A stretch of 64,000 bases of DNA, taken from Mycobacterium sp. (lineage in GTDB: Bacteria > Actinomycetota > Actinomycetes > Mycobacteriales > Mycobacteriaceae). The stretch covers positions 1-64,000 of the forward strand of contig JAOPWC010000185.1 of assembly GCA_025965895.1 (NCBI GenBank). The letters run 5' to 3'. The position numbers were made by a program, and so were the translations under genes. Numbering within the stretch: position 1 is the first letter of the stretch; the number at the start of each line of letters is the position of its first letter. Below, one piece after another: positions 1 to 64,000 of this stretch. Below the pieces are notes generated by a model, which was given only the letters and a program-made list of their open reading frames with translations, was not told where the DNA came from and did no database searches.

Positions 1-458
1 ACCTCGGCGATGCGGGCGTCACCGCGGTCGGTCTTGTTGACCACCAGGATCACCGGCATGTCGGCGTTGAGCGCCTTGCGCAGCACGAAGCGGGTCTGGG
101 GGAGCGGGCCCTCGGAGGCGTCGACGAGCAGCACGATGCCGTCGACCATCGAGAGGCCGCGCTCGACCTCGCCACCGAAGTCGGCGTGGCCCGGGGTGTC
201 GATGATGTTGATGACCATCGGCTGGCCGCCGCCGGCGGGACCGGCGTAGTGCACCGCGGTGTTCTTCGCGAGGATCGTGATGCCCTTCTCGCGCTCGAGG
301 TCCATCGAGTCCATCACGCGGTCCTGGACCCCGCCCTCCTCCTGCTGGTGCTCGGTGTAGGCACCGGACTGCAGGAGCATCGCGTCGACCAGCGTCGTCT
401 TGCCATGGTCGACGTGGGCGATGATCGCGACGTTGCGGATGTCGTCACGGGTGGGCAT
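1..458 (-). CDS. typA: Translational GTPase TypA/BipA, N-terminal part (3' end truncated by window start)
   Basis: Minus-strand translation from ATG at 458: [71 protein letters not shown]...[45 protein letters not shown]; classic translational GTPase G1-G4 motifs. Missing from the ORF track because it runs off the window. Confidence 0.93.
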
Positions 459-551
459 GGGGGAACTCCGATGGCTCGGCAGGGGTCAGAAAGATGACTG
501 CCGAGCGGGGCACGGCGTTCCCCAGTCTACGTGCGGCCCGCAGGCCGCCCT

Positions 552-758
552 CTACTCCAGCCGGAAGCCGACCTTCAGGCTCACCTGGAAGGCCGAGACC
601 TCGCCGTCCTGGACCTGGCCGCGGATCTCGGTCGCCTCGAACCACTCCACGTTGCGGACGGTCCGGGAGACCCGGGCGATGCCGTTGCGGATGGCCTGCT
701 GCACCGACTCGGGCGACGACCCGACGACCTCGGTGACGCGGTAGACGTGGTCACTCAC
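552..758 (-). CDS. Dodecin family flavin-binding protein
   Basis: 68 aa MSDHVYRVTEVVGSSPESVQQAIRNGIARVSRTVRNVEWFEATEIRGQVQDGEVSAFQVSLKVGFRLE, typical dodecin length and motif. Confidence 0.9.
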   Translation of the reverse strand: MSDHVYRVTEVVGSSPESVQQAIRNGIARVSRTVRNVEWFEATEIRGQVQDGEVSAFQVSLKVGFRLE

Positions 759-951
759 GTGGCACTCCCCTTCGACGTGTGGTTCCGCAGGATGACACGA
801 CCCGGGACGTCCGGGTGCTTTACCTCCCGGCCGGGTTCATGATGGGCTCCTGTCCGCCGATGTGACGTGCGCCACACGCCATCGGCGGTCGGTCCATGGT
901 GAAGTTGCCCGGTCCTGGTGTGACCGAGGCCACAGTGCGGAGGTGAGGGGC

Positions 952-1230
952 ATGCCCTTGCAGGAGGACGTCGCGGCGGCCCGGCGGGCCGTGCTGGATC
1001 TCGAACGGGCCACGGCGGCGGTGAGCCGCCACTACGACGACACGATCGACGTACGCCGGCTCAAAGCCGACGTCGCCCGCCTCAGCGGAGACCTCGACCT
1101 GCTGTGCGGGGCGAGACCCTCCTCGCCGCCGCCGACCCTCGAGGTCATCGACGACAGCGAGTACTCCCACGACTTCTGGATGGACGCCGAGGACGAGGGA
1201 CTGGGGTCCTCGAGGCATCGCGCTCCCTGA
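952..1230 (+). CDS. Hypothetical protein
   Basis: ORF 862..1230 with internal ATG at 952 (MPLQEDVAAARRAVLDLERATAAVSRHYDDTIDVRRLKADVARLSGDLDLL); directly upstream of the sdh genes. Confidence 0.55.
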   Translation: MPLQEDVAAARRAVLDLERATAAVSRHYDDTIDVRRLKADVARLSGDLDLLCGARPSSPPPTLEVIDDSEYSHDFWMDAEDEGLGSSRHRAP

Positions 1231-1263
1231 TCCCCTGTCCCCGACGAACGGACACCAGCTCGT

Positions 1264-2067
1264 ATGACGACGACCGTCCCTGCCCCGGCAGGCACCGGCG
1301 CCCCCGGTCGCGCCACCATCGCGGCCCGCACCCTGCGCACCGACCGCTGGTGGGTCCAGCCGGCGATCACCGTCGGTGTCCTCGTGGCCTTCATCGTCTA
1401 CTCGACGATCCGGGCGTTCGAGAACGCCAACTACTACGTCGAGCCGTACATCTCGCCGTTCTATTCGCCCTGCATCACGACCGCGTGCCAGGGCGACACG
1501 TTCCCCAAGCTGTTCAGCGGGCCGTCGTTCCTGACGCCGGCGCTCTACATCCTCATCGTCCCGCTCGGGTTCCGGCTCACCTGCTACTACTACCGGAAGG
1601 CCTACTACCGGTCGTTCTGGCTGTCACCGCCGGCCTGCGCGGTCGCCGAGCCGCGGGCCGGCTACTCCGGCGAGACCCGGTTCCCGCTGGTCTTCCAGAA
1701 CGTGCACCGCTACTTCTTCCTGCTGGGCCTGGTCTTCAACGCGATCCTCACGTACGACGCGGTCCTGTCCTTCCGCGACCACGAGGGCCGGTGGGGCCAC
1801 ATGGGCCTCGGCACCCTCGTGCTGCTGGCCAACGCGACGCTGCTCTGGCTCTACTCGCTGTCCTGCCACTCGTGCCGGCACATCGTCGGCGGCCGGCTCA
1901 ACAACTTCTCCCGGCACCCGATGCGGTACCGGTTCTGGACGCTCGTGTCGAAGCTGAACGCCCGGCACATGCAGTTCGCCTGGGTGTCGCTGTTCGGTGT
2001 GGCGCTGACCGACCTCTACGTGCGGCTGCTCGCCACCGGCACGATCACCGACCTCCGGTTCTTCTGA
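1264..2067 (+). CDS. sdhC: Succinate dehydrogenase/fumarate reductase cytochrome b (membrane anchor) subunit
   Basis: 267 aa multi-TM protein preceding sdhA; CYYYRKAYYRSFW and CHSCRHIVGGR motifs typical of the Rv0249c-type actinobacterial anchor. Confidence 0.85.
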   Translation: MTTTVPAPAGTGAPGRATIAARTLRTDRWWVQPAITVGVLVAFIVYSTIRAFENANYYVEPYISPFYSPCITTACQGDTFPKLFSGPSFLTPALYILIVPLGFRLTCYYYRKAYYRSFWLSPPACAVAEPRAGYSGETRFPLVFQNVHRYFFLLGLVFNAILTYDAVLSFRDHEGRWGHMGLGTLVLLANATLLWLYSLSCHSCRHIVGGRLNNFSRHPMRYRFWTLVSKLNARHMQFAWVSLFGVALTDLYVRLLATGTITDLRFF

Positions 2068-2099
2068 CACCTCCCACGACAGGACAAAGGTTTCCGCTG

Positions 2100-3902
2100 A
2101 TGGCTGAGCTCGAACGCCACCACTACGACGTCGTCGTCATCGGCGCCGGAGGGGCGGGTCTGCGCGCTGCCATCGAGGCGCAGGCGTCCGGCGCCCGCGT
2201 CGCCGTGGTCTGCAAGTCCCTGCTGGGCAAGGCCCACACGGTCATGGCGGAGGGCGGGATCGCCGCCGCGATGGCCAACGTCTACCCCGAGGACAACTGG
2301 CAGGTGCACTTCCGCGACACCATGCGCGGCGGGAAGATGCTCAACCACTGGCGGATGGCCCAGCTCCACGCCCAGGAGGCACCGGACCGGGTCCGCGAGC
2401 TCGAGGACTGGGGCGCCCTGTTCGACCGCACCCCGGCCGGCCTGATCTCGCAGCGCGACTTCGGCGGGCACCGCTACGCCCGGCTCGCCCATGTCGGCGA
2501 CCGCACCGGCCTGGAGCTCATCCGCACGCTGCAGCAGCGGGTCGTGGCGCTGGGCATCGACGTGTTCATGGAGTGCACGGTCACCCGCCTCATGACCGGC
2601 CCGGACGGCATCACCGGCGCCTTCGGCTACTGGCGGGAGTCCGGCCGGTTCATCTCCTGGCAGGCGCCCTCGGTGGTGCTGGCCACCGGCGGCATCGGCA
2701 AGTCCTACAAGGTCACGTCGAACTCCTGGGAGTACACCGGCGACGGGCACAGCCTGGCCCTGCAGGCCGGCGCGACGCTGGTCAACATGGAGTTCGTCCA
2801 GTTCCACCCGACAGGCATGGTCTGTCCTCCGTCGGTGCGCGGGATCCTGGTCACCGAGAGCGTGCGCGGCGACGGCGGGGTCCTCAAGAACTCCGAGGGC
2901 ACGCGCTTCATGTTCGACTACATCCCGGAGTACTTCCGCAAGGAGACGGCCGACACGATCGAGGAGGCCGACCGCTGGTACGACGACAAGCGCAACAACC
3001 GGCGGCCCCCGGAGCTGCTCCCCCGTGACGAGGTGGCCAGGGCCATCAACTCGGAGGTCAAGGCCGGCCGCGGGACCGAGCACGGCGGTGTCTACCTCGA
3101 CATCGCGTCCCGCCGGTCCAAGGAGTACATCCTCAAGCGGCTGCCCTCGATGTACCACCAGTTCATGGAGCTCGCCGAGGTCGACATCACGGCCGAGCCC
3201 ATGGAGGTCGGGCCGACCTGCCACTACGTGATGGGCGGCGTGGAGGTCGACCCCGACACCGCCGCGGCCAAGATCCCTGGCCTGTACGCCGCCGGCGAGG
3301 TGGCCGGCGGCATGCACGGCTCGAACCGGCTCGGCGGCAACTCGCTGTCGGACCTGCTCGTGTTCGGGCGCCGGGCCGGCGCATCGGCAGCGGCGTACGC
3401 GCAGGCGCACCCGGTGACGGCCGCGCAGCTCGACGACGACGCCGTCGCGGAGGCCGGGAAGGCCGCGCTGGCGCCGTTCGAGCGGGAGGGCGGCGAGAAC
3501 CCGTACACGATCCAGCACGACCTGCAGCAGACGATGAACGACCTCGTCGGGATCATCCGTACCGAGCCGGAGATGCGGGAGGCCCTGGACCGGATCGAGG
3601 AGCTGAAGAAGCGGGTGGCGAACCTCTCCGTCGAGGGGCACCGGCAGTACAACCCGGGCTGGCACCTCGCGCTCGACCTGCCGCACATGCTCAAGGTCTC
3701 CGAGTGCATCGCGAAGGCCGCCCTCGAGCGGCAGGAGAGCCGCGGCGGCCACACCCGCGACGACTTCCCCGGGCCGACGCCCGAGTGGGGCGCGCTCAAC
3801 GTGATCTGCAGCGAGCACGACGGTTCGATCAGCCTCCTGCGGCAGCCGCTGCCGCAGATGCCCGAGGATCTCGCCACCCTGTTCGAGGAGACGCCGGCAT
3901 GA
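2100..3902 (+). CDS. sdhA: Succinate dehydrogenase/fumarate reductase flavoprotein subunit
   Basis: In-frame ATG at 2100 in ORF 1104..3902: MAELERHHYDVVVIGAGGAGLRAAIEAQ; HTVMAEGGIAAAM, FVQFHPTG, GGNSLSDLLVFGRRAG motifs. Confidence 0.95.
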   Translation: MAELERHHYDVVVIGAGGAGLRAAIEAQASGARVAVVCKSLLGKAHTVMAEGGIAAAMANVYPEDNWQVHFRDTMRGGKMLNHWRMAQLHAQEAPDRVRELEDWGALFDRTPAGLISQRDFGGHRYARLAHVGDRTGLELIRTLQQRVVALGIDVFMECTVTRLMTGPDGITGAFGYWRESGRFISWQAPSVVLATGGIGKSYKVTSNSWEYTGDGHSLALQAGATLVNMEFVQFHPTGMVCPPSVRGILVTESVRGDGGVLKNSEGTRFMFDYIPEYFRKETADTIEEADRWYDDKRNNRRPPELLPRDEVARAINSEVKAGRGTEHGGVYLDIASRRSKEYILKRLPSMYHQFMELAEVDITAEPMEVGPTCHYVMGGVEVDPDTAAAKIPGLYAAGEVAGGMHGSNRLGGNSLSDLLVFGRRAGASAAAYAQAHPVTAAQLDDDAVAEAGKAALAPFEREGGENPYTIQHDLQQTMNDLVGIIRTEPEMREALDRIEELKKRVANLSVEGHRQYNPGWHLALDLPHMLKVSECIAKAALERQESRGGHTRDDFPGPTPEWGALNVICSEHDGSISLLRQPLPQMPEDLATLFEETPA

Positions 3903-4645
3903 CGTACGACGCGAAGCTGCGGGTCTGGCGCGGGGACGCCGACGGCGGGGAGCTGCGGAACTTCACGGTCGAGGCGAACGACGGCGAGGTCGTCCTCGAC
4001 GTCATCCACCGGCTGCAGGCCACCCAGGCCGGGGATCTCGCGGTGCGGTGGAACTGCAAGGCCGGCAAGTGTGGCTCGTGCTCTGCGGAGGTCAACGGAC
4101 GGCCCAGGCTGATGTGCATGACCCGGATGTCGACGTTCGGCGAGGACGAGGTCGTCACCGTGACGCCGCTGCGGGCGTTCCCGGTGATCCGTGACCTGGT
4201 CACCGACGTGTCCTTCAACTACGAGAAGGCCAGGGAGATCCCGTCGTTCACGCCTCCCAAGGAGCTGCAGCCGGGCGAGTACCGGATGATGCAGGAGGAC
4301 GTCAACCGCTCGCAGGAGTTCCGCAAATGCATCGAATGCTTCTTGTGTCAGAACACCTGCCACGTGATCCGTGACCACGAGGAGAACAAGAAGGAGTTCG
4401 CCGGGCCGCGCTATCTCATGCGCATCGCCGAGCTCGAAATGCACCCCCTGGACACTCTGGACCGCCGCGAGCTGGCGCAGGAAAAGGAAGGCCTCGGGTA
4501 CTGCAACATCACCAAGTGCTGCACCGAGGTGTGCCCGGAGCACATCAAGATCACTGACAACGCGCTGATTCCGTTGAAGGAACGCGTGGTCGACCGCAAG
4601 TACGACCCGGTGGTGTGGTTGGGCAACAAGCTGTTCCACCGATGA
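3899..4645 (+). CDS. sdhB: Succinate dehydrogenase/fumarate reductase iron-sulfur subunit
   Basis: ATG at 3899 overlaps sdhA stop (ATGA); CKAGKCGSCSAEVNG [2Fe-2S] and CIECFLCQNTC / CNITKCCTEVCPE cluster motifs. Contains an apparent compositional junction (see findings). Confidence 0.93.
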   Translation: MTYDAKLRVWRGDADGGELRNFTVEANDGEVVLDVIHRLQATQAGDLAVRWNCKAGKCGSCSAEVNGRPRLMCMTRMSTFGEDEVVTVTPLRAFPVIRDLVTDVSFNYEKAREIPSFTPPKELQPGEYRMMQEDVNRSQEFRKCIECFLCQNTCHVIRDHEENKKEFAGPRYLMRIAELEMHPLDTLDRRELAQEKEGLGYCNITKCCTEVCPEHIKITDNALIPLKERVVDRKYDPVVWLGNKLFHR

Positions 4646-4765
4646 GCGCTTACGCGAAGAGCAAAAGCTACCGATGAGCGCTCGCGCGAAGAGCAAAAGC
4701 CACCGATGAGCGCTTGCGCGAAGAGCAAAAGCCACCGATGAGCGCTCGCGCGAAGAGCAAAAGTC
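4638..4765. repeat. Four tandem copies of a 32-bp unit ACCGATGAGCGCTYGCGCGAAGAGCAAAAGCY
   Basis: Copies at 4638-4669, 4670-4701, 4702-4733, 4734-4765, followed by a partial ACCG; near-identical; first copy overlaps the last codons and stop of sdhB. Confidence 0.97.
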
Positions 4766-4787
4766 ACCGTTAGCCCGCAGCCGAAGC

Positions 4788-7426
<2,639 letters not shown>

Positions 7427-7436
7427 GGTCACGAGT

Positions 7437-7483
7437 AGACGTAACGGCCCCGCATGCGCAAGCGTGTCGGGGCCGTTACGTCT
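7437..7483. terminator. Bidirectional terminator-like hairpin between convergent fadE5 and fadA2
   Basis: AGACGTAACGGCCCCG ... CGGGGCCGTTACGTCT, 16-bp perfect stem (7437-7452 / 7468-7483). Confidence 0.8.
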
Positions 7484-7677
7484 CCTGGCCCGAAAAGAGT
7501 TGACCGCCGCTGGCCCCCCTCTTGCCAGCGGCGGTCGATCTCGCGGCTGAAGGATCACAACCGCAACGTGGATGCCCCGTGTCGACGTCGGGTCGGGGGG
7601 TCAGACGGCAACACGGGGCTACACGTTTATCGGCCGACCGGACGGACCCGTTACAGCGCGTTGCGCCGAATTCTTGA

Positions 7678-8991
7678 TCAGGCTTCGAGGATCGCGGCGA
7701 CGCCCTGGCCGCCGGCGGCGCAGATCGAAATCAGCCCGCGCACCGTGCCATTTCCGCTGCCGCCCGTCTCCTTCTTCTTCTCCGCCAACTGCTTTGCCAA
7801 CTGCGCGACGATGCGCCCGCCCGTCGCCGCGAACGGATGACCGGCCGCGATCGACGATCCGTTGACGTTGAGCCTGGACCGGTCGATCGATCCGAGCGCA
7901 GCGCCCAGGCCCAGTCGCTCCTTGCAGTACTCCTCGGACTCCCACGCCTGCAGGTGGCACAGCACCACCGATGCGAACGCCTCGTGGATCTCGTAGAAAT
8001 CGAAGTCCTGCAGGCTCAGCCCATTGCGGGCCAGAAGACGCGGCACCGCGTACGTCGGCGCCATCAGCAACCCGTCGGCGCCGTTGACGTAATCGACGGC
8101 GGCGGTCTCTGCGTCGACGAAGTACGCCAGGGGTTCCAGCGACCGCTCGGCGGCCCACTCTTCGCTGGAGAGCAGCGCGACGGATGCGCCGTCAGTCAGC
8201 GGCGTCGAGTTCCCGGCCGTCATCGTCGCGTCGCCTGCCTTGACGCCGAACACCGGCTTCAGTTTCGCCAGCTTCTCGGCGGAGGAGTCGGGCCGCAGGT
8301 TGCTGTCGCGGTAAAGGCCCAAGAACGGTGTCACCAGATCGTCGAAGAAGCCGCGGTCGTACGCCGCGCTCATGTTGCGATGGCTAGCCGCCGCGAGCTC
8401 GTCCTGGTCGATCCGCTTGATCCCCATCTCCTTCGCGGTGATCGCGGCGTGCTCGCCCATCGACAGGCCGGTACGCGGCTCGCTGTTCGCCGGAATCTCG
8501 ATGCCCAGCGAGGCGGGAAGCTGGCCGAGCAGCTTCAGCCGCTCGACGTTGGATTTCGACCGGCGCAGCGACAGCAGCACCCGGCGCAGATTGTCGCCCA
8601 GACCGATCGGCGGATCCGATGTGGTGTCCGCGCCGCCCGCCGCCGCGACGTCGTAGCGGCCCCCGGCGATGCCGTCAGCGGCCGCGACCGTGGCCTGCAG
8701 CCCGGTGCCGCACGCCTGCTGAAGGTCGAATGCCGGCGTGTACGACGACAGCGCGCTTCCCAGCACGCTCTCGCGCGTCAGGTTGAAGTCGCGGCTGTGC
8801 TTGAGCACCGCGCCGCCGATCACCGCGCCCAGCTGCTCACCGGTCAAGTTGAAGCGATCGATCAAGCCGTCGAGCGCGGCCGTGAACATGTCCTGGTTTG
8901 ACGCCTCGGCGTACGAGCCATCGGATCGAGCGAACGGAATTCGGTTGCCGCCCAGCACTGCCACCCGTCGACCGGCTCTGCTATTCGCCAC
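7678..8991 (-). CDS. fadA2: Acetyl-CoA acyltransferase (thiolase) FadA2
   Basis: Thiolase motifs ([60 protein letters not shown]); GTG at 8991 preceded by GGAGG (alternative start 9024). Confidence 0.92.
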
Positions 8992-9038
8992 GTTGCCTCC
9001 AGTGTTAGTCCCGATGGGACCCAATACTACCCACTGTT

Positions 9039-9054
9039 CTTACTCTGGAGTAAG
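9039..9054. promoter_or_regulatory. Perfect palindrome CTTACTC-TG-GAGTAAG, putative TetR operator in the fadA2/fabG4 intergenic region
   Basis: Same half-sites as the palindrome at 11964-11979 just upstream of the local TetR gene. Confidence 0.7.
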
Positions 9055-9097
9055 TTCGTGTGTGATACGCCAGTACCGCGACACGAAAGGCAGCTCC

Positions 9098-10450
9098 GTG
9101 GCTTCCGACCTCTACTCGCAAATCGTCAAATCCACGCCAGGGGCGTTTCTGGCCAAACAGCTGGGCATCCCGCAACCTGAGACGCTGCGACGTTATCGCC
9201 CGGGCGATCCGCCGCTGCCCGGGGCCCTGCTGGTCGGCGGCGAAGGCCGCGTGGTCGAACCGCTGAGAAGCGCGCTGGCCGAGGACTACGAGCTGGTTCG
9301 CAACAACCTCGGCGGACGCTGGGCCGACTCGTTCGGCGGGCTGGTGTTCGACGCGACCGGCATCACCAAACCGGAGGACCTGACCGCACTGCACGAGTTC
9401 TTCACGCCTCTGCTGCGCAACCTCACGGCGTCGGCCCGTGTCGCGGTCGTCGGCACCACACCCGCTGAGGCGGCCAGTGTCGACGAGCGCATCGCGCAGC
9501 GCGCGCTGGAGGGGTTCACGCGCTCGCTGGCCAAGGAGCTGCGCCGCGGCGCCACCGCGCAGCTGGTCTACCTGTCTCCCGGTGTGAAGCCGGCCGCGAC
9601 CGGCCTCGAGTCGACGATGCGGTTCATCCTGTCCGGCAAGTCGGCCTATGTGGACGGTCAGGTGTTCTACGTCGGTGCGGCCGATGCGACACCGCCCGCC
9701 GACTGGGACAAGCCGCTGGACGACAAGGTGGCGATCATCACCGGCGCGGCCCGCGGCATCGGGGCCTGCATCGCCGAGGTGTTCGCCCGCGACGGTGCCC
9801 GCGTGATCGCCGTCGACGTCGAGTCGGCGGCCGAACCGCTTGCGGAACTCGCCACCAGGCTCGGCGGGACCGCGCTGACCCTCGATGTCACCGCTGACGA
9901 TGCAGTCGACCGGATCGCCGAGCACCTGCGCGAGCACTACGCAGGCCGTGCCGACATCCTGGTCAACAACGCAGGCATCACCCGAGACAAGCTCCTCGTC
10001 AACATGGACGACGCCCGCTGGAACTCTGTGTTGGCCGTCAATCTGCTTGCCCCGAAACGGCTTACCGAAGGTCTGGTCGGCAACGGCTCGATGGGCGAAG
10101 GCGGCAGGGTCGTGGGCCTTTCGTCGATGGCAGGCATTGCCGGCAATCGCGGACAAACCAACTACGCCACGACGAAGGCCGGCATGATCGGCCTCACGCA
10201 GGCGCTGGCCCCGGTGCTGGCCGACAAGGGCATCACCATCAACGCCGTCGCCCCCGGTTTCATCGAGACGCAGATGACCGCCGCGATCCCGCTGGCCACC
10301 CGCGAGGTGGGCCGCCGGCTCAATTCGTTACTGCAGGGCGGCCAGCCGGTCGACGTGGCCGAGACCATCGCGTTCTTCGCGAACCCGGCGTCCAACGCGG
10401 TGACCGGCAACGTGATCCGGGTCTGCGGCCAAGCCATGATGGGGGCCTAG
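9098..10450 (+). CDS. fabG4: 3-oxoacyl-ACP/CoA reductase FabG4 (high-molecular-weight FabG)
   Basis: GTG at 9098 ([42 protein letters not shown]); C-terminal SDR domain [42 protein letters not shown]; syntenic. Confidence 0.93.
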
Positions 10451-10451
10451 G

Positions 10452-11312
10452 GTGAGCACCGTGACCGAACAGACTCAACCGAGCGGGCTGGGCAACCTGC
10501 TGCGCGCGGCGGCGGGCGCGCTGCCGTTCATCCCGCGCAGCGACGAACTGCCCGACCGCACGGTTCGGATAGAGGGCCTGCAGATCGACCGGTCGAACGT
10601 GGCACAGTATGCGGGCGTCACCGGCCTGCGCTACGGCGATCACGTGCCGCTGACGTACCCGTTCGCGCTGACCTTCCCGGTGGTGATGTCTTTGGTCACC
10701 GGCTTCGACTTCCCTTTCGCCGCAATGGGTTCGGTGCACATGGAGAACCACATCACCCAGTACAGGCCGATTTCGGTCACCGACACCGTCGACGTGAAGA
10801 CGCACGCGGAGAACCTGCGCGAGCATCGCCGGGGCCTGTTGGTGGATGTCGTCACCGACGTGAACGTCGGCAACGACCCGGCCTGGCACCAGGTCACGAC
10901 ATTTCTGCATCAGCAGCGGACCAGCCTGTCCGACGAACCGAAGCCGGAGCCGAAGAAGCAGCCCAAGCTGCCACCGCCGAACGGAATCCTCAGCATCACA
11001 CCGGGCCAGATCCGTCGCTACGCCTCGGTCAGCGGGGACCACAACCCGATCCACACCAATCCCCTCGCCGCGAAGCTGTTCGGCTTCCCGACCGTCATCG
11101 CACACGGAATGTTCACGGCCGCCGCGGCATTGGCGAACATCGAGGGGCAGTTGCCCGATGCGGTGCGGTACTCGGTGCGGTTCGGAAAGCCGGTCGTGCT
11201 GCCCGCGAAGGTAGGCCTCTACGTCGACAGGGGCGCGAAGGGCTGGGAAGTGGCCCTGCGTAATCCGTCGAAGGGTTATCCGTACCTGACCGGGACGGTC
11301 AGCGCCGTGTAG
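10452..11312 (+). CDS. htdX: (3R)-hydroxyacyl-CoA/thioester dehydratase HtdX (MaoC-like)
   Basis: 286 aa double hotdog with YASVSGDHNPIHTNPLAAKLFGFPTVIAHGMFTAAAAL hydratase motif; immediately after fabG4. Confidence 0.9.
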   Translation: MSTVTEQTQPSGLGNLLRAAAGALPFIPRSDELPDRTVRIEGLQIDRSNVAQYAGVTGLRYGDHVPLTYPFALTFPVVMSLVTGFDFPFAAMGSVHMENHITQYRPISVTDTVDVKTHAENLREHRRGLLVDVVTDVNVGNDPAWHQVTTFLHQQRTSLSDEPKPEPKKQPKLPPPNGILSITPGQIRRYASVSGDHNPIHTNPLAAKLFGFPTVIAHGMFTAAAALANIEGQLPDAVRYSVRFGKPVVLPAKVGLYVDRGAKGWEVALRNPSKGYPYLTGTVSAV

Positions 11313-11940
11313 CCAGAACGTGTTTTGCCGGCGGCGCGGCTTCTGCGTCACTCGGCTTGCCCTTCAGGCCGCGCCAGGTGAGGTTGATCATCAACTCAGC
11401 AGCATCGTCGACGTCGATGTCACCCCTGCTGACGCGTGTCGAGATCGCCTCACCGGCCCCGACCACCGCAACCGCCGTCATGTTGAAATCCGTATCGGGC
11501 TCGGGGTTTCGGGTGCCTGACTCCAGCAATCTGGCGACCATGTCGATGACCTGTTCGCGGCCCTCGCGGACCTGCTGGTAGAACATCTGCGAGATGCTCG
11601 CCTGCTGGTACAGCACAATCCACGACGCGCGGTTCTCGCCGATGTAGCGGAAGAACGACAGGATCGTGTTGCGCAGTAGATCCTTCGGACTCTGCTCCAC
11701 GTCGATGTCGGCTCGCACTGCGTCAATGAACCGGGCCATCTCCCGGCTCAGGCACGCGCCGAACAGCTCCTCCTTCGAGCCGTAGTACAGGTACAGCATC
11801 GGCTTGGAGATCTGCGCCTCGGCCGCGATCGCGTCCATCGATGTCTCGTGATACCCCTTCAGCGAGAACATCTGCACCGCGGCGTCGAGCATCTGCTGCT
11901 CACGGACGGCCCGCGGCAACCGCTTGGTTCCACCTGCCAT
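11299..11940 (-). CDS. TetR/AcrR family transcriptional regulator (Rv0238-like)
   Basis: 213 aa, N-terminal HTH REQQMLDAAVQMFSLKGYHETSMDAIAAEAQISKPMLYLYYGSKEELFGA. Confidence 0.92.
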   Translation of the reverse strand: MAGGTKRLPRAVREQQMLDAAVQMFSLKGYHETSMDAIAAEAQISKPMLYLYYGSKEELFGACLSREMARFIDAVRADIDVEQSPKDLLRNTILSFFRYIGENRASWIVLYQQASISQMFYQQVREGREQVIDMVARLLESGTRNPEPDTDFNMTAVAVVGAGEAISTRVSRGDIDVDDAAELMINLTWRGLKGKPSDAEAAPPAKHVLATRR

Positions 11941-11963
11941 TCGTGAACACCTCCGTCGTCGTC

Positions 11964-11979
11964 CTTACTCAAGAGTAAG
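11964..11979. promoter_or_regulatory. Perfect palindrome CTTACTC-AA-GAGTAAG, putative autoregulatory TetR operator
   Basis: Located 24 nt upstream of the TetR start codon (minus strand); matches 9039-9054. Confidence 0.72.
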
Positions 11980-11993
11980 CAAAAAGGCGGGTG

Positions 11994-13163
11994 TCATCGA
12001 CCGCAGTGCGGATTCCTGCCCTTCACCGCTGCTATTCGCAGCACGGACGCGTCGACACCGCTCATGCTCAATTCGCCGCCCGCGACCGCCGACTCCAGCC
12101 GGTCGAGCACCGCCGGAACTTCCGTGGTGGTGACCCACAGCGCGGTGTCGGCGCCGGCCTGCAACGCCCGCAACGCCGCCTCGGCGACGCCGTAGCGGTC
12201 GGTGATGGCGGCCATACTGGACAAGTCGTCGGTGAAGACCGGCCCGTCGAACGGGGGGCCACCGTATCCGGAACCGCCACGCAGCAGGCCGACGGCAGCC
12301 GGGCTCAGGCTCGCTGGGTCGTCCCCGGTCAAGCCGGGCACCTGAAGGTGGCCGATCATGACGCCGACCGGTGTCTGCGCCACCAGCGTCCGATAGGGCA
12401 CGAGGTCGAGGTTCTGCAGGTCGTCCAGCGGCGGCGTCACCACCCCACCTGCGTGCGAGTCGCCGGACGCGCGGCCGTGTCCGGGGAAGTGCTTGAGCAC
12501 AGGCAGTAAACCCGCGTCGCGCAGTCCGTGGGCGTACGCACCGGCGTACTGGGTGACCACAGCCGGGTCGGCGGAAAACGACCGGTCGCCGATCACGGTG
12601 TCGGCGGGCGCGTCGGTGACGTCGACCACCGGCGCGAAGTCGATCGTGATGCCGAGATTGCGCATCTGCCGGCCGCGGCCCAGCGCCAGCTGGTAGGCCT
12701 GGTCCGGTGTGCTGGTCTGTGCCAGCGCCCGTGCCGACGGCGCCGAGCCGATCAGCGACGACAGCCGAGACACCCGGCCGCCCTCCTCGTCGACGCTCAC
12801 CGCCAGTGGCAGCGGCCCGGCAGAGCCGGCGATGTCGGCAAGGGATCCGTCGGTCAGCATCGACACGTTGGTCCAACTGCCGATGAAGATGCCTCCGACG
12901 TGCTGATTGGCCACCACGGCCCGGGCGTCCGGGGCGCCGGTCACTCCGACCATCAGCAGCTGCGCGAGCTTGTCGCGAGTCGACATCGACGCCAGCAACG
13001 CCGTTCCGTCGCCGCAACTCGGCGACACGGGAGCGGCCTGGATCTGGCTGCTCAGCGGCTTGTCCGGTGGGGTGGAGTGCGCGGAGTGCCCGGCCCCGGG
13101 CGAGCAGGCCAGCAGCAACGCGGGCAGCGCGATGATCGCGGCCATACTTGGCGGGAATGGCAT
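11994..13163 (-). CDS. lpqI: Lipoprotein LpqI, glycoside hydrolase family 3 beta-N-acetylglucosaminidase
   Basis: 389 aa; lipobox ALLLACSPG; GH3 motifs (VSVDEEGGRVSRL, VLKHFPGHGRASGDSHAG, VFTDDLSSMAAI). Confidence 0.92.
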   Translation of the reverse strand: MPFPPSMAAIIALPALLLACSPGAGHSAHSTPPDKPLSSQIQAAPVSPSCGDGTALLASMSTRDKLAQLLMVGVTGAPDARAVVANQHVGGIFIGSWTNVSMLTDGSLADIAGSAGPLPLAVSVDEEGGRVSRLSSLIGSAPSARALAQTSTPDQAYQLALGRGRQMRNLGITIDFAPVVDVTDAPADTVIGDRSFSADPAVVTQYAGAYAHGLRDAGLLPVLKHFPGHGRASGDSHAGGVVTPPLDDLQNLDLVPYRTLVAQTPVGVMIGHLQVPGLTGDDPASLSPAAVGLLRGGSGYGGPPFDGPVFTDDLSSMAAITDRYGVAEAALRALQAGADTALWVTTTEVPAVLDRLESAVAGGELSMSGVDASVLRIAAVKGRNPHCGR

Positions 13164-13312
13164 CCGGCCATGCTGTCATGCCAGCGCCGCCAGCGGCCGA
13201 TCCGCCCCCACGGGGCAGTGTGGGTCCTGTTGACGGGCGTAGCGTTCATCTGCCGCGGGTACAACGGTGTGGTGAATCGATCTCTCGTCGACCAGATCGG
13301 GATGGAGGTGCG

Positions 13313-14182
13313 ATGAGGATCGGAGTGGTGTTCCCCCAGAGCGAGCTGGGCGGTGACGTCGGCGCGGTCCGGGCCTACGGCCAGCGCGTGGAGGAACTCG
13401 GGTATCGCCATCTGCTGGTGTACGACCACGTCGTCGGCGCCGATCCCGAGGTTTACCAGGGCTGGAACGGGCCTTACGACATCCACACCACCTTCCACGA
13501 GCCGTTGGTGATGTTCGGCTACCTCGCCGCGGTCACCACATCGCTCGAGCTGGTGACCGGCGTCATCATCCTGCCGCAGCGGCAGACGGTGCTGGTGGCC
13601 AAGCAGGCGACGGAGGTGGACCTGCTCAGCGCCGGCCGGCTGCGTCTGGGCATCGGGGTCGGGTGGAACCCCGTCGAATACGAAGCGCTCGGAGAGGACT
13701 TCCACACCCGAGGCAAGCGCTCCGAAGAGCAAGTCGAGCTGATGCGGATGCTGTGGACCCAACAATCGGTCACCTACCACGGCGACTACCACCGGGTGAC
13801 GGGTGCCGGCCTGGCACCGCTGCCGATCCAGCGGCCCATTCCGGTGTGGTTCGGCGCGCAGTCACCGCGCGCCTACCGGCGTGCCGGGCGTCTCGGCGAC
13901 GGCTGGTTTCCCCAGATGCAGCCGGGCCCGGAGTTCGATGAGGCCCGCCGTATCGTTCTGCAGGCGGCCAGCGACGCGGGGCGAGACCCGGCCAGCTTGG
14001 GGATGGACGGCCGTGTCACCTGGAGCCGTGATTCCGACGAGCTCGCCAAGTCGCTGCGCGGCTGGGCCGACGCCGGCGCCACCCACGTGTCGATCAACAC
14101 CATGGGCGCGGGTTTGACAACAGTCGACGATCACCTGGGCGCGCTGACTGCGGCCGCCGACGTCGCCAACACTGTGTCCTAG
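13313..14182 (+). CDS. LLM-class F420-dependent oxidoreductase (luciferase-like)
   Basis: ATG 13313, MRIGVVFPQSELGGDVGAVRAYGQRVEELGYRHLLVYDHVVGAD..., LRLGIGVGWNPVEYEALGEDFHTRGKRSEEQVELMRMLW. Confidence 0.9.
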   Translation: MRIGVVFPQSELGGDVGAVRAYGQRVEELGYRHLLVYDHVVGADPEVYQGWNGPYDIHTTFHEPLVMFGYLAAVTTSLELVTGVIILPQRQTVLVAKQATEVDLLSAGRLRLGIGVGWNPVEYEALGEDFHTRGKRSEEQVELMRMLWTQQSVTYHGDYHRVTGAGLAPLPIQRPIPVWFGAQSPRAYRRAGRLGDGWFPQMQPGPEFDEARRIVLQAASDAGRDPASLGMDGRVTWSRDSDELAKSLRGWADAGATHVSINTMGAGLTTVDDHLGALTAAADVANTVS

Positions 14183-14220
14183 CAGGCGATGTCCTAGCAG
14201 GCGATGTCCTAGTCGGCGAT
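14176..14220. repeat. Three tandem 15-bp units GTCCTAGYMGGCGAT
   Basis: 14176-14190, 14191-14205 identical; 14206-14220 with 2 differences; first copy contains the stop codon (TAG) of the LLM oxidoreductase. Confidence 0.95.
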
Positions 14221-14233
14221 CGGGTGAGTGGTG

Positions 14234-14572
14234 ATGTCGGTTCTGGTGGCGTTCTCCGTCACTCCGATAGGGGTCGGCGAAGGTGTCGGGGAGATCGTTG
14301 CCGAAGCCGTGAGAGTGGTGCGCGACTCAGGCCTTCCCAACAAGACCGATTCGATGTTCACGGTTATCGAGGCCGATACGTGGAACGAGGCCATGGCGGT
14401 TGTCCAGCGAGCGGTGGAAGCGGTGGCCGCTCGCGCGCCACGGGTCAGCACTGTCATCAAGGTGGACTGGCGCCGCGGCGCCACCGACGCCATGCGGGGC
14501 AAAGTCGACTCGGTGGAGGGCTACCTAGCTGATTCCGCCGGTGACTCCGGGGCCGCGCCGTCGACCGCGTAG
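14234..14572 (+). CDS. MTH1187/YkoF-type thiamine-binding family protein
   Basis: [67 protein letters not shown] opens at 14228. Confidence 0.82.
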
Positions 14573-14588
14573 CGGAACCGCCTCGCCG

Positions 14589-14999
14589 CTACCCGCCCAG
14601 ACCTGGTATCGGGAAGGCGTTCGCCCAGCTGCCATTCGCCAGCGACGTCATCATCGCGGGGCAGAACATCGATATCGCGATGCTGGTGAACATGCCGCTC
14701 ATGGCGGGAGACATGCCGTTGCCCGCCACGCCGGAGGCAACGGAGGCGAACGATCCGCCGGGCTGAGCGAGCATCGGACAGATCGACTGACCCATGGCCA
14801 CCGCGGCGCCGGGGTCGTTGTAGCCGACGCCGGCGTTGTTCAGCGTGTTGAGGAAGGAGTCCTGGGTCGTGTCTGCATGGGCCGGAGCGGCTGAAGCGGC
14901 CAGCGCAGTGACGACGCCGACGGATGCCAGCACCCGGACGGCCGTTGCGCGGCCGCCCGCCGGCAGGAACCGCTTGGGCCCTGCTTTCTGGACGGTCAT
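14589..14999 (-). CDS. Secreted DUF732-family protein
   Basis: 136 aa with signal peptide (VVTALAASAAPAHAD) and DSFLNTLNNAGVGYNDPGAAVAMGQSICPMLAQPGGSF. Confidence 0.85.
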   Translation of the reverse strand: MTVQKAGPKRFLPAGGRATAVRVLASVGVVTALAASAAPAHADTTQDSFLNTLNNAGVGYNDPGAAVAMGQSICPMLAQPGGSFASVASGVAGNGMSPAMSGMFTSIAISMFCPAMMTSLANGSWANAFPIPGLGG

Positions 15000-15273
15000 G
15001 TCGGACTCCTCACTATCGGTGGCGCTGGAAACACTTCAATCAACTTTAGGAACATTGCTTTACAGGAGTCACATTTGTAACACGAAGCGGTAAATGTTCG
15101 CACACTATGCGTTTCCTGCCGGGTTGCTGTGCGGTGGGAATGCCACGCTAATGGGTTTCCCTTGGTCGGCTGCGGAGGGGCGCTGCTCATGGCGAGATGT
15201 GCTATCCGCGGGCCCAATCACCTACTGTGGGTACTTTACTCGCGATGTGGGGGCGCCACTGGTGGAACACTCA

Positions 15274-16551
15274 ATGATGACAGACGTGCAACCAAATATC
15301 GAACCCGGTGGGAATGTCTCCCCCCGGGTTCGCCGTGTTGGTCCGGCGGCACTGGTCGCAGCTTTGGTGCTCTATCTCGCGGTGTACCTGCGCTGGCCCT
15401 CGGAAGCCCTACAGATCGACCTGTCTGTGTACCGCTTCGGGGCGACGCGGATCTTGCACGGACTCGATTTGTATTCGATCGGTTACACCGGCAACCCCAC
15501 CGAACTGCTCTTCATTTACCCGCCCTTCGCCGCGCTCTTCTTCATTCCGTTGGCCTTCATAGGCGAGCACTCGATGGACATTCTGTCGTTGCTCGCGATG
15601 GGCTCGCTGCTCACGTACACCGTGCAGCGGAGCCTGAAGTCGTTGGGGCTGAACGCGTCCCAAGGGCTGTGGAGTCTCAGCGCGCTGCTCGTCGCCGTCA
15701 CCGCGTGGCTCGAACCCGTCAGGCTGACAGTCCAGCTCGGCCAGATCAACCTCGTCATTCTGGCGGTTGTCGTCGCCGATCTCTTGGGTCCCGCCGGGCG
15801 AAAATGGGCGGGGGTCGGAATCGGCCTGATGGCAGGGATCAAATTGACCCCGGCAATCTTCATCGTCCTGCTGGTGTTGCTCGGCCGCGTCCGCCCGGCG
15901 GCGGTGGCGGCAGCGACGCTGATAGCGACTATCGCGCTCGGGTTTGCCGTTGCTCCAACGGATTCCAAGTTCTACTGGATCAAGAGACACTTTGCGGATG
16001 TCAGCCGAATCTCTCACGATCCGTTCGCCAACACCAGCGTGCACGGCCTGTTTCTGCGCCTGCAGTTCCTCGCTGCGCTCGGCACCGCGGTGGCGTTGGG
16101 GCTCGCGATCGCCGGGTTGGCCCTCGGCGCGATCGCATACCGGCGCGGCCACACCGTCCTGGCCCTCGCCGTTGTGGGAATGGCTTCGACCGCGGTGTCG
16201 CCGTTCAGCTGGAGCCATCACTGGGTGTGGTTCATACCTCTGATCGTTCACCTCGGCTATCGGGCCTGCGTGCTGCGTTCTGCCCTTTCGGGATGGGCGA
16301 TGTGGCTGTTGTGTGTGCTGTGCGGGGGATGGTTCGTCGCATTTCCGGGCGATACGCCACAGGCGGGTCTGCTGTCGCTACGGCCCGGCGGCATGTGGGA
16401 CAAGATCATCCCCGGCGCGTACGTCTTCGTCTTCCTGGCCGTCTGCGTCGTCACCGCAGTGTGGTTGTGGCGATCGGAGCGTGCCCTGTCGTCGCGCACG
16501 CACACCGCCACGCGTACCGAACCGGAGACTGCCGACGCGAAAGCCCTCTGA
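15274..16551 (+). CDS. Polyprenol-phosphate-dependent GT-C glycosyltransferase (GT87/DUF2029, PimE-like)
   Basis: Multi-TM; LQIDLSVYRFGATRILHGLDLYSIGYTGNPTELLFIYPPFAALFFIPL and GIKLTPAIFIVLLVLLGR, SPFSWSHHWVW motifs. Confidence 0.83.
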   Translation: MMTDVQPNIEPGGNVSPRVRRVGPAALVAALVLYLAVYLRWPSEALQIDLSVYRFGATRILHGLDLYSIGYTGNPTELLFIYPPFAALFFIPLAFIGEHSMDILSLLAMGSLLTYTVQRSLKSLGLNASQGLWSLSALLVAVTAWLEPVRLTVQLGQINLVILAVVVADLLGPAGRKWAGVGIGLMAGIKLTPAIFIVLLVLLGRVRPAAVAAATLIATIALGFAVAPTDSKFYWIKRHFADVSRISHDPFANTSVHGLFLRLQFLAALGTAVALGLAIAGLALGAIAYRRGHTVLALAVVGMASTAVSPFSWSHHWVWFIPLIVHLGYRACVLRSALSGWAMWLLCVLCGGWFVAFPGDTPQAGLLSLRPGGMWDKIIPGAYVFVFLAVCVVTAVWLWRSERALSSRTHTATRTEPETADAKAL

Positions 16552-16560
16552 CACCTGGAA

Positions 16561-16833
16561 TCATTGATCCTTGGATGCCAGGCCGGCGGGCGCGCGGCCA
16601 ATCGCGCGACGGATCGCGTCAGCGAGGGCAACCGCGGTCTCCTCGGTCAGTTCGAGCGCGACGCGCGCGGACGGGCCGAGCGCGGGGTTGAGCAGGTCGA
16701 TGTTCACCGTATGTCCGTACGGCGCGTGCACCGGATGGTCGACGTACACCGTCGCGTGGCTCGCGGTGAACCAGCCGGTGGCGCCCTTCCCGCTCCCGTC
16801 CACCTCGATATTTTCGGTCAAATAAGTGCACAT
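16561..16833 (-). CDS. DUF6295-like conserved protein
   Basis: From ATG 16833: MCTYLTENIEVDGSGKGATGWFTASHATVYVDHPVHAPYGHTVNIDLLNPALGPSARVALEL. Confidence 0.7.
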   Translation of the reverse strand: MCTYLTENIEVDGSGKGATGWFTASHATVYVDHPVHAPYGHTVNIDLLNPALGPSARVALELTEETAVALADAIRRAIGRAPAGLASKDQ

Positions 16834-16837
16834 GCGA

Positions 16838-17593
16838 TCAGCCTCCCAAGTACTTTCCGAAGAAGTTGTCGATCCGTTTCCAGCCATCCAATGCGGCTTC
16901 TACGCGATACGCCGGCCGGTCCGGTGAAAAGAACGAATGCCCGGCTCCGTCGTATGAGTGAAACTCGTGCTCCTTGCCCAACTTCGTGAGCTCGGCGTCC
17001 AACCTGGCGACCGCCTCCGGCGACGGATAGCGGTCCTGTGTTCCGAACAACCCGAGCAGCGGGCAGCTCAGGTCCGGTGCGAGGCCGAGGATGGGTTTCA
17101 TGTTCTTGGGCATGCCCTCCGGCGGATCCTCGACGATGAAGGCGCCATAGCAGTCCACCGCCGCATCCAGTGCCAAGGAGCATGCCGCCAGGAACGCCTG
17201 CCTGCCGCCGGAGCAGTGCCCGATCACCCCGACCTTCCCGTTCGCCCCGTCCAGTCCGCGTAAATACTGCGCGGCACCGGCCACGTCGCCGACCAGCCGG
17301 TCATCCGGTACACCCCCGGCCGCCCGCACCATTGCGGCAGCGTCGTCGGGGTCCGCGCCCGGTGCCTCGCGCGAGTACAGGTTGGGGCAGACCGCGTGGT
17401 AGCCGGCGACCGCGAGCCGGCGGACGAACTCCTTGGTCTCGCGGTCGTATCCGGGCATGTGGTGGACCCACACCACGCTCCCGCGCGAGCCCGGGGCAAG
17501 CGCAACGGCCCGATACGCTTCGATCTCGTCACCGCCGTGACCGGTGATGGTCACCGTTTCCGCGCGGATCGCATCGGGGCTGATCAACGTCAT
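16838..17593 (-). CDS. Dienelactone hydrolase family protein
   Basis: 251 aa; VGVIGHCSGGRQAFLAAC nucleophile elbow, GAGHSFFSPDRPAY His region. Confidence 0.88.
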   Translation of the reverse strand: MTLISPDAIRAETVTITGHGGDEIEAYRAVALAPGSRGSVVWVHHMPGYDRETKEFVRRLAVAGYHAVCPNLYSREAPGADPDDAAAMVRAAGGVPDDRLVGDVAGAAQYLRGLDGANGKVGVIGHCSGGRQAFLAACSLALDAAVDCYGAFIVEDPPEGMPKNMKPILGLAPDLSCPLLGLFGTQDRYPSPEAVARLDAELTKLGKEHEFHSYDGAGHSFFSPDRPAYRVEAALDGWKRIDNFFGKYLGG

Positions 17594-17717
17594 CGTGACA
17601 TCCCTTCTCCTGCACTGTTCAGGACAGCATCGTTCCGGTTCTGTCGCGTCCCAACGTATCCATAAACTCAGCCGGACATCCGCGGTGAACGGGCGGAACA
17701 GGTTAAGGCCGTGGCAG

Positions 17718-19313
17718 TCAGGATGCCGCGTCGACCATGACGTCGGAGATCTGCGTGCGACTCTGCCCGTTGGTGGTGCCCAGCTTGGAGATCCACACCA
17801 GTACGGTGGATGTGGGCGCAGGGGAGTTGACCGGGATGCGATTGGGGCCCGGCTGCAAAGGCACCGACGGGCTCAGCTCGGTGGTGTCGGACAACGCCTT
17901 CGGGCCCAGGGTCGGCGACGAGCGGACCTGCACCTGCGTCCCGGTGCTGGGAACGTCGAGCCGGACCGCGGTGACCACCGCGGGTCGCGGCAACTGCAGC
18001 AGCAGGCCCACGCCGCTCTTGAAGTTCGGGAACGGCGCGGAATCGAAGTAGGTGTCGGTGGACCACCCCGTTGTGGAGGCGGCGTCGATGGCCAACGCTG
18101 CCTGCCCCGGGTTGTCCGCTCCACCACCCGGCGAGAACACCGTTGCCGCAACGGGTTTGACCGTTAACGCCGGCCGGTTGGCCGGTGTAGGCGGTGGCGA
18201 AGATAACGACGGCGCAGCCAGGCCGAGCCGGTTGGTGTCGAACTTGTTCACGTCCCCGAACACGCGGCTGAGCACCGACGCCAACGCCACCAAGGCGACC
18301 ACGACTATCACGGCGGCCGCGCCCATCCCCGCTAGGATCCCGGCGCGTCGCCGCCCCCGAACCTCCTGGAACAGACCCGGGATATCGCGCACCGGAGCCC
18401 GCCTCTGAGACGGCGGCGGAGCAGGCGCAACCACCGCGGGCATCGGCCACGTGCGATCGGCCTCCGCGATGGCCTGATAAAGCCCGTCCGACAGGGAGCG
18501 GGCGCCGGTGATCCCGCGGTCGGAACACACCGCGCGCGCAGCCAAAGCTGAGATGGGGAACGGGATGTCGAGGTTGACGGCCTGCGGCACCTCGGGCAGG
18601 CCGTCGGGATCGCGCCCGGCGGGGGCCATCCCGCTCGGAAGCCCCGATTCGGGCAGCGCCCAGCGATCGACAAGCAGGGCATAAAGGGCGGCACCGATGC
18701 CGCGAACGTCGTCCTGCGGCGTCGCGCCGGGCATTGTGGCGGGGAAGGCCAGTACGACATCGCCGCCGATGCTGACCCGCAGCCGGCTCGGATGGTCAAT
18801 CGACAGTGCCATGCCCGACCGGTGCGCCATATCGGCCGCCGCCGCCAGCGCCTGGTTGGCGCGAGCTGCCCCGATCGGGGAAGGCGAGATGTCGGCAACC
18901 TCTTTCAGCGACGCGCCACGGATCCACTCGCAGACGACCAATCCACCCTCAGCGCTGCGGGCCACGTCCAGCAACCGGGCAATGCCCGGCATGTCGAATC
19001 GGCTCAGCCGCAGCGTGCGGGTCAGGATGTCGCCCACCGCATCGCCGGGCCCGTCATCGAGGCCGACGATGGTAACCGCGACTTGGCGGTTTAGCGCGGT
19101 ATCGAGCGCCTGCCAGAACTGCAGCCCGGCGGGCCCACCGTGATGCACGAGCAGCCGGTACCGGCCGTCGGCGATGCTGGCACCCGCGACCAGTCGCACC
19201 GGTGTTCCCGAATTGGCGCCTGCGAGGTCGTCGACAACCGGACGCGTGTCCGATGGGACCGCGTCACTCGCCGCCTGGCCTACGAAGTTTTCAGCCACCG
19301 CCCTCTCCCCCAC
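17718..19313 (-). CDS. Stand-alone pseudokinase - TM - discoidin-like protein resembling the C-terminal half of mycobacterial MviN (Rv3910), without the MurJ flippase domain
   Basis: 531 aa: VAGASIADGRYRLLVHHGGPAGLQFWQALDTALNRQVAVTIVGLDD... SMALSIDHPSRLRVSIGGDVVLAFPATMPGATPQDDVRGIGAALYALLVDRW..., single TM (AGMGAAAVIVVVALVALASVLSRVFGD), C-terminal F5/8-like region (AALAIDAASTTGWSTDTYFD... PAVVTAVRLDVPSTGTQVQVRSS). Confidence 0.8.
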   Translation of the reverse strand: MGERAVAENFVGQAASDAVPSDTRPVVDDLAGANSGTPVRLVAGASIADGRYRLLVHHGGPAGLQFWQALDTALNRQVAVTIVGLDDGPGDAVGDILTRTLRLSRFDMPGIARLLDVARSAEGGLVVCEWIRGASLKEVADISPSPIGAARANQALAAAADMAHRSGMALSIDHPSRLRVSIGGDVVLAFPATMPGATPQDDVRGIGAALYALLVDRWALPESGLPSGMAPAGRDPDGLPEVPQAVNLDIPFPISALAARAVCSDRGITGARSLSDGLYQAIAEADRTWPMPAVVAPAPPPSQRRAPVRDIPGLFQEVRGRRRAGILAGMGAAAVIVVVALVALASVLSRVFGDVNKFDTNRLGLAAPSLSSPPPTPANRPALTVKPVAATVFSPGGGADNPGQAALAIDAASTTGWSTDTYFDSAPFPNFKSGVGLLLQLPRPAVVTAVRLDVPSTGTQVQVRSSPTLGPKALSDTTELSPSVPLQPGPNRIPVNSPAPTSTVLVWISKLGTTNGQSRTQISDVMVDAAS

Positions 19314-19349
19314 TGCTCAGCGTACGAGGACGACCCGTGGTTGTGTCGA

Positions 19350-19721
19350 TTAGCCGCTCATTGGTGGGCGGCTTCCTCCCGCGGTTCCCAGTCTTCCTGC
19401 TCCTCCTCGTATTACGAACGCGCCGGCGATCGCGATCACTCCGACGACCACGAGAGGAATCGTCCATGCCCGCCGATGCGACAGCGCCGACTGGCATTCG
19501 GCCACATAGCTGGTGTGGGGGACGAACTCGCTCACCACCGGAAGGTTCGCCAGGTTCTTGCTGTCCGCATCACGGGCGGCGGAGAGGTCAGACGCTATCC
19601 CGTTCCCGCAGCCGATCGTGTCGCCGTTGGCACCGGACACCGAGACCGGCACCAGTAGACCGACGACGCCGGCGATCAACAGGATCGCTCCCGCCAGCAT
19701 GATCAACCTTCGCAAAGTCAT
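19350..19721 (-). CDS. Small two-TM membrane protein, unknown function
   Basis: ATG 19721 MTLRRLIMLAGAILLIAGVVGLLVPVSVSGANGDTIGCGNGIASDLSAARDADSKNLANLPVV...; second TM WTIPLVVVGVIAIAGAFVI. Confidence 0.65.
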   Translation of the reverse strand: MTLRRLIMLAGAILLIAGVVGLLVPVSVSGANGDTIGCGNGIASDLSAARDADSKNLANLPVVSEFVPHTSYVAECQSALSHRRAWTIPLVVVGVIAIAGAFVIRGGAGRLGTAGGSRPPMSG

Positions 19722-19911
19722 GTTGTGCTCCCTGCCACGACATATCGGAGACGGCGTCGGCTGCCGTCTCGCCCTAGTTATGCCCACTTTTCGGCCATTC
19801 ATCACTTCCGATAGCCGATCGGCGCTGCCCCGCTCGTGGCGGCGGGGCGTTGACCGCCTCTTCTGCTACGTTGGCGACAAACCCCGACGTCAACTTCCTA
19901 GGAGCCCGAGG

Positions 19912-20085
19912 ATGAACCGGTTCTTGCTGCCCGCGGCGGCCAGCATCGTGGTCGGTCTGCTACTGGGTGCGGCCGCGGTCTTTGGTGTGACGCTAATGGT
20001 GCAGCAAGACACCAAGTCGCCACTGACCGCGGGCGATCCGCAGTCCTCGGTACTCAACCGGGTGGAGTACGGCAACCGCAGCTAA
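19912..20085 (+). CDS. DUF2613 small secreted/membrane protein (Rv0236A-like)
   Basis: 57 aa MNRFLLPAAASIVVGLLLGAAAVFGVTLMVQQDTKSPLTAGDPQSSVLNRVEYGNRS, directly upstream of aftD. Confidence 0.85.
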   Translation: MNRFLLPAAASIVVGLLLGAAAVFGVTLMVQQDTKSPLTAGDPQSSVLNRVEYGNRS

Positions 20086-20119
20086 TCCGCTCGCGCTCTC
20101 GAGACTGTCGGGGCGGTGG

Positions 20120-23100
20120 TTGTGGGCCGTCGGGGCCGCCGCGCTGATCCTGTCCTTCGCCCAGTCGCCGGGACTGATCTCCCCCGACACCAAGCTCGAC
20201 CTCACCGCGAATCCGCTGCGGTTCTTGGAGCGGGCCGCCAATCTGTGGAACAGCGAGTTGCCGTTCGGCCAGGCGCAGAACCAGGCGTACGGATACCTGT
20301 TTCCGCACGGGGCGTTTTTCCTGCTCGGCCACACGCTGGGGCTGCCCGGCTGGGTCACCCAACGCCTGTGGTGGGCACTTCTGCTGACCGTCGGTTTCTG
20401 GGGGCTGCTGCGCGTCGCCGAGGCGCTGGGTATCGGCACGACCAGTTCGCGGGTCGTGGCCGCGGCGGCGTTCGCGTTGTCGCCGCGCGTGCTGACCACG
20501 GTCGGGTCCATTTCGTCGGAGACGCTGCCGATGATGCTGGCACCGTGGGTCCTGCTGCCGGTGATCCTCGCGCTGCGGGGCCAAAGCAATCTGCGCGGGT
20601 TGGCCGCGCGGGCGGCCCTGGCCGTCGCGTTGATGGGTGCGGTCAACGCCGTCGCGACGCTGACGGGCTGCCTGCCCGCGCTGATCTGGTGGGCCTGCCA
20701 CCGGCCGGACCGACGGTGGTGGCGGTTCACCGCATGGTGGCTGCTCGGCACCGTGCTGGCCACCTGGTGGTGGCTGGTGGCGCTGATCCTGCTGGGCCGC
20801 GTCAGCCCACCTTTCCTGGACTACATCGAATCGTCGGGTGTCACCACCCAGTGGACGTCGCTGATCGAGGTGCTGCGCGGCACCGACAGCTGGACACCGT
20901 TCGTCGCGCCCGGCGCCACCGCGGGCTCGTCGCTTGTGACCGGGCCGGTGGCGACCCTGGCCACGACGGTGGTGGCCGCGGCCGGCGTGGCCGCGCTGAC
21001 ATTGCGCTCGATGCCCGCCCGCGGGCGGCTGATCACGATGCTGCTCATCGGCGTCACGCTGCTGGCAGCCGGCTACTCCGGCGGCCTTGGATCGCCCCTG
21101 GCGCAGCACGTGCAGGCGTTCCTCGACGGGGGCGGCGCCCCGCTGCGCAACGTGCACAAGCTCGAACCCGTGATCCGGCTGCCGCTGGTCCTGGGTATCG
21201 CCCACCTGCTGGGACGTGTACCGCTGCCCGGCAGCGCGCCGCGGCGGGTCTGGGTCAACGCGCTCGCCCATCCCGAGCACGACAAGCGCGTCGCCGTCGG
21301 CATCGTCGTCCTCATCGCGCTTGCCGTCAGCACCTCGCTGGCCTGGACAGGGCGGCTGACGCCGCCGGGCGCGTTCGGCGCGATACCGCAGTACTGGCAC
21401 GACACCGCTGACTGGCTCGACGCACACAACAACGAGGGGCAGCCGCGGGGCCGGGTCCTGGTGGTACCGGGGTCGCCGTTCGCGACGCAGGTCTGGGGCA
21501 CCAGCCACGACGAGCCGCTGCAGGTGTTGGGCAACAGCCCATGGGGTGTCCGTGACTCCGTGCCTTTGACCCCTCCGCAGACCATCCGGGCGCTGGATTC
21601 CGTCCAACGGCTGTTCGCCGAGGGTCGTCCGTCCGCCGGCCTCGCTGATACGCTTGCCCGACAAGGCGTTTCGTACCTCGTGGTGCGTAACGACCTGGAG
21701 CCGGACACCTCACGTTCGGCGCGGCCGATCCTGGTACATCGCACCGTGGAAGGCTCCCCGGGGCTGACGAAGGTCGCACAGTTCGGCACTCCGGTCGGCG
21801 CCGGGACGATCTCGGGGTTCGTCGCCGACAGCGACCTGCGGCCCCGATACCCCGCGGTGGAGATCTACCGGGTCGAAACGAAATCCAGCTCCACCCCCGG
21901 CGCTTCGTACTTCGCCGACGCCGACGCGATGGCGCGCGTGGACGGCGGGCCGGAGGCGCTGCTCCGGCTCGACGAACGCCGCCGGTTGACGCACCAGCCG
22001 CCGCTGGGACCCGTGCTCACCACGGCCGACGCCCAACACGCCGGACTGGCAGTGCCCGTCGTCACGGTCACTGACACGCCGGCGGCCCGGGAAACCGACT
22101 ATGGCCGTGTCGACGATCACTCCTCGGCGGTGCGGACCCGAGACGACCGCCGCAACACGTTCAACCGGGTGCCGGACTACCCGAGCACCGCGGCGATGGT
22201 CTTCAGCGAGTGGACGGGCGGGCGGATCACCGTGTCCAGCTCGGCGTCCGACTCCACCGCGCTGCCCAACGTCTCCCCGGCGAGCGGGCCCACCGCGGCG
22301 ATCGACGGCGACCCGGCTACCAGCTGGGTGTCCAATGCGCTGCAGGCCGCGGTCGGCCAGTGGCTACAGATCGACTTCGACAAACCCGTCACCAATGCGG
22401 CGATCACGATCACTCCGAGCGCGACCGCGGTTGGCGCACAGGTCCGCAAGATTCAGGTCTCCACGGCGACCGGCACCACCACGCTGCGCTTCGACAAGGC
22501 CGGCGAACCGCTCACCGCGGCGCTGCCCTACGGCGAGACACCGTGGGTGCGGGTGACCGCGATCGGCACCGACGACGACTCCCCCGGCGTGCAGTTCGGC
22601 ATCACCGACGTCGCGGTGACCCAGTATGACGCCGACAGCTTCGCGCACCCGGTTGAGTTGCGCCACACCGTGGCGGTCCCAGGCCCCCCGACCGGTTCAG
22701 TAGTCGCGGGATGGGACCTCGGCCCGGAGCTGCTCGGCCGGCTTGGCTGCGCCGAAAGCCCCGAGCGGGTGCGGTGCGCCGCTGCGATGGCACTGGCCCC
22801 CGAGGAGCCGGTGAACTTCAGCCGCACGTTGACGGTGCCCGAGCCGACCACCGTCACGCCGATGGTGTGGGTGCGGGCCAGGCAGGGACCGAAACTGGCT
22901 GACCTGGTTGCCGCACCCGGGGCGGCACGGGCCTTCGGCGACGCCGACATGATCGACGTGTCCGGTTCGGCCTATGCCGCCGCCGACGGCGACCCCCGCA
23001 CGTCGTGGACGGCGCCCCAGGGCGTCGTGCACGGCAAGAACCCACCCACCCTGACCTTGCGATTGCCTGCACCCGCGCTGGTGACGGGGTTGCGGCTCAC

Positions 23101-24313
23101 GCCGAGCTCGTCGTCGGTCCCGGCCCATCCCACGCTGGTCGCCGTCGATCTCGGCAACGGCCCGCAGGTCCGCCGGGTGACGGAATCGGGGGACGGCGAC
23201 AGCGGCGTCCAGACGTTGCGGCTGACTCCGCAGGTCACCCAGACCGTCAAACTCAGCGTGCTGAGCTGGGACGACGTCATCGACCGCACCGCGCTGGGCT
23301 TCGACCAACTGAAGCCCCCCGGCATCGCGGAGATCGCCGCACTGGGCCAGGACGGCAAACCGATCGCCCCCGCCGACGCGGCACGCAACCGAGGCCGCCA
23401 CGTCGACATCGACTGCGGCCAGGGCCCGATGATCGCGATCACCGGGCGGTTCGTGCCGACCTCGGTCCACACCACCGTCGATGCGCTGCTGTCCGGCGAG
23501 CCGATCGCCGCACAACCGTGCCAGCGTGATCCGATCGCGCTGCCCTCGGGCCGACAGGAGCTGCTGATCAGCCCCGGCCCCGCGTTCGTCGTCGACGGCG
23601 CCCAACTGGCCGGGCCCGTCGCCACCGGCCTGCGCACTGCGGAAACCACTGCCGCGGACACCGGCACCTGGGAGCCCGCGCGCCGCGAGGTGCGCACGAC
23701 GCCGGCCGCGTCGCCTCGGGTGCTGGTGGTGCCCGAATCCGTCAGCCCCGGCTGGATCGCGCGCACCGCCGACGGCATCCGGCTGACCCCGGTCACCGTC
23801 AACGGCTGGCAGCAGGGCTGGGTGGTGCCGGCCGGCACCGGAGGCACGATCACGCTGACATTCCCGTCCAACGATCTGTACCGCGCGGGGCTGGGCGGCG
23901 GGCTTGCGCTGCTGCCGCTGCTCGCGCTGCTGGCGCTGGTGCCGCCACGGCGACGGCGCCCTCCCGATGAGGCCGCCCGGCCCTGGCGGCCGAACGCGGC
24001 GGCCAGCGCGGTCGCGGTGCTCGCGGTGGGATGGGTGATCGCCGGCGTGGGCGGCGCGGCGGTGTTCGCGGCGTTGCTCGCCCTGCGGTACTGGCTCACG
24101 AGGCGGCCAAAGGGGCCCTCAGGCACCGCGATAGCGGGCACCTCGGCAGCGGCGCTGATCCTCGCGGGGGCCGTGTTGTCCCGGCATCCTTGGCGATCGG
24201 TCGGCGGATACGTCGGGCACTCATGGGGTGTACAGCTGCTGGCGCTGATCGCGATCGGCGCGGTCGCGGCATCTGCGGTGTCAATGACCAGCCGCAAAGA
24301 CCCGGTCCCGTAG
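20120..24313 (+). CDS. aftD: Alpha-(1->3)-arabinofuranosyltransferase AftD
   Basis: ~1400 aa; SFAQSPGLISPDTKLDLTANPLRFLERAANLWNSELPFGQAQNQAYGYLFPHG; C-terminal CBM-like and TM regions. Start uncertain: TTG at 20120 or a non-ATG start further upstream. Confidence 0.93.
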   Translation: MWAVGAAALILSFAQSPGLISPDTKLDLTANPLRFLERAANLWNSELPFGQAQNQAYGYLFPHGAFFLLGHTLGLPGWVTQRLWWALLLTVGFWGLLRVAEALGIGTTSSRVVAAAAFALSPRVLTTVGSISSETLPMMLAPWVLLPVILALRGQSNLRGLAARAALAVALMGAVNAVATLTGCLPALIWWACHRPDRRWWRFTAWWLLGTVLATWWWLVALILLGRVSPPFLDYIESSGVTTQWTSLIEVLRGTDSWTPFVAPGATAGSSLVTGPVATLATTVVAAAGVAALTLRSMPARGRLITMLLIGVTLLAAGYSGGLGSPLAQHVQAFLDGGGAPLRNVHKLEPVIRLPLVLGIAHLLGRVPLPGSAPRRVWVNALAHPEHDKRVAVGIVVLIALAVSTSLAWTGRLTPPGAFGAIPQYWHDTADWLDAHNNEGQPRGRVLVVPGSPFATQVWGTSHDEPLQVLGNSPWGVRDSVPLTPPQTIRALDSVQRLFAEGRPSAGLADTLARQGVSYLVVRNDLEPDTSRSARPILVHRTVEGSPGLTKVAQFGTPVGAGTISGFVADSDLRPRYPAVEIYRVETKSSSTPGASYFADADAMARVDGGPEALLRLDERRRLTHQPPLGPVLTTADAQHAGLAVPVVTVTDTPAARETDYGRVDDHSSAVRTRDDRRNTFNRVPDYPSTAAMVFSEWTGGRITVSSSASDSTALPNVSPASGPTAAIDGDPATSWVSNALQAAVGQWLQIDFDKPVTNAAITITPSATAVGAQVRKIQVSTATGTTTLRFDKAGEPLTAALPYGETPWVRVTAIGTDDDSPGVQFGITDVAVTQYDADSFAHPVELRHTVAVPGPPTGSVVAGWDLGPELLGRLGCAESPERVRCAAAMALAPEEPVNFSRTLTVPEPTTVTPMVWVRARQGPKLADLVAAPGAARAFGDADMIDVSGSAYAAADGDPRTSWTAPQGVVHGKNPPTLTLRLPAPALVTGLRLTPSSSSVPAHPTLVAVDLGNGPQVRRVTESGDGDSGVQTLRLTPQVTQTVKLSVLSWDDVIDRTALGFDQLKPPGIAEIAALGQDGKPIAPADAARNRGRHVDIDCGQGPMIAITGRFVPTSVHTTVDALLSGEPIAAQPCQRDPIALPSGRQELLISPGPAFVVDGAQLAGPVATGLRTAETTAADTGTWEPARREVRTTPAASPRVLVVPESVSPGWIARTADGIRLTPVTVNGWQQGWVVPAGTGGTITLTFPSNDLYRAGLGGGLALLPLLALLALVPPRRRRPPDEAARPWRPNAAASAVAVLAVGWVIAGVGGAAVFAALLALRYWLTRRPKGPSGTAIAGTSAAALILAGAVLSRHPWRSVGGYVGHSWGVQLLALIAIGAVAASAVSMTSRKDPVP

Positions 24314-24325
24314 CACAATGCCGCC

Positions 24326-25303
24326 ATGCCACAAATGAACACGGTCGGGGGCGCCATCGACACATCGGCGCTCGGCGTCACCCTGATGCACGAGCACGTC
24401 TTCATCATGACCACGGAGATCACCCAGAACTATCCCGAAGCCTGGGGCGACGAAGACCAGCGCGTGGCCGACGCGATCACACGCATGAACGAGCTGACGG
24501 CCAGCGGCGTCGACACGATCGTCGACCTCACGGTCATCGGGCTCGGCCGCTACATTCCCCGGATTGTCCGCATCGCAGCGGCCACCGACTTGAACATCGT
24601 CGTCGCGACCGGCGTCTACACCTACAACGACGTGCCGTTCTTCTTGCACTATCAGGGGCCGGGCACCATTCTGGACGGCCCCGAGATCATGACCGACATG
24701 TTCGTCCGCGACATCGAGCAGGGCATCGCCGACACCGGGGTCAAGGCCGCGATCCTGAAGTGCGCCACAGACGAACCCGGAATGACTCCCGGCGTCGAAC
24801 GCGTGTTGCGCGCAGTGGCCCAGGCTCACCGCCAGACAGGCGTGCCGATCTCCACGCACACGCATGCGGCCACGCGCAGAGGACTTGAACAGCAGCGGAT
24901 CTTCTCCGACGAAGGCGTTGACCTGAGCCGCGTGGTCATCGGGCATTCCGGCGACACCACCGACATCGACTATCTCGAAGAGCTGATCGCCACCGGGTCG
25001 TACATCGGCATGGACCGCTTCGGCCTGGACGTGTACCTGCCGTTCGAGGATCGGGTGCGCACCGTGGCGCGGATGTGCGAACGCGGGCATGCCGACAAAA
25101 TGGTGCTGTCACACGACGCGTCCTGCTATTTCGACGCGCTGCCCGAAGCGATACTGCCTGTTGCCCTGCCCAATTGGCACTATCTGCACATCCACAACGA
25201 CGTGATCCCGGCGCTGACGGCCCGCGGCGTCACCGACGAGCAGATCCACACGATGCTGGTGGACAATCCCCGCAACATCTTTGCGGCCCAAGGCGGTTAC
25301 TGA
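24326..25303 (+). CDS. php: Phosphotriesterase-family protein (Rv0230c-like, Php)
   Basis: 325 aa; GVTLMHEHVFIMTTEI metal-binding HxH, ISTHTHAATRRGLEQQRIF, VIGHSGDTTDIDYLEELI, VLSHDASCYFD. Confidence 0.9.
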   Translation: MPQMNTVGGAIDTSALGVTLMHEHVFIMTTEITQNYPEAWGDEDQRVADAITRMNELTASGVDTIVDLTVIGLGRYIPRIVRIAAATDLNIVVATGVYTYNDVPFFLHYQGPGTILDGPEIMTDMFVRDIEQGIADTGVKAAILKCATDEPGMTPGVERVLRAVAQAHRQTGVPISTHTHAATRRGLEQQRIFSDEGVDLSRVVIGHSGDTTDIDYLEELIATGSYIGMDRFGLDVYLPFEDRVRTVARMCERGHADKMVLSHDASCYFDALPEAILPVALPNWHYLHIHNDVIPALTARGVTDEQIHTMLVDNPRNIFAAQGGY

Positions 25304-25353
25304 CACGCCCCGAGCCTGTCGGATGGATCGGGACGCAGTTCGTCGCACCGACA

Positions 25354-26535
25354 TCAGCGCACGCCGGCAGGCTCCGGCGTCCCGGTGATCGCGCTGTCGA
25401 GCGGCGGCGCGTAGCGGCTGCGGCGATACTCCCAGCGCCGCAACGCCACCCGGCACGGCGACTCGACCAGCGCGTAACTCACGGCCGCCATCGCCAACCC
25501 GAAGATCAGCGTCAGTACCAATACCACCGGCATGTCACCGGTGAAGGCGAACTTTCCGATCACGGGGAACACCATGTTGAGCGCCGCCAGATGCCAGATG
25601 AAAAGCCCGTACGACCAGCGGCCCAGCGTCACCATCGGGCGGCTGCCCAGAAAACCGTGCGGCGTGTGTGGGCGGTCGAGCACCAGCGGCGCCAGCAGGG
25701 CCCCGGCCACCACGGCGCCCATCGCCGTTCTGACCACGAACTGGCTCATCGTGGCCGGGGTCAACCCCTCGGGCCCGGCCAGCGGTGACGCGGCAACCAG
25801 ATAGGCGGCCACCGCGATGGCCGCCATCACGACCCGCCGCCGCGCCAGCGAGTGCATCCACCCCGGCGGGCTGACGGTCCACTCGGCCAACAGCATGCCC
25901 GCAGCGAACCAGCACGCGTACGCCGGCGGCCAGTTCAGCATGTTGACGCCCTGTGCGGTGTGGATCGGGACGAAACCCCAGGCCAAGCTCGCCAACGCCA
26001 ACGTGGCGATCGCCGGCACCCGGGCGCGGACCGGGAACCTGCGGGTCATGAGCGCCAGCACCGGCAGTGCGAGGTAGAAGGTGACCTCCACCGAGAGGCT
26101 CCACATCTGGGTGAGGCCTGCCGTCAGGGTCAGCGGCACGTAAATCTGGGTCAGAGTCAGGTTGGCCAGCCACACGGTCGGGCTGGCGTGGTCGGCGTCG
26201 GGCAGCAGCGTCAGGATCACCACGACCACAACGAGGTACGCCGGCATGATCCTGACGATCCGCGACCGCAGGTAGTGCGCGGTCGGGGGAACCTGCCGCA
26301 GGCCCCGTGCCGCACCCGCATGCCCGCGCCACAGCAGGAAACCGGTGAGCGCGAAGAACACCGCAACCGCCAGGTCGAACCGACCGAACAGCCGGCCGGC
26401 CACCCCGCCGGCGTGGCCGGTCTGAAACGCGACGTGAGTGATCACCACGCCGGTCGCGGCGCAGGCGCGCAAACCTTCCACGGCGGGAACGAAGCTGCGG
26501 GCCCCTCCGACGGGTTCACATCGACCTACCGACAC
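25354..26535 (-). CDS. Acyltransferase-3 family membrane protein (Rv0228-like)
   Basis: Multi-TM; RSFVPAVEGLRACAATGVVITHVAFQTGHAGG... FFALTGFLLWRGH ... RIVRIMPAYLVVVVV; GTG at 26535 chosen (ORF opens at 26646). Confidence 0.87.
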   Translation of the reverse strand: MSVGRCEPVGGARSFVPAVEGLRACAATGVVITHVAFQTGHAGGVAGRLFGRFDLAVAVFFALTGFLLWRGHAGAARGLRQVPPTAHYLRSRIVRIMPAYLVVVVVILTLLPDADHASPTVWLANLTLTQIYVPLTLTAGLTQMWSLSVEVTFYLALPVLALMTRRFPVRARVPAIATLALASLAWGFVPIHTAQGVNMLNWPPAYACWFAAGMLLAEWTVSPPGWMHSLARRRVVMAAIAVAAYLVAASPLAGPEGLTPATMSQFVVRTAMGAVVAGALLAPLVLDRPHTPHGFLGSRPMVTLGRWSYGLFIWHLAALNMVFPVIGKFAFTGDMPVVLVLTLIFGLAMAAVSYALVESPCRVALRRWEYRRSRYAPPLDSAITGTPEPAGVR

Positions 26536-26782
26536 AAATGACCAGTGTGCCGCACGGCTCTCCGGTCGCTTCTTGACCGCCCCCGCCCCCAGCGCAAACC
26601 GCGGGGAAATTGGGTAGTACCGCCACAGCGCAGCGCCCGGAAGCACCTGCGCGGTAGGCGTGAGACTTAGATTCTGCTGTTAGGGTCGAACGGGCTTTTG
26701 CCTCCACTGCCTGGTCGGAGCAAGTGGCGGCGGATGGTCATACAGTCCGTCTCGGTCGCGCAGAGGCCGGAAGGAGGCACGG

Positions 26783-28000
26783 TTGAATCGCGCAGTGGCG
26801 CTGAGAATAGCGGCGTGCGGCATCATGGGGCTCGGCGCTGCCCTGCTGATCGCCGCGGTGTTGCTGTTTACCTACACCACCGGCAAGATCACCAAAATCC
26901 CGCTCGACATCGACACCACCCTGGTCAGCGACGGCACCGGAGCAGCCCTGGATCCCGCCTCGCTTTCGGGCGATCACTTCGTTGTCGACAAGAACGTGCC
27001 ACTGGTCCAGCAGCAGCAGATCAGCACCGAGTCGCCGTCCAATGCCGACGTCGTGACGTTGCAGGTCGGCACCACGTTGCGCCGCACCGACAAACAGAAG
27101 GACACCGGCCTGCTGCTGGCGATGGTCGACACCGTCACGATCAACCGCAAAACCGCGATGGCCGTCTCCAGCGACACCAACCCGGGTGGCTCGGTGCAGA
27201 AGCCGCGCACGATGGACGGCACGAAGCCGCCCACCAATGTGGTGCTGTCCCACGAGGGGCTCAGCTACCGGTTCCCGTTCAACGTCCAGAAGAAGACGTA
27301 CCCGTATTTCGATCCGATCGCGCAGAAGGCCTACGACGCGAACTATGACGGCGAAGAGGATGTCAACGGCCTGACCACCTACCGTTTCAAGCAGAACGTC
27401 GGCTACGACGCCGACGGCAAGCTGGTGGAGCCGGTGAAGTACCCGTCGTTGTACGACCGCAACGAGGACGGCACCGTCACGGCGCGCGCGGCGCTGTGGG
27501 GCCTGCCCGGCCCGCCCGACGATCCGATCACGATGACCCGCTTCTACGCCGCTCAGCATGAGTTTTGGGTTGACCCGGTCAGCGGCACCATTCTCAAGGA
27601 GAAGGATCGCACGTTTCAGTACTACGCGCGCGACCCGCTCAAGCCCGAGGTGACGGTCGTCGACTACACCGTCACCTCGAACGAATCCACCATCGAGTCG
27701 CAGGTGAACGCCGCACGCGACGAACGCGACCGGTTGGCATTGTGGAACCGCATTCTTCCGATCACGTTCACTGCCATGGGCGTCGTCGCGCTGGTCGGTG
27801 GTGCGTTGCTCGGCGCGTTCAGCCTGCGAGCCGAAAACGCGCTCATCGACCCCGGCCTGGACAACGCCGACCACGGGTTCTTCGGGCCGCGAGGGGAGGC
27901 ACGCGAGCAGGTGCCAGGCGCCGAGGCCGAGACCGAGAAGCTGCCCGCGCAGCGCCCGATGCCCCGCGATCCCCCCAATCCGGGGCCGCCGCCTCGATAG
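26783..28000 (+). CDS. DUF3068 (PorA-family) membrane protein (Rv0227c-like)
   Basis: 405 aa; N-terminal TM, FDPIAQKAYDANYDGEEDVNGLTTYRFKQNV, EFWVDPVSGTILKEKDRTFQYY, C-terminal TM. Confidence 0.9.
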   Translation: MNRAVALRIAACGIMGLGAALLIAAVLLFTYTTGKITKIPLDIDTTLVSDGTGAALDPASLSGDHFVVDKNVPLVQQQQISTESPSNADVVTLQVGTTLRRTDKQKDTGLLLAMVDTVTINRKTAMAVSSDTNPGGSVQKPRTMDGTKPPTNVVLSHEGLSYRFPFNVQKKTYPYFDPIAQKAYDANYDGEEDVNGLTTYRFKQNVGYDADGKLVEPVKYPSLYDRNEDGTVTARAALWGLPGPPDDPITMTRFYAAQHEFWVDPVSGTILKEKDRTFQYYARDPLKPEVTVVDYTVTSNESTIESQVNAARDERDRLALWNRILPITFTAMGVVALVGGALLGAFSLRAENALIDPGLDNADHGFFGPRGEAREQVPGAEAETEKLPAQRPMPRDPPNPGPPPR

Positions 28001-28005
28001 CAACG

Positions 28006-29703
28006 GTGGTATCTGCGGCGCGGCGCTGGGCGGTGCCGGGGTATGCGCTGGCTCTTGTGGTGGCGATGACCGCACCGCTGCTGGCCCCCGGTTACCTGCT
28101 GCTGCGCGACGCGGTCTCGACACCGCGGTCGTATCTGTCCGACGACGCGCTGGGGCTCTCGGAATCGGCGCCACGGGCGCTGCCACAGGATTTCCTGGTG
28201 GCGGTGGCCTCCCGAATCATCGACGGCGGCGTGCTGGTGAAGGTGCTGCTGATGGTCGGGCTGTGGCTGGCCGGCTGGGGCGCGGCAAGGCTGGTGGCGC
28301 TGGTGGTGCCCGAGGCCGGCCTGGGTGGGCAGTTCGTCGCGGTGACCATCGCGATCTGGAATCCCTATGTCGCCGAACGGCTGTTGCAGGGGCATTGGAG
28401 CCTGCTCGTCGGCTACGGCTGTCTGCCTTGGGTGGCGGCGGCCATGCTGCGGCTGCGCGGGATCGGTTCGGGTGGCTCTCCCTCGATCTGGTCGCTGCTG
28501 TTCTGGATCGCAGCGGCGGGGTTGACCGCGACGGGCTTGATGATGGCCGCGACCGTCGCGCTGGTGTGCGCCGTCGTGCCCGGCCCCGGCACACCACGTT
28601 GGTTGTGCGCGTCTGTGGGCCTCGGCGTTGCGGTGGTGACCGCACTGCCGTGGCTGACGGCCAGCGCACTCGGGGCGTCGCTGGTCACGCCGCAGGCGGG
28701 GATCGCCCTGTTCTCGGCGCGAGCGGAGCCCGGGCTCGGCACACTGGGCAGCCTGGCCGCGCTCGGTGGCATCTGGAACGCCGACGCCGTACCAGGCTAC
28801 CGCACAACACCTTTCGGGCTGGTGGGCTCCGCGGCCCTGCTGGGAATTGTCGCGCTCGGCCTGGCGGCGGTATGGCGGCGGCCGCCTGCGGTCGCGCTGC
28901 TGGTGCTGGCAGCGGCCGCCATCGTGGTGCCCGCCGCGATGGCGACCGGTCCGGGCATCGCGGCGGTTGAGGCGGTCGTGCGGGCGCTCCCGGGCCTCGG
29001 CGTGCTCCGGGACGGGCAGAAGTGGGTTGCGCTGGCGATGCCGGGCTATGCGCTGGCCGGCGGGGGCGCTGCGGTGACACTGCGCCGGTGGATGCCGACG
29101 CCCGCCGCGGTCGCAGGATGCTGCGTGCTGCTCATCGCGGTGCTGGCCGACCTGGGATGGGGCGTATCCGGCAGCGTGATGTCGGTGCGCTACCCCCCGG
29201 GGTGGGCTGCGGTCGCGGCGTCGGTCAACGCCGACCCCCGGCCGGTGGCCGTGCTGCCCGCCGACATGATGAGGCGCTTCATGTGGTCGGGGCCGGCGCC
29301 GCTGCTCGATCCGCTGCCGCGGTGGGTGCGGCCGCAGGTGCTGTCGACAGGTGACCTGACGATCTCGGGCCAGACCGTGCCGGGCGAAGGTGACCGCGCG
29401 CGCCGCATCCAGCGCCTGCTGCTCGACGGCGCCGACCCTGGGGTGCTGGCCCGAGCGGGTGTCGGCTGGATCGTCGTCGAGTCCGGTACGGGAGGGGTAA
29501 CCGGCTCGGCTGCAAACACTCTCGACCTGCTACCGGTCACCTACCGTGACGAGCACCTGACCCTCTACCGTGTCGGCGGCGACTACCCGGGCGCGTCGGC
29601 CCGGCGTCGCGCGATCATGGTGATCAGCCACCTGGTGTGGCTGGCGGTGCTAACCGCCGGCGCCGCGGGCTCGGTGATCGGCGGACTCAGACGACTCCGC
29701 TGA
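28006..29703 (+). CDS. Large multi-TM membrane protein (Rv0226c-like)
   Basis: GTG 28006 six bases after the DUF3068 stop; VSAARRWAVPGYALALVVAMTAPLLAPGYLLLRDAV; ~12 hydrophobic segments; syntenic. Confidence 0.85.
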   Translation: MVSAARRWAVPGYALALVVAMTAPLLAPGYLLLRDAVSTPRSYLSDDALGLSESAPRALPQDFLVAVASRIIDGGVLVKVLLMVGLWLAGWGAARLVALVVPEAGLGGQFVAVTIAIWNPYVAERLLQGHWSLLVGYGCLPWVAAAMLRLRGIGSGGSPSIWSLLFWIAAAGLTATGLMMAATVALVCAVVPGPGTPRWLCASVGLGVAVVTALPWLTASALGASLVTPQAGIALFSARAEPGLGTLGSLAALGGIWNADAVPGYRTTPFGLVGSAALLGIVALGLAAVWRRPPAVALLVLAAAAIVVPAAMATGPGIAAVEAVVRALPGLGVLRDGQKWVALAMPGYALAGGGAAVTLRRWMPTPAAVAGCCVLLIAVLADLGWGVSGSVMSVRYPPGWAAVAASVNADPRPVAVLPADMMRRFMWSGPAPLLDPLPRWVRPQVLSTGDLTISGQTVPGEGDRARRIQRLLLDGADPGVLARAGVGWIVVESGTGGVTGSAANTLDLLPVTYRDEHLTLYRVGGDYPGASARRRAIMVISHLVWLAVLTAGAAGSVIGGLRRLR

Positions 29704-30874
29704 TCTTCCGGCCAGCGTGAACCGACGCGAGCACGGTACGCATCGCATCCGCGCTTTGCCGCCATGAGAATTCGGCGCTGCGGGCCTGCGCCTTGCGTCC
29801 GAGTTCCTCGCGCAGCAGCGGGTCGGCGAGCAGGTCCGCCAGCCTGTCGACGAGTTCGGCGTGGTTGTCGACGAGCACACCGGTGACGCCGTCGACGATC
29901 GAATCGGTCAGCCCACCGGAGGACCGATAGCCGATCGTCGGCACGGCGTGCTGGGCGGCCTCGGTGACCGCCAGGCCCCATCCCTCCTTGCGTGACGGCA
30001 GGATGTGCACCCAAGACCGTTGCACCACATGGTGTTTCGCTTTGTCATCCACGTGTCCGTAAAACGTGACAATATCGGCGATACCCAGATTCTCGGCATG
30101 CTGCACGAGCCGGTCGTGCCACCAGCCACCGCCGACGACGTCGAGGTGCAGGCCGACAAATCTGGTGCGCAGCAACGCAACCGCCTCGAGCGCGTCCTCG
30201 ATCTGCTTGTGCGGCACCAGCCGGGACAGCACCGCAACCCGCGGGGTCGGCGAACGGGGCTCGGTCAGCGTGCGCGCAGGGGCCTTGTCGAGGCCGTTGC
30301 GGACCACCGCGATGCGGTCGAGGCCGACGCCGAGATCGGCCAAGTCGCGCGCCGACGGCAGCGACACCGTCACGTACTGATTGCGCCGGTGCACGCGTGG
30401 CGAGAACGTCGACTCGCAGAACCAGCCCAGGCGGCCGAGCCACCGGCCGGCCACCGGCCACTGCTCGCGATGGCAGTGGTGCACCAGCACCGCCACGCGG
30501 CTGCCGAAGACCAGGCGCGCAAAGAACGGCCACCCGTTCTGGGTGTCGATCACCACGTCGGGGCGTGCTCCCCGGAGGGCGCCGACCCCCAGCTGCGCGC
30601 CGATCAGCGCCAGAAGCGCCCAGGCATAAACGGAGTAGCGGCCGCCACGCCGGCTGATTCGCACGCCGTCGACGACCTCGTTGCGCGGCGCCCCGTCATA
30701 TTCGGCGGTACGCAGTGTGACATCCAGACCGGAGGCGGCCAGGTGCGCGCCGATCCGCTGCAGATAGGTTTCGCTGCCGCCGCCCTGCGGATGCCCGGTG
30801 TCGCGCCAGCACAGCAGCAGGACCGAGCCCACCCCCCGCAGTGCGCCGCTCGCAGACCCTTGCGAATCAGACAT
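29687..30874 (-). CDS. GT4-family glycosyltransferase (Rv0225-like)
   Basis: 395 aa; GGSETYLQRIGAHLAASGLDVTLRT, VHILPSRKEGWGLAVTEAAQHAVPTIGYRSSGGLTDSIVDGVTGVLVD. Confidence 0.92.
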   Translation of the reverse strand: MSDSQGSASGALRGVGSVLLLCWRDTGHPQGGGSETYLQRIGAHLAASGLDVTLRTAEYDGAPRNEVVDGVRISRRGGRYSVYAWALLALIGAQLGVGALRGARPDVVIDTQNGWPFFARLVFGSRVAVLVHHCHREQWPVAGRWLGRLGWFCESTFSPRVHRRNQYVTVSLPSARDLADLGVGLDRIAVVRNGLDKAPARTLTEPRSPTPRVAVLSRLVPHKQIEDALEAVALLRTRFVGLHLDVVGGGWWHDRLVQHAENLGIADIVTFYGHVDDKAKHHVVQRSWVHILPSRKEGWGLAVTEAAQHAVPTIGYRSSGGLTDSIVDGVTGVLVDNHAELVDRLADLLADPLLREELGRKAQARSAEFSWRQSADAMRTVLASVHAGRKISGVV

Positions 30875-30910
30875 GGGGGATCAGCGTAGCCGCTGCATAA
30901 GGTGTGCCTG

Positions 30911-31672
30911 ATGCACTCCACCGATGTCTTCGCCAAGCGCGCGACGCTGCGGCGGTCGGTGCGGCTGCTCGCCGAATTCCGCTACGAGCAGCGCAGGCCC
31001 GACCGCTTTTACGGCGCGCTGGCGGCGGACACCGTGTCGATGGTCGACGACCTGTGGCGCGCCGGCCACGGCGAGCCCGCAGCCGGCCGCGTCCTGCTCG
31101 ACGTGGGCGGCGGTCCCGGGTATTTCGCGTCGGCGTTCGCCGAGGCAGGCGTGATTTACCTGGGCGTGGAACCCGACCCCGCGGAGATGCACGGCGCCCC
31201 GCCGGTCGATTCCGGCAGCGGCTCCTTCGTCCGAGCCTCGGGGACTGCGCTGCCATTCGCCGACGACAGCGTCGACATCTGCCTGTCGTCGAACGTCGCC
31301 GAGCATGTCCGGTGGCCATGGCGGCTTGGCGACGAGATGCTGCGGGTGACCAGGCCCGGCGGGCTGGCGGTGTTGTCGTACACCGTCTGGCTGGGCCCGT
31401 TCGGCGGCCACGAGATGGGGGTGACGCACTATCTCGGCGGCACCCGCGCCGCCCGCCTCTACACCCGTCGGCACGGCCGTCCACCGAAGAACATCTACGG
31501 ATCATCGCTTTTCGCCGTCTCGGCCTCCGAGGGCCTGCGGTGGGCCCGCTCCAGCGGCGCGCTGGTCGCCGCCTTCCCCCGGTACCACCCGAGATGGGCG
31601 TGGTGGACCACGTCGGTGCCTCTGGTCAGGGAATTGCTGGTCAGCAACCTCGTGCTGGTGCTGCGGCCATGA
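30911..31672 (+). CDS. Class I SAM-dependent methyltransferase (Rv0224c-like)
   Basis: MHSTDVFAKRATLRRSVRLLAEFRYEQRRPDRFYGALAADTV..., VLLDVGGGPGYFASAFAEAG SAM motif; possible GTG start 30902. Confidence 0.9.
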   Translation: MHSTDVFAKRATLRRSVRLLAEFRYEQRRPDRFYGALAADTVSMVDDLWRAGHGEPAAGRVLLDVGGGPGYFASAFAEAGVIYLGVEPDPAEMHGAPPVDSGSGSFVRASGTALPFADDSVDICLSSNVAEHVRWPWRLGDEMLRVTRPGGLAVLSYTVWLGPFGGHEMGVTHYLGGTRAARLYTRRHGRPPKNIYGSSLFAVSASEGLRWARSSGALVAAFPRYHPRWAWWTTSVPLVRELLVSNLVLVLRP

Positions 31673-31853
31673 CGGCTCCAACGCCGCCCGGCAACGGCGG
31701 GGACGCTGCTGATCATCTTTTCCGCAACTTTTCTGTATCGCCTTGTCAGCCGACTTCCAGGTAACGTGATTTTTCCGCTGTAGCCGTTACTATCCGTCAC
31801 ATCTGATTCACTGCGCTGGCCGGCACGTCCGGTCGTGCGAGCGAGGAGGCGGC

Positions 31854-33491
31854 GTGAGCCGATTCACCGACCACATGTTTTGTGCTGCGCGCACGAGTGC
31901 CAACGGAATGGTTACCGGTGAGCCGGCTGCCCCGGTGCGGCACACGTGGCGCCAGGTGCATGAGAAAGCCCGGCAGGTGGCCGGCGGCCTCGCCGCAGCT
32001 GGTGTGGGCCACGGCGACGCGGTCGCCGTGCTGGCGGGCGTTCCGGTCGAGATCGCCCCGGTCGCGCAGGGTGTGTGGATGCGCGGGGCCAGCGTCACGA
32101 TGGTGCATCAGCCGACGCCGCGCACCGACCTGCTGCTGTGGGCCGACGACACGGCGACAGTGATCGACATGATCCAGGCCAAGGTCGTCATCGTCTCCGA
32201 CCCGTTCACCGCGGCGATCCCGGTGCTGCGCGACCGCGGCGTCGCGGTGGTGACCGCCGAGGAACTCCTGGCCGCCGCGCCGATCGATCCCGCCGACAGT
32301 GACGAGGACGATGTGGCGCTGATGCAGTTGACCTCGGGCTCGACGGGATCGCCCAAGGCGGTTCGGATCAGCCACCGCAACGTGGTCTCCAACGCGGAGG
32401 CGATGTTCATCGGCGCCGGATACAACGTCGAGACCGACGTGATCGTGAGTTGGTTGCCGCTCTTCCACGACATGGGCATGACGGGCTTTCTGACGGTGCC
32501 CATGTATTTCGGTGCCGAGCTGGTCCAGATCACGCCCATGGACTTCCTGCGGGACACGCTGCTGTGGCCGACGCTCATCGACAAGTACAAGGGGACGATG
32601 ACCGCCGCGCCGAACTTCGCCTACTCACTGCTCGCGAAACGGCTGCGCAAGCAGGCCAAGCCCGGCCAGTTCGACCTGTCCACGCTTCGGTTTGCGCTGT
32701 CGGGTTCTGAACAGGTCGAGCCGGCCGACGTCGAAGACTTCTGCAACGCCGGCGCCCCCTTCGGGCTGAGGCCCGAGGCGATCCTGCCGGCGTACGGCAT
32801 GGCCGAGACGACGGTAGCGGTGTCGTTCTCCGAGCTCGGCGCGGGTCTGGTCGTCGACGAGATCGACGCCGACCTGCTGGCCGTGCTGCGGCGCGCGGTC
32901 CCGGCCGCCAAAGGCAGCAACACCCGCCGGCTGGCCTCGCTCGGCCCGCTGCTGAACGACCTCGAGGCCCGGGTCGTTGACGAGGACGGCAACCTCCTGC
33001 CCACCCGCGGTGTCGGCGTGATCGAGCTTCGCGGCGAGCCGGTGACGTCGGGCTACATCACCATGGGCGGCTTCGTGTCGGCACAGGACCAGCACGGCTG
33101 GTACGACACCGGCGACTTGGGCTACCTGATGGAGAACGGCCATGTGGTGGTCTGCGGGCGGGTCAAGGACGTGATCATCATGGCCGGCCGCAGCATCTAT
33201 CCGACCGACATCGAGCGCGCCGCCAGCCGGGTTGAAGGTGTGCGGCCGGGGTGCGCCGTGGCGGTCCGGCTGGACGCCGGGCACTCGCGCGAAAGCTTCG
33301 CCGTCGCGGTGGAATGCAACGACTGGCAGGATCCGGCCGAGGTGCGCCGCATCAAGCAACAGGTCGCCCACGAGGTGGTCGCCGAGGTCGACGCCAGGCC
33401 GCGCAACGTCGTTGTGCTGGGACCCGGGATCATCCCGAAAACGCCCTCGGGCAAGCTTCGCCGCACCCATTCCCTGTCGTTGGTGAGTTGA
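31854..33491 (+). CDS. Fatty-acyl-AMP/CoA ligase (FadD family)
   Basis: 545 aa ANL enzyme: [71 protein letters not shown]. Confidence 0.9.
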
Positions 33492-33676
33492 CCGGGGCCG
33501 CCCGCAGGTCAGCAGGTGCCCCCCACGGGGCGTAGGGTCTAACCGACTCGTTCGTTTGTCGTCCCACGCCGGTGGGCCGGTCGCTCTGGAGTGTGAAGGA
33601 CGCGTATGGACCCCGCCGCTTTGTTCTCGCCACGGCTGAAGCATCCCGTTTCATCGGCGACCGCGCCGGCAGCGAC

Positions 33677-34156
33677 GTGAACTCCGCGGTTCGGGGACGC
33701 CGCTCAGCGAGTCCCGTCCGGCTCACGCTTGCCTCGTCCCTCGGCGGTGACATCGATGGCGCATGGTGGCCACACACCACGTCGGTGGCACGCGAGCTGC
33801 CTGAACTGATCGCGGCCCTCCACCGGATCCTGGGCGAGATCATCGATATCAGCGTCAACTGGTCACCGTCGGAGGGTCCACCCGACCTGAACTCGCATGG
33901 CTGGCAGAACAAGCGCCCACATCTGATGACGGTCGCGGGGACGGACGCGCGCGTGAACCTGCTGGTGATACCGCACCTGACCAGCAACGCCCTCGCGCTC
34001 ATGGTGTTGCGCAAGGCGGCAGGCCTGACGATCGACAAGGCTCAACACGAGAGCGCCGCGTTTTACGCCGCCGAAAGTATTGTGCGGGGCGCCCGGGCCG
34101 AGAGCGCGTTGTGTGCGAACCGGCTGGCCAGCGCCCAGCCGCCCACAGTCCACTAG
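33677..34156 (+). CDS. DUF5994-like protein
   Basis: VNSAVRGRRSASPVRLTLASSLGGDIDGAWWPHTTSVARELPELIAALHRILGEIIDISVNWS; ORF opens at 33572. Confidence 0.72.
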   Translation: MNSAVRGRRSASPVRLTLASSLGGDIDGAWWPHTTSVARELPELIAALHRILGEIIDISVNWSPSEGPPDLNSHGWQNKRPHLMTVAGTDARVNLLVIPHLTSNALALMVLRKAAGLTIDKAQHESAAFYAAESIVRGARAESALCANRLASAQPPTVH

Positions 34157-34406
34157 GGCACCGGCATCGGCCCCATCAACTAGGGGTCGTCGCATGTCCC
34201 GCTGTCGAAGGCCGACGACCTGCGCGGGGCCGGTGAACCGGCGGGTCGCTCGCCGTGTTTCCGCCGCTACCACACATGATGGGCAGGGCCGACGCGGTCA
34301 GCTGGCCTTCCCGGCGGTCGACGCGCTGCCGGCTCCGCGGCTGTTCGACGTTCATGACTGAAACAGGTTCTCGTTTTGCGGCCGGCTGGGTAGTGTGGGC
34401 CACACC

Positions 34407-35543
34407 ATGGCTTTGGCTTTCCACTCCACCGAGCAGGCGCGCCCGAGTGCGTCGCAGCGCGATCCTGAGGGGCTGCGGGCCGACTTCGAGCGCTGGCTGA
34501 GCGGCCGGCAGGCCGGCGCCGCCGTCGCGGTCGCGGAGGTGCCGTCGTCCAACGGCATGTCCAGCGAGACGATCCTGATCGACGCGGGTTGGGGCGGTGA
34601 GCCGCACCGCCTCGTGGTGCGAATCGCGCCGCAGCCGCACACCAAGCCGGTGTTCCCGCGGTACGACATGCGATATCAGTTCCTTACCCTGCGGCGGCTT
34701 CGCAGCCAGGTCATTCGGCCGCAGGTGCCGCAGGTGCTGTGGTGCGAGGACGACCCCCGGCCGATGGGGGCACCGTTTTTCGTGATGTCACGTGTCGACG
34801 GCCAGATCCCGCCGGATGTGCTGCCCTACACGTTCGGCTCCTGGGTCAGCGATGCGACCACCGCGGATCGGCAGCGTATGCAGCGCGCGACGCTGGAACA
34901 GCTGGCCCGGGTGCACGCGGCCACGCCTTCTGACTTCGCATTCCTGGACCGGCGCCGCCCCGCGGAGACCGCGCTGAGCGCCCACGTCCGGCACACCGCG
35001 GAGTACTACGCGTGGATGCGCGACGGCGGCCGCGGTGTGCCGCTGATCGAGCGTGGCCTGGCGTGGCTTCGGGAGAACTGGCCTGACGAGTCCGCGCCCG
35101 TCGTCAGCTGGGGCGATGCCCGGATCGGGAACATTGTCTACCGCGACTACACGCCGGTCGCGCTGTTGGACTGGGAGATGGCCACGCTCGGCCCACGGGA
35201 GTTGGACCTGGGCTGGATGATCTTCTTTCACCGCTTCTTCCAAGACCTGGCTCAGGGCGCCGGCCTGCCGGGGCTGCCCGACTTCCTGCGTCGCGACCCC
35301 GTCGCCGCCACGTACGCCGACATCACCGGCTACCGCCCATCTCACCTGGACTTCTACATCACCTACGCCGCGCTGCAGCACGCGGTGATCATGGTGCGAA
35401 TCTACTTGCGTGCCGTGGCCTTCGGGCAGGCTCAGCTGCCCGACGACCCCGACGCGATGATCATGCACCGCGACACCCTGGCCGCGATGCTCGACGGCAC
35501 GTACTGGACCGCCCTGCACTCAGCAACGACAGGAGGCACATGA
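34407..35543 (+). CDS. APH-family phosphotransferase (ACAD10/LvaA-like kinase)
   Basis: MALAFHSTEQ... VVSWGDARIGNIVYRDYTPVALLDWEMATLGPRELDLGWMIFFHRFF; stop overlaps ALDH start (ATGA). Confidence 0.87.
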   Translation: MALAFHSTEQARPSASQRDPEGLRADFERWLSGRQAGAAVAVAEVPSSNGMSSETILIDAGWGGEPHRLVVRIAPQPHTKPVFPRYDMRYQFLTLRRLRSQVIRPQVPQVLWCEDDPRPMGAPFFVMSRVDGQIPPDVLPYTFGSWVSDATTADRQRMQRATLEQLARVHAATPSDFAFLDRRRPAETALSAHVRHTAEYYAWMRDGGRGVPLIERGLAWLRENWPDESAPVVSWGDARIGNIVYRDYTPVALLDWEMATLGPRELDLGWMIFFHRFFQDLAQGAGLPGLPDFLRRDPVAATYADITGYRPSHLDFYITYAALQHAVIMVRIYLRAVAFGQAQLPDDPDAMIMHRDTLAAMLDGTYWTALHSATTGGT

Positions 35544-37006
35544 CCGCACAACACAAGACCGAGTGGGACAAGCTGTTCATCGGCGGCAAGTGGACCGCGC
35601 CGTCCACCGGGGAGGTCATCGAGGTGCACTCCCCCGCCACCGGTGACTACCAGGGCCGGGTCCCGTTGGCGGTCAAGGACGATGTCGACGCCGCCGTCGC
35701 CGCGGCCAGGGACGCGTTCGACAAGGGGCCGTGGCCGTCGACGCCTCCGGCCCAGCGGGCCGCGGTGATCGAGGCGGCGGTCAAGCTGCTCGAGGATCGC
35801 AAAGACTACTTCATGTATCTGCTGGCATGCGAGACCGGCGCCCCGCCGACCATCCTGGAAACGATGCACTGGGCCGGCTCGATGGGCTCGCTGAGCTTCT
35901 TCGCAGGCGCGGCAGACAAGGTGGCCTGGTCCGAGATGCGCAACGGGTCCTACGGCCAGACCATCGTCTCCCGGGAGCCCATGGGGGTGGTCGGCGCGAT
36001 CGTCGCGTGGAACGTGCCGCTGTTCCTGGCCATCAACAAGCTCGGCCCGGCGCTGCTGGCGGGCTGCACCGTGGTGCTCAAGCCCGCCGCCGAGACCCCC
36101 CTGACCGCCAATGCGCTGGCCGAGGTGTTCGCCGAAGCGGGTCTGCCCGAGGGTGTTCTGTCGGTGGTGCCCGGCGGCGTCGAGACGGGTAAGGCGTTGA
36201 CGTCTAATCCCGACGTCGACATGTTCACGTTCACCGGCAGCTCCGCTGTGGGCAAGGAGGTCGGCAAGCGGGCGGCCGACATGCTCAAGCCGTGCACGCT
36301 CGAACTGGGCGGCAAGTCCGCTGCGATCATCCTGGAGGACGTCGATCTGGCTTCGGCGGTGCCGATGCTGGTGTTCTCCGGCGTGATGAACGCCGGGCAG
36401 GGCTGCGTGAACCAGACCCGGATCCTGGCACCGCGTTCGCGCTACGACGAAGTGGTCGAAGCGGTTTCGCAGTTCGTAGGGTTGCTCCCCGTCGGCCTGC
36501 CGTCCGACCCCGCCACCCAGGTCGGGCCGCTGATCTCCGAGAAGCAGCGCCAGCGGGTCGAGGGCTACATCAAGAAAGGCATCGAGGAGGGTGCGCGGCT
36601 GGTGTGCGGCGGCGGGCGCCCGGAGGGGCTCGACAGCGGTTATTTCGTGCAGCCGACGGTGTTCGCCGATGTCGACAACGGCATGACGATCGCGCAGGAG
36701 GAGATCTTCGGCCCGGTGTTGAGCATCATCCCCTACGAGACGGAGGAGGATGCGATCCGGATCGCCAACGACTCGGTGTACGGCCTGGCCGGCAGCGTGT
36801 GGACCACAGACGTGCCGCGGGGAATCGAGGTCGCGGGCAAGGTGCGCACCGGGACGTACGGAATCAATTGGTACGCCTTTGATCCCGGCTCGCCGTTCGG
36901 GGGGTACAAAAATTCGGGCATCGGCCGTGAGAACGGGCCGGAGGGTGTCGAACACTTCTGCCAGCTGAAGAGCGTGCTGATGCCGATGGGGTACACGGTG
37001 AACTGA
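35540..37006 (+). CDS. Aldehyde dehydrogenase (Rv0223c-like)
   Basis: 488 aa; AWNVPLFLAINKLGPALLAGCTVVLKPA, TFTGSSAVGKEV, LELGGKSAAII, NAGQGCVNQTRI (catalytic Cys). Confidence 0.94.
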   Translation: MTAQHKTEWDKLFIGGKWTAPSTGEVIEVHSPATGDYQGRVPLAVKDDVDAAVAAARDAFDKGPWPSTPPAQRAAVIEAAVKLLEDRKDYFMYLLACETGAPPTILETMHWAGSMGSLSFFAGAADKVAWSEMRNGSYGQTIVSREPMGVVGAIVAWNVPLFLAINKLGPALLAGCTVVLKPAAETPLTANALAEVFAEAGLPEGVLSVVPGGVETGKALTSNPDVDMFTFTGSSAVGKEVGKRAADMLKPCTLELGGKSAAIILEDVDLASAVPMLVFSGVMNAGQGCVNQTRILAPRSRYDEVVEAVSQFVGLLPVGLPSDPATQVGPLISEKQRQRVEGYIKKGIEEGARLVCGGGRPEGLDSGYFVQPTVFADVDNGMTIAQEEIFGPVLSIIPYETEEDAIRIANDSVYGLAGSVWTTDVPRGIEVAGKVRTGTYGINWYAFDPGSPFGGYKNSGIGRENGPEGVEHFCQLKSVLMPMGYTVN

Positions 37007-37100
37007 GACAGCGCCCCTGTCGGCTGCACAGTCGGCCGACTAGGGTGGTTTGCGTTCATCCCATTCGAATGCGGCCATCACGGTTTGATCGGAGGAGCTG

Positions 37101-37322
37101 ATGTCGGTATCGCTAGACCTGGCCAAGGCGCTGGACAAGGCTTACGAGGACAAGTCGCTCAAGGAGATTCTGGACGCGTCGCCGGCCGCCCTCGCGGGCG
37201 TGTCGGAGGCCGACGCCGACGCGCTGGCGCAGGCCTTCAACATCAAGACGGTCCGTCAGCTGGGCGATAACAAGTACTTCGCTGTCGCGCACGCGATGGT
37301 GGCACTGGAGAGCGCCGGCTGA
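37101..37322 (+). CDS. Small HHH-like conserved protein
   Basis: 73 aa MSVSLDLAKALDKAYEDKSLKEILDASPAALAGVSEADADALAQAFNIKTVRQLGDNKYFAVAHAMVALESAG; GGAGGAG RBS upstream. Confidence 0.75.
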   Translation: MSVSLDLAKALDKAYEDKSLKEILDASPAALAGVSEADADALAQAFNIKTVRQLGDNKYFAVAHAMVALESAG

Positions 37323-37332
37323 TTACCCCGTC

Positions 37333-37380
37333 CGTAACGCCACGGCGAAGAATCGCACCGATTTTCGCCGTGGCGTTACG
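37333..37380. terminator. Bidirectional terminator-like hairpin
   Basis: Perfect 17-bp stem CGTAACGCCACGGCGAA (37333-37349) / TTCGCCGTGGCGTTACG (37364-37380), 14-nt loop, between convergent genes. Confidence 0.85.
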
Positions 37381-37386
37381 TACCGG

Positions 37387-37845
37387 CTAGAAAAGGACCC
37401 GGACGATCGTCTCGGCCACCGCCGCCGGCTTCTCGGACCCGTCCAGCTCGATCGTGTGACGCACGATCAGGTTGACGGTGTTGTCGTCGACCTTGGCGGC
37501 GTCGATGAGCTCGGAGCGGGCACGGATCCGGCCACCCGACGGCACCGCGGCCAGGAACCGCACCTTGTTCAGGCCGTAATTGATGGCCATCTTCGCGTTC
37601 TCGACGCGGAAGTTGTCCCTGCTCAGCGCCGGGATCATCGACAGCGTCAGGAACCCGTGTGCAATCGTTGTGCCGTAAGGGCTTTCAGCCTTCGCACGGT
37701 CGACGTCGATGTGAATCCACTGATGATCCTCGGTGACGTCGGCGAACCCGTCGATGCGCTTCTGGTCGATCTCCTTCCACTCGCCCACTCCGAGTTCCTG
37801 ACCGACCGTCCCGACCGCGTCGTCAATCGACGAAATCACCTTCAT
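37387..37845 (-). CDS. MaoC-like (R)-specific enoyl-CoA hydratase (HtdZ/NodN type)
   Basis: 152 aa; FADVTEDHQWIHIDVDRAKAESPYGTTIAHGFLTLSMIPAL hydratase motif. Confidence 0.88.
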   Translation of the reverse strand: MKVISSIDDAVGTVGQELGVGEWKEIDQKRIDGFADVTEDHQWIHIDVDRAKAESPYGTTIAHGFLTLSMIPALSRDNFRVENAKMAINYGLNKVRFLAAVPSGGRIRARSELIDAAKVDDNTVNLIVRHTIELDGSEKPAAVAETIVRVLF

Positions 37846-37896
37846 TGGTGCTGCTCCTTCCGGCTGCGTCTGCTCTTCCGACCATAGCCCGCCGGA

Positions 37897-39732
37897 TCAG
37901 AAGGCTTCCTGACGCAGCTCCATGAGCGACAGGTCGACAGCCTCGACGATCTGGCGTTCGGCGGCCAGCCGGGGCAGCACATTCTTGACGAAGAAGTTCG
38001 CCGCGCCGACCTTCCCGGTGTAGAAAGCACGATCCTTCGGATCGGGATCGCCGTCGAGCGCGTGAAGGGCGATCTCGGCTTGGCGCAGCAGAAGCCAGCC
38101 GAGCAGCAGATCGCCGACCGCGAGCAGGAACGGCACCGACTCCAGACCGACCCGGTACAGCTCCCGGGCGTTGTTGGCCGACCCGACGAGATATCCGGTC
38201 AGCGAGGTCGCCATGGCCTGCAAATCGGCGAGTGCGCCGGCCAGCAGCGCTCGGCTCTCGGCGAGATCGGCGTGCGCACGGTCGCTGCCGAGGAATTTCT
38301 TCATCTCGCCGACGAGGTGCGCCAGCGCAACCCCTTGGTCGCGGGCAATCTTGCGGAAGAAGAAGTCCTGCGCCTGAATCGCGGTGGTGCCCTCGTAAAG
38401 GCTGTCGATCTTCGCGTCGCGGACGTACTGCTCGAGGGGGTAGTCCTGCAGGAATCCCGAGCCGCCCAGGATCTGCAGTGACTCGGTCAGGCATTGGTAG
38501 GCGCGTTCGGATCCCACCCCTTTGACGATCGGCAGCAGCAGGTCGTTGACCCGGTGGGCCAGCTGTCCATCGGCACCCGACACGATTTCGGCGACGGCTT
38601 GATCCTGGTGCGCGGCGGTGTAGAGGTACAGGGCACGCAGCCCCTCGGCGTAGGCCTTCTGCGTCATCAGGGACCGGCGAACATCCGGATGATTGATGAT
38701 CGCGACGCACGGCGCATCTTTATCGCTCATCTGCATGAGATCCGCACCCTGCACGCGCGTCTTGGCGAACTCCAACGCGTTCAGGTAGCCGGTAGACAAC
38801 GTCGCAATTGCCTTGGTGCCCACCATCATTCGTGCATACTCGATAATCTTGAACATCTGGGCTATCCCGCTGTGGGTATCGCCAGCCAGCCAGCCGGTCG
38901 CGGGCGCACAGTGGCCACCGAATGTCAGTTCGCACGTGGCCGAGGCCTTCAGACCCATCTTGTGCTCGAGTCCCGTGACGAATACCCCGTTGCGCGCGCC
39001 CGGCTCACCGGTGTCGGGATCGGGCAGAAACTTGGGGACGACGAAAAGGCTCAGACCCTTGGTGCCCGGTCCGGCTCCCTCGGGTCGGGCCAGCACCATG
39101 TGCAGAATGTTCTCGAACAGGTCGTCGCTGTCACCGTCGGTGATGAAGCGTTTCACCCCCTCGATGTGCCAGCTACCGTCGGGTTGCGGGATCGCCTTGG
39201 TGCGGCCTGCGCCGACGTCGGATCCGGCGTCGGGTTCGGTCAGGACCATCGTGGCGCCCCAGTTCCGCTCGATCGCCAGCCCCGCCCAACGGCGCTGCTG
39301 CTCGTTGCCGATGTAATACAGGATGTCGGCGAGAATCGGACCCGACAGGTACATGAACGCGGCGGGTTGAGCGCCGAGCGGGAACTCGTTGATCGCCCAG
39401 GAGACCATTGCCGGTGCCGGTACCCCGCCGATGTGCTCGTCGAGCCCGATCCGGAACCACCCCCCTTGCTGCCAGGCGCGGAACGACTTCTTGAACGAGT
39501 CCGGCAGCGACACCGTGTGGCCGGCGGGATCGAAGGTCGGCGGGTGACGGTCCGCCTCGGCGAACGATTCGGCCAGCGGTCCCTCGGCCAGCCGGGACGC
39601 CTCAGCCAGCATCTGACGCACCGATTCGCCGTCAAGGTCGCCGAACGCGCCGGTCGCGAGCGCCTTCTCCAGCTCAAGCACCTCGAAGAGATTGAACTCC
39701 AGATCGCGCACGTTGCTCTTGTAGTGACCCAT
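37897..39732 (-). CDS. Acyl-CoA dehydrogenase, FadE5 paralogue
   Basis: 611 aa [34 protein letters not shown]... closely parallels FadE5 at 5591-7426 along its length. Confidence 0.93.
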
Positions 39733-39827
39733 GGCTGCCGCCTCCGTCTGTCGCGAGTGGGCCGAGCGTAGCTAATGCGGTCGGCGTTGACGATGCGGGT
39801 GGACATCGGCGACGATGGCAACCGCCC

Positions 39828-40423
39828 ATGACTGAGAGGCCCATGACTGAGATACGCCCGTTCCGCATTGCCGTTCCCGACGACGATCTCTTCGACCTGG
39901 AACTGCGGCCGGCCCGTACCCGTTGGCCGGAGACCGAATGCGTAGAGTACTGGACCCAGGGCACACCGTTGGGTTACCCGCGTCAACTCGCCGCCTACTG
40001 GGCAGACGAATACGACTGGCGCGCAAGGGAAGCCAGTTTCAACCGGTTCGACCAGTTCACAACGGAGATCGACGGGCTGAGACCCACGGGTGGATGGATT
40101 GCGACGGGCATCCGGAGAACATTCTGAGCCGCGACCAACTCCTCGACAACGTGATGCTGTACTGGCTCACCGCTTCGGGCGCATCCTCTGCCCGCTTGTA
40201 CTGGGAAAGCTTCAAAGACACCCGGTCGGACCGGCGTGTCGAGCTGCCCACCGGCGTCGCCTCGTTCCCGAAGGAGATCCTCCGCTCGCCACGCCGGTGG
40301 TGTGAAGCCGGCTATCGCATCACGCGCTGGACGGACATGCCCCGCGGCGGCCACTTCGCGGCGTTCGAGCAACCCGAGTTGTTCGTCGACGACGTCAGGG
40401 CCTTCTTCGCGACGGTGCGGTGA
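39828..40423 (+). pseudogene. Epoxide hydrolase remnant: N-terminal EHN domain joined out of frame to C-terminal end, alpha/beta core deleted
   Basis: Frame 1: RPFRIAVPDDDLFDLELRPARTRWPETECVEYWTQGTPLGYPRQLAAYWADEYDWRAREASFNRFDQFTTEIDGL; then frame change to DCDGHPENILSRDQLLDNVMLYWLTASGASSARLYWESF...MPRGGHFAAFEQPELFVDDVRAFFATVR*. Confidence 0.8.
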
Positions 40424-40427
40424 CACC

Positions 40428-40874
40428 GTGGCCCGTGAGAAACCGTCGCGCGGACTTCTCGATCCGGTCGCCAAGAAGCTTCGGTTGCCTTTCGGCACAG
40501 CTGAGTTCGTTGACCGAATCGTCACCGGAAGCGTCAATGAAGCCGGCCGGCGGACATTGTTCATGCTCATCACCACCTGGGACATGGCCAGCGGCGGACC
40601 GTTCGCCGCCGGCGCGATCGCCACGGTGGGTCTGGGCAAGACCGTCGACAATGTGCACAGGCTGTTCGTGGGCCCGGTCTTCGACCCGCTTCTGAAGAGG
40701 CTCGGCGCCGACCAGGTCACGTTCCGGGCATCGCTGTGCACATCACAACTCGTCGGGCTGGGCATCGTGCGCTACGCGGTACGGTCGGAGCCCATCCACT
40801 CGATGAAGGTTCAGCCGCTCGTCGACGCGATGGCGCCGACGCTGCAGCGCTACCTCATCGGCGACATCGACTAG
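40428..40874 (+). pseudogene. TetR-family regulator remnant: C-terminal ligand-binding domain without N-terminal HTH
   Basis: GTAEFVDRIVTGSVNEAGRRTLFMLITTWDM... VFDPLLKRLGADQVTFRASLCTSQLVGLGIVRYAVRSEPIHSMKVQPLVDAMAPTLQRYLIGDID resembles TetR C-terminal domain; no HTH upstream in any frame. Confidence 0.68.
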
Positions 40875-41686
40875 CCCTGAGCGCGTTCCGCGACGTGCTG
40901 CCATTCCTTCCATGTCCTGAGCCGCTGTTCGTAGGCCTTGGTGACCCTCGCTGGTGCGTCCGCACCGAAAAGCACACGCAGCGGCGGCTTTTCAGCGTCG
41001 ACAACTTCCAGTAGCGCCTGCGCCGCGGCCTTGGGGTTGCCCGGCTTCAAGCTGCTTCGGCGCTGCTCGTCCGCCGCGCGCACGAAGTCGTACTCCGGCA
41101 TGGGTTTCGACCGGCGCGCCGACGAACCCGCCCAGTCGGTGCCGAACACGCTCGGCTCCACCAGCGTCACGTTGATGCCCAGAGGCGCGACCTCCGCGGC
41201 CAGTGACTCACTTATCGCCTCCAGCGCCCACTTCGAGGCGTGATAGGCGGACATGTACGGAAATGCGAGCAAGCCGCCGACGCTCGAGATCTGAATAATG
41301 TGCCCGGCGCGCCGCGCGCGCAGGAACGGCAATGCCGCCTGCGTAATCCATGCCGCGCCAAAGAAATTCGTCTCCATCTGGTTGCGCAGATCGGCTTCTG
41401 ACAGTTCTTCGAACGCGCCGAATTGTCCGTAGCCGGCGTTGTTGACGACGATGTCCAGGCGGCCGAACGCGTCGTGAGCGCTGCGTACCGTCGCGAAGTC
41501 AGCCTCCCGGTCGTTGACGTCGAGCTGCAGCCCGACGAACCGGTCGCCGAACCGCTGCCCGATGTCGTCAAGTGTCGAGACGTTACGCGCCGTTGCGGCG
41601 ACCCGGTCACCGCGCTGAAGCGCCGCGAGTGCGAACTCGCGACCGAAGCCTCTCGACGCACCCGTGATGAACCACACCTTCTCCAT
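40871..41686 (-). CDS. Short-chain dehydrogenase/reductase
   Basis: 271 aa; VWFITGASRGFGREFALAALQRGDRVAATARN, NNAGYGQFGAFEEL, YHASKWALEAISE. Confidence 0.92.
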   Translation of the reverse strand: MEKVWFITGASRGFGREFALAALQRGDRVAATARNVSTLDDIGQRFGDRFVGLQLDVNDREADFATVRSAHDAFGRLDIVVNNAGYGQFGAFEELSEADLRNQMETNFFGAAWITQAALPFLRARRAGHIIQISSVGGLLAFPYMSAYHASKWALEAISESLAAEVAPLGINVTLVEPSVFGTDWAGSSARRSKPMPEYDFVRAADEQRRSSLKPGNPKAAAQALLEVVDAEKPPLRVLFGADAPARVTKAYEQRLRTWKEWQHVAERAQG

Positions 41687-41827
41687 GGACTAACCCCCTG
41701 CCCTGCGCCAACGGCGCAGACGAAGTCACGGTTGACGGCGGACTCGATCAGGCTGCACTCCGGCCTCGTGGGCAGCGGTCGCCCGCCGCTTCCCAGTGTG
41801 CACGGCCGTGGGTGGCGGGCCGGGAAG

Positions 41828-43192
41828 CTAGCCGACCGCCACCGCCTCGGCTGCCATCACCTCGCTCGCGGCGCGTTCACCGGAGCGGACCGCCCCGTCC
41901 ACCCAGCCGCACATCACCGTCGAGCTTTCGGTGCCGGCCCAGTGGATCCGGCCGCATGGTTCCCGCAGTGCGGGACCGAATTGGGTCAGCACGCCCGTCG
42001 GGGCGTGGCTGAGCATGCCGCCGCCGGAGTAGCGTTCGACGCTCCAGTTCTGCTCGTGGTAGTCGGCAGGTGAGGAAGCCTTCGCGCCGAACCGCCCGGC
42101 GAGCTCCGCCAGGATCGCGGCCCGCCGAGCTGCCTCATCCAGCTTGCCCAGCTCGCGGGCGATCGGGCCCTCGACGATCACGTTCAGGATCCCGGGACGA
42201 CCGGTATCGGTGCAGGCGTCAATCGTCACGGTTGCCGGTGAGCCCGGCGCCGCCGACTGACCGGTCAGCCCGTCGCTTCGCCAGAACGGATCGTCGTAGA
42301 TGACCGCGATCTTGAATACCGCGCCGCTGGGCATCCGCTGGTGCAGGAACGACCGGTCTACGGGAAGCATGGGCTGGTAATCGATTTGGCTCGCGATGGC
42401 GAGGGGCACCGCGACGACCGCGCGGCGGGCACGCACGTCGAGCCCGTCAGCGCGCACGGTGACGCCGTCGGCGTCCTGGGCGATGGAACGAACGGGCCGC
42501 GACAACTGGAGCGCGTCGCCGATCTCGGCCGTCATCGGGCGGTAGATCGCTCCCATCCCGCCCACCGGTCGGGAATCCTGGGATCCGTCCTTGATACTCA
42601 GCACAAAGCTCGGGCCGCCGGCTGAGGCCATCTGGTACAGCATGAACAACATCGAGACCTCGGAGGCCGCCGACGTGTAGCAGCCGGCGACAGCGGTCTC
42701 GAGGAGCTCAAATGCCGGCTTGGACAGCAGGTTCTTGTTCAGCCACTCCGCCAGGCTGATCCGATCCCACTTCTCGGCGTTTTTCGCCGTCCACGGCGCG
42801 TCCAGCGGAATCGACTTACACATCTGGCCGAGCTCGACGAAGACCGCCCCGAGGTTGAGCGCGGCCCACGGGTTCATCGTCAACGGGATCGTGCCCCGGT
42901 AGCGATACTGCTTGCCGTCGACGACCATCATGGCCTCGCCGTCGGTGTACTGCTTGTAGCTCGGCACGCCGAACTCGTCCATCAGGGCATAGATGCTGTC
43001 CTGGCCCGGGCCGATCCAGGCGCCGCCGCGGTCGATCCACGAGCCGTCGTCGCGGACCACCGTGAAGGTGCGGCCGCCGACTCTGTCACGGGCCTCGAGC
43101 AACGCCACCGAATGGCCGGCCCGTTTCAACTTCAGAGCCGCCGTTAACCCCGCAAATCCCGCACCTACGACGCAGTAGTCGACATCAGCCAT
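41828..43192 (-). CDS. FAD-dependent flavin monoamine oxidase
   Basis: 454 aa; DYCVVGAGFAGLTAALKLKRAGHSVALLEARDRVGGRTFTV; GRIHWAGTESSTVMCGWVDGAVRSGERAASEV. Confidence 0.9.
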   Translation of the reverse strand: MADVDYCVVGAGFAGLTAALKLKRAGHSVALLEARDRVGGRTFTVVRDDGSWIDRGGAWIGPGQDSIYALMDEFGVPSYKQYTDGEAMMVVDGKQYRYRGTIPLTMNPWAALNLGAVFVELGQMCKSIPLDAPWTAKNAEKWDRISLAEWLNKNLLSKPAFELLETAVAGCYTSAASEVSMLFMLYQMASAGGPSFVLSIKDGSQDSRPVGGMGAIYRPMTAEIGDALQLSRPVRSIAQDADGVTVRADGLDVRARRAVVAVPLAIASQIDYQPMLPVDRSFLHQRMPSGAVFKIAVIYDDPFWRSDGLTGQSAAPGSPATVTIDACTDTGRPGILNVIVEGPIARELGKLDEAARRAAILAELAGRFGAKASSPADYHEQNWSVERYSGGGMLSHAPTGVLTQFGPALREPCGRIHWAGTESSTVMCGWVDGAVRSGERAASEVMAAEAVAVG

Positions 43193-43284
43193 AGCAAAGA
43201 ACTACCACAAATTGCGCGCACGTAAATAGCAAACAGCTAAACGTTGAGGGTCAAGCTGGTTGTCACGCTCCCAGCAAGAGATCA

Positions 43285-43303
43285 GCCCAGCTTCACGCTG
43301 GGC
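43285..43303 (-). terminator. Hairpin downstream of echA1
   Basis: GCCCAGC-TTCAC-GCTGGGC, 7-bp perfect stem just past the echA1 stop (minus strand). Confidence 0.55.
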
Positions 43304-43306
43304 GGA

Positions 43307-44074
43307 TCAGGTGCCCGTCCAGTGGGGCGGCCGCTTCTCGGCGAACGCGATCGCACCCTCCTTGGCGTCGTTCGACGCAAACACCGGCATCAGGATCTTC
43401 ACTTGCTCGCCGAACATGGTGTCGGGGTGCCAGCCACGGGACTCGGTGATGATTCGTTTCGTCGCGGCCACCGCGAGCGGCCCGTTGGCGGTGATGCGCT
43501 CCGCCAACTCCAGCGCGCCTTCGAGTGCACCCCCCGGCTCGGTCAGCCTGTTGACCAGTCCGAGTTCCTGTGCGCGCTCGGCCGGCAGGTTGTCACCAGT
43601 CAGGGCCAGTTCCATCGCGATCTGGTAAGGAATCCGCTGGGGCAGCCGCAGCAGGCCACCGCCGCCCGCCACCAGGCCACGCTTGACCTCAGGGATACCG
43701 AACGCCGCGTCCCTCGACGCGACGATCAGATCCGTCGCCAGCGCCAGTTCGGTGCCGCCCGCCAGCGCGTAGCCCTCGACGGCGGCGATCACCGGCTTGA
43801 CGGGTGGGCGCTCGGTGAAGCCCATCCCGCGACCTTCGACGACCACGTTCTCGCCGCGGGCGAACGCCTTGAGATCCATGCCCGCACAGAAGGTTCCGCC
43901 GGCACCAGTCAGGACACCGACAGACAGCCCGGCGTCCTCGTCCAAGCGGTCCACCGCATCGGCCAGCCCGCGGCTCCCCGCGGCGTTGATCGCGTTCTTG
44001 GCCTCCGGCCGGTTGATCGTGATCAGCAGGATGCGGTCGCGTTGTTCGACAACGACGACAGGCTCTTCGCTCAT
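43307..44074 (-). CDS. echA1: Enoyl-CoA hydratase EchA1 (Rv0222-like)
   Basis: 255 aa; VLTGAGGTFCAGMDLKAFARGENVVVEGRGMGFTERPPVKPVIAAVEGYALAGGTELALATDLIVASRDAAFGIPEVKRGLVAGGGGLLRLP. Confidence 0.93.
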   Translation of the reverse strand: MSEEPVVVVEQRDRILLITINRPEAKNAINAAGSRGLADAVDRLDEDAGLSVGVLTGAGGTFCAGMDLKAFARGENVVVEGRGMGFTERPPVKPVIAAVEGYALAGGTELALATDLIVASRDAAFGIPEVKRGLVAGGGGLLRLPQRIPYQIAMELALTGDNLPAERAQELGLVNRLTEPGGALEGALELAERITANGPLAVAATKRIITESRGWHPDTMFGEQVKILMPVFASNDAKEGAIAFAEKRPPHWTGT

Positions 44075-44160
44075 GAGTACCTGAAACTACCCGACGGGCG
44101 AGAAGCCGCAGTCGGTACCATCACCGTGAGGCCGACGCGGGCCGCGAACAGGGGAGAATC

Positions 44161-44973
44161 GTGAGCGACGCCGAGATTGACCGCCCGGAGATCGCCAAGT
44201 GGGACCCCGGCCTGACGGAGCGGGTGATAAATGTCCTGCGGCCGTTCCTCAAGCGGTATTTCCGGTCCGAGGTGCGCGGGCTGGAGAACATGCCGCCCGC
44301 CGGCGGGGCTCTGGTGGTCTCCAACCACTCCGGCGGCCTGTTCCCGATGGACGTCCCGATCTTCGCCATCGACTTCTATGCGAAGTTCGGTTACGACCGG
44401 CCGATCTACACCCTGAGTCACGACCTGATCCTGCTCGGGCCGACCGCCGGATTCTTCGTGCGAACCGGGTTCATCCGCGCCAATCCAGAAAACGCCGCGA
44501 AGGCGTTGCGGGCCGGCGGCATCGTGGTGGTGTTCCCCGGCGGCGACTACGACGTGTACCGGCCGACGGTGTGGGAGAACACCATTGACTTCGACGGTCG
44601 CACCGGATACGTCAGGACGGCGATCGAAGCCGGCGTGCCGATCGTCCCGGCGGTGTCGATCGGCGGACAGGAGACCCAGCTGTACCTGTCCCGCGGCACC
44701 TGGCTGGCCGAGCGGCTCGGCCCCGTCGCGCGCCTGGCGCGCACGAAGATCCTGCCGATCTCGTTCGGATTCCCGTTCGGCCTCAGCGTGGTCATGCCAC
44801 CCAACCTGCCGCTGCCGGCCAAAATCGTCACCCAGGTGCTTGCGCCCATCGACATCGCCGCCGAGTTCGGTGACGACCCGGACGCGGAGGAGGTTGACGA
44901 GCACGTCCGGGCGGTGATGCAGACAGCCCTCGACCGGCTCGCGCGCAGGCGACGGCTGCCGGTGTTGGGCTGA
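44161..44973 (+). CDS. PlsC-like 1-acylglycerol-3-phosphate / lysophospholipid acyltransferase
   Basis: 270 aa; VVSNHSGGLFPMDVPIF (a variant of the usual NHxxxxD acyltransferase motif), FPGGDYDVYRP. Confidence 0.88.
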   Translation: MSDAEIDRPEIAKWDPGLTERVINVLRPFLKRYFRSEVRGLENMPPAGGALVVSNHSGGLFPMDVPIFAIDFYAKFGYDRPIYTLSHDLILLGPTAGFFVRTGFIRANPENAAKALRAGGIVVVFPGGDYDVYRPTVWENTIDFDGRTGYVRTAIEAGVPIVPAVSIGGQETQLYLSRGTWLAERLGPVARLARTKILPISFGFPFGLSVVMPPNLPLPAKIVTQVLAPIDIAAEFGDDPDAEEVDEHVRAVMQTALDRLARRRRLPVLG

Positions 44974-44977
44974 CGCG

Positions 44978-46609
44978 GTGACCACACCGATGCAGCGGCT
45001 CGCCGACGTCGTCGGGCTGGTGCGCACCATGGCCCGCGCGCGCCTGATCGCGCCGATGCGACCGGACCGCTATGTCCGGATTGCCGCCGCGATGCAGCGG
45101 GAAGGCTTGGGGATCACGTCGGGCTTCGCCAGTTCCGCGCAACGATGCCCGGACCGACCGGGTTTGATCGACGATTCGGGCACTCTGACGTGGCGCCAGC
45201 TCAACGAGCGCTGTGACGCGTTCGCCGCGGCGCTGCAGGGGCTGCCCGGCGGCGCCCCGGGCGTCATCGGGATCATGGCCCGCAATCATCGGGGCTTCAT
45301 CGAGGCGCTGGTGGCCGCCAACCGCGTCGGCGCCGACATGCTGCTGCTGAACACCTCGTTCGCCGGACCGGCGCTGGCCGAGGTGGTGCAGCGCGAAGGC
45401 GTGGACGCGGTGGTCTACGACGAGGAGTTCAGCGCCACTGTCGACCGCGCCTTGACGGACAAGCCGGACGCAGTGCGGATCGTCGCCTGGAGCGACGGTG
45501 ACCACGACCTCACCGTCGAGAAGATCATTCGTGCGCACATCGGCGAGCGGCCGGACCGCGCAGGCCGCAAGGGCAGGATGATTCTGCTGACCTCCGGTAC
45601 CACGGGTACGCCCAAGGGCGCCACGCACTCCGGCGGCGGACCGAAGGAGCTGAAGGCGATCCTGGACCGCACGCCGTGGCGGGCGGAGGAAACCACGGTG
45701 ATCGTCGCGCCGATGTTCCATGCCTGGGGCTTCTCGCAGCTGGTGCTCTCGGCGTCGCTCACCTGCACAATGGTCACGCGCCGCAGGTTCGACCCGGAGG
45801 CCACGCTGCGACTGATCGACCGCCACCACGCCACCGGCCTGTGCGTGGTGCCGGTGATGTTCGACCGGATCATGGAGCTGCCCGCCGAAGTGCGCAACCG
45901 CTACAGCGGTCGATCGCTGCGGTTCGCCGCGGCATCGGGCTCGCGGATGCGACCTGACGTGGTGGTCGCGTTCATGGACCAGTTCGGTGACGTGATCTAC
46001 AACAACTACAACGCCACCGAAGCGGGCATGATCGCCACGGCCACGCCCGCTGACCTACGGGCAGCACCCGATACTGCGGGGAAACCCGCGGAGGGCACCA
46101 TTATTCGGATTCTGGACGACAACATGGGTGAGCTGCCCAGCGGCGAAGTCGGCCAGATCTTCGTACACAACAGCACCCAGTTCGACGGCTACACCTCCGG
46201 AACGACGAAGAGTTTCCACGACGGATTCATCGCGTCCGGTGATGTCGGCTACCTCGACGACGCCGGCCGGCTGTTCGTCGTGGGCCGCGACGACGAGATG
46301 ATCGTCTCCGGCGGCGAGAACGTCTACCCGATCGAGGTGGAGAAGACGCTGGCCGCACATCCCGACGTCGCGGAGGCCTCGGTGATCGGCGTCGACGACG
46401 AGCAGTACGGGCAGCGCCTTGCCGCGTTCGTCGTTCTGGAGCCCGGCGCATCGGCCACACCCGACACACTGAAGCAGCACGTTCGCGACAACTTGGCGAA
46501 TTACAAAGTACCGCGAGAAATCACGGTGCTCGACGAGCTGCCCCGTGGCAGCACCGGAAAGATCCTGCGCAGCGAACTTCGGGCCCGCGTCGGCGCCGAT
46601 GGGAGCTAG
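44978..46609 (+). CDS. Acyl-CoA synthetase (FadD family)
   Basis: 543 aa; MILLTSGTTGTPKGATHSGGG, GFIASGDVGYLDDAGRLFVVGRDDEMIVSGGENVYPIEVEKTL, RGSTGKILRSEL. Confidence 0.92.
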   Translation: MTTPMQRLADVVGLVRTMARARLIAPMRPDRYVRIAAAMQREGLGITSGFASSAQRCPDRPGLIDDSGTLTWRQLNERCDAFAAALQGLPGGAPGVIGIMARNHRGFIEALVAANRVGADMLLLNTSFAGPALAEVVQREGVDAVVYDEEFSATVDRALTDKPDAVRIVAWSDGDHDLTVEKIIRAHIGERPDRAGRKGRMILLTSGTTGTPKGATHSGGGPKELKAILDRTPWRAEETTVIVAPMFHAWGFSQLVLSASLTCTMVTRRRFDPEATLRLIDRHHATGLCVVPVMFDRIMELPAEVRNRYSGRSLRFAAASGSRMRPDVVVAFMDQFGDVIYNNYNATEAGMIATATPADLRAAPDTAGKPAEGTIIRILDDNMGELPSGEVGQIFVHNSTQFDGYTSGTTKSFHDGFIASGDVGYLDDAGRLFVVGRDDEMIVSGGENVYPIEVEKTLAAHPDVAEASVIGVDDEQYGQRLAAFVVLEPGASATPDTLKQHVRDNLANYKVPREITVLDELPRGSTGKILRSELRARVGADGS

Positions 46610-47858
46610 CTCCCGTCCGCGGCGTGCGCGTCCGTTGCTGCGCGCCATTGCCGAACTGGTCAACGCAGCGAACGCATTACGCCCACTCGGCCGGAAGGGC
46701 TACATCACCATCGCGGTGTTCTGGTTCGGCTGGCCGACCTCGGAAGTTCCCACTTTGTTTCTGGGTGCTTCGATGCTCGACGCGATAAGACGTTGGCGCC
46801 AAGGCGATTTTGCGGGCCGGCGAGGAAAGGCAGCGCTGGTGCTTACCGCCGCGGCCTGGGTGATTCTGGTCGTCGTCTACCGCCGCGGCCTGACGACGCC
46901 GCGCCCTGTGCTGCACAAAGCGCTGCGTGAGGGTCTCGGCCCCGACTACGCCAACGTGCTGGCGACGCTGCCTGCCGCGCCGTCGAGAAGCGGTCGCCCC
47001 AGCGCCTGGCGAACCACATGGGCCCGCCGTCGCTTCGTCGAGAAGAAGGGCACCGTCTCCTACGGGCCGCACGGTCGCGCCAACCTGGCCGACGTCTGGC
47101 GCAGGCGCGACCTGCCGCGCGACGGCAAAGCGCCGGTGCTGGTGCAGGTGCCCGGCGGCGCATGGGTGATCGGCCGGCGCCGACCGCAGGGCTACCCGTT
47201 GATGAGCCACCTCGCCGACCGCGGCTGGATATGCGTGTCGCTGAACTACCGCGTCGGCCCGTGGCACACCTGGCCCGACCACATCGTGGACGTGAAACGG
47301 GCGCTGGCCTGGGTCAAGGAGAACATCGCATCGTTCGGCGGTGATCCCGACTTCGTCGCGATCACCGGGGGCTCCGCCGGTGGCCACCTCGCCTCGCTGG
47401 CGGCGCTGACCCCCAACGACCCGCAGTATCAGCCCGGATTCGAAGATGCCGACACGTCGGTGGTGGCGGCGGTGCCGGTCTACGGCCGCTACGACTGGTT
47501 TTCCACCAACGGCCCCGGACGCCGCGAGTTCATCGCGTTTCTGCAGAAGTTCGTCGTCAAGAAACGCTTCGCCGAGCACCCGCAGATCTACATCGACGCC
47601 TCGCCGATCTGCAGGGCCCGGGCCGACGCGCCGCCGTTCTTCGTCCTGCACGGGGAAGACGATTCGCTCATCCCGGTCATGGAAGCGCGGGACTTCATCG
47701 CCACGATGCGCGACACGTCGCAGGCGCCGCTGCTCTACGCCGAACTACCCGGCGCACAGCACGGTTTCGACATTTTCAGCTCGCCGCGCGCCCATCGGTC
47801 CGCCGACGCGGTGGGCCAGTTCCTTTCCTGGGTGTACGCAACCAGACGGCCGTCGTGA
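46599..47858 (+). CDS. Alpha/beta hydrolase (HSL/LipC-LipW family esterase)
   Basis: ATG 46599 MGASSRPRRARPLLRAIAELVN...; VQVPGGAWVIGRRRPQGYPLM, ITGGSAGGHLASLAAL, VLHGEDDSLIPV, GAQHGFD. Confidence 0.9.
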   Translation: MGASSRPRRARPLLRAIAELVNAANALRPLGRKGYITIAVFWFGWPTSEVPTLFLGASMLDAIRRWRQGDFAGRRGKAALVLTAAAWVILVVVYRRGLTTPRPVLHKALREGLGPDYANVLATLPAAPSRSGRPSAWRTTWARRRFVEKKGTVSYGPHGRANLADVWRRRDLPRDGKAPVLVQVPGGAWVIGRRRPQGYPLMSHLADRGWICVSLNYRVGPWHTWPDHIVDVKRALAWVKENIASFGGDPDFVAITGGSAGGHLASLAALTPNDPQYQPGFEDADTSVVAAVPVYGRYDWFSTNGPGRREFIAFLQKFVVKKRFAEHPQIYIDASPICRARADAPPFFVLHGEDDSLIPVMEARDFIATMRDTSQAPLLYAELPGAQHGFDIFSSPRAHRSADAVGQFLSWVYATRRPS

Positions 47859-47867
47859 GTGTGCGGT

Positions 47868-49091
47868 CTAGATAACCCGTTTGGCCCGCGCCAGAAGACG
47901 GCTCCGATGGATCTCGTCGAGGAACAGCCCGACTGCCATCGCTGCCGTACGGGTACGGCAACCGTCGGTCATGTCGAAGCCGTGATGGGCGCCCGGCAAC
48001 TCGAGATAAGCGACCGTGGAAAGCGACCCGGCACGCAGTCGTTCCACGAACATCTGCGCCTGCTCGACCGGGATGACCGTATCGGCGGTGCCGTGCACCA
48101 CCAGAAACGGCGGAGCGTCGGGGCGCACCCGCGCGATCGGGGATGCGTTGCGGTACACGTCCCGGTGCCGCGCATAGCGTTTCCTGACGACGATGCGCTC
48201 AATGAAGTCGACGAAGCGGTCCCGCTCCGGCGTCGACCTGTCCTCCCAGTCGTAGCGGCCGTAGATCCCGACCACCGCTTCGACCGAGGTGTCCGCGTCG
48301 GGTGGCAGCTCGCCGTGGAAGTCCGGATCGTCGGGCGTGAGGCCGGTCAATGCCGCGAGGTGCCCGCCGGCCGAACAGCCGGCGATCGCGACGAATTCGC
48401 GGTCGCCGCCGAACCGGTCCGCGTTGGCGCGCGCCCATGCGACCGCGGCTTTGACGTCGCGGACCTGGCGGGGCCAGCGGTGGTGCGGCGACACCCGGTA
48501 GTCGATGGACAAGCACACCCAGCCCTGTTCGGCCAGCTGAGCCAGCAGCGCATAGCCCTGAAGCATCCGGCTGCCGTGCACCCAGGCCCCGCCCGGCACG
48601 AAAACAAGCACCGGCGCCGGCCCGGGCGGCAGGTCCTTGCGCCGCCAGACGTCGAGGACCTGGCCCGGCGCGGAGCCATAGCGGACCGCGCTGCGATGAA
48701 GGTAGCGGCGCCGCTGCGCCGGCCCGCGCAACAGGGGCGCGACCCGGTCCGGGGCCGGCCAGACGACGTCAAGGCGCTCGGCAGACACGGCTCCGCGCAG
48801 CGCCGCGGCCGCCACACTGTTGGTCTGGTCACGCTCTTGTTTGCGCACGTCGGTGGCGCGGGATGCCGTCATGTTGCGGATTACCGAGGATATGAAGTCG
48901 GGTGCATTCCGGTAACCCCAGACGCTGATCGCGGCGATGCCGCCTATCGGCTCGAAATGCTTGCCGACCAGGGGCAGCGATGCGTAGGCATCGGTGATGG
49001 CCAGCAGGTAATCAAAGGGGGTGGCCCGGACGAACCACCTGGCCCGGGATTGCCGGCTTTGCCCGCCCGTCACCGGATAACGGGAATCCAT
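47868..49091 (-). CDS. lipC: Esterase LipC
   Basis: ATG 49091 MDSRYPVTGG...; VFVPGGAWVHGSRMLQGYALLAQLAEQGWVCLSIDYRVSPHHRWPRQVRDVK, IAGCSAGGHLAALTGL, GIYGRYDWEDRSTPERDRFVDF; strongly LipC-like. Confidence 0.9.
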   Translation of the reverse strand: MDSRYPVTGGQSRQSRARWFVRATPFDYLLAITDAYASLPLVGKHFEPIGGIAAISVWGYRNAPDFISSVIRNMTASRATDVRKQERDQTNSVAAAALRGAVSAERLDVVWPAPDRVAPLLRGPAQRRRYLHRSAVRYGSAPGQVLDVWRRKDLPPGPAPVLVFVPGGAWVHGSRMLQGYALLAQLAEQGWVCLSIDYRVSPHHRWPRQVRDVKAAVAWARANADRFGGDREFVAIAGCSAGGHLAALTGLTPDDPDFHGELPPDADTSVEAVVGIYGRYDWEDRSTPERDRFVDFIERIVVRKRYARHRDVYRNASPIARVRPDAPPFLVVHGTADTVIPVEQAQMFVERLRAGSLSTVAYLELPGAHHGFDMTDGCRTRTAAMAVGLFLDEIHRSRLLARAKRVI

Positions 49092-49215
49092 TTGCCCAGC
49101 GTACCCCCGCAGCGGTGGTGAGAACCGCAAAAATCGACGACACCGGAGCGCAAGATACTTAGATGCGTTAGCTTCCAATGGACAACGCCGTCATCACCAC
49201 TGAAGGACCAAGCCT

Positions 49216-51384
49216 GTGAGCACATCTGCCCTGGCCATCACGCCAGAACATCGCGAACTGGCGGACGCCGCCGCCGGTCAGCTGTCCCGGCTCAACAGCC
49301 TTGCCCGCGCCCGCGCCAGCCTGGAGGGCGGACCGAACAATCCACCCGACATCTGGGCGGCGTCGGCCCGCCTCGGTTGGAACGGGCTGGCCATCGGCGA
49401 AGATCATGGCGGTTCGGGCTTCGGCCTCGCCGAGCTGGCGATCGTGCTGGAGGCCCAGGGGCGACAACTGTGCCCGGGACCGTTCCTGCCGACGGTGGCG
49501 GCATCACTGGTGATCGACCGGTGTGCCCCTGATTCGGTTCGCGCTCAATTGCTTCCGGAGCTGGCGAACGGCAGCAAGGTCGGTGCACTGGGGTTGGCCG
49601 GTGCCGTCATCGTTGGCTCCGACTTGATAATCAGCGGTGAAAGCACGGCGGTACTCGGAGCTCCGGACGCTGAGGTGCTCGTGATCACGGCAGGCGACGA
49701 CGTCGTTGTGGTGGACCCGAAAGCCGACGGGGTGACGGTTACCGCGCTGGCCCCGCTGGACACCAGCCGCAGCGTGGGCTCCGTCGCGCTCAACGGCGTG
49801 ACGGTCGAGGCAGACCGGGTGCTGCGGGGCGCCGCGAGCCGGGCCCGCACCGTGTTCCGGATACTTTCCTCCGCCGAGGCGGTGGGCTCGAGCTGGGCCA
49901 CCCTGGAGATGGCCCGTGACTACGCCAAGGTGCGTGAGCAGTTCGGCCGCGTAATCGGTGCGTTCCAGGCCGTCAAGCATCACCTGGCAAACATGCTGGT
50001 CAGCGTCGAGCAGGCGACGGCCGCCAGTTGGGACGCCGCGCGCGCCGACGATCTCGACAGCGCCCGGTTCGCCGCCGCAGTGGCCGCAGCACACGCCATC
50101 CGGGCACAAATCTTCAACGCGGAGAAGAACATTCAGCTCCATGGCGGTGTGGGTTTCACCTGGGAGCATGACGCACACCTGTATCTGCGCCGAGCCCGCA
50201 CCCTGGCGGCGCTGGCCAGGGACGGCGCCGACCCGCTCGACGACGTGGTCGAGGCCAAGCGGGCCGGTTCGGCGCACGGTGCGTCGTTCACACTGCCCGC
50301 CGAGGCGGAGGGCTACCGGCAGCAGGCGCGCGACGCCGTCGCGACTCTTCAGTCGCTGCCCCGTGAGCAACGGCGCGGCTTTCTCGTCGACTCGGGATAC
50401 CTTGTGCCGCACTGGCCGAAGCCGTGGGGTCGGCAGGCCGATGCGATCGAGCAACTGGTGATCGAGGAAGAATTCACCGGGATGGACGTGCCCGACCTGG
50501 GCATCACCGGGTGGGTGATGCTGACGATCGCCCAGGCCGGAACCGACGAGCAACGCGAGCGCTGGGTGGAACCGGTGCTGCGCGGCAAGGAGATGTGGTG
50601 CCAGCTGTTCTCGGAGCCGGGCGCAGGGTCCGACGCCGCGGCGGTGCGCACCGCCGGCAAACGCGTCGAGGGCGGGTGGCTGGTCGGCGGCCAGAAGGTA
50701 TGGACCAGCCTGGCTCGGGAATGCCAATGGGGCCTGGCCACGGTGCGCACCGACCCGGACGCGCCCAAACACGCCGGCGTCACCATGATGGCCATCGACA
50801 TGAACGCCCCTGGCGTGCAAGTCAAACCCCTGCGGGAGATCAGCGGCACCTCACATTTCAACGAGGTGTTCTTCGACGACGTGTTCGTCGGAGACAGCCA
50901 CGTGATCGGTGACGTGAACCGGGGCTGGCTGGTGGCCCGTGCCACGCTCGGCAACGAGCGGATCTCGATCGGCGGGGGCTCGTCGGGCACGCTTGCCTTC
51001 ACGGTCGACGATCTGGTCAAGCTGCTCGACAGTGCGCCGGCCGAAACAGCCGCCGCCTACCGTCGCCGGGTCGGTGACGTGATCGCCGATCTCCATACCC
51101 TGCGGCTACTCAATCTGCGCCGGGTCAGCCGGGCCATTGCAGGCACCGAGCCCGGGCCTGAGGGCAACGTCACCAAGCTGGTTCTGGCCGAGCAACAGCA
51201 ACGCCTTACCGAACTGGGAATGGATCTGGCGGGTTCGGCCGCCGTGGTCGGGCAGACGCCGAGGCTGACCGGGTCCTATCTGGGTGGCCGCGCGATCACC
51301 ATCGCCGGCGGCACCTCGGAGATATCCCGCAACACGATCGCCGAACGGATCCTCGGACTCCCGCGGGACCCACTGCTGAAGTAG
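49216..51384 (+). CDS. Fused two-domain acyl-CoA dehydrogenase (FadE34-like architecture)
   Basis: 722 aa; first ACAD-like half ends IQLHGGVGFTWEHDAHLYLRRARTLAAL, second complete ACAD half has WCQLFSEPGAGSDAAAV ... ITIAGGTSEISRNTIAERILGLPRDP. Confidence 0.9.
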   Translation: MSTSALAITPEHRELADAAAGQLSRLNSLARARASLEGGPNNPPDIWAASARLGWNGLAIGEDHGGSGFGLAELAIVLEAQGRQLCPGPFLPTVAASLVIDRCAPDSVRAQLLPELANGSKVGALGLAGAVIVGSDLIISGESTAVLGAPDAEVLVITAGDDVVVVDPKADGVTVTALAPLDTSRSVGSVALNGVTVEADRVLRGAASRARTVFRILSSAEAVGSSWATLEMARDYAKVREQFGRVIGAFQAVKHHLANMLVSVEQATAASWDAARADDLDSARFAAAVAAAHAIRAQIFNAEKNIQLHGGVGFTWEHDAHLYLRRARTLAALARDGADPLDDVVEAKRAGSAHGASFTLPAEAEGYRQQARDAVATLQSLPREQRRGFLVDSGYLVPHWPKPWGRQADAIEQLVIEEEFTGMDVPDLGITGWVMLTIAQAGTDEQRERWVEPVLRGKEMWCQLFSEPGAGSDAAAVRTAGKRVEGGWLVGGQKVWTSLARECQWGLATVRTDPDAPKHAGVTMMAIDMNAPGVQVKPLREISGTSHFNEVFFDDVFVGDSHVIGDVNRGWLVARATLGNERISIGGGSSGTLAFTVDDLVKLLDSAPAETAAAYRRRVGDVIADLHTLRLLNLRRVSRAIAGTEPGPEGNVTKLVLAEQQQRLTELGMDLAGSAAVVGQTPRLTGSYLGGRAITIAGGTSEISRNTIAERILGLPRDPLLK

Positions 51385-51536
51385 GACAGGCGGCCACCAC
51401 GCCGTATCTGACGGCGGGTGCTGAGGGGGCGCCCGATGAATTCGCCGCCGCGGACCTGGCTCAGGATGGCGCGCAACCGTCCTCCATTCGCAGTTCGTCC
51501 GCCGCGACCAGCTCGACAAATTCGTCGAGCGCCGGA

Positions 51537-52469
51537 CTACTGCTCTGCGAGTTCACGGGGCACGACGAACACGTCGACCAGCGCTCCGTTGCGCCACACC
51601 GTCATCTCGATCCGGCGGGCGATCGCGTCCTCGACCATGAGCTTCTGAATGGCGGTCGAGGTGACCACGCTGTGCCCGTCCACGCTGACTACGATGTCGC
51701 CCCGGCGCAGACCCGCGTCGTCGGCCGGGCTGCCCCGCACCACGCTCGCGATCTGCAGGCCCGTCGCCGTGCCGAGTTTGGCAGCCAGCGCCGGCGCGAC
51801 AGGGATATGCGCCCCGGCGATGCCGAGCCATGCGCGGCGCACCCGGCCGCTGGCCATCAGCGCCGCGATGATCTTGTGCGTCGAGGAGTTGACCGGCACG
51901 GCCAGGCCCAGACCCACACCAGCCACCGCGGTGCTGACGCCGACCATGCGCCCGCGGCTGTCGGCCAGCACGCCGCCGCTGTTGCCGGGGTTGAGAGCGG
52001 CGTCGGTCTGGATCACCTCGTCCACGACGCGACCATTTCCGGTGGGCAGCGAGCGTCCCAGCCCCGACACAATGCCAGCAGTCACACTGCCGGCCAGCCC
52101 CAGCGGGTTGCCGACGGCCACCACCAGCTGGCCGACGCGGAGGTCCTCTGCGCGGCCCATCCTGACCGGCGCGGGCACACTGCCCCTGGCCTTGAGCACG
52201 GCAAGATCGGACAGCACATCGCGGCCGATCACGTCGGCGGTAGTCGTGGTGCCGTCGGTGAACGCCGCCTCGGCGGACTTCTCGGCCGCCACGACATGCG
52301 CGCTGGTCAGCAGGTAACCGTCCGGCGTGATCACGCTGGCGCTGCCTGCGCCCTCCCCCCGCGGTGAGCGCACGGCGAGGCTGGCCACGCTCGGCAGAAC
52401 GGTGCGGGCAACCTCCGTCACCACCGCCGAATACGCGTCGAGCGCCTCGGCGTCTGGGTCTTCGGGCAT
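51537..52469 (-). CDS. HtrA-like (S1C) trypsin-like serine protease with PDZ domain
   Basis: ATG 52469 MPEDPDAEALDAYSAVVTEVARTVLPSVASLAVRSPRGEGAGSASVITPDGYLLTSAHVVA (His), DLAVLKA (Asp), NPGNSGGVLAD (Ser), C-terminal PDZ. Confidence 0.9.
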   Translation of the reverse strand: MPEDPDAEALDAYSAVVTEVARTVLPSVASLAVRSPRGEGAGSASVITPDGYLLTSAHVVAAEKSAEAAFTDGTTTTADVIGRDVLSDLAVLKARGSVPAPVRMGRAEDLRVGQLVVAVGNPLGLAGSVTAGIVSGLGRSLPTGNGRVVDEVIQTDAALNPGNSGGVLADSRGRMVGVSTAVAGVGLGLAVPVNSSTHKIIAALMASGRVRRAWLGIAGAHIPVAPALAAKLGTATGLQIASVVRGSPADDAGLRRGDIVVSVDGHSVVTSTAIQKLMVEDAIARRIEMTVWRNGALVDVFVVPRELAEQ

Positions 52470-52542
52470 AACCCATTGAGCACCCGGCGACCACGGGCTA
52501 TGCCGCAGTTCGCTGCCGGCAGAACGTCGGTGAGCGGCTCCT

Positions 52543-53526
52543 TCAGAACTGCAGCGCCGAGAACCGCCAGTCCAGGACCGCGCGGTCGCCGCCGGCGTCC
52601 GCAGCGCTGACCAGTGACCGCAGCCGCAGCACCCCGCCACCCCGGGGCAGCGGCTCGGCGGCCTCGACGTGTAGCTCGCTATAAAGCGTGTCGCCCTCGT
52701 GAACGGGGCCGGTGTGGTCACACGATTCCCAGGCCAGCACGGTGGCCAGATTGGGCAGCAGCCGGCACGCCTGTGCCAGCGCAAGACCGATGGTGTGGCC
52801 GCCGTACACCAGCCGCTGACCTTGCGCCCGCGAATCATGATGAACTGCAGCGATGTTCAGCGTCAACCGGGCCAGTTCGGGCGCGCTGGACACGACGTCG
52901 GCGCTGCCGTGCAGCACCGCGCCGGCCAGGCCCGGGTCGAAGTGAGGCCCGGGCACCCGCTCACGGAACGCATCGCCGTCCCAGCCGTCGAACGCGTGCG
53001 CGATCGGCGTCGACTCCACGCCGATCGAGGACAGGTCATCGGCGGGCGGCTCGCGGTCCGGGTCGGCATCGGGGCGCAGCGGCAGCATCGCGCAGCGGTA
53101 GAAGTCCAGCACCAGCTGTCCCAGCTGATCGACTGTCGTCATCCGCAGCGCCGCCAGGCCGGTCGGTGCACGACCGGGTCGAGGCGAATTTTGTCTGAGA
53201 CCAACGACCTGCGTGCGGGTGAGCAGGCTGTCCCCGATGACCGGGAAGCGGTAGAACACCAGGCCGCGGTAGAACAGGTTGGCCTTCACGCGACGCGTCA
53301 CCAGCGTCGACTGACCAATCGCCACATCGCAGACCAGGCCCGGATGCACCAACGCGGCCGGGACACCGGCCACCGCGTACGACAGGTCAGCGTCGAGCGG
53401 TAGCCGCAGCCGGTCGCCCAGGATCGCCTGATGCCCCGCGGCCACGCCTTCAGTCAGCGTCATCGACGGCGCGGTGTCGAAAACCCGGCCCACCGAGAGT
53501 TGGTCGAAATACGGGCCGTCGCTCAT
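52543..53526 (-). CDS. Double-hotdog MaoC-like dehydratase (Rv0216-like)
   Basis: ATG 53526 MSDGPYFDQLSVGRVFDTAPSMTLTEGVAAGHQAILGDRLRLPLDADLSYAVAG...; QRLVYGGHTIGLALAQACRLLPNLATVLAWESCDHTGPV. Confidence 0.9.
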   Translation of the reverse strand: MSDGPYFDQLSVGRVFDTAPSMTLTEGVAAGHQAILGDRLRLPLDADLSYAVAGVPAALVHPGLVCDVAIGQSTLVTRRVKANLFYRGLVFYRFPVIGDSLLTRTQVVGLRQNSPRPGRAPTGLAALRMTTVDQLGQLVLDFYRCAMLPLRPDADPDREPPADDLSSIGVESTPIAHAFDGWDGDAFRERVPGPHFDPGLAGAVLHGSADVVSSAPELARLTLNIAAVHHDSRAQGQRLVYGGHTIGLALAQACRLLPNLATVLAWESCDHTGPVHEGDTLYSELHVEAAEPLPRGGGVLRLRSLVSAADAGGDRAVLDWRFSALQF

Positions 53527-53540
53527 CGCCGCTCCGATTC

Positions 53541-53609
53541 CAATTTGGCCGTACAAATGTGTCGTCCTATGCTTTCAGTGCGGTTCACAGCATGTCAATA
53601 TGGCCGTAC
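53541..53609. promoter_or_regulatory. Two 14-bp direct repeats CAATWTGGCCGTAC in divergent promoter region
   Basis: 53541-53554 CAATTTGGCCGTAC and 53596-53609 CAATATGGCCGTAC, one mismatch, each close to one of two divergent start codons (53526 minus; 53629 plus). Confidence 0.6.
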
Positions 53610-53628
53610 CTTTAGCGGAAGGCGGGAC

Positions 53629-54816
53629 ATGAGCGCGGGACTGAACGACGAAGAAACCTTGCTGGTCGACACGGTCCGGGCATTCATCGACAAGGAGGTC
53701 AGGCCGACAGTCCGCGAGGTCGAGCACGCCAACGAGTATCCCGCGGCGTGGATCGAGCAGATGAAGCACATCGGTATCTTCGGCCTCGCCGTCCCCGAGG
53801 AGTACGGGGGCTCCCCGGTGTCGATGCCCTGCTATGTGCTGGTCACTCAGGAGTTGGCGCGCGGCTGGATGAGCCTGGCGGGAGCGATGGGCGGCCATAC
53901 CGTCGTCGCGAAGCTGCTGACGCTGTTCGGCACGAAGGAGCAGAAGCAGAAGTACCTGCCGGCAATGGCTACCGGTGAGGTGCGAGCGACGATGGCACTC
54001 ACCGAGGCGGGCGGCGGCTCGGATCTGCAGAACATGAAGACGACGGCCCTGCGTGACGGGGACGACCTGGTGATCAACGGCTCCAAGACGTGGATCAGCA
54101 ATGCGCGACGCTCCGGGCTGATCGCGCTGCTGTGCAAGACCGATCCCAACGCCACCCCACGTCACAGGGGCATGTCGGTGGTGCTGGTCGAGCACGCAGC
54201 GGCCGTCCCGGGCGCCGACTTCAAGCCGCGCCCCGGCCTGAGCGTATCGCGCGATCTGCCGAAACTCGGGTACAAGGGAGTTGAGTCCTGCGAGCTGACT
54301 TTCGACGACTGTCGTGTGCCGGCGTCGGCGATCCTCGGCGGCGAGCCAGGTAAGGGTTTCGGCCAGATGATGAAAGGCCTTGAGACAGGCCGCATTCAGG
54401 TCGCGTCCCGCGCGCTGGGTGTGGCGACAGCCGCACTGGAGGACGCGCTGGCCTACGCCCAGCAGCGGGAGAGCTTCGGGCAGCCGATCTGGAAGCATCA
54501 GGCGATCGGCAACTACCTGGCCGACATGGCGACCAAACTGACCGCGGCGCGTCAGCTCACCCGCTACGCCGCCGAGCGCTACGACAGCGGCGAGCGTGCC
54601 GACATGGAGGCCGGAATGGCGAAGCTGTTCGCCTCCGAGGTCGCGATGGAGATCGCGCTGGACGCGGTCCGCGTCCACGGCGGCTACGGCTATTCCACCG
54701 AATTCGACGTCGAGCGGTACTTCCGCGACGCCCCGCTGATGATCGTCGGCGAGGGCACCAACGAGATCCAGCGCAACGTCATAGCAAATCAGCTCGTCGC
54801 CCGTGGGGGCATCTAG
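53629..54816 (+). CDS. fadE3: Acyl-CoA dehydrogenase FadE3
   Basis: ATG 53629 MSAGLNDEETLLVDTVRAFIDKEVRPTVREVEH..., MALTEAGGGSDLQNMKTTA, VHGGYGYSTEFDVERYFRDAPLMIVGEGTNEIQRNVIANQL; syntenic. Confidence 0.88.
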   Translation: MSAGLNDEETLLVDTVRAFIDKEVRPTVREVEHANEYPAAWIEQMKHIGIFGLAVPEEYGGSPVSMPCYVLVTQELARGWMSLAGAMGGHTVVAKLLTLFGTKEQKQKYLPAMATGEVRATMALTEAGGGSDLQNMKTTALRDGDDLVINGSKTWISNARRSGLIALLCKTDPNATPRHRGMSVVLVEHAAAVPGADFKPRPGLSVSRDLPKLGYKGVESCELTFDDCRVPASAILGGEPGKGFGQMMKGLETGRIQVASRALGVATAALEDALAYAQQRESFGQPIWKHQAIGNYLADMATKLTAARQLTRYAAERYDSGERADMEAGMAKLFASEVAMEIALDAVRVHGGYGYSTEFDVERYFRDAPLMIVGEGTNEIQRNVIANQLVARGGI

Positions 54817-54819
54817 GCG

Positions 54820-55554
54820 GTGACGGTGAAGACCGAGCCTGCGTATCAGACGGTGCGCGAACAGCTTCGCGACGAGATCGCCGCCGGGATGTATCGCGAC
54901 GGTGCCCGGCTGCCCACCGAGTCGGAGCTCGTCGCCCGGCACGGCGTGAGTCGGCAGACCGTGCGGCGGGCGTTCCAGGATCTCGTCGCCGAGGGCGTGG
55001 TGTACCGGGTGCCGGGCCGGGGCACCTATGCGAGCGACTCCCCTGCCCGCTACCTTCGCCAGCTCGGGTCGATCGAAGACCTGATGAATCTGTCCGAGGA
55101 CACGACGATGGAGGTGCTGCGCGGGCTCTCCCGGCGCGTCGACGTCGAGGCCGCCAGCCGGCTGCGCCTCGACAACGACGTGGTCTACACCGTCGTCTTC
55201 CGCCGCCGTCACGACGACGTAGCGTTCGTCGTCACCACCGTTCATCTGCCCGAGTCCATCGCTCGCGCACTGCTCGGGTCACCGGCCCTGTCCACCGGAG
55301 CGAGCGGGACCCACACCGTCATCGGGCTGCTCGAGCCACAACTGGACTCGCCGATAGCCGAAGCGGCGCAGTCGATTACCGTCGCGCCCGCGGAGGCCGA
55401 CACGACGGCGGCGCTCGACTGCGCAGCGGGACATCCGATGCTGAGGGTGGATCGGCTCTACTCCGACAGGGAAGGCCGCCCCGTGGAGTTGGCGGTCAGC
55501 TACTTCCTGCCGGAGCAGTACACCTATCGGGTGACGCTTCGCCGCTCCGGCTGA
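54820..55554 (+). CDS. GntR family (HutC subfamily) transcriptional regulator
   Basis: 244 aa; QTVREQLRDEIAAGMYRDGARLPTESELVARHGVSRQTVRRAFQDLVAEGVVYRVPGRGTYAS plus UTRA-like C-terminus. Confidence 0.92.
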   Translation: MTVKTEPAYQTVREQLRDEIAAGMYRDGARLPTESELVARHGVSRQTVRRAFQDLVAEGVVYRVPGRGTYASDSPARYLRQLGSIEDLMNLSEDTTMEVLRGLSRRVDVEAASRLRLDNDVVYTVVFRRRHDDVAFVVTTVHLPESIARALLGSPALSTGASGTHTVIGLLEPQLDSPIAEAAQSITVAPAEADTTAALDCAAGHPMLRVDRLYSDREGRPVELAVSYFLPEQYTYRVTLRRSG

Positions 55555-57074
55555 GATGCGTTCGCGTACTTCCCGACCAGTCCCTGCTTGTACAGCTTGC
55601 CGGCGTCGGTACGCGGCAACTCCGCTTCGAAGGAGATCGATCGCGGACATTTGTAGTGTGCGAGGCGCTCCCGCAACCACGCTACGAGTTCGTCGGCGAA
55701 CTCCTCGCTGGCGTCGGCCGGTTCTACCGCTTGCACCACACCCTTGACGGCTTGGCCCATCTCGTCGTCGGGGATGCCGAACACCGCGGCGTCGAGCACC
55801 TTCGGGTGCGTGAGGAGCATGTTCTCCGCCTCCTGCGGGTAGATGTTCACGCCACCGGAGATGATCATGTGATGGCGACGATCGGTGAGGAACAGGTACC
55901 CGTCCCCGTCGACGTAGCCGACGTCGCCGACGGTCGCCCAGCCGTGTTTGTCTTTGGAGGCGGCGGTTTTCCCGGGGTCGTTGAGGTATTCGAAAGCGAC
56001 TCCGCCCTCGAAGTAGATCTCACCGGCCTGCCCGGGCGGCAGCTCGTTGCCCTGCTCGTCGAGGATGTGCACGTTCCCGAAGGACGCCTTCCCAACAGAA
56101 CCCGGGTGCGTCAGCCACTCCTCGGCGCTGATCAACGTCGAGCCGATCGCCTCCGAGGAGGCGTAGTACTCGTCGATGATCGGGCCCCACCAGTCGATCA
56201 TCTGCTTTTTGATCTCCACCGGGCATGGAGCCGCCGCGTGGATCACTCGTTTCAGGCTGGAGACGTCATACGAACTACGCACGGAATCAGGGAGTTTCAG
56301 CATCCTGGTGAACATCGCGGGCACGAACTGGCCGTGCGTGATCCGGTAGCGCTGGATCGCGGCCAGCGCGCCTTCGGCGTCGAACTTCTCCATCACCACG
56401 GTGGTGATGCCCGCCGCCTGCACGTTCATCGACCACACCGAAGGTGCGGTGTGGTAGAGGGGCGCCGGGCTCAGATAGATGGAATCGCGGTCCATCCAGA
56501 CGCCGATAAGCGCCGACATCATTCCGGGCGCCTCAGCCGGCGAGACGTGGGGCAATTCGCGCTTGATGCCCTTCGGCCTGCCGGTCGTGCCTGACGAGTA
56601 CTGCAGCAGGTCACCCTCGCGTTCGTCGTCGACGGGCGTATCAGGCTGGTGTGCGACACATTCCGGGTAGCGCAGCCAGCCGTCGAGATCGCCGTCGGCG
56701 ATCATCAGCAGGTCAGGAAGCCCATCGGGCAGATGTTCAGGGAGATCTCCGCACGTCCGCAGAAGCGCAGCGGACCCGATGATCGCCGACACACCGCTGT
56801 TGGTGATGATGTACGCGACCTCCGCGGCCGTCAGGTGCGTGCTGATCGGCACGTAGTACATGCCGCTGCGCCGTGCGGCCCACATGATGGCGTGGATGTG
56901 CTCGTTGTTCTCCATGAGGATCGCGACGGCGTCACCTTCGCGCAGCCCGCGCTGTCGGAAGAAATGGGCCAGCCTGTTAGCCCGGGCTTCGAGGTCGTCG
57001 AAGGTGACGACGGTGCCCGTCGGGTGCAGGATGATCGCCGGCTTGTCGACGCCGAGGTGTTCGCGAAGCTGCAT
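55524..57074 (-). CDS. fadD4: Acyl-CoA synthetase FadD4
   Basis: 516 aa; LLQYSSGTTGRPKGIKRELPH, GWATVGDVGYVDGDGYLFLTDRRHHMIISGGVNIYPQEAENMLL, RTDAGKLYK; syntenic with fadE3/pckA. Confidence 0.9.
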   Translation of the reverse strand: MQLREHLGVDKPAIILHPTGTVVTFDDLEARANRLAHFFRQRGLREGDAVAILMENNEHIHAIMWAARRSGMYYVPISTHLTAAEVAYIITNSGVSAIIGSAALLRTCGDLPEHLPDGLPDLLMIADGDLDGWLRYPECVAHQPDTPVDDEREGDLLQYSSGTTGRPKGIKRELPHVSPAEAPGMMSALIGVWMDRDSIYLSPAPLYHTAPSVWSMNVQAAGITTVVMEKFDAEGALAAIQRYRITHGQFVPAMFTRMLKLPDSVRSSYDVSSLKRVIHAAAPCPVEIKKQMIDWWGPIIDEYYASSEAIGSTLISAEEWLTHPGSVGKASFGNVHILDEQGNELPPGQAGEIYFEGGVAFEYLNDPGKTAASKDKHGWATVGDVGYVDGDGYLFLTDRRHHMIISGGVNIYPQEAENMLLTHPKVLDAAVFGIPDDEMGQAVKGVVQAVEPADASEEFADELVAWLRERLAHYKCPRSISFEAELPRTDAGKLYKQGLVGKYANASQPERRSVTR

Positions 57075-57226
57075 GGACGCACTTTACGTCCACTGAACTT
57101 GACAGGTGTCAAGCGGCCCCTGGGACGGCGAGGAAGAACTCCGCCGCCGCGATCGCCACGAAACCTTCGGCGACGTACGCCTTCGATCAATAGCTCGGGC
57201 CCGCGCCGAACTCGTGCGCCCGGGCG

Positions 57227-59053
<1,827 letters not shown>

Positions 59054-59205
59054 TCGAATCTCCTGCGTAGGTTTCTTGCCAGGACGCAGGCCACATGGCG
59101 CCGGCACGGCGTTCACGGTCGTCCCTAAACTAAAGGTTAACTCGATCCGTATACCCCTGGTAAACCGGCTGCGGCCGAATTCCTCACAAGAACGATTCAG
59201 TTCGC

Positions 59206-60729
59206 TCAAGAGGGTGACGTTTCGGCGCCGGCTGTGCCGCCGTCCAGCTCGGCCTGCACCGCGTCCAGCGCGCGCTGGAGGTGGGGCCGCTCCCGGTTGC
59301 GCAAAGTCGCCGCCCTGGCCGCGGCGACCCCGTGCTCGCGCAGCTCCGCGTCGATCCCCGCGACCTGGTCGGCAACGTTGTCAGCCTCAACCTCATCATG
59401 TTCGGCCTGTTCGGCCGAGAGAGCGGTCTCCGCGCCCAGCACCCGTTCGGCGACATGCCGTTCCAAGACCGCGCGCAACTCACCGATGACCTCGGCGACC
59501 CAGCGGTCGAGCACCGCACGGTCATGCAGCAAACCGCGGGTGCCGACCACCCACGCCGCGAGCCCCATGCCCACCACCGCGCCTGCCGCAAGCCCGGCGG
59601 CGGTGTAGGCCGGCGCGAGGTCGGCGAACGGCCGGCTGAGGATCAACGCAACGCCGAGCCCGAGACCCGCGCCGAGCAGCATCATCAGCCGTGTCTGCAA
59701 CCGTCGCGACTTCAGCGGGGGCAACGCCACCGGCGGGCTCTCCGGCGGCGGCGCACTCGCGAGCGGAGTCAGGCCGAGCTCGGTCGCGACGTCGCCCAGG
59801 TGCTCGGCCACCCCGGCGCCGACCTCCCCGATCACCTCGTCGATTCGGCCGCGCACGTAGCCCTCGAACGACGGCATGCGCCGCCGCGTCATTCCGGACG
59901 CGTCCTCCTGCAGTTCGCTGCGCACCGACGTGCAGCGATTACGGGCGAAGTAGGTGAGCTGTACCCGCGCCTGCTGGATCTGGCTTCGCAGCGCGATCGT
60001 GCGCTCGGACTTCGTCAGACGCCGCCGCCCCAGCATCTCGCGGCGCCGATCGCGCAAGGCCGCCATCCGGGCTTCCCGGCCGGCCCCGGCGGTATCGTCA
60101 TCATGGCGCCGCATCGCCCCCTGCAGGCGAGTTTCCCAGGTGCGCAGCCGGTTCCGTCGCACCAGCTCAGCCTCGGCCAACCCCCGCCGCAGCACGTCGA
60201 CCAGCTCGTCGAACATCGCCTCGCCAAGCTCGGGTGCGGCCGCCACACCGACCCATTCGACGTCGCGGTAGCGGTGGTTGTGCTCGGTCAGCGCGGCGCG
60301 GTCGGCGGCCAGCACGTCGCGCCAGTTGCGGTGCACATCGATCTTCGACACCGCGCCGATCACCAGATCTGTGTTCGCGGCCGCCGTGTCGAGCAGCGCG
60401 CAGTCCGAGTCGGTCAGGGGCGCGAGCGCGGAGACGACGAACACCACCGCCACGGGACTTTCCCCGGCGTCCAGCTCGTGGGCTTCGACGAAGGTCTGCT
60501 CCGGCATGCGTTCGCGAAGCTCCACGAGGGTGCTGGACGAGCCGGCCAGCCACGGGCCGGTCACCAGTACCGCGTCGCCGGCCTCGACGCCGGGGCCGCT
60601 GACATTCGGGTGGATCGCCGCAACCAGCGCGTCGACCCCGGCGGCCGGATCGCCGGTCGCATTGGCCCCGGCGGCCGGATCGCCGGTCGCATTGACCCCG
60701 GCGACCGGATCGCGTGCCCCGCCCGTCAC
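59206..60729 (-). CDS. Dynamin/GTPase-like membrane-associated protein with degenerate P-loop
   Basis: 507 aa; N-terminal Ala/Gly repeat; [24 protein letters not shown] in the P-loop position, [12 protein letters not shown] (G4-like), two C-terminal TM segments ([49 protein letters not shown]). Confidence 0.72.
60634..60712. repeat. 30-bp in-frame tandem repeat (about 2.6 copies) encoding a 10-aa DPAAG(V/A)NATG repeat
   Basis: 60634-60663, 60664-60693, partial 60694-60712 of GACCCCGGCGGCCGGATCGCCGGTCGCATT. Confidence 0.93.
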
Positions 60730-61019
60730 CGGGCCGCGTCCCGCTGCCGCGCACGCCGCCAGAGCCTCAAGGATCCGCCGGCGGCGGCAAATATCGCCAG
60801 CTCGTCGGCGAAAATATGGTGCCCCTGTCTACGCACGTGACTGTTCGCCGTCCCCCCACCGGTTCTGACCGGCCCCGTTATCAGCCAAATGGTGACACCT
60901 CCGGTGTGTCGGCGCGAATGCTTAGGCTAATGACCTGCCGATACCAGTAAAGACAACTGTTGGGTATCAATCTGCACCAGATAAGGCAGCGATTTAATTT
61001 CATAGGCCACCATTAACGA

Positions 61020-61754
61020 ATGCAAACGCAGCGCGACGACCGGCCGGACACGGTGGCCGATCAGAATCGGGCGCCGCATCTGCATCGCCGGGTGAGAAGT
61101 TTCCGCTCCCGGCGGTCGGCATTGACGGAGACTCAACAGCAGACATGGGACCGGCTGTGGCCCGTGCTCGGAATCGAGGCCCAGCCGGGTGCCCGGCCCC
61201 TGGACACAAAGCGCTGGTTTGGCAGATCGGCCCCCGTTGTCCTCGAAATAGGCAGTGGCACGGGGACTTCCACTACAGCTATGGCGCAGGCTGAACCGCA
61301 CCTGGACGTGGTGGCGGTGGAGGTGTACCGCCGCGGGCTCGCGCAGCTGCTCGGCCGTATCGACCGTGAAGGCATCACCAATGTGCGGTTGATCCGCGGC
61401 GACGGTCTCGACGTCCTCGAGAACATGGTCGGCAGCGATTCGTTGACCGGGGTGCGGGTGTTCTTCCCCGATCCATGGCCCAAGTCACGGCACCACAAGC
61501 GCAGGCTGCTGCAGCCGGGCACGGTCGCGCTGATCGCCGACCGGCTGCGGCCCGGCGGCGTGTTGCACGTCGCCACCGACCACCCTGGCTACGCGCAGCA
61601 GATCGCCGACGTCGGTGATGGCGAGCCGCGGTTGCGCCGCGTCGGCGCCCACCGTCGGCTGCCCATGTCCGTGCACCGACCTGTCACAAAGTATGAAGAC
61701 AAGGCCCACCACGCCGGCAGCGCCGTGGCTGAGCTGCTCTGGGAGAAACCATGA
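61020..61754 (+). CDS. trmB: tRNA (guanine-N7-)-methyltransferase
   Basis: VVLEIGSGTGTSTTAMAQAEPHLDVVAVEVYRRGLAQLL..., VRVFFPDPWPKSRHHKRRLLQPG. Confidence 0.95.
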   Translation: MQTQRDDRPDTVADQNRAPHLHRRVRSFRSRRSALTETQQQTWDRLWPVLGIEAQPGARPLDTKRWFGRSAPVVLEIGSGTGTSTTAMAQAEPHLDVVAVEVYRRGLAQLLGRIDREGITNVRLIRGDGLDVLENMVGSDSLTGVRVFFPDPWPKSRHHKRRLLQPGTVALIADRLRPGGVLHVATDHPGYAQQIADVGDGEPRLRRVGAHRRLPMSVHRPVTKYEDKAHHAGSAVAELLWEKP

Positions 61755-62425
61755 GCATGACGGAAGAGATCGTCGTGACACCGGAGGCGGAGGCGCCGCC
61801 ATCGCCCCGGCGAGTTCTGCTCGTCTGGGACGCGCCGAACCTCGACATGGGGCTGGGCTCGATCCTCGGTGGCCGGCCGACCGCCGCCTACCGTCCCCGC
61901 TTCGACGCGCTGGGCCGCTGGCTGCTCTCGCGCACTGCCGAGTTGGCCGGGGGGCACAACGAGGTGTCGATCGAACCCGAGGCCACGGTGTTCACGAACA
62001 TCGCCCCCGGCAGCGCCGATGTCGTGCGGCCGTGGGTCGAGGCCCTGCGTAATGTGGGGTTCGCGGTCTTCGCGAAACCGAAGATCGACGAGGACAGCGA
62101 CGTCGACAGCGATATGCTCGACCACATCGCGTTGCGGAACAGCGAGGGCCTGGCAGGTCTGCTGGTGGCTTCGGCGGACGGTCAGGCGTTTCGGCAGCCG
62201 CTGGAAGAAATCGCCCACTCCGGGGTGTCGGTCCAGGTGCTTGGATTTCGCGAACATGCGAGCTGGGCGCTAGCGTCGGAGACATTGAACTTCGTCGACT
62301 TGGAGGACATTCCTGGCGTTTTCCGGGAACCACTGCCGCGAGTCGGCTTAGATTCGCTACCAGATCAAGGGGCGTGGCTGCAGCCGTTCCGGCCGCTGTC
62401 GGCGCTGCTGACCGCGCGTGTGTAG
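61751..62425 (+). CDS. NYN-domain (PIN-like) protein (Rv0207c-like)
   Basis: RRVLLVWDAPNLDMGLGSILGGRPTAAYRPRFDALGRWLLSRTAEL..., KPKIDEDSDVDSDMLDHIALRNSEGLAGLLVASADGQAF; start overlaps trmB stop. Confidence 0.88.
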   Translation: MSMTEEIVVTPEAEAPPSPRRVLLVWDAPNLDMGLGSILGGRPTAAYRPRFDALGRWLLSRTAELAGGHNEVSIEPEATVFTNIAPGSADVVRPWVEALRNVGFAVFAKPKIDEDSDVDSDMLDHIALRNSEGLAGLLVASADGQAFRQPLEEIAHSGVSVQVLGFREHASWALASETLNFVDLEDIPGVFREPLPRVGLDSLPDQGAWLQPFRPLSALLTARV

Positions 62426-62474
62426 CCACAACAGAATGACGCGGTCCGCGAGAAAGAGCTAGTTAGGAGCATAG

Positions 62475-64000
62475 GTGTTCGCCTGGTGGGGTCGAACTGT
62501 GTACCGCTACCGGTTCATCGTGATCGGGGTGATGGTCGCGCTGTGCCTCGGCGGCGGCGCTTTCGGGCTCAGCCTTGGCAAGCACGTCACCCAGAGCGGC
62601 TTCTACGACGACGGCAGCCAATCGGCGAAGGCGTCCGTGCTGGCCGACACGGTCGACGGGAGGGACAGAACCGGTCACATCGTGGCGACGTTCACCGCCC
62701 CGGACGGCCAGACGGTGGACGACCCGCAATGGCAGGCCAGCATCGTCGACCAGCTGAACAAGCTGCAGGCCGACCATCCCAACCAAATCCTGGGCTGGGT
62801 GGGCTGGCTGAAGGCACCGAACAGCACAGACGCGACGGTGCAGAAGATGCATACGTCGGACATGAAACGCACGTTCGTCAGCATTCCGCTCAAGGGCAGC
62901 AACGACGACGAGATCCTCAACAACTACAAAGCCGTCCAACCTGCCCTGCAAAAGCTGGACGGCGGCAAGGTCGAACTGGCCGGCTTGCAGCCGGTGGCCA
63001 ACGAGCTGACCGGAACGATCGCCAAGGACCAGCTACGCATGGAGGTGCTGGCGCTGCCGTTGGTGGCAGTGGTGCTGTTCTTCGTGTTCGGCGGCGTGAT
63101 CGCCGCCGGGCTGCCGGTGATCGTCGGGGGTCTGGCCATCGCGGGCTCACTCGGCATCCTGCGGCTGATCGCGGTGTTCGGGCCGGTGCACTACTTCGCC
63201 CAACCCGTTGTCACGATGATCGGCCTCGGCATCGCGATCGACTACGGCCTGTTCGTGGTCAGCCGCTTCCGCGAGGAGATCGCCGACGGCTACGACACCG
63301 AGACGGCGGTACGCCGCACGGTGATGACCGCCGGGCGCACCGTGACGTTCTCGGCGGTGATCATCGTCGCGGCGGCGGCCGGCCTGCTGCTGTTCCCGCA
63401 GGGGTTCCTCAAGTCGCTGACCTATGCGGTCATCGCGGCGGTGATGTTTTCCGCGATCCTGTCGGTCACCCTTCTGCCGGCCTGCCTGGGCATCCTCGGC
63501 AGGCACGTCGATGCGTTCGGTGTCCGCACGCTGCTGCGGGTTCCGTTCCTGCGCAACTGGAGACTCACCAACTGGTGGTTGAATTGGCTGGCGGACCGCC
63601 TGCAGAAGACCAAGACCCGCGCAGAGATCGAGAACGGCTTCTGGGGCAAGCTCGTCAACCGGGTGATGAAGCGTCCAATCCTGTTCGCGGCGCCGATCAT
63701 CGTCATCCTGATCCTGCTGATCGTCCCCCTCGGGAAGCTGTCACTCGGGGGCATCAGCGAGAAGTATCTGCCGCCCGACAACCCTGTTCGCCAGTCGCAG
63801 GAAGATTTCGACCGGACGTTCCCCGGCTTCCGCACGCAACAGCTGACGTTGGTCATCCAGAACGCCACGCCCCCTCAGATCGACGAGATCGCCAATAAAG
63901 CCTCGCAACTCAGCGGATTCACCAATCCCGCCTGGCAACCGCGACCGGCCACCGACGAGGGCACCCACGATCCAAAAGTCACCGTCCTGCAGAACGGCCT
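62475..64000 (+). CDS. mmpL3: Trehalose monomycolate transporter MmpL3, N-terminal part (truncated by window end)
   Basis: GTG 62475 VFAWWGRTVYRYRFIVIGVMVALCLGGGAFGLSLGKHVTQSGFYDDGSQSAKAS..., IGLGIAIDYGLFVVSRFREE; no stop before the window end, so absent from the ORF track. Confidence 0.95.
   Translation, partial: MFAWWGRTVYRYRFIVIGVMVALCLGGGAFGLSLGKHVTQSGFYDDGSQSAKASVLADTVDGRDRTGHIVATFTAPDGQTVDDPQWQASIVDQLNKLQADHPNQILGWVGWLKAPNSTDATVQKMHTSDMKRTFVSIPLKGSNDDEILNNYKAVQPALQKLDGGKVELAGLQPVANELTGTIAKDQLRMEVLALPLVAVVLFFVFGGVIAAGLPVIVGGLAIAGSLGILRLIAVFGPVHYFAQPVVTMIGLGIAIDYGLFVVSRFREEIADGYDTETAVRRTVMTAGRTVTFSAVIIVAAAAGLLLFPQGFLKSLTYAVIAAVMFSAILSVTLLPACLGILGRHVDAFGVRTLLRVPFLRNWRLTNWWLNWLADRLQKTKTRAEIENGFWGKLVNRVMKRPILFAAPIIVILILLIVPLGKLSLGGISEKYLPPDNPVRQSQEDFDRTFPGFRTQQLTLVIQNATPPQIDEIANKASQLSGFTNPAWQPRPATDEGTHDPKVTVLQNG

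Follow-up and report, generated by a model that had tools for sequence, protein, structure and literature searches.

A MurJ-less paralogue of the MviN regulatory module with an altered phospho-switch in Mycobacterium

In Mycobacterium tuberculosis (Mtb), PknB phosphorylates the tail of the MviN pseudokinase, and FhaA is then recruited (PMC12599244). Turapov et al. (PMC6180346) report that CwlM binds to the linker of MurJ (E541-F680), which is essential, and that the pseudokinase has a regulatory role and can be dispensed with. The role of the PknB-MviN-FhaA complex is disputed: both inhibition and promotion of peptidoglycan synthesis have been ascribed to FhaA (PMC11898655). Here we describe a gene of a Mycobacterium sp. 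that, judged by sequence and by its structural model, is almost certainly a MurJ-less copy of the MviN regulatory half (ActPs3 / MviN pseudokinase). A search of open-access literature gave no description of mycobacterial MviN paralogues that lack MurJ.

The gene is located in a 64,000-nucleotide stretch of the genome (the window), at positions 17718-19313 of the minus strand, and forms an open frame of 531 codons whose product is 63% identical to the genome's own MviN. An earlier note on this DNA, made from the letters alone, had given the frame and its length correctly and had named no strand, which is added here. The ribosome-binding-like sequence GGGGGAGAGGGC directly precedes codon 6, which suggests that the true start is the GTG at 19298. 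The GC content of the gene (0.697) and its GC3 (0.827) are comparable to those of its neighbours and of the own mviN (GC 0.694 and GC3 0.838 in the own mviN).

In a phmmer search, residues 37-293 of the window protein matched the pseudokinase of Rv3910 (3OUN/3OTV/3UQC) with an E value of about 5e-96. The pseudokinase domain was delimited at residues 38-288 (18450-19202, minus strand) using phmmer, residue comparison and comparison of the model with 3OTV. It carries VAVT in place of VAIK, LSIDHPSR in place of HRDxxxxN and AFPA in place of DFG, and the absence of the VAIK Lys, HRD and DFG noticed earlier is borne out. The corresponding motifs of Mtb MviN are VALT, Lsidhpsr and Y-- (PMC12599244); LSIDHPSR is identical in the two proteins, whereas VALT in Mtb stands against VAVT in the window protein. 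The AlphaFold2 model of the window protein had a mean pLDDT of 85.6 and matched 3OTV with a TM score of 0.95 (TMt), an rmsd of 1.2 A and 66% identity; the predicted fold is that of 3OTV. Residues F66 and W130 are the equivalents of Mtb F724 and W789, bulky residues that fill the ATP pocket in MviN, and both are invariant in 51 MviN proteins and in 36 proteins of an older MurJ-less clade described below. The residue numbers given for the back-to-back dimer, L750 and D793 (PMC12599244), did not map onto our alignment.

The pseudokinase is followed by a single TM helix at about residues 322-347 (18273-18350, minus strand; Kyte-Doolittle maximum 2.81; helix 314-352 in the model), as had been read from the sequence previously. 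No Pfam MurJ match was obtained for the window protein, which has one TM helix versus 14 in MurJ. Beyond the membrane lies an extracytoplasmic domain predicted to adopt a CBM32/F5-8-type-C-like fold (residues 379-531; 17721-18179, minus strand). The AlphaFold2 model of this outer domain had a mean pLDDT of 93, and a Foldseek search with it returned a best E value of 2.5e-6, with CBM32 and F5/8 type C structures among the top matches; CBM32 structures matched with E values of about 1e-5 and TM scores of 0.6-0.7. In a Pfam search, the outer domain of the window protein had no match, and an older-clade relative gave a weak CBM_AftD match (E 0.0037). The F5/8-like C-terminus claimed in the earlier note is supported by the predicted fold, but not by sequence profiles.

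In domain order, dead motifs, F724/W789 equivalents, phospho-acceptor Thr, TM helix and outer domain, the window protein resembles the C-terminal half of Rv3910 / MSMEG_6929. It differs from Rv3910 in that it lacks the MurJ flippase, has little linker, is encoded at a separate locus, carries a Trp at the acidic +1 position of the switch and has an eroded tail helix. The match to Rv3910, the identity to the own MviN and the shared fold bear out the earlier proposal that the gene is a paralogue of MviN's regulatory half without MurJ. The same genome has a full-length mviN (C105:41359-45231), a frame of 1291 codons with a MurJ domain and 63% identity to the window protein over the module, and its contig also carries fhaA and pknB, which argues for duplication rather than splitting of the gene. 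The earlier note had left splitting as an alternative, and it is ruled out, since the full mviN coexists with the copy. There is no MurJ remnant upstream of the window gene, and DNA similarity to mviN is confined within the gene. Among the plasmids listed, no MurJ-less relative was present and only a Nocardia and a Tsukamurella record matched, neither covering 80% of the query; a phage search gave zero matches. A plasmid or phage origin was rejected on the basis of these searches.

Variation in mviN architecture was also observed elsewhere. The pseudokinase-TM-outer domain module is a gene of its own, like the window gene, in three further genera of the family (L103, L106 and L108), where it directly adjoins murJ; the window gene, by contrast, supplements a full mviN and lies far from it. 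These adjacent, separate genes indicate that the module changes architecture readily. In genome G320 (L092:1251-4988), mviN occurs as adjacent frames for MurJ (657 codons) and the pseudokinase module (588 codons), either a natural split or a frameshift, and a second copy of the module was not seen in that genome. Genome G056 has two further mviN-like copies that are broken up over several frames (L072:4001-7624 and 12763-15863), and an intact mviN is also present.

Upstream of the window gene, on the same strand and across a 36-bp gap, is an ORF for a small membrane protein (19350-19805, minus strand; 151 aa), the conserved part of which begins at the ATG at 19721. Judged by this arrangement, co-transcription of the two genes is possible. 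A link between them was considered and rejected: the family is common, with relatives in 145 of 199 mycobacteria, and is not consistently adjacent to pseudokinase genes at the loci compared. A DUF2613 gene (19912-20085, plus strand) and aftD (20120-24313, plus strand; Pfam GT-C_AftD, E 2e-282) follow, aftD being divergent from the window gene. The earlier note had placed the gene beside a GT87 gene and aftD. Both are nearby, but neither is directly adjacent: the GT87 gene is the second one along, beyond a dienelactone-hydrolase gene, and the small membrane-protein and DUF2613 genes separate the window gene from aftD. This setting, next to the DUF2613-aftD pair and near GT87, is what would favor a dedicated regulator of arabinogalactan or mannan synthesis coupled to aftD and GT87. 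We regard such a role as improbable, given that aftD is divergent with a small gene in between, and that neighbourhoods of the older clade are varied and aftD was not found in them.

Across 397 Mycobacterium genomes, the closest relatives of the window protein are full-length MviN proteins, at about 60% identity. An orthologue was found neither in a GTDB r220 contig scan, which may leave out records very near the window genome, nor in 120 relatives, so selection is readable from one sequence only. The duplicate proposed by the earlier note is real, but MurJ-less genes of this kind are not unique in the genus: in the set of genomes that gave two or more matches, at least 38 of the 397 species carry a standalone MurJ-less module that is 41-52% identical to the window protein. 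The large tree included 36 such modules and united them in a single, fully supported clade (loci L034-L050, L052 and L054-L071). As in the window genome, these genes encode pseudokinase, TM helix and outer domain without the flippase and are additional to mviN; they differ in the loss of the Thr947 switch and in having in its place a conserved juxtamembrane YAxFRNFG motif of their own. Their neighbourhoods vary by subclade, and a search for a shared one was uninformative.

The window gene was very probably copied from the mviN of its own lineage, separately from the older clade, which apparently had an independent and earlier origin. We base this reading on a linker match, on diagnostic columns and on the outer-domain tree. 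The disordered N-terminus of the window protein (residues 4-29; 19227-19304, minus strand) is homologous to the cytoplasmic linker of the own MviN, with a local alignment z of 6.6 and none of 300 shuffles as good, versus 2.6 and 2.5 for the next-best linkers. This linker evolves fast. At 12 diagnostic columns, the window protein has the MviN state at five and the state of the older clade at none. In the trees, it falls outside the older clade and joins its own MviN together with the MviN of G005 (85/75), which is the closest one to the MviN of the window genome, and the outer-domain tree recovers the same grouping weakly (71). The window protein might instead be a divergent member of the older clade, with a single origin for all mycobacterial MurJ-less modules. 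An AU test did not reject its joining to that clade (p 0.27), and its branch is long (0.57, compared with 0.18 for the own MviN). We nonetheless consider a single origin unlikely in view of the linker homology, the diagnostic states, the lack of the YAxFRNFG motif and an identity to the clade that is lower than that to MviN. The linker comparison was more informative about origin than the AU tests.

Two contig-end fragments were noted among these genomes. In G200 (L051:4527-5567), the end of a contig holds the front half of an MviN pseudokinase, 69% identical to the window protein; the sequence then diverges, owing either to an assembly break or to a broken copy. In G005 (L212:79-555), the edge of a contig carries part of a further outer domain of MviN type, which is similar to the older MurJ-less clade.

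The segment that sets the window protein apart is the tail helix and switch (residues 266-300; 18414-18518, minus strand), defined by alignment of 51 mycobacterial MviN proteins. We take Thr947 to be the phospho-acceptor of Mtb MviN, and its position in the alignment fits the F724/W789 numbering. Its equivalent is Thr288 (codon 18450-18452), in the context ADRTWPM in the window protein versus ADRT[ED]xx. The R-T-[ED] motif is found in all 51 mycobacterial MviN modules, and the window protein has Trp289 at the acidic +1 position, with Arg287 and the hydrophobic +3 residue retained. Identity between the window protein and its own MviN is 0.73 in the N-lobe, 0.71 in the C-lobe, 0.46 in the tail, 0.49 in the TM region, 0.40 in the stalk and 0.63 in the outer domain, versus 0.79, 0.75, 0.76, 0.52, 0.52 and 0.60 between the own MviN and other MviNs. 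By these comparisons, the tail stands out, no part of the domain being more altered than the helix that precedes the Thr, and the kinase-like and outer domains are well kept.

Residues that are invariant in MviN are kept by the window protein at 154 of 171 positions. The helix that precedes the switch accounts for five of the 17 losses, out of seven invariant residues at 273-279 (p 1e-4 for a stretch picked post hoc; 0.004-0.006 for wider stretches). All 38 columns that are invariant in both MviN and the older clade are kept, with a chance of about 2e-8 at an average keeping rate of 63%, as a rough estimate. This complete retention, together with 531 intact codons, a GC3 like that of the neighbours and a fold predicted with high confidence, makes it very improbable that the gene is a decaying, functionless relic, in spite of its presence in one species only and its faster branch.

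Because of the Trp at +1 and the altered preceding helix, binding of FhaA by the window protein is not to be assumed. Around the Mtb sites that lose phosphate on PknA depletion, position +2 is enriched in Pro and position +3 in hydrophobic residues (PMC7164672). The WPM of the window protein matches this pattern, and with these features a shift of the phosphorylating kinase is possible.

We propose that a partial duplicate of mviN retained the linker end, pseudokinase, TM helix and outer domain, and that the copy shed the flippase with its 14 TM helices and the greater part of the CwlM-binding linker. The product would be a membrane-anchored sensor-adaptor uncoupled from lipid II flipping. On the outside it would sense the envelope ligand that MviN senses, through its outer domain, and its pseudokinase may pair back-to-back like that of MviN, with itself, with MviN or with a kinase. 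Thr288 would serve as a phosphorylation site and as the docking point for an FHA protein, which may be FhaA, diverted from MviN, or another partner recognized via the altered tail. Putative competition with MviN for FhaA and PknB is plausible; the earlier note had suggested that the protein could compete with, or report to, the PknB/FhaA control. Since a short stretch is all that the window protein has of the linker, it is expected to act, if at all, on the kinase/FHA branch rather than through CwlM.

We give about an even chance to such a sensor-adaptor having a working but retuned phospho-switch. Loss of the invariant acidic +1 residue could also mean a dead switch. The protein would then be a dominant partner or a ligand sink, acting only by dimerisation of its pseudokinase, either with MviN or with a kinase, and by binding ligand outside, and would recruit no FHA protein. 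We hold a dead switch to be possible but the less favored of the two, and not far behind. The eroded tail helix fits it, as does the high identity that remains in both lobes and the outer domain. The older clade lacks the Thr yet is retained in 38 species, and its persistence indicates that the module can be retained without this switch. On the other hand, Thr288, Arg287 and the hydrophobic +3 residue survive in a tail that is otherwise much changed. With its altered switch, the window protein may tap into cell-wall-building signalling without flipping. The flippase-less copy with its changed switch and the switchless older clade provide natural variation in which flipping is set apart from sensing, dimerisation and FhaA recruitment.

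The outer domain is also found on active kinases. About 93 of the 397 mycobacterial genomes had a match to the outer domain only. A sample of 20 such loci was examined together with L053 and L073; among these 22, 19 had intact HRD and DFG, one had no kinase motifs and for two no frame was found. The presence of this domain on real kinases suggests a common envelope ligand. We tentatively suggest, as a possibility short of an even chance, that the MviN outer domain is one shared envelope sensor with three outputs, namely the flippase-pseudokinase, MurJ-less adaptors (made at least twice) and active PknI-like kinases, and that the window gene is a freshly made node whose switch has been redirected to another kinase or FHA partner. 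PknI-like Ser/Thr kinases with an MviN-type outer domain occur at L053:4998-6896, L073:3339-5471 and loci L222-L240, among others; their outer domains are about 60% identical to that of MviN, and they have a complete kinase domain with HRD and DFG, whereas the window protein has a pseudokinase. The nearest solved kinase domains are 7NAA and that of Mtb PknI.
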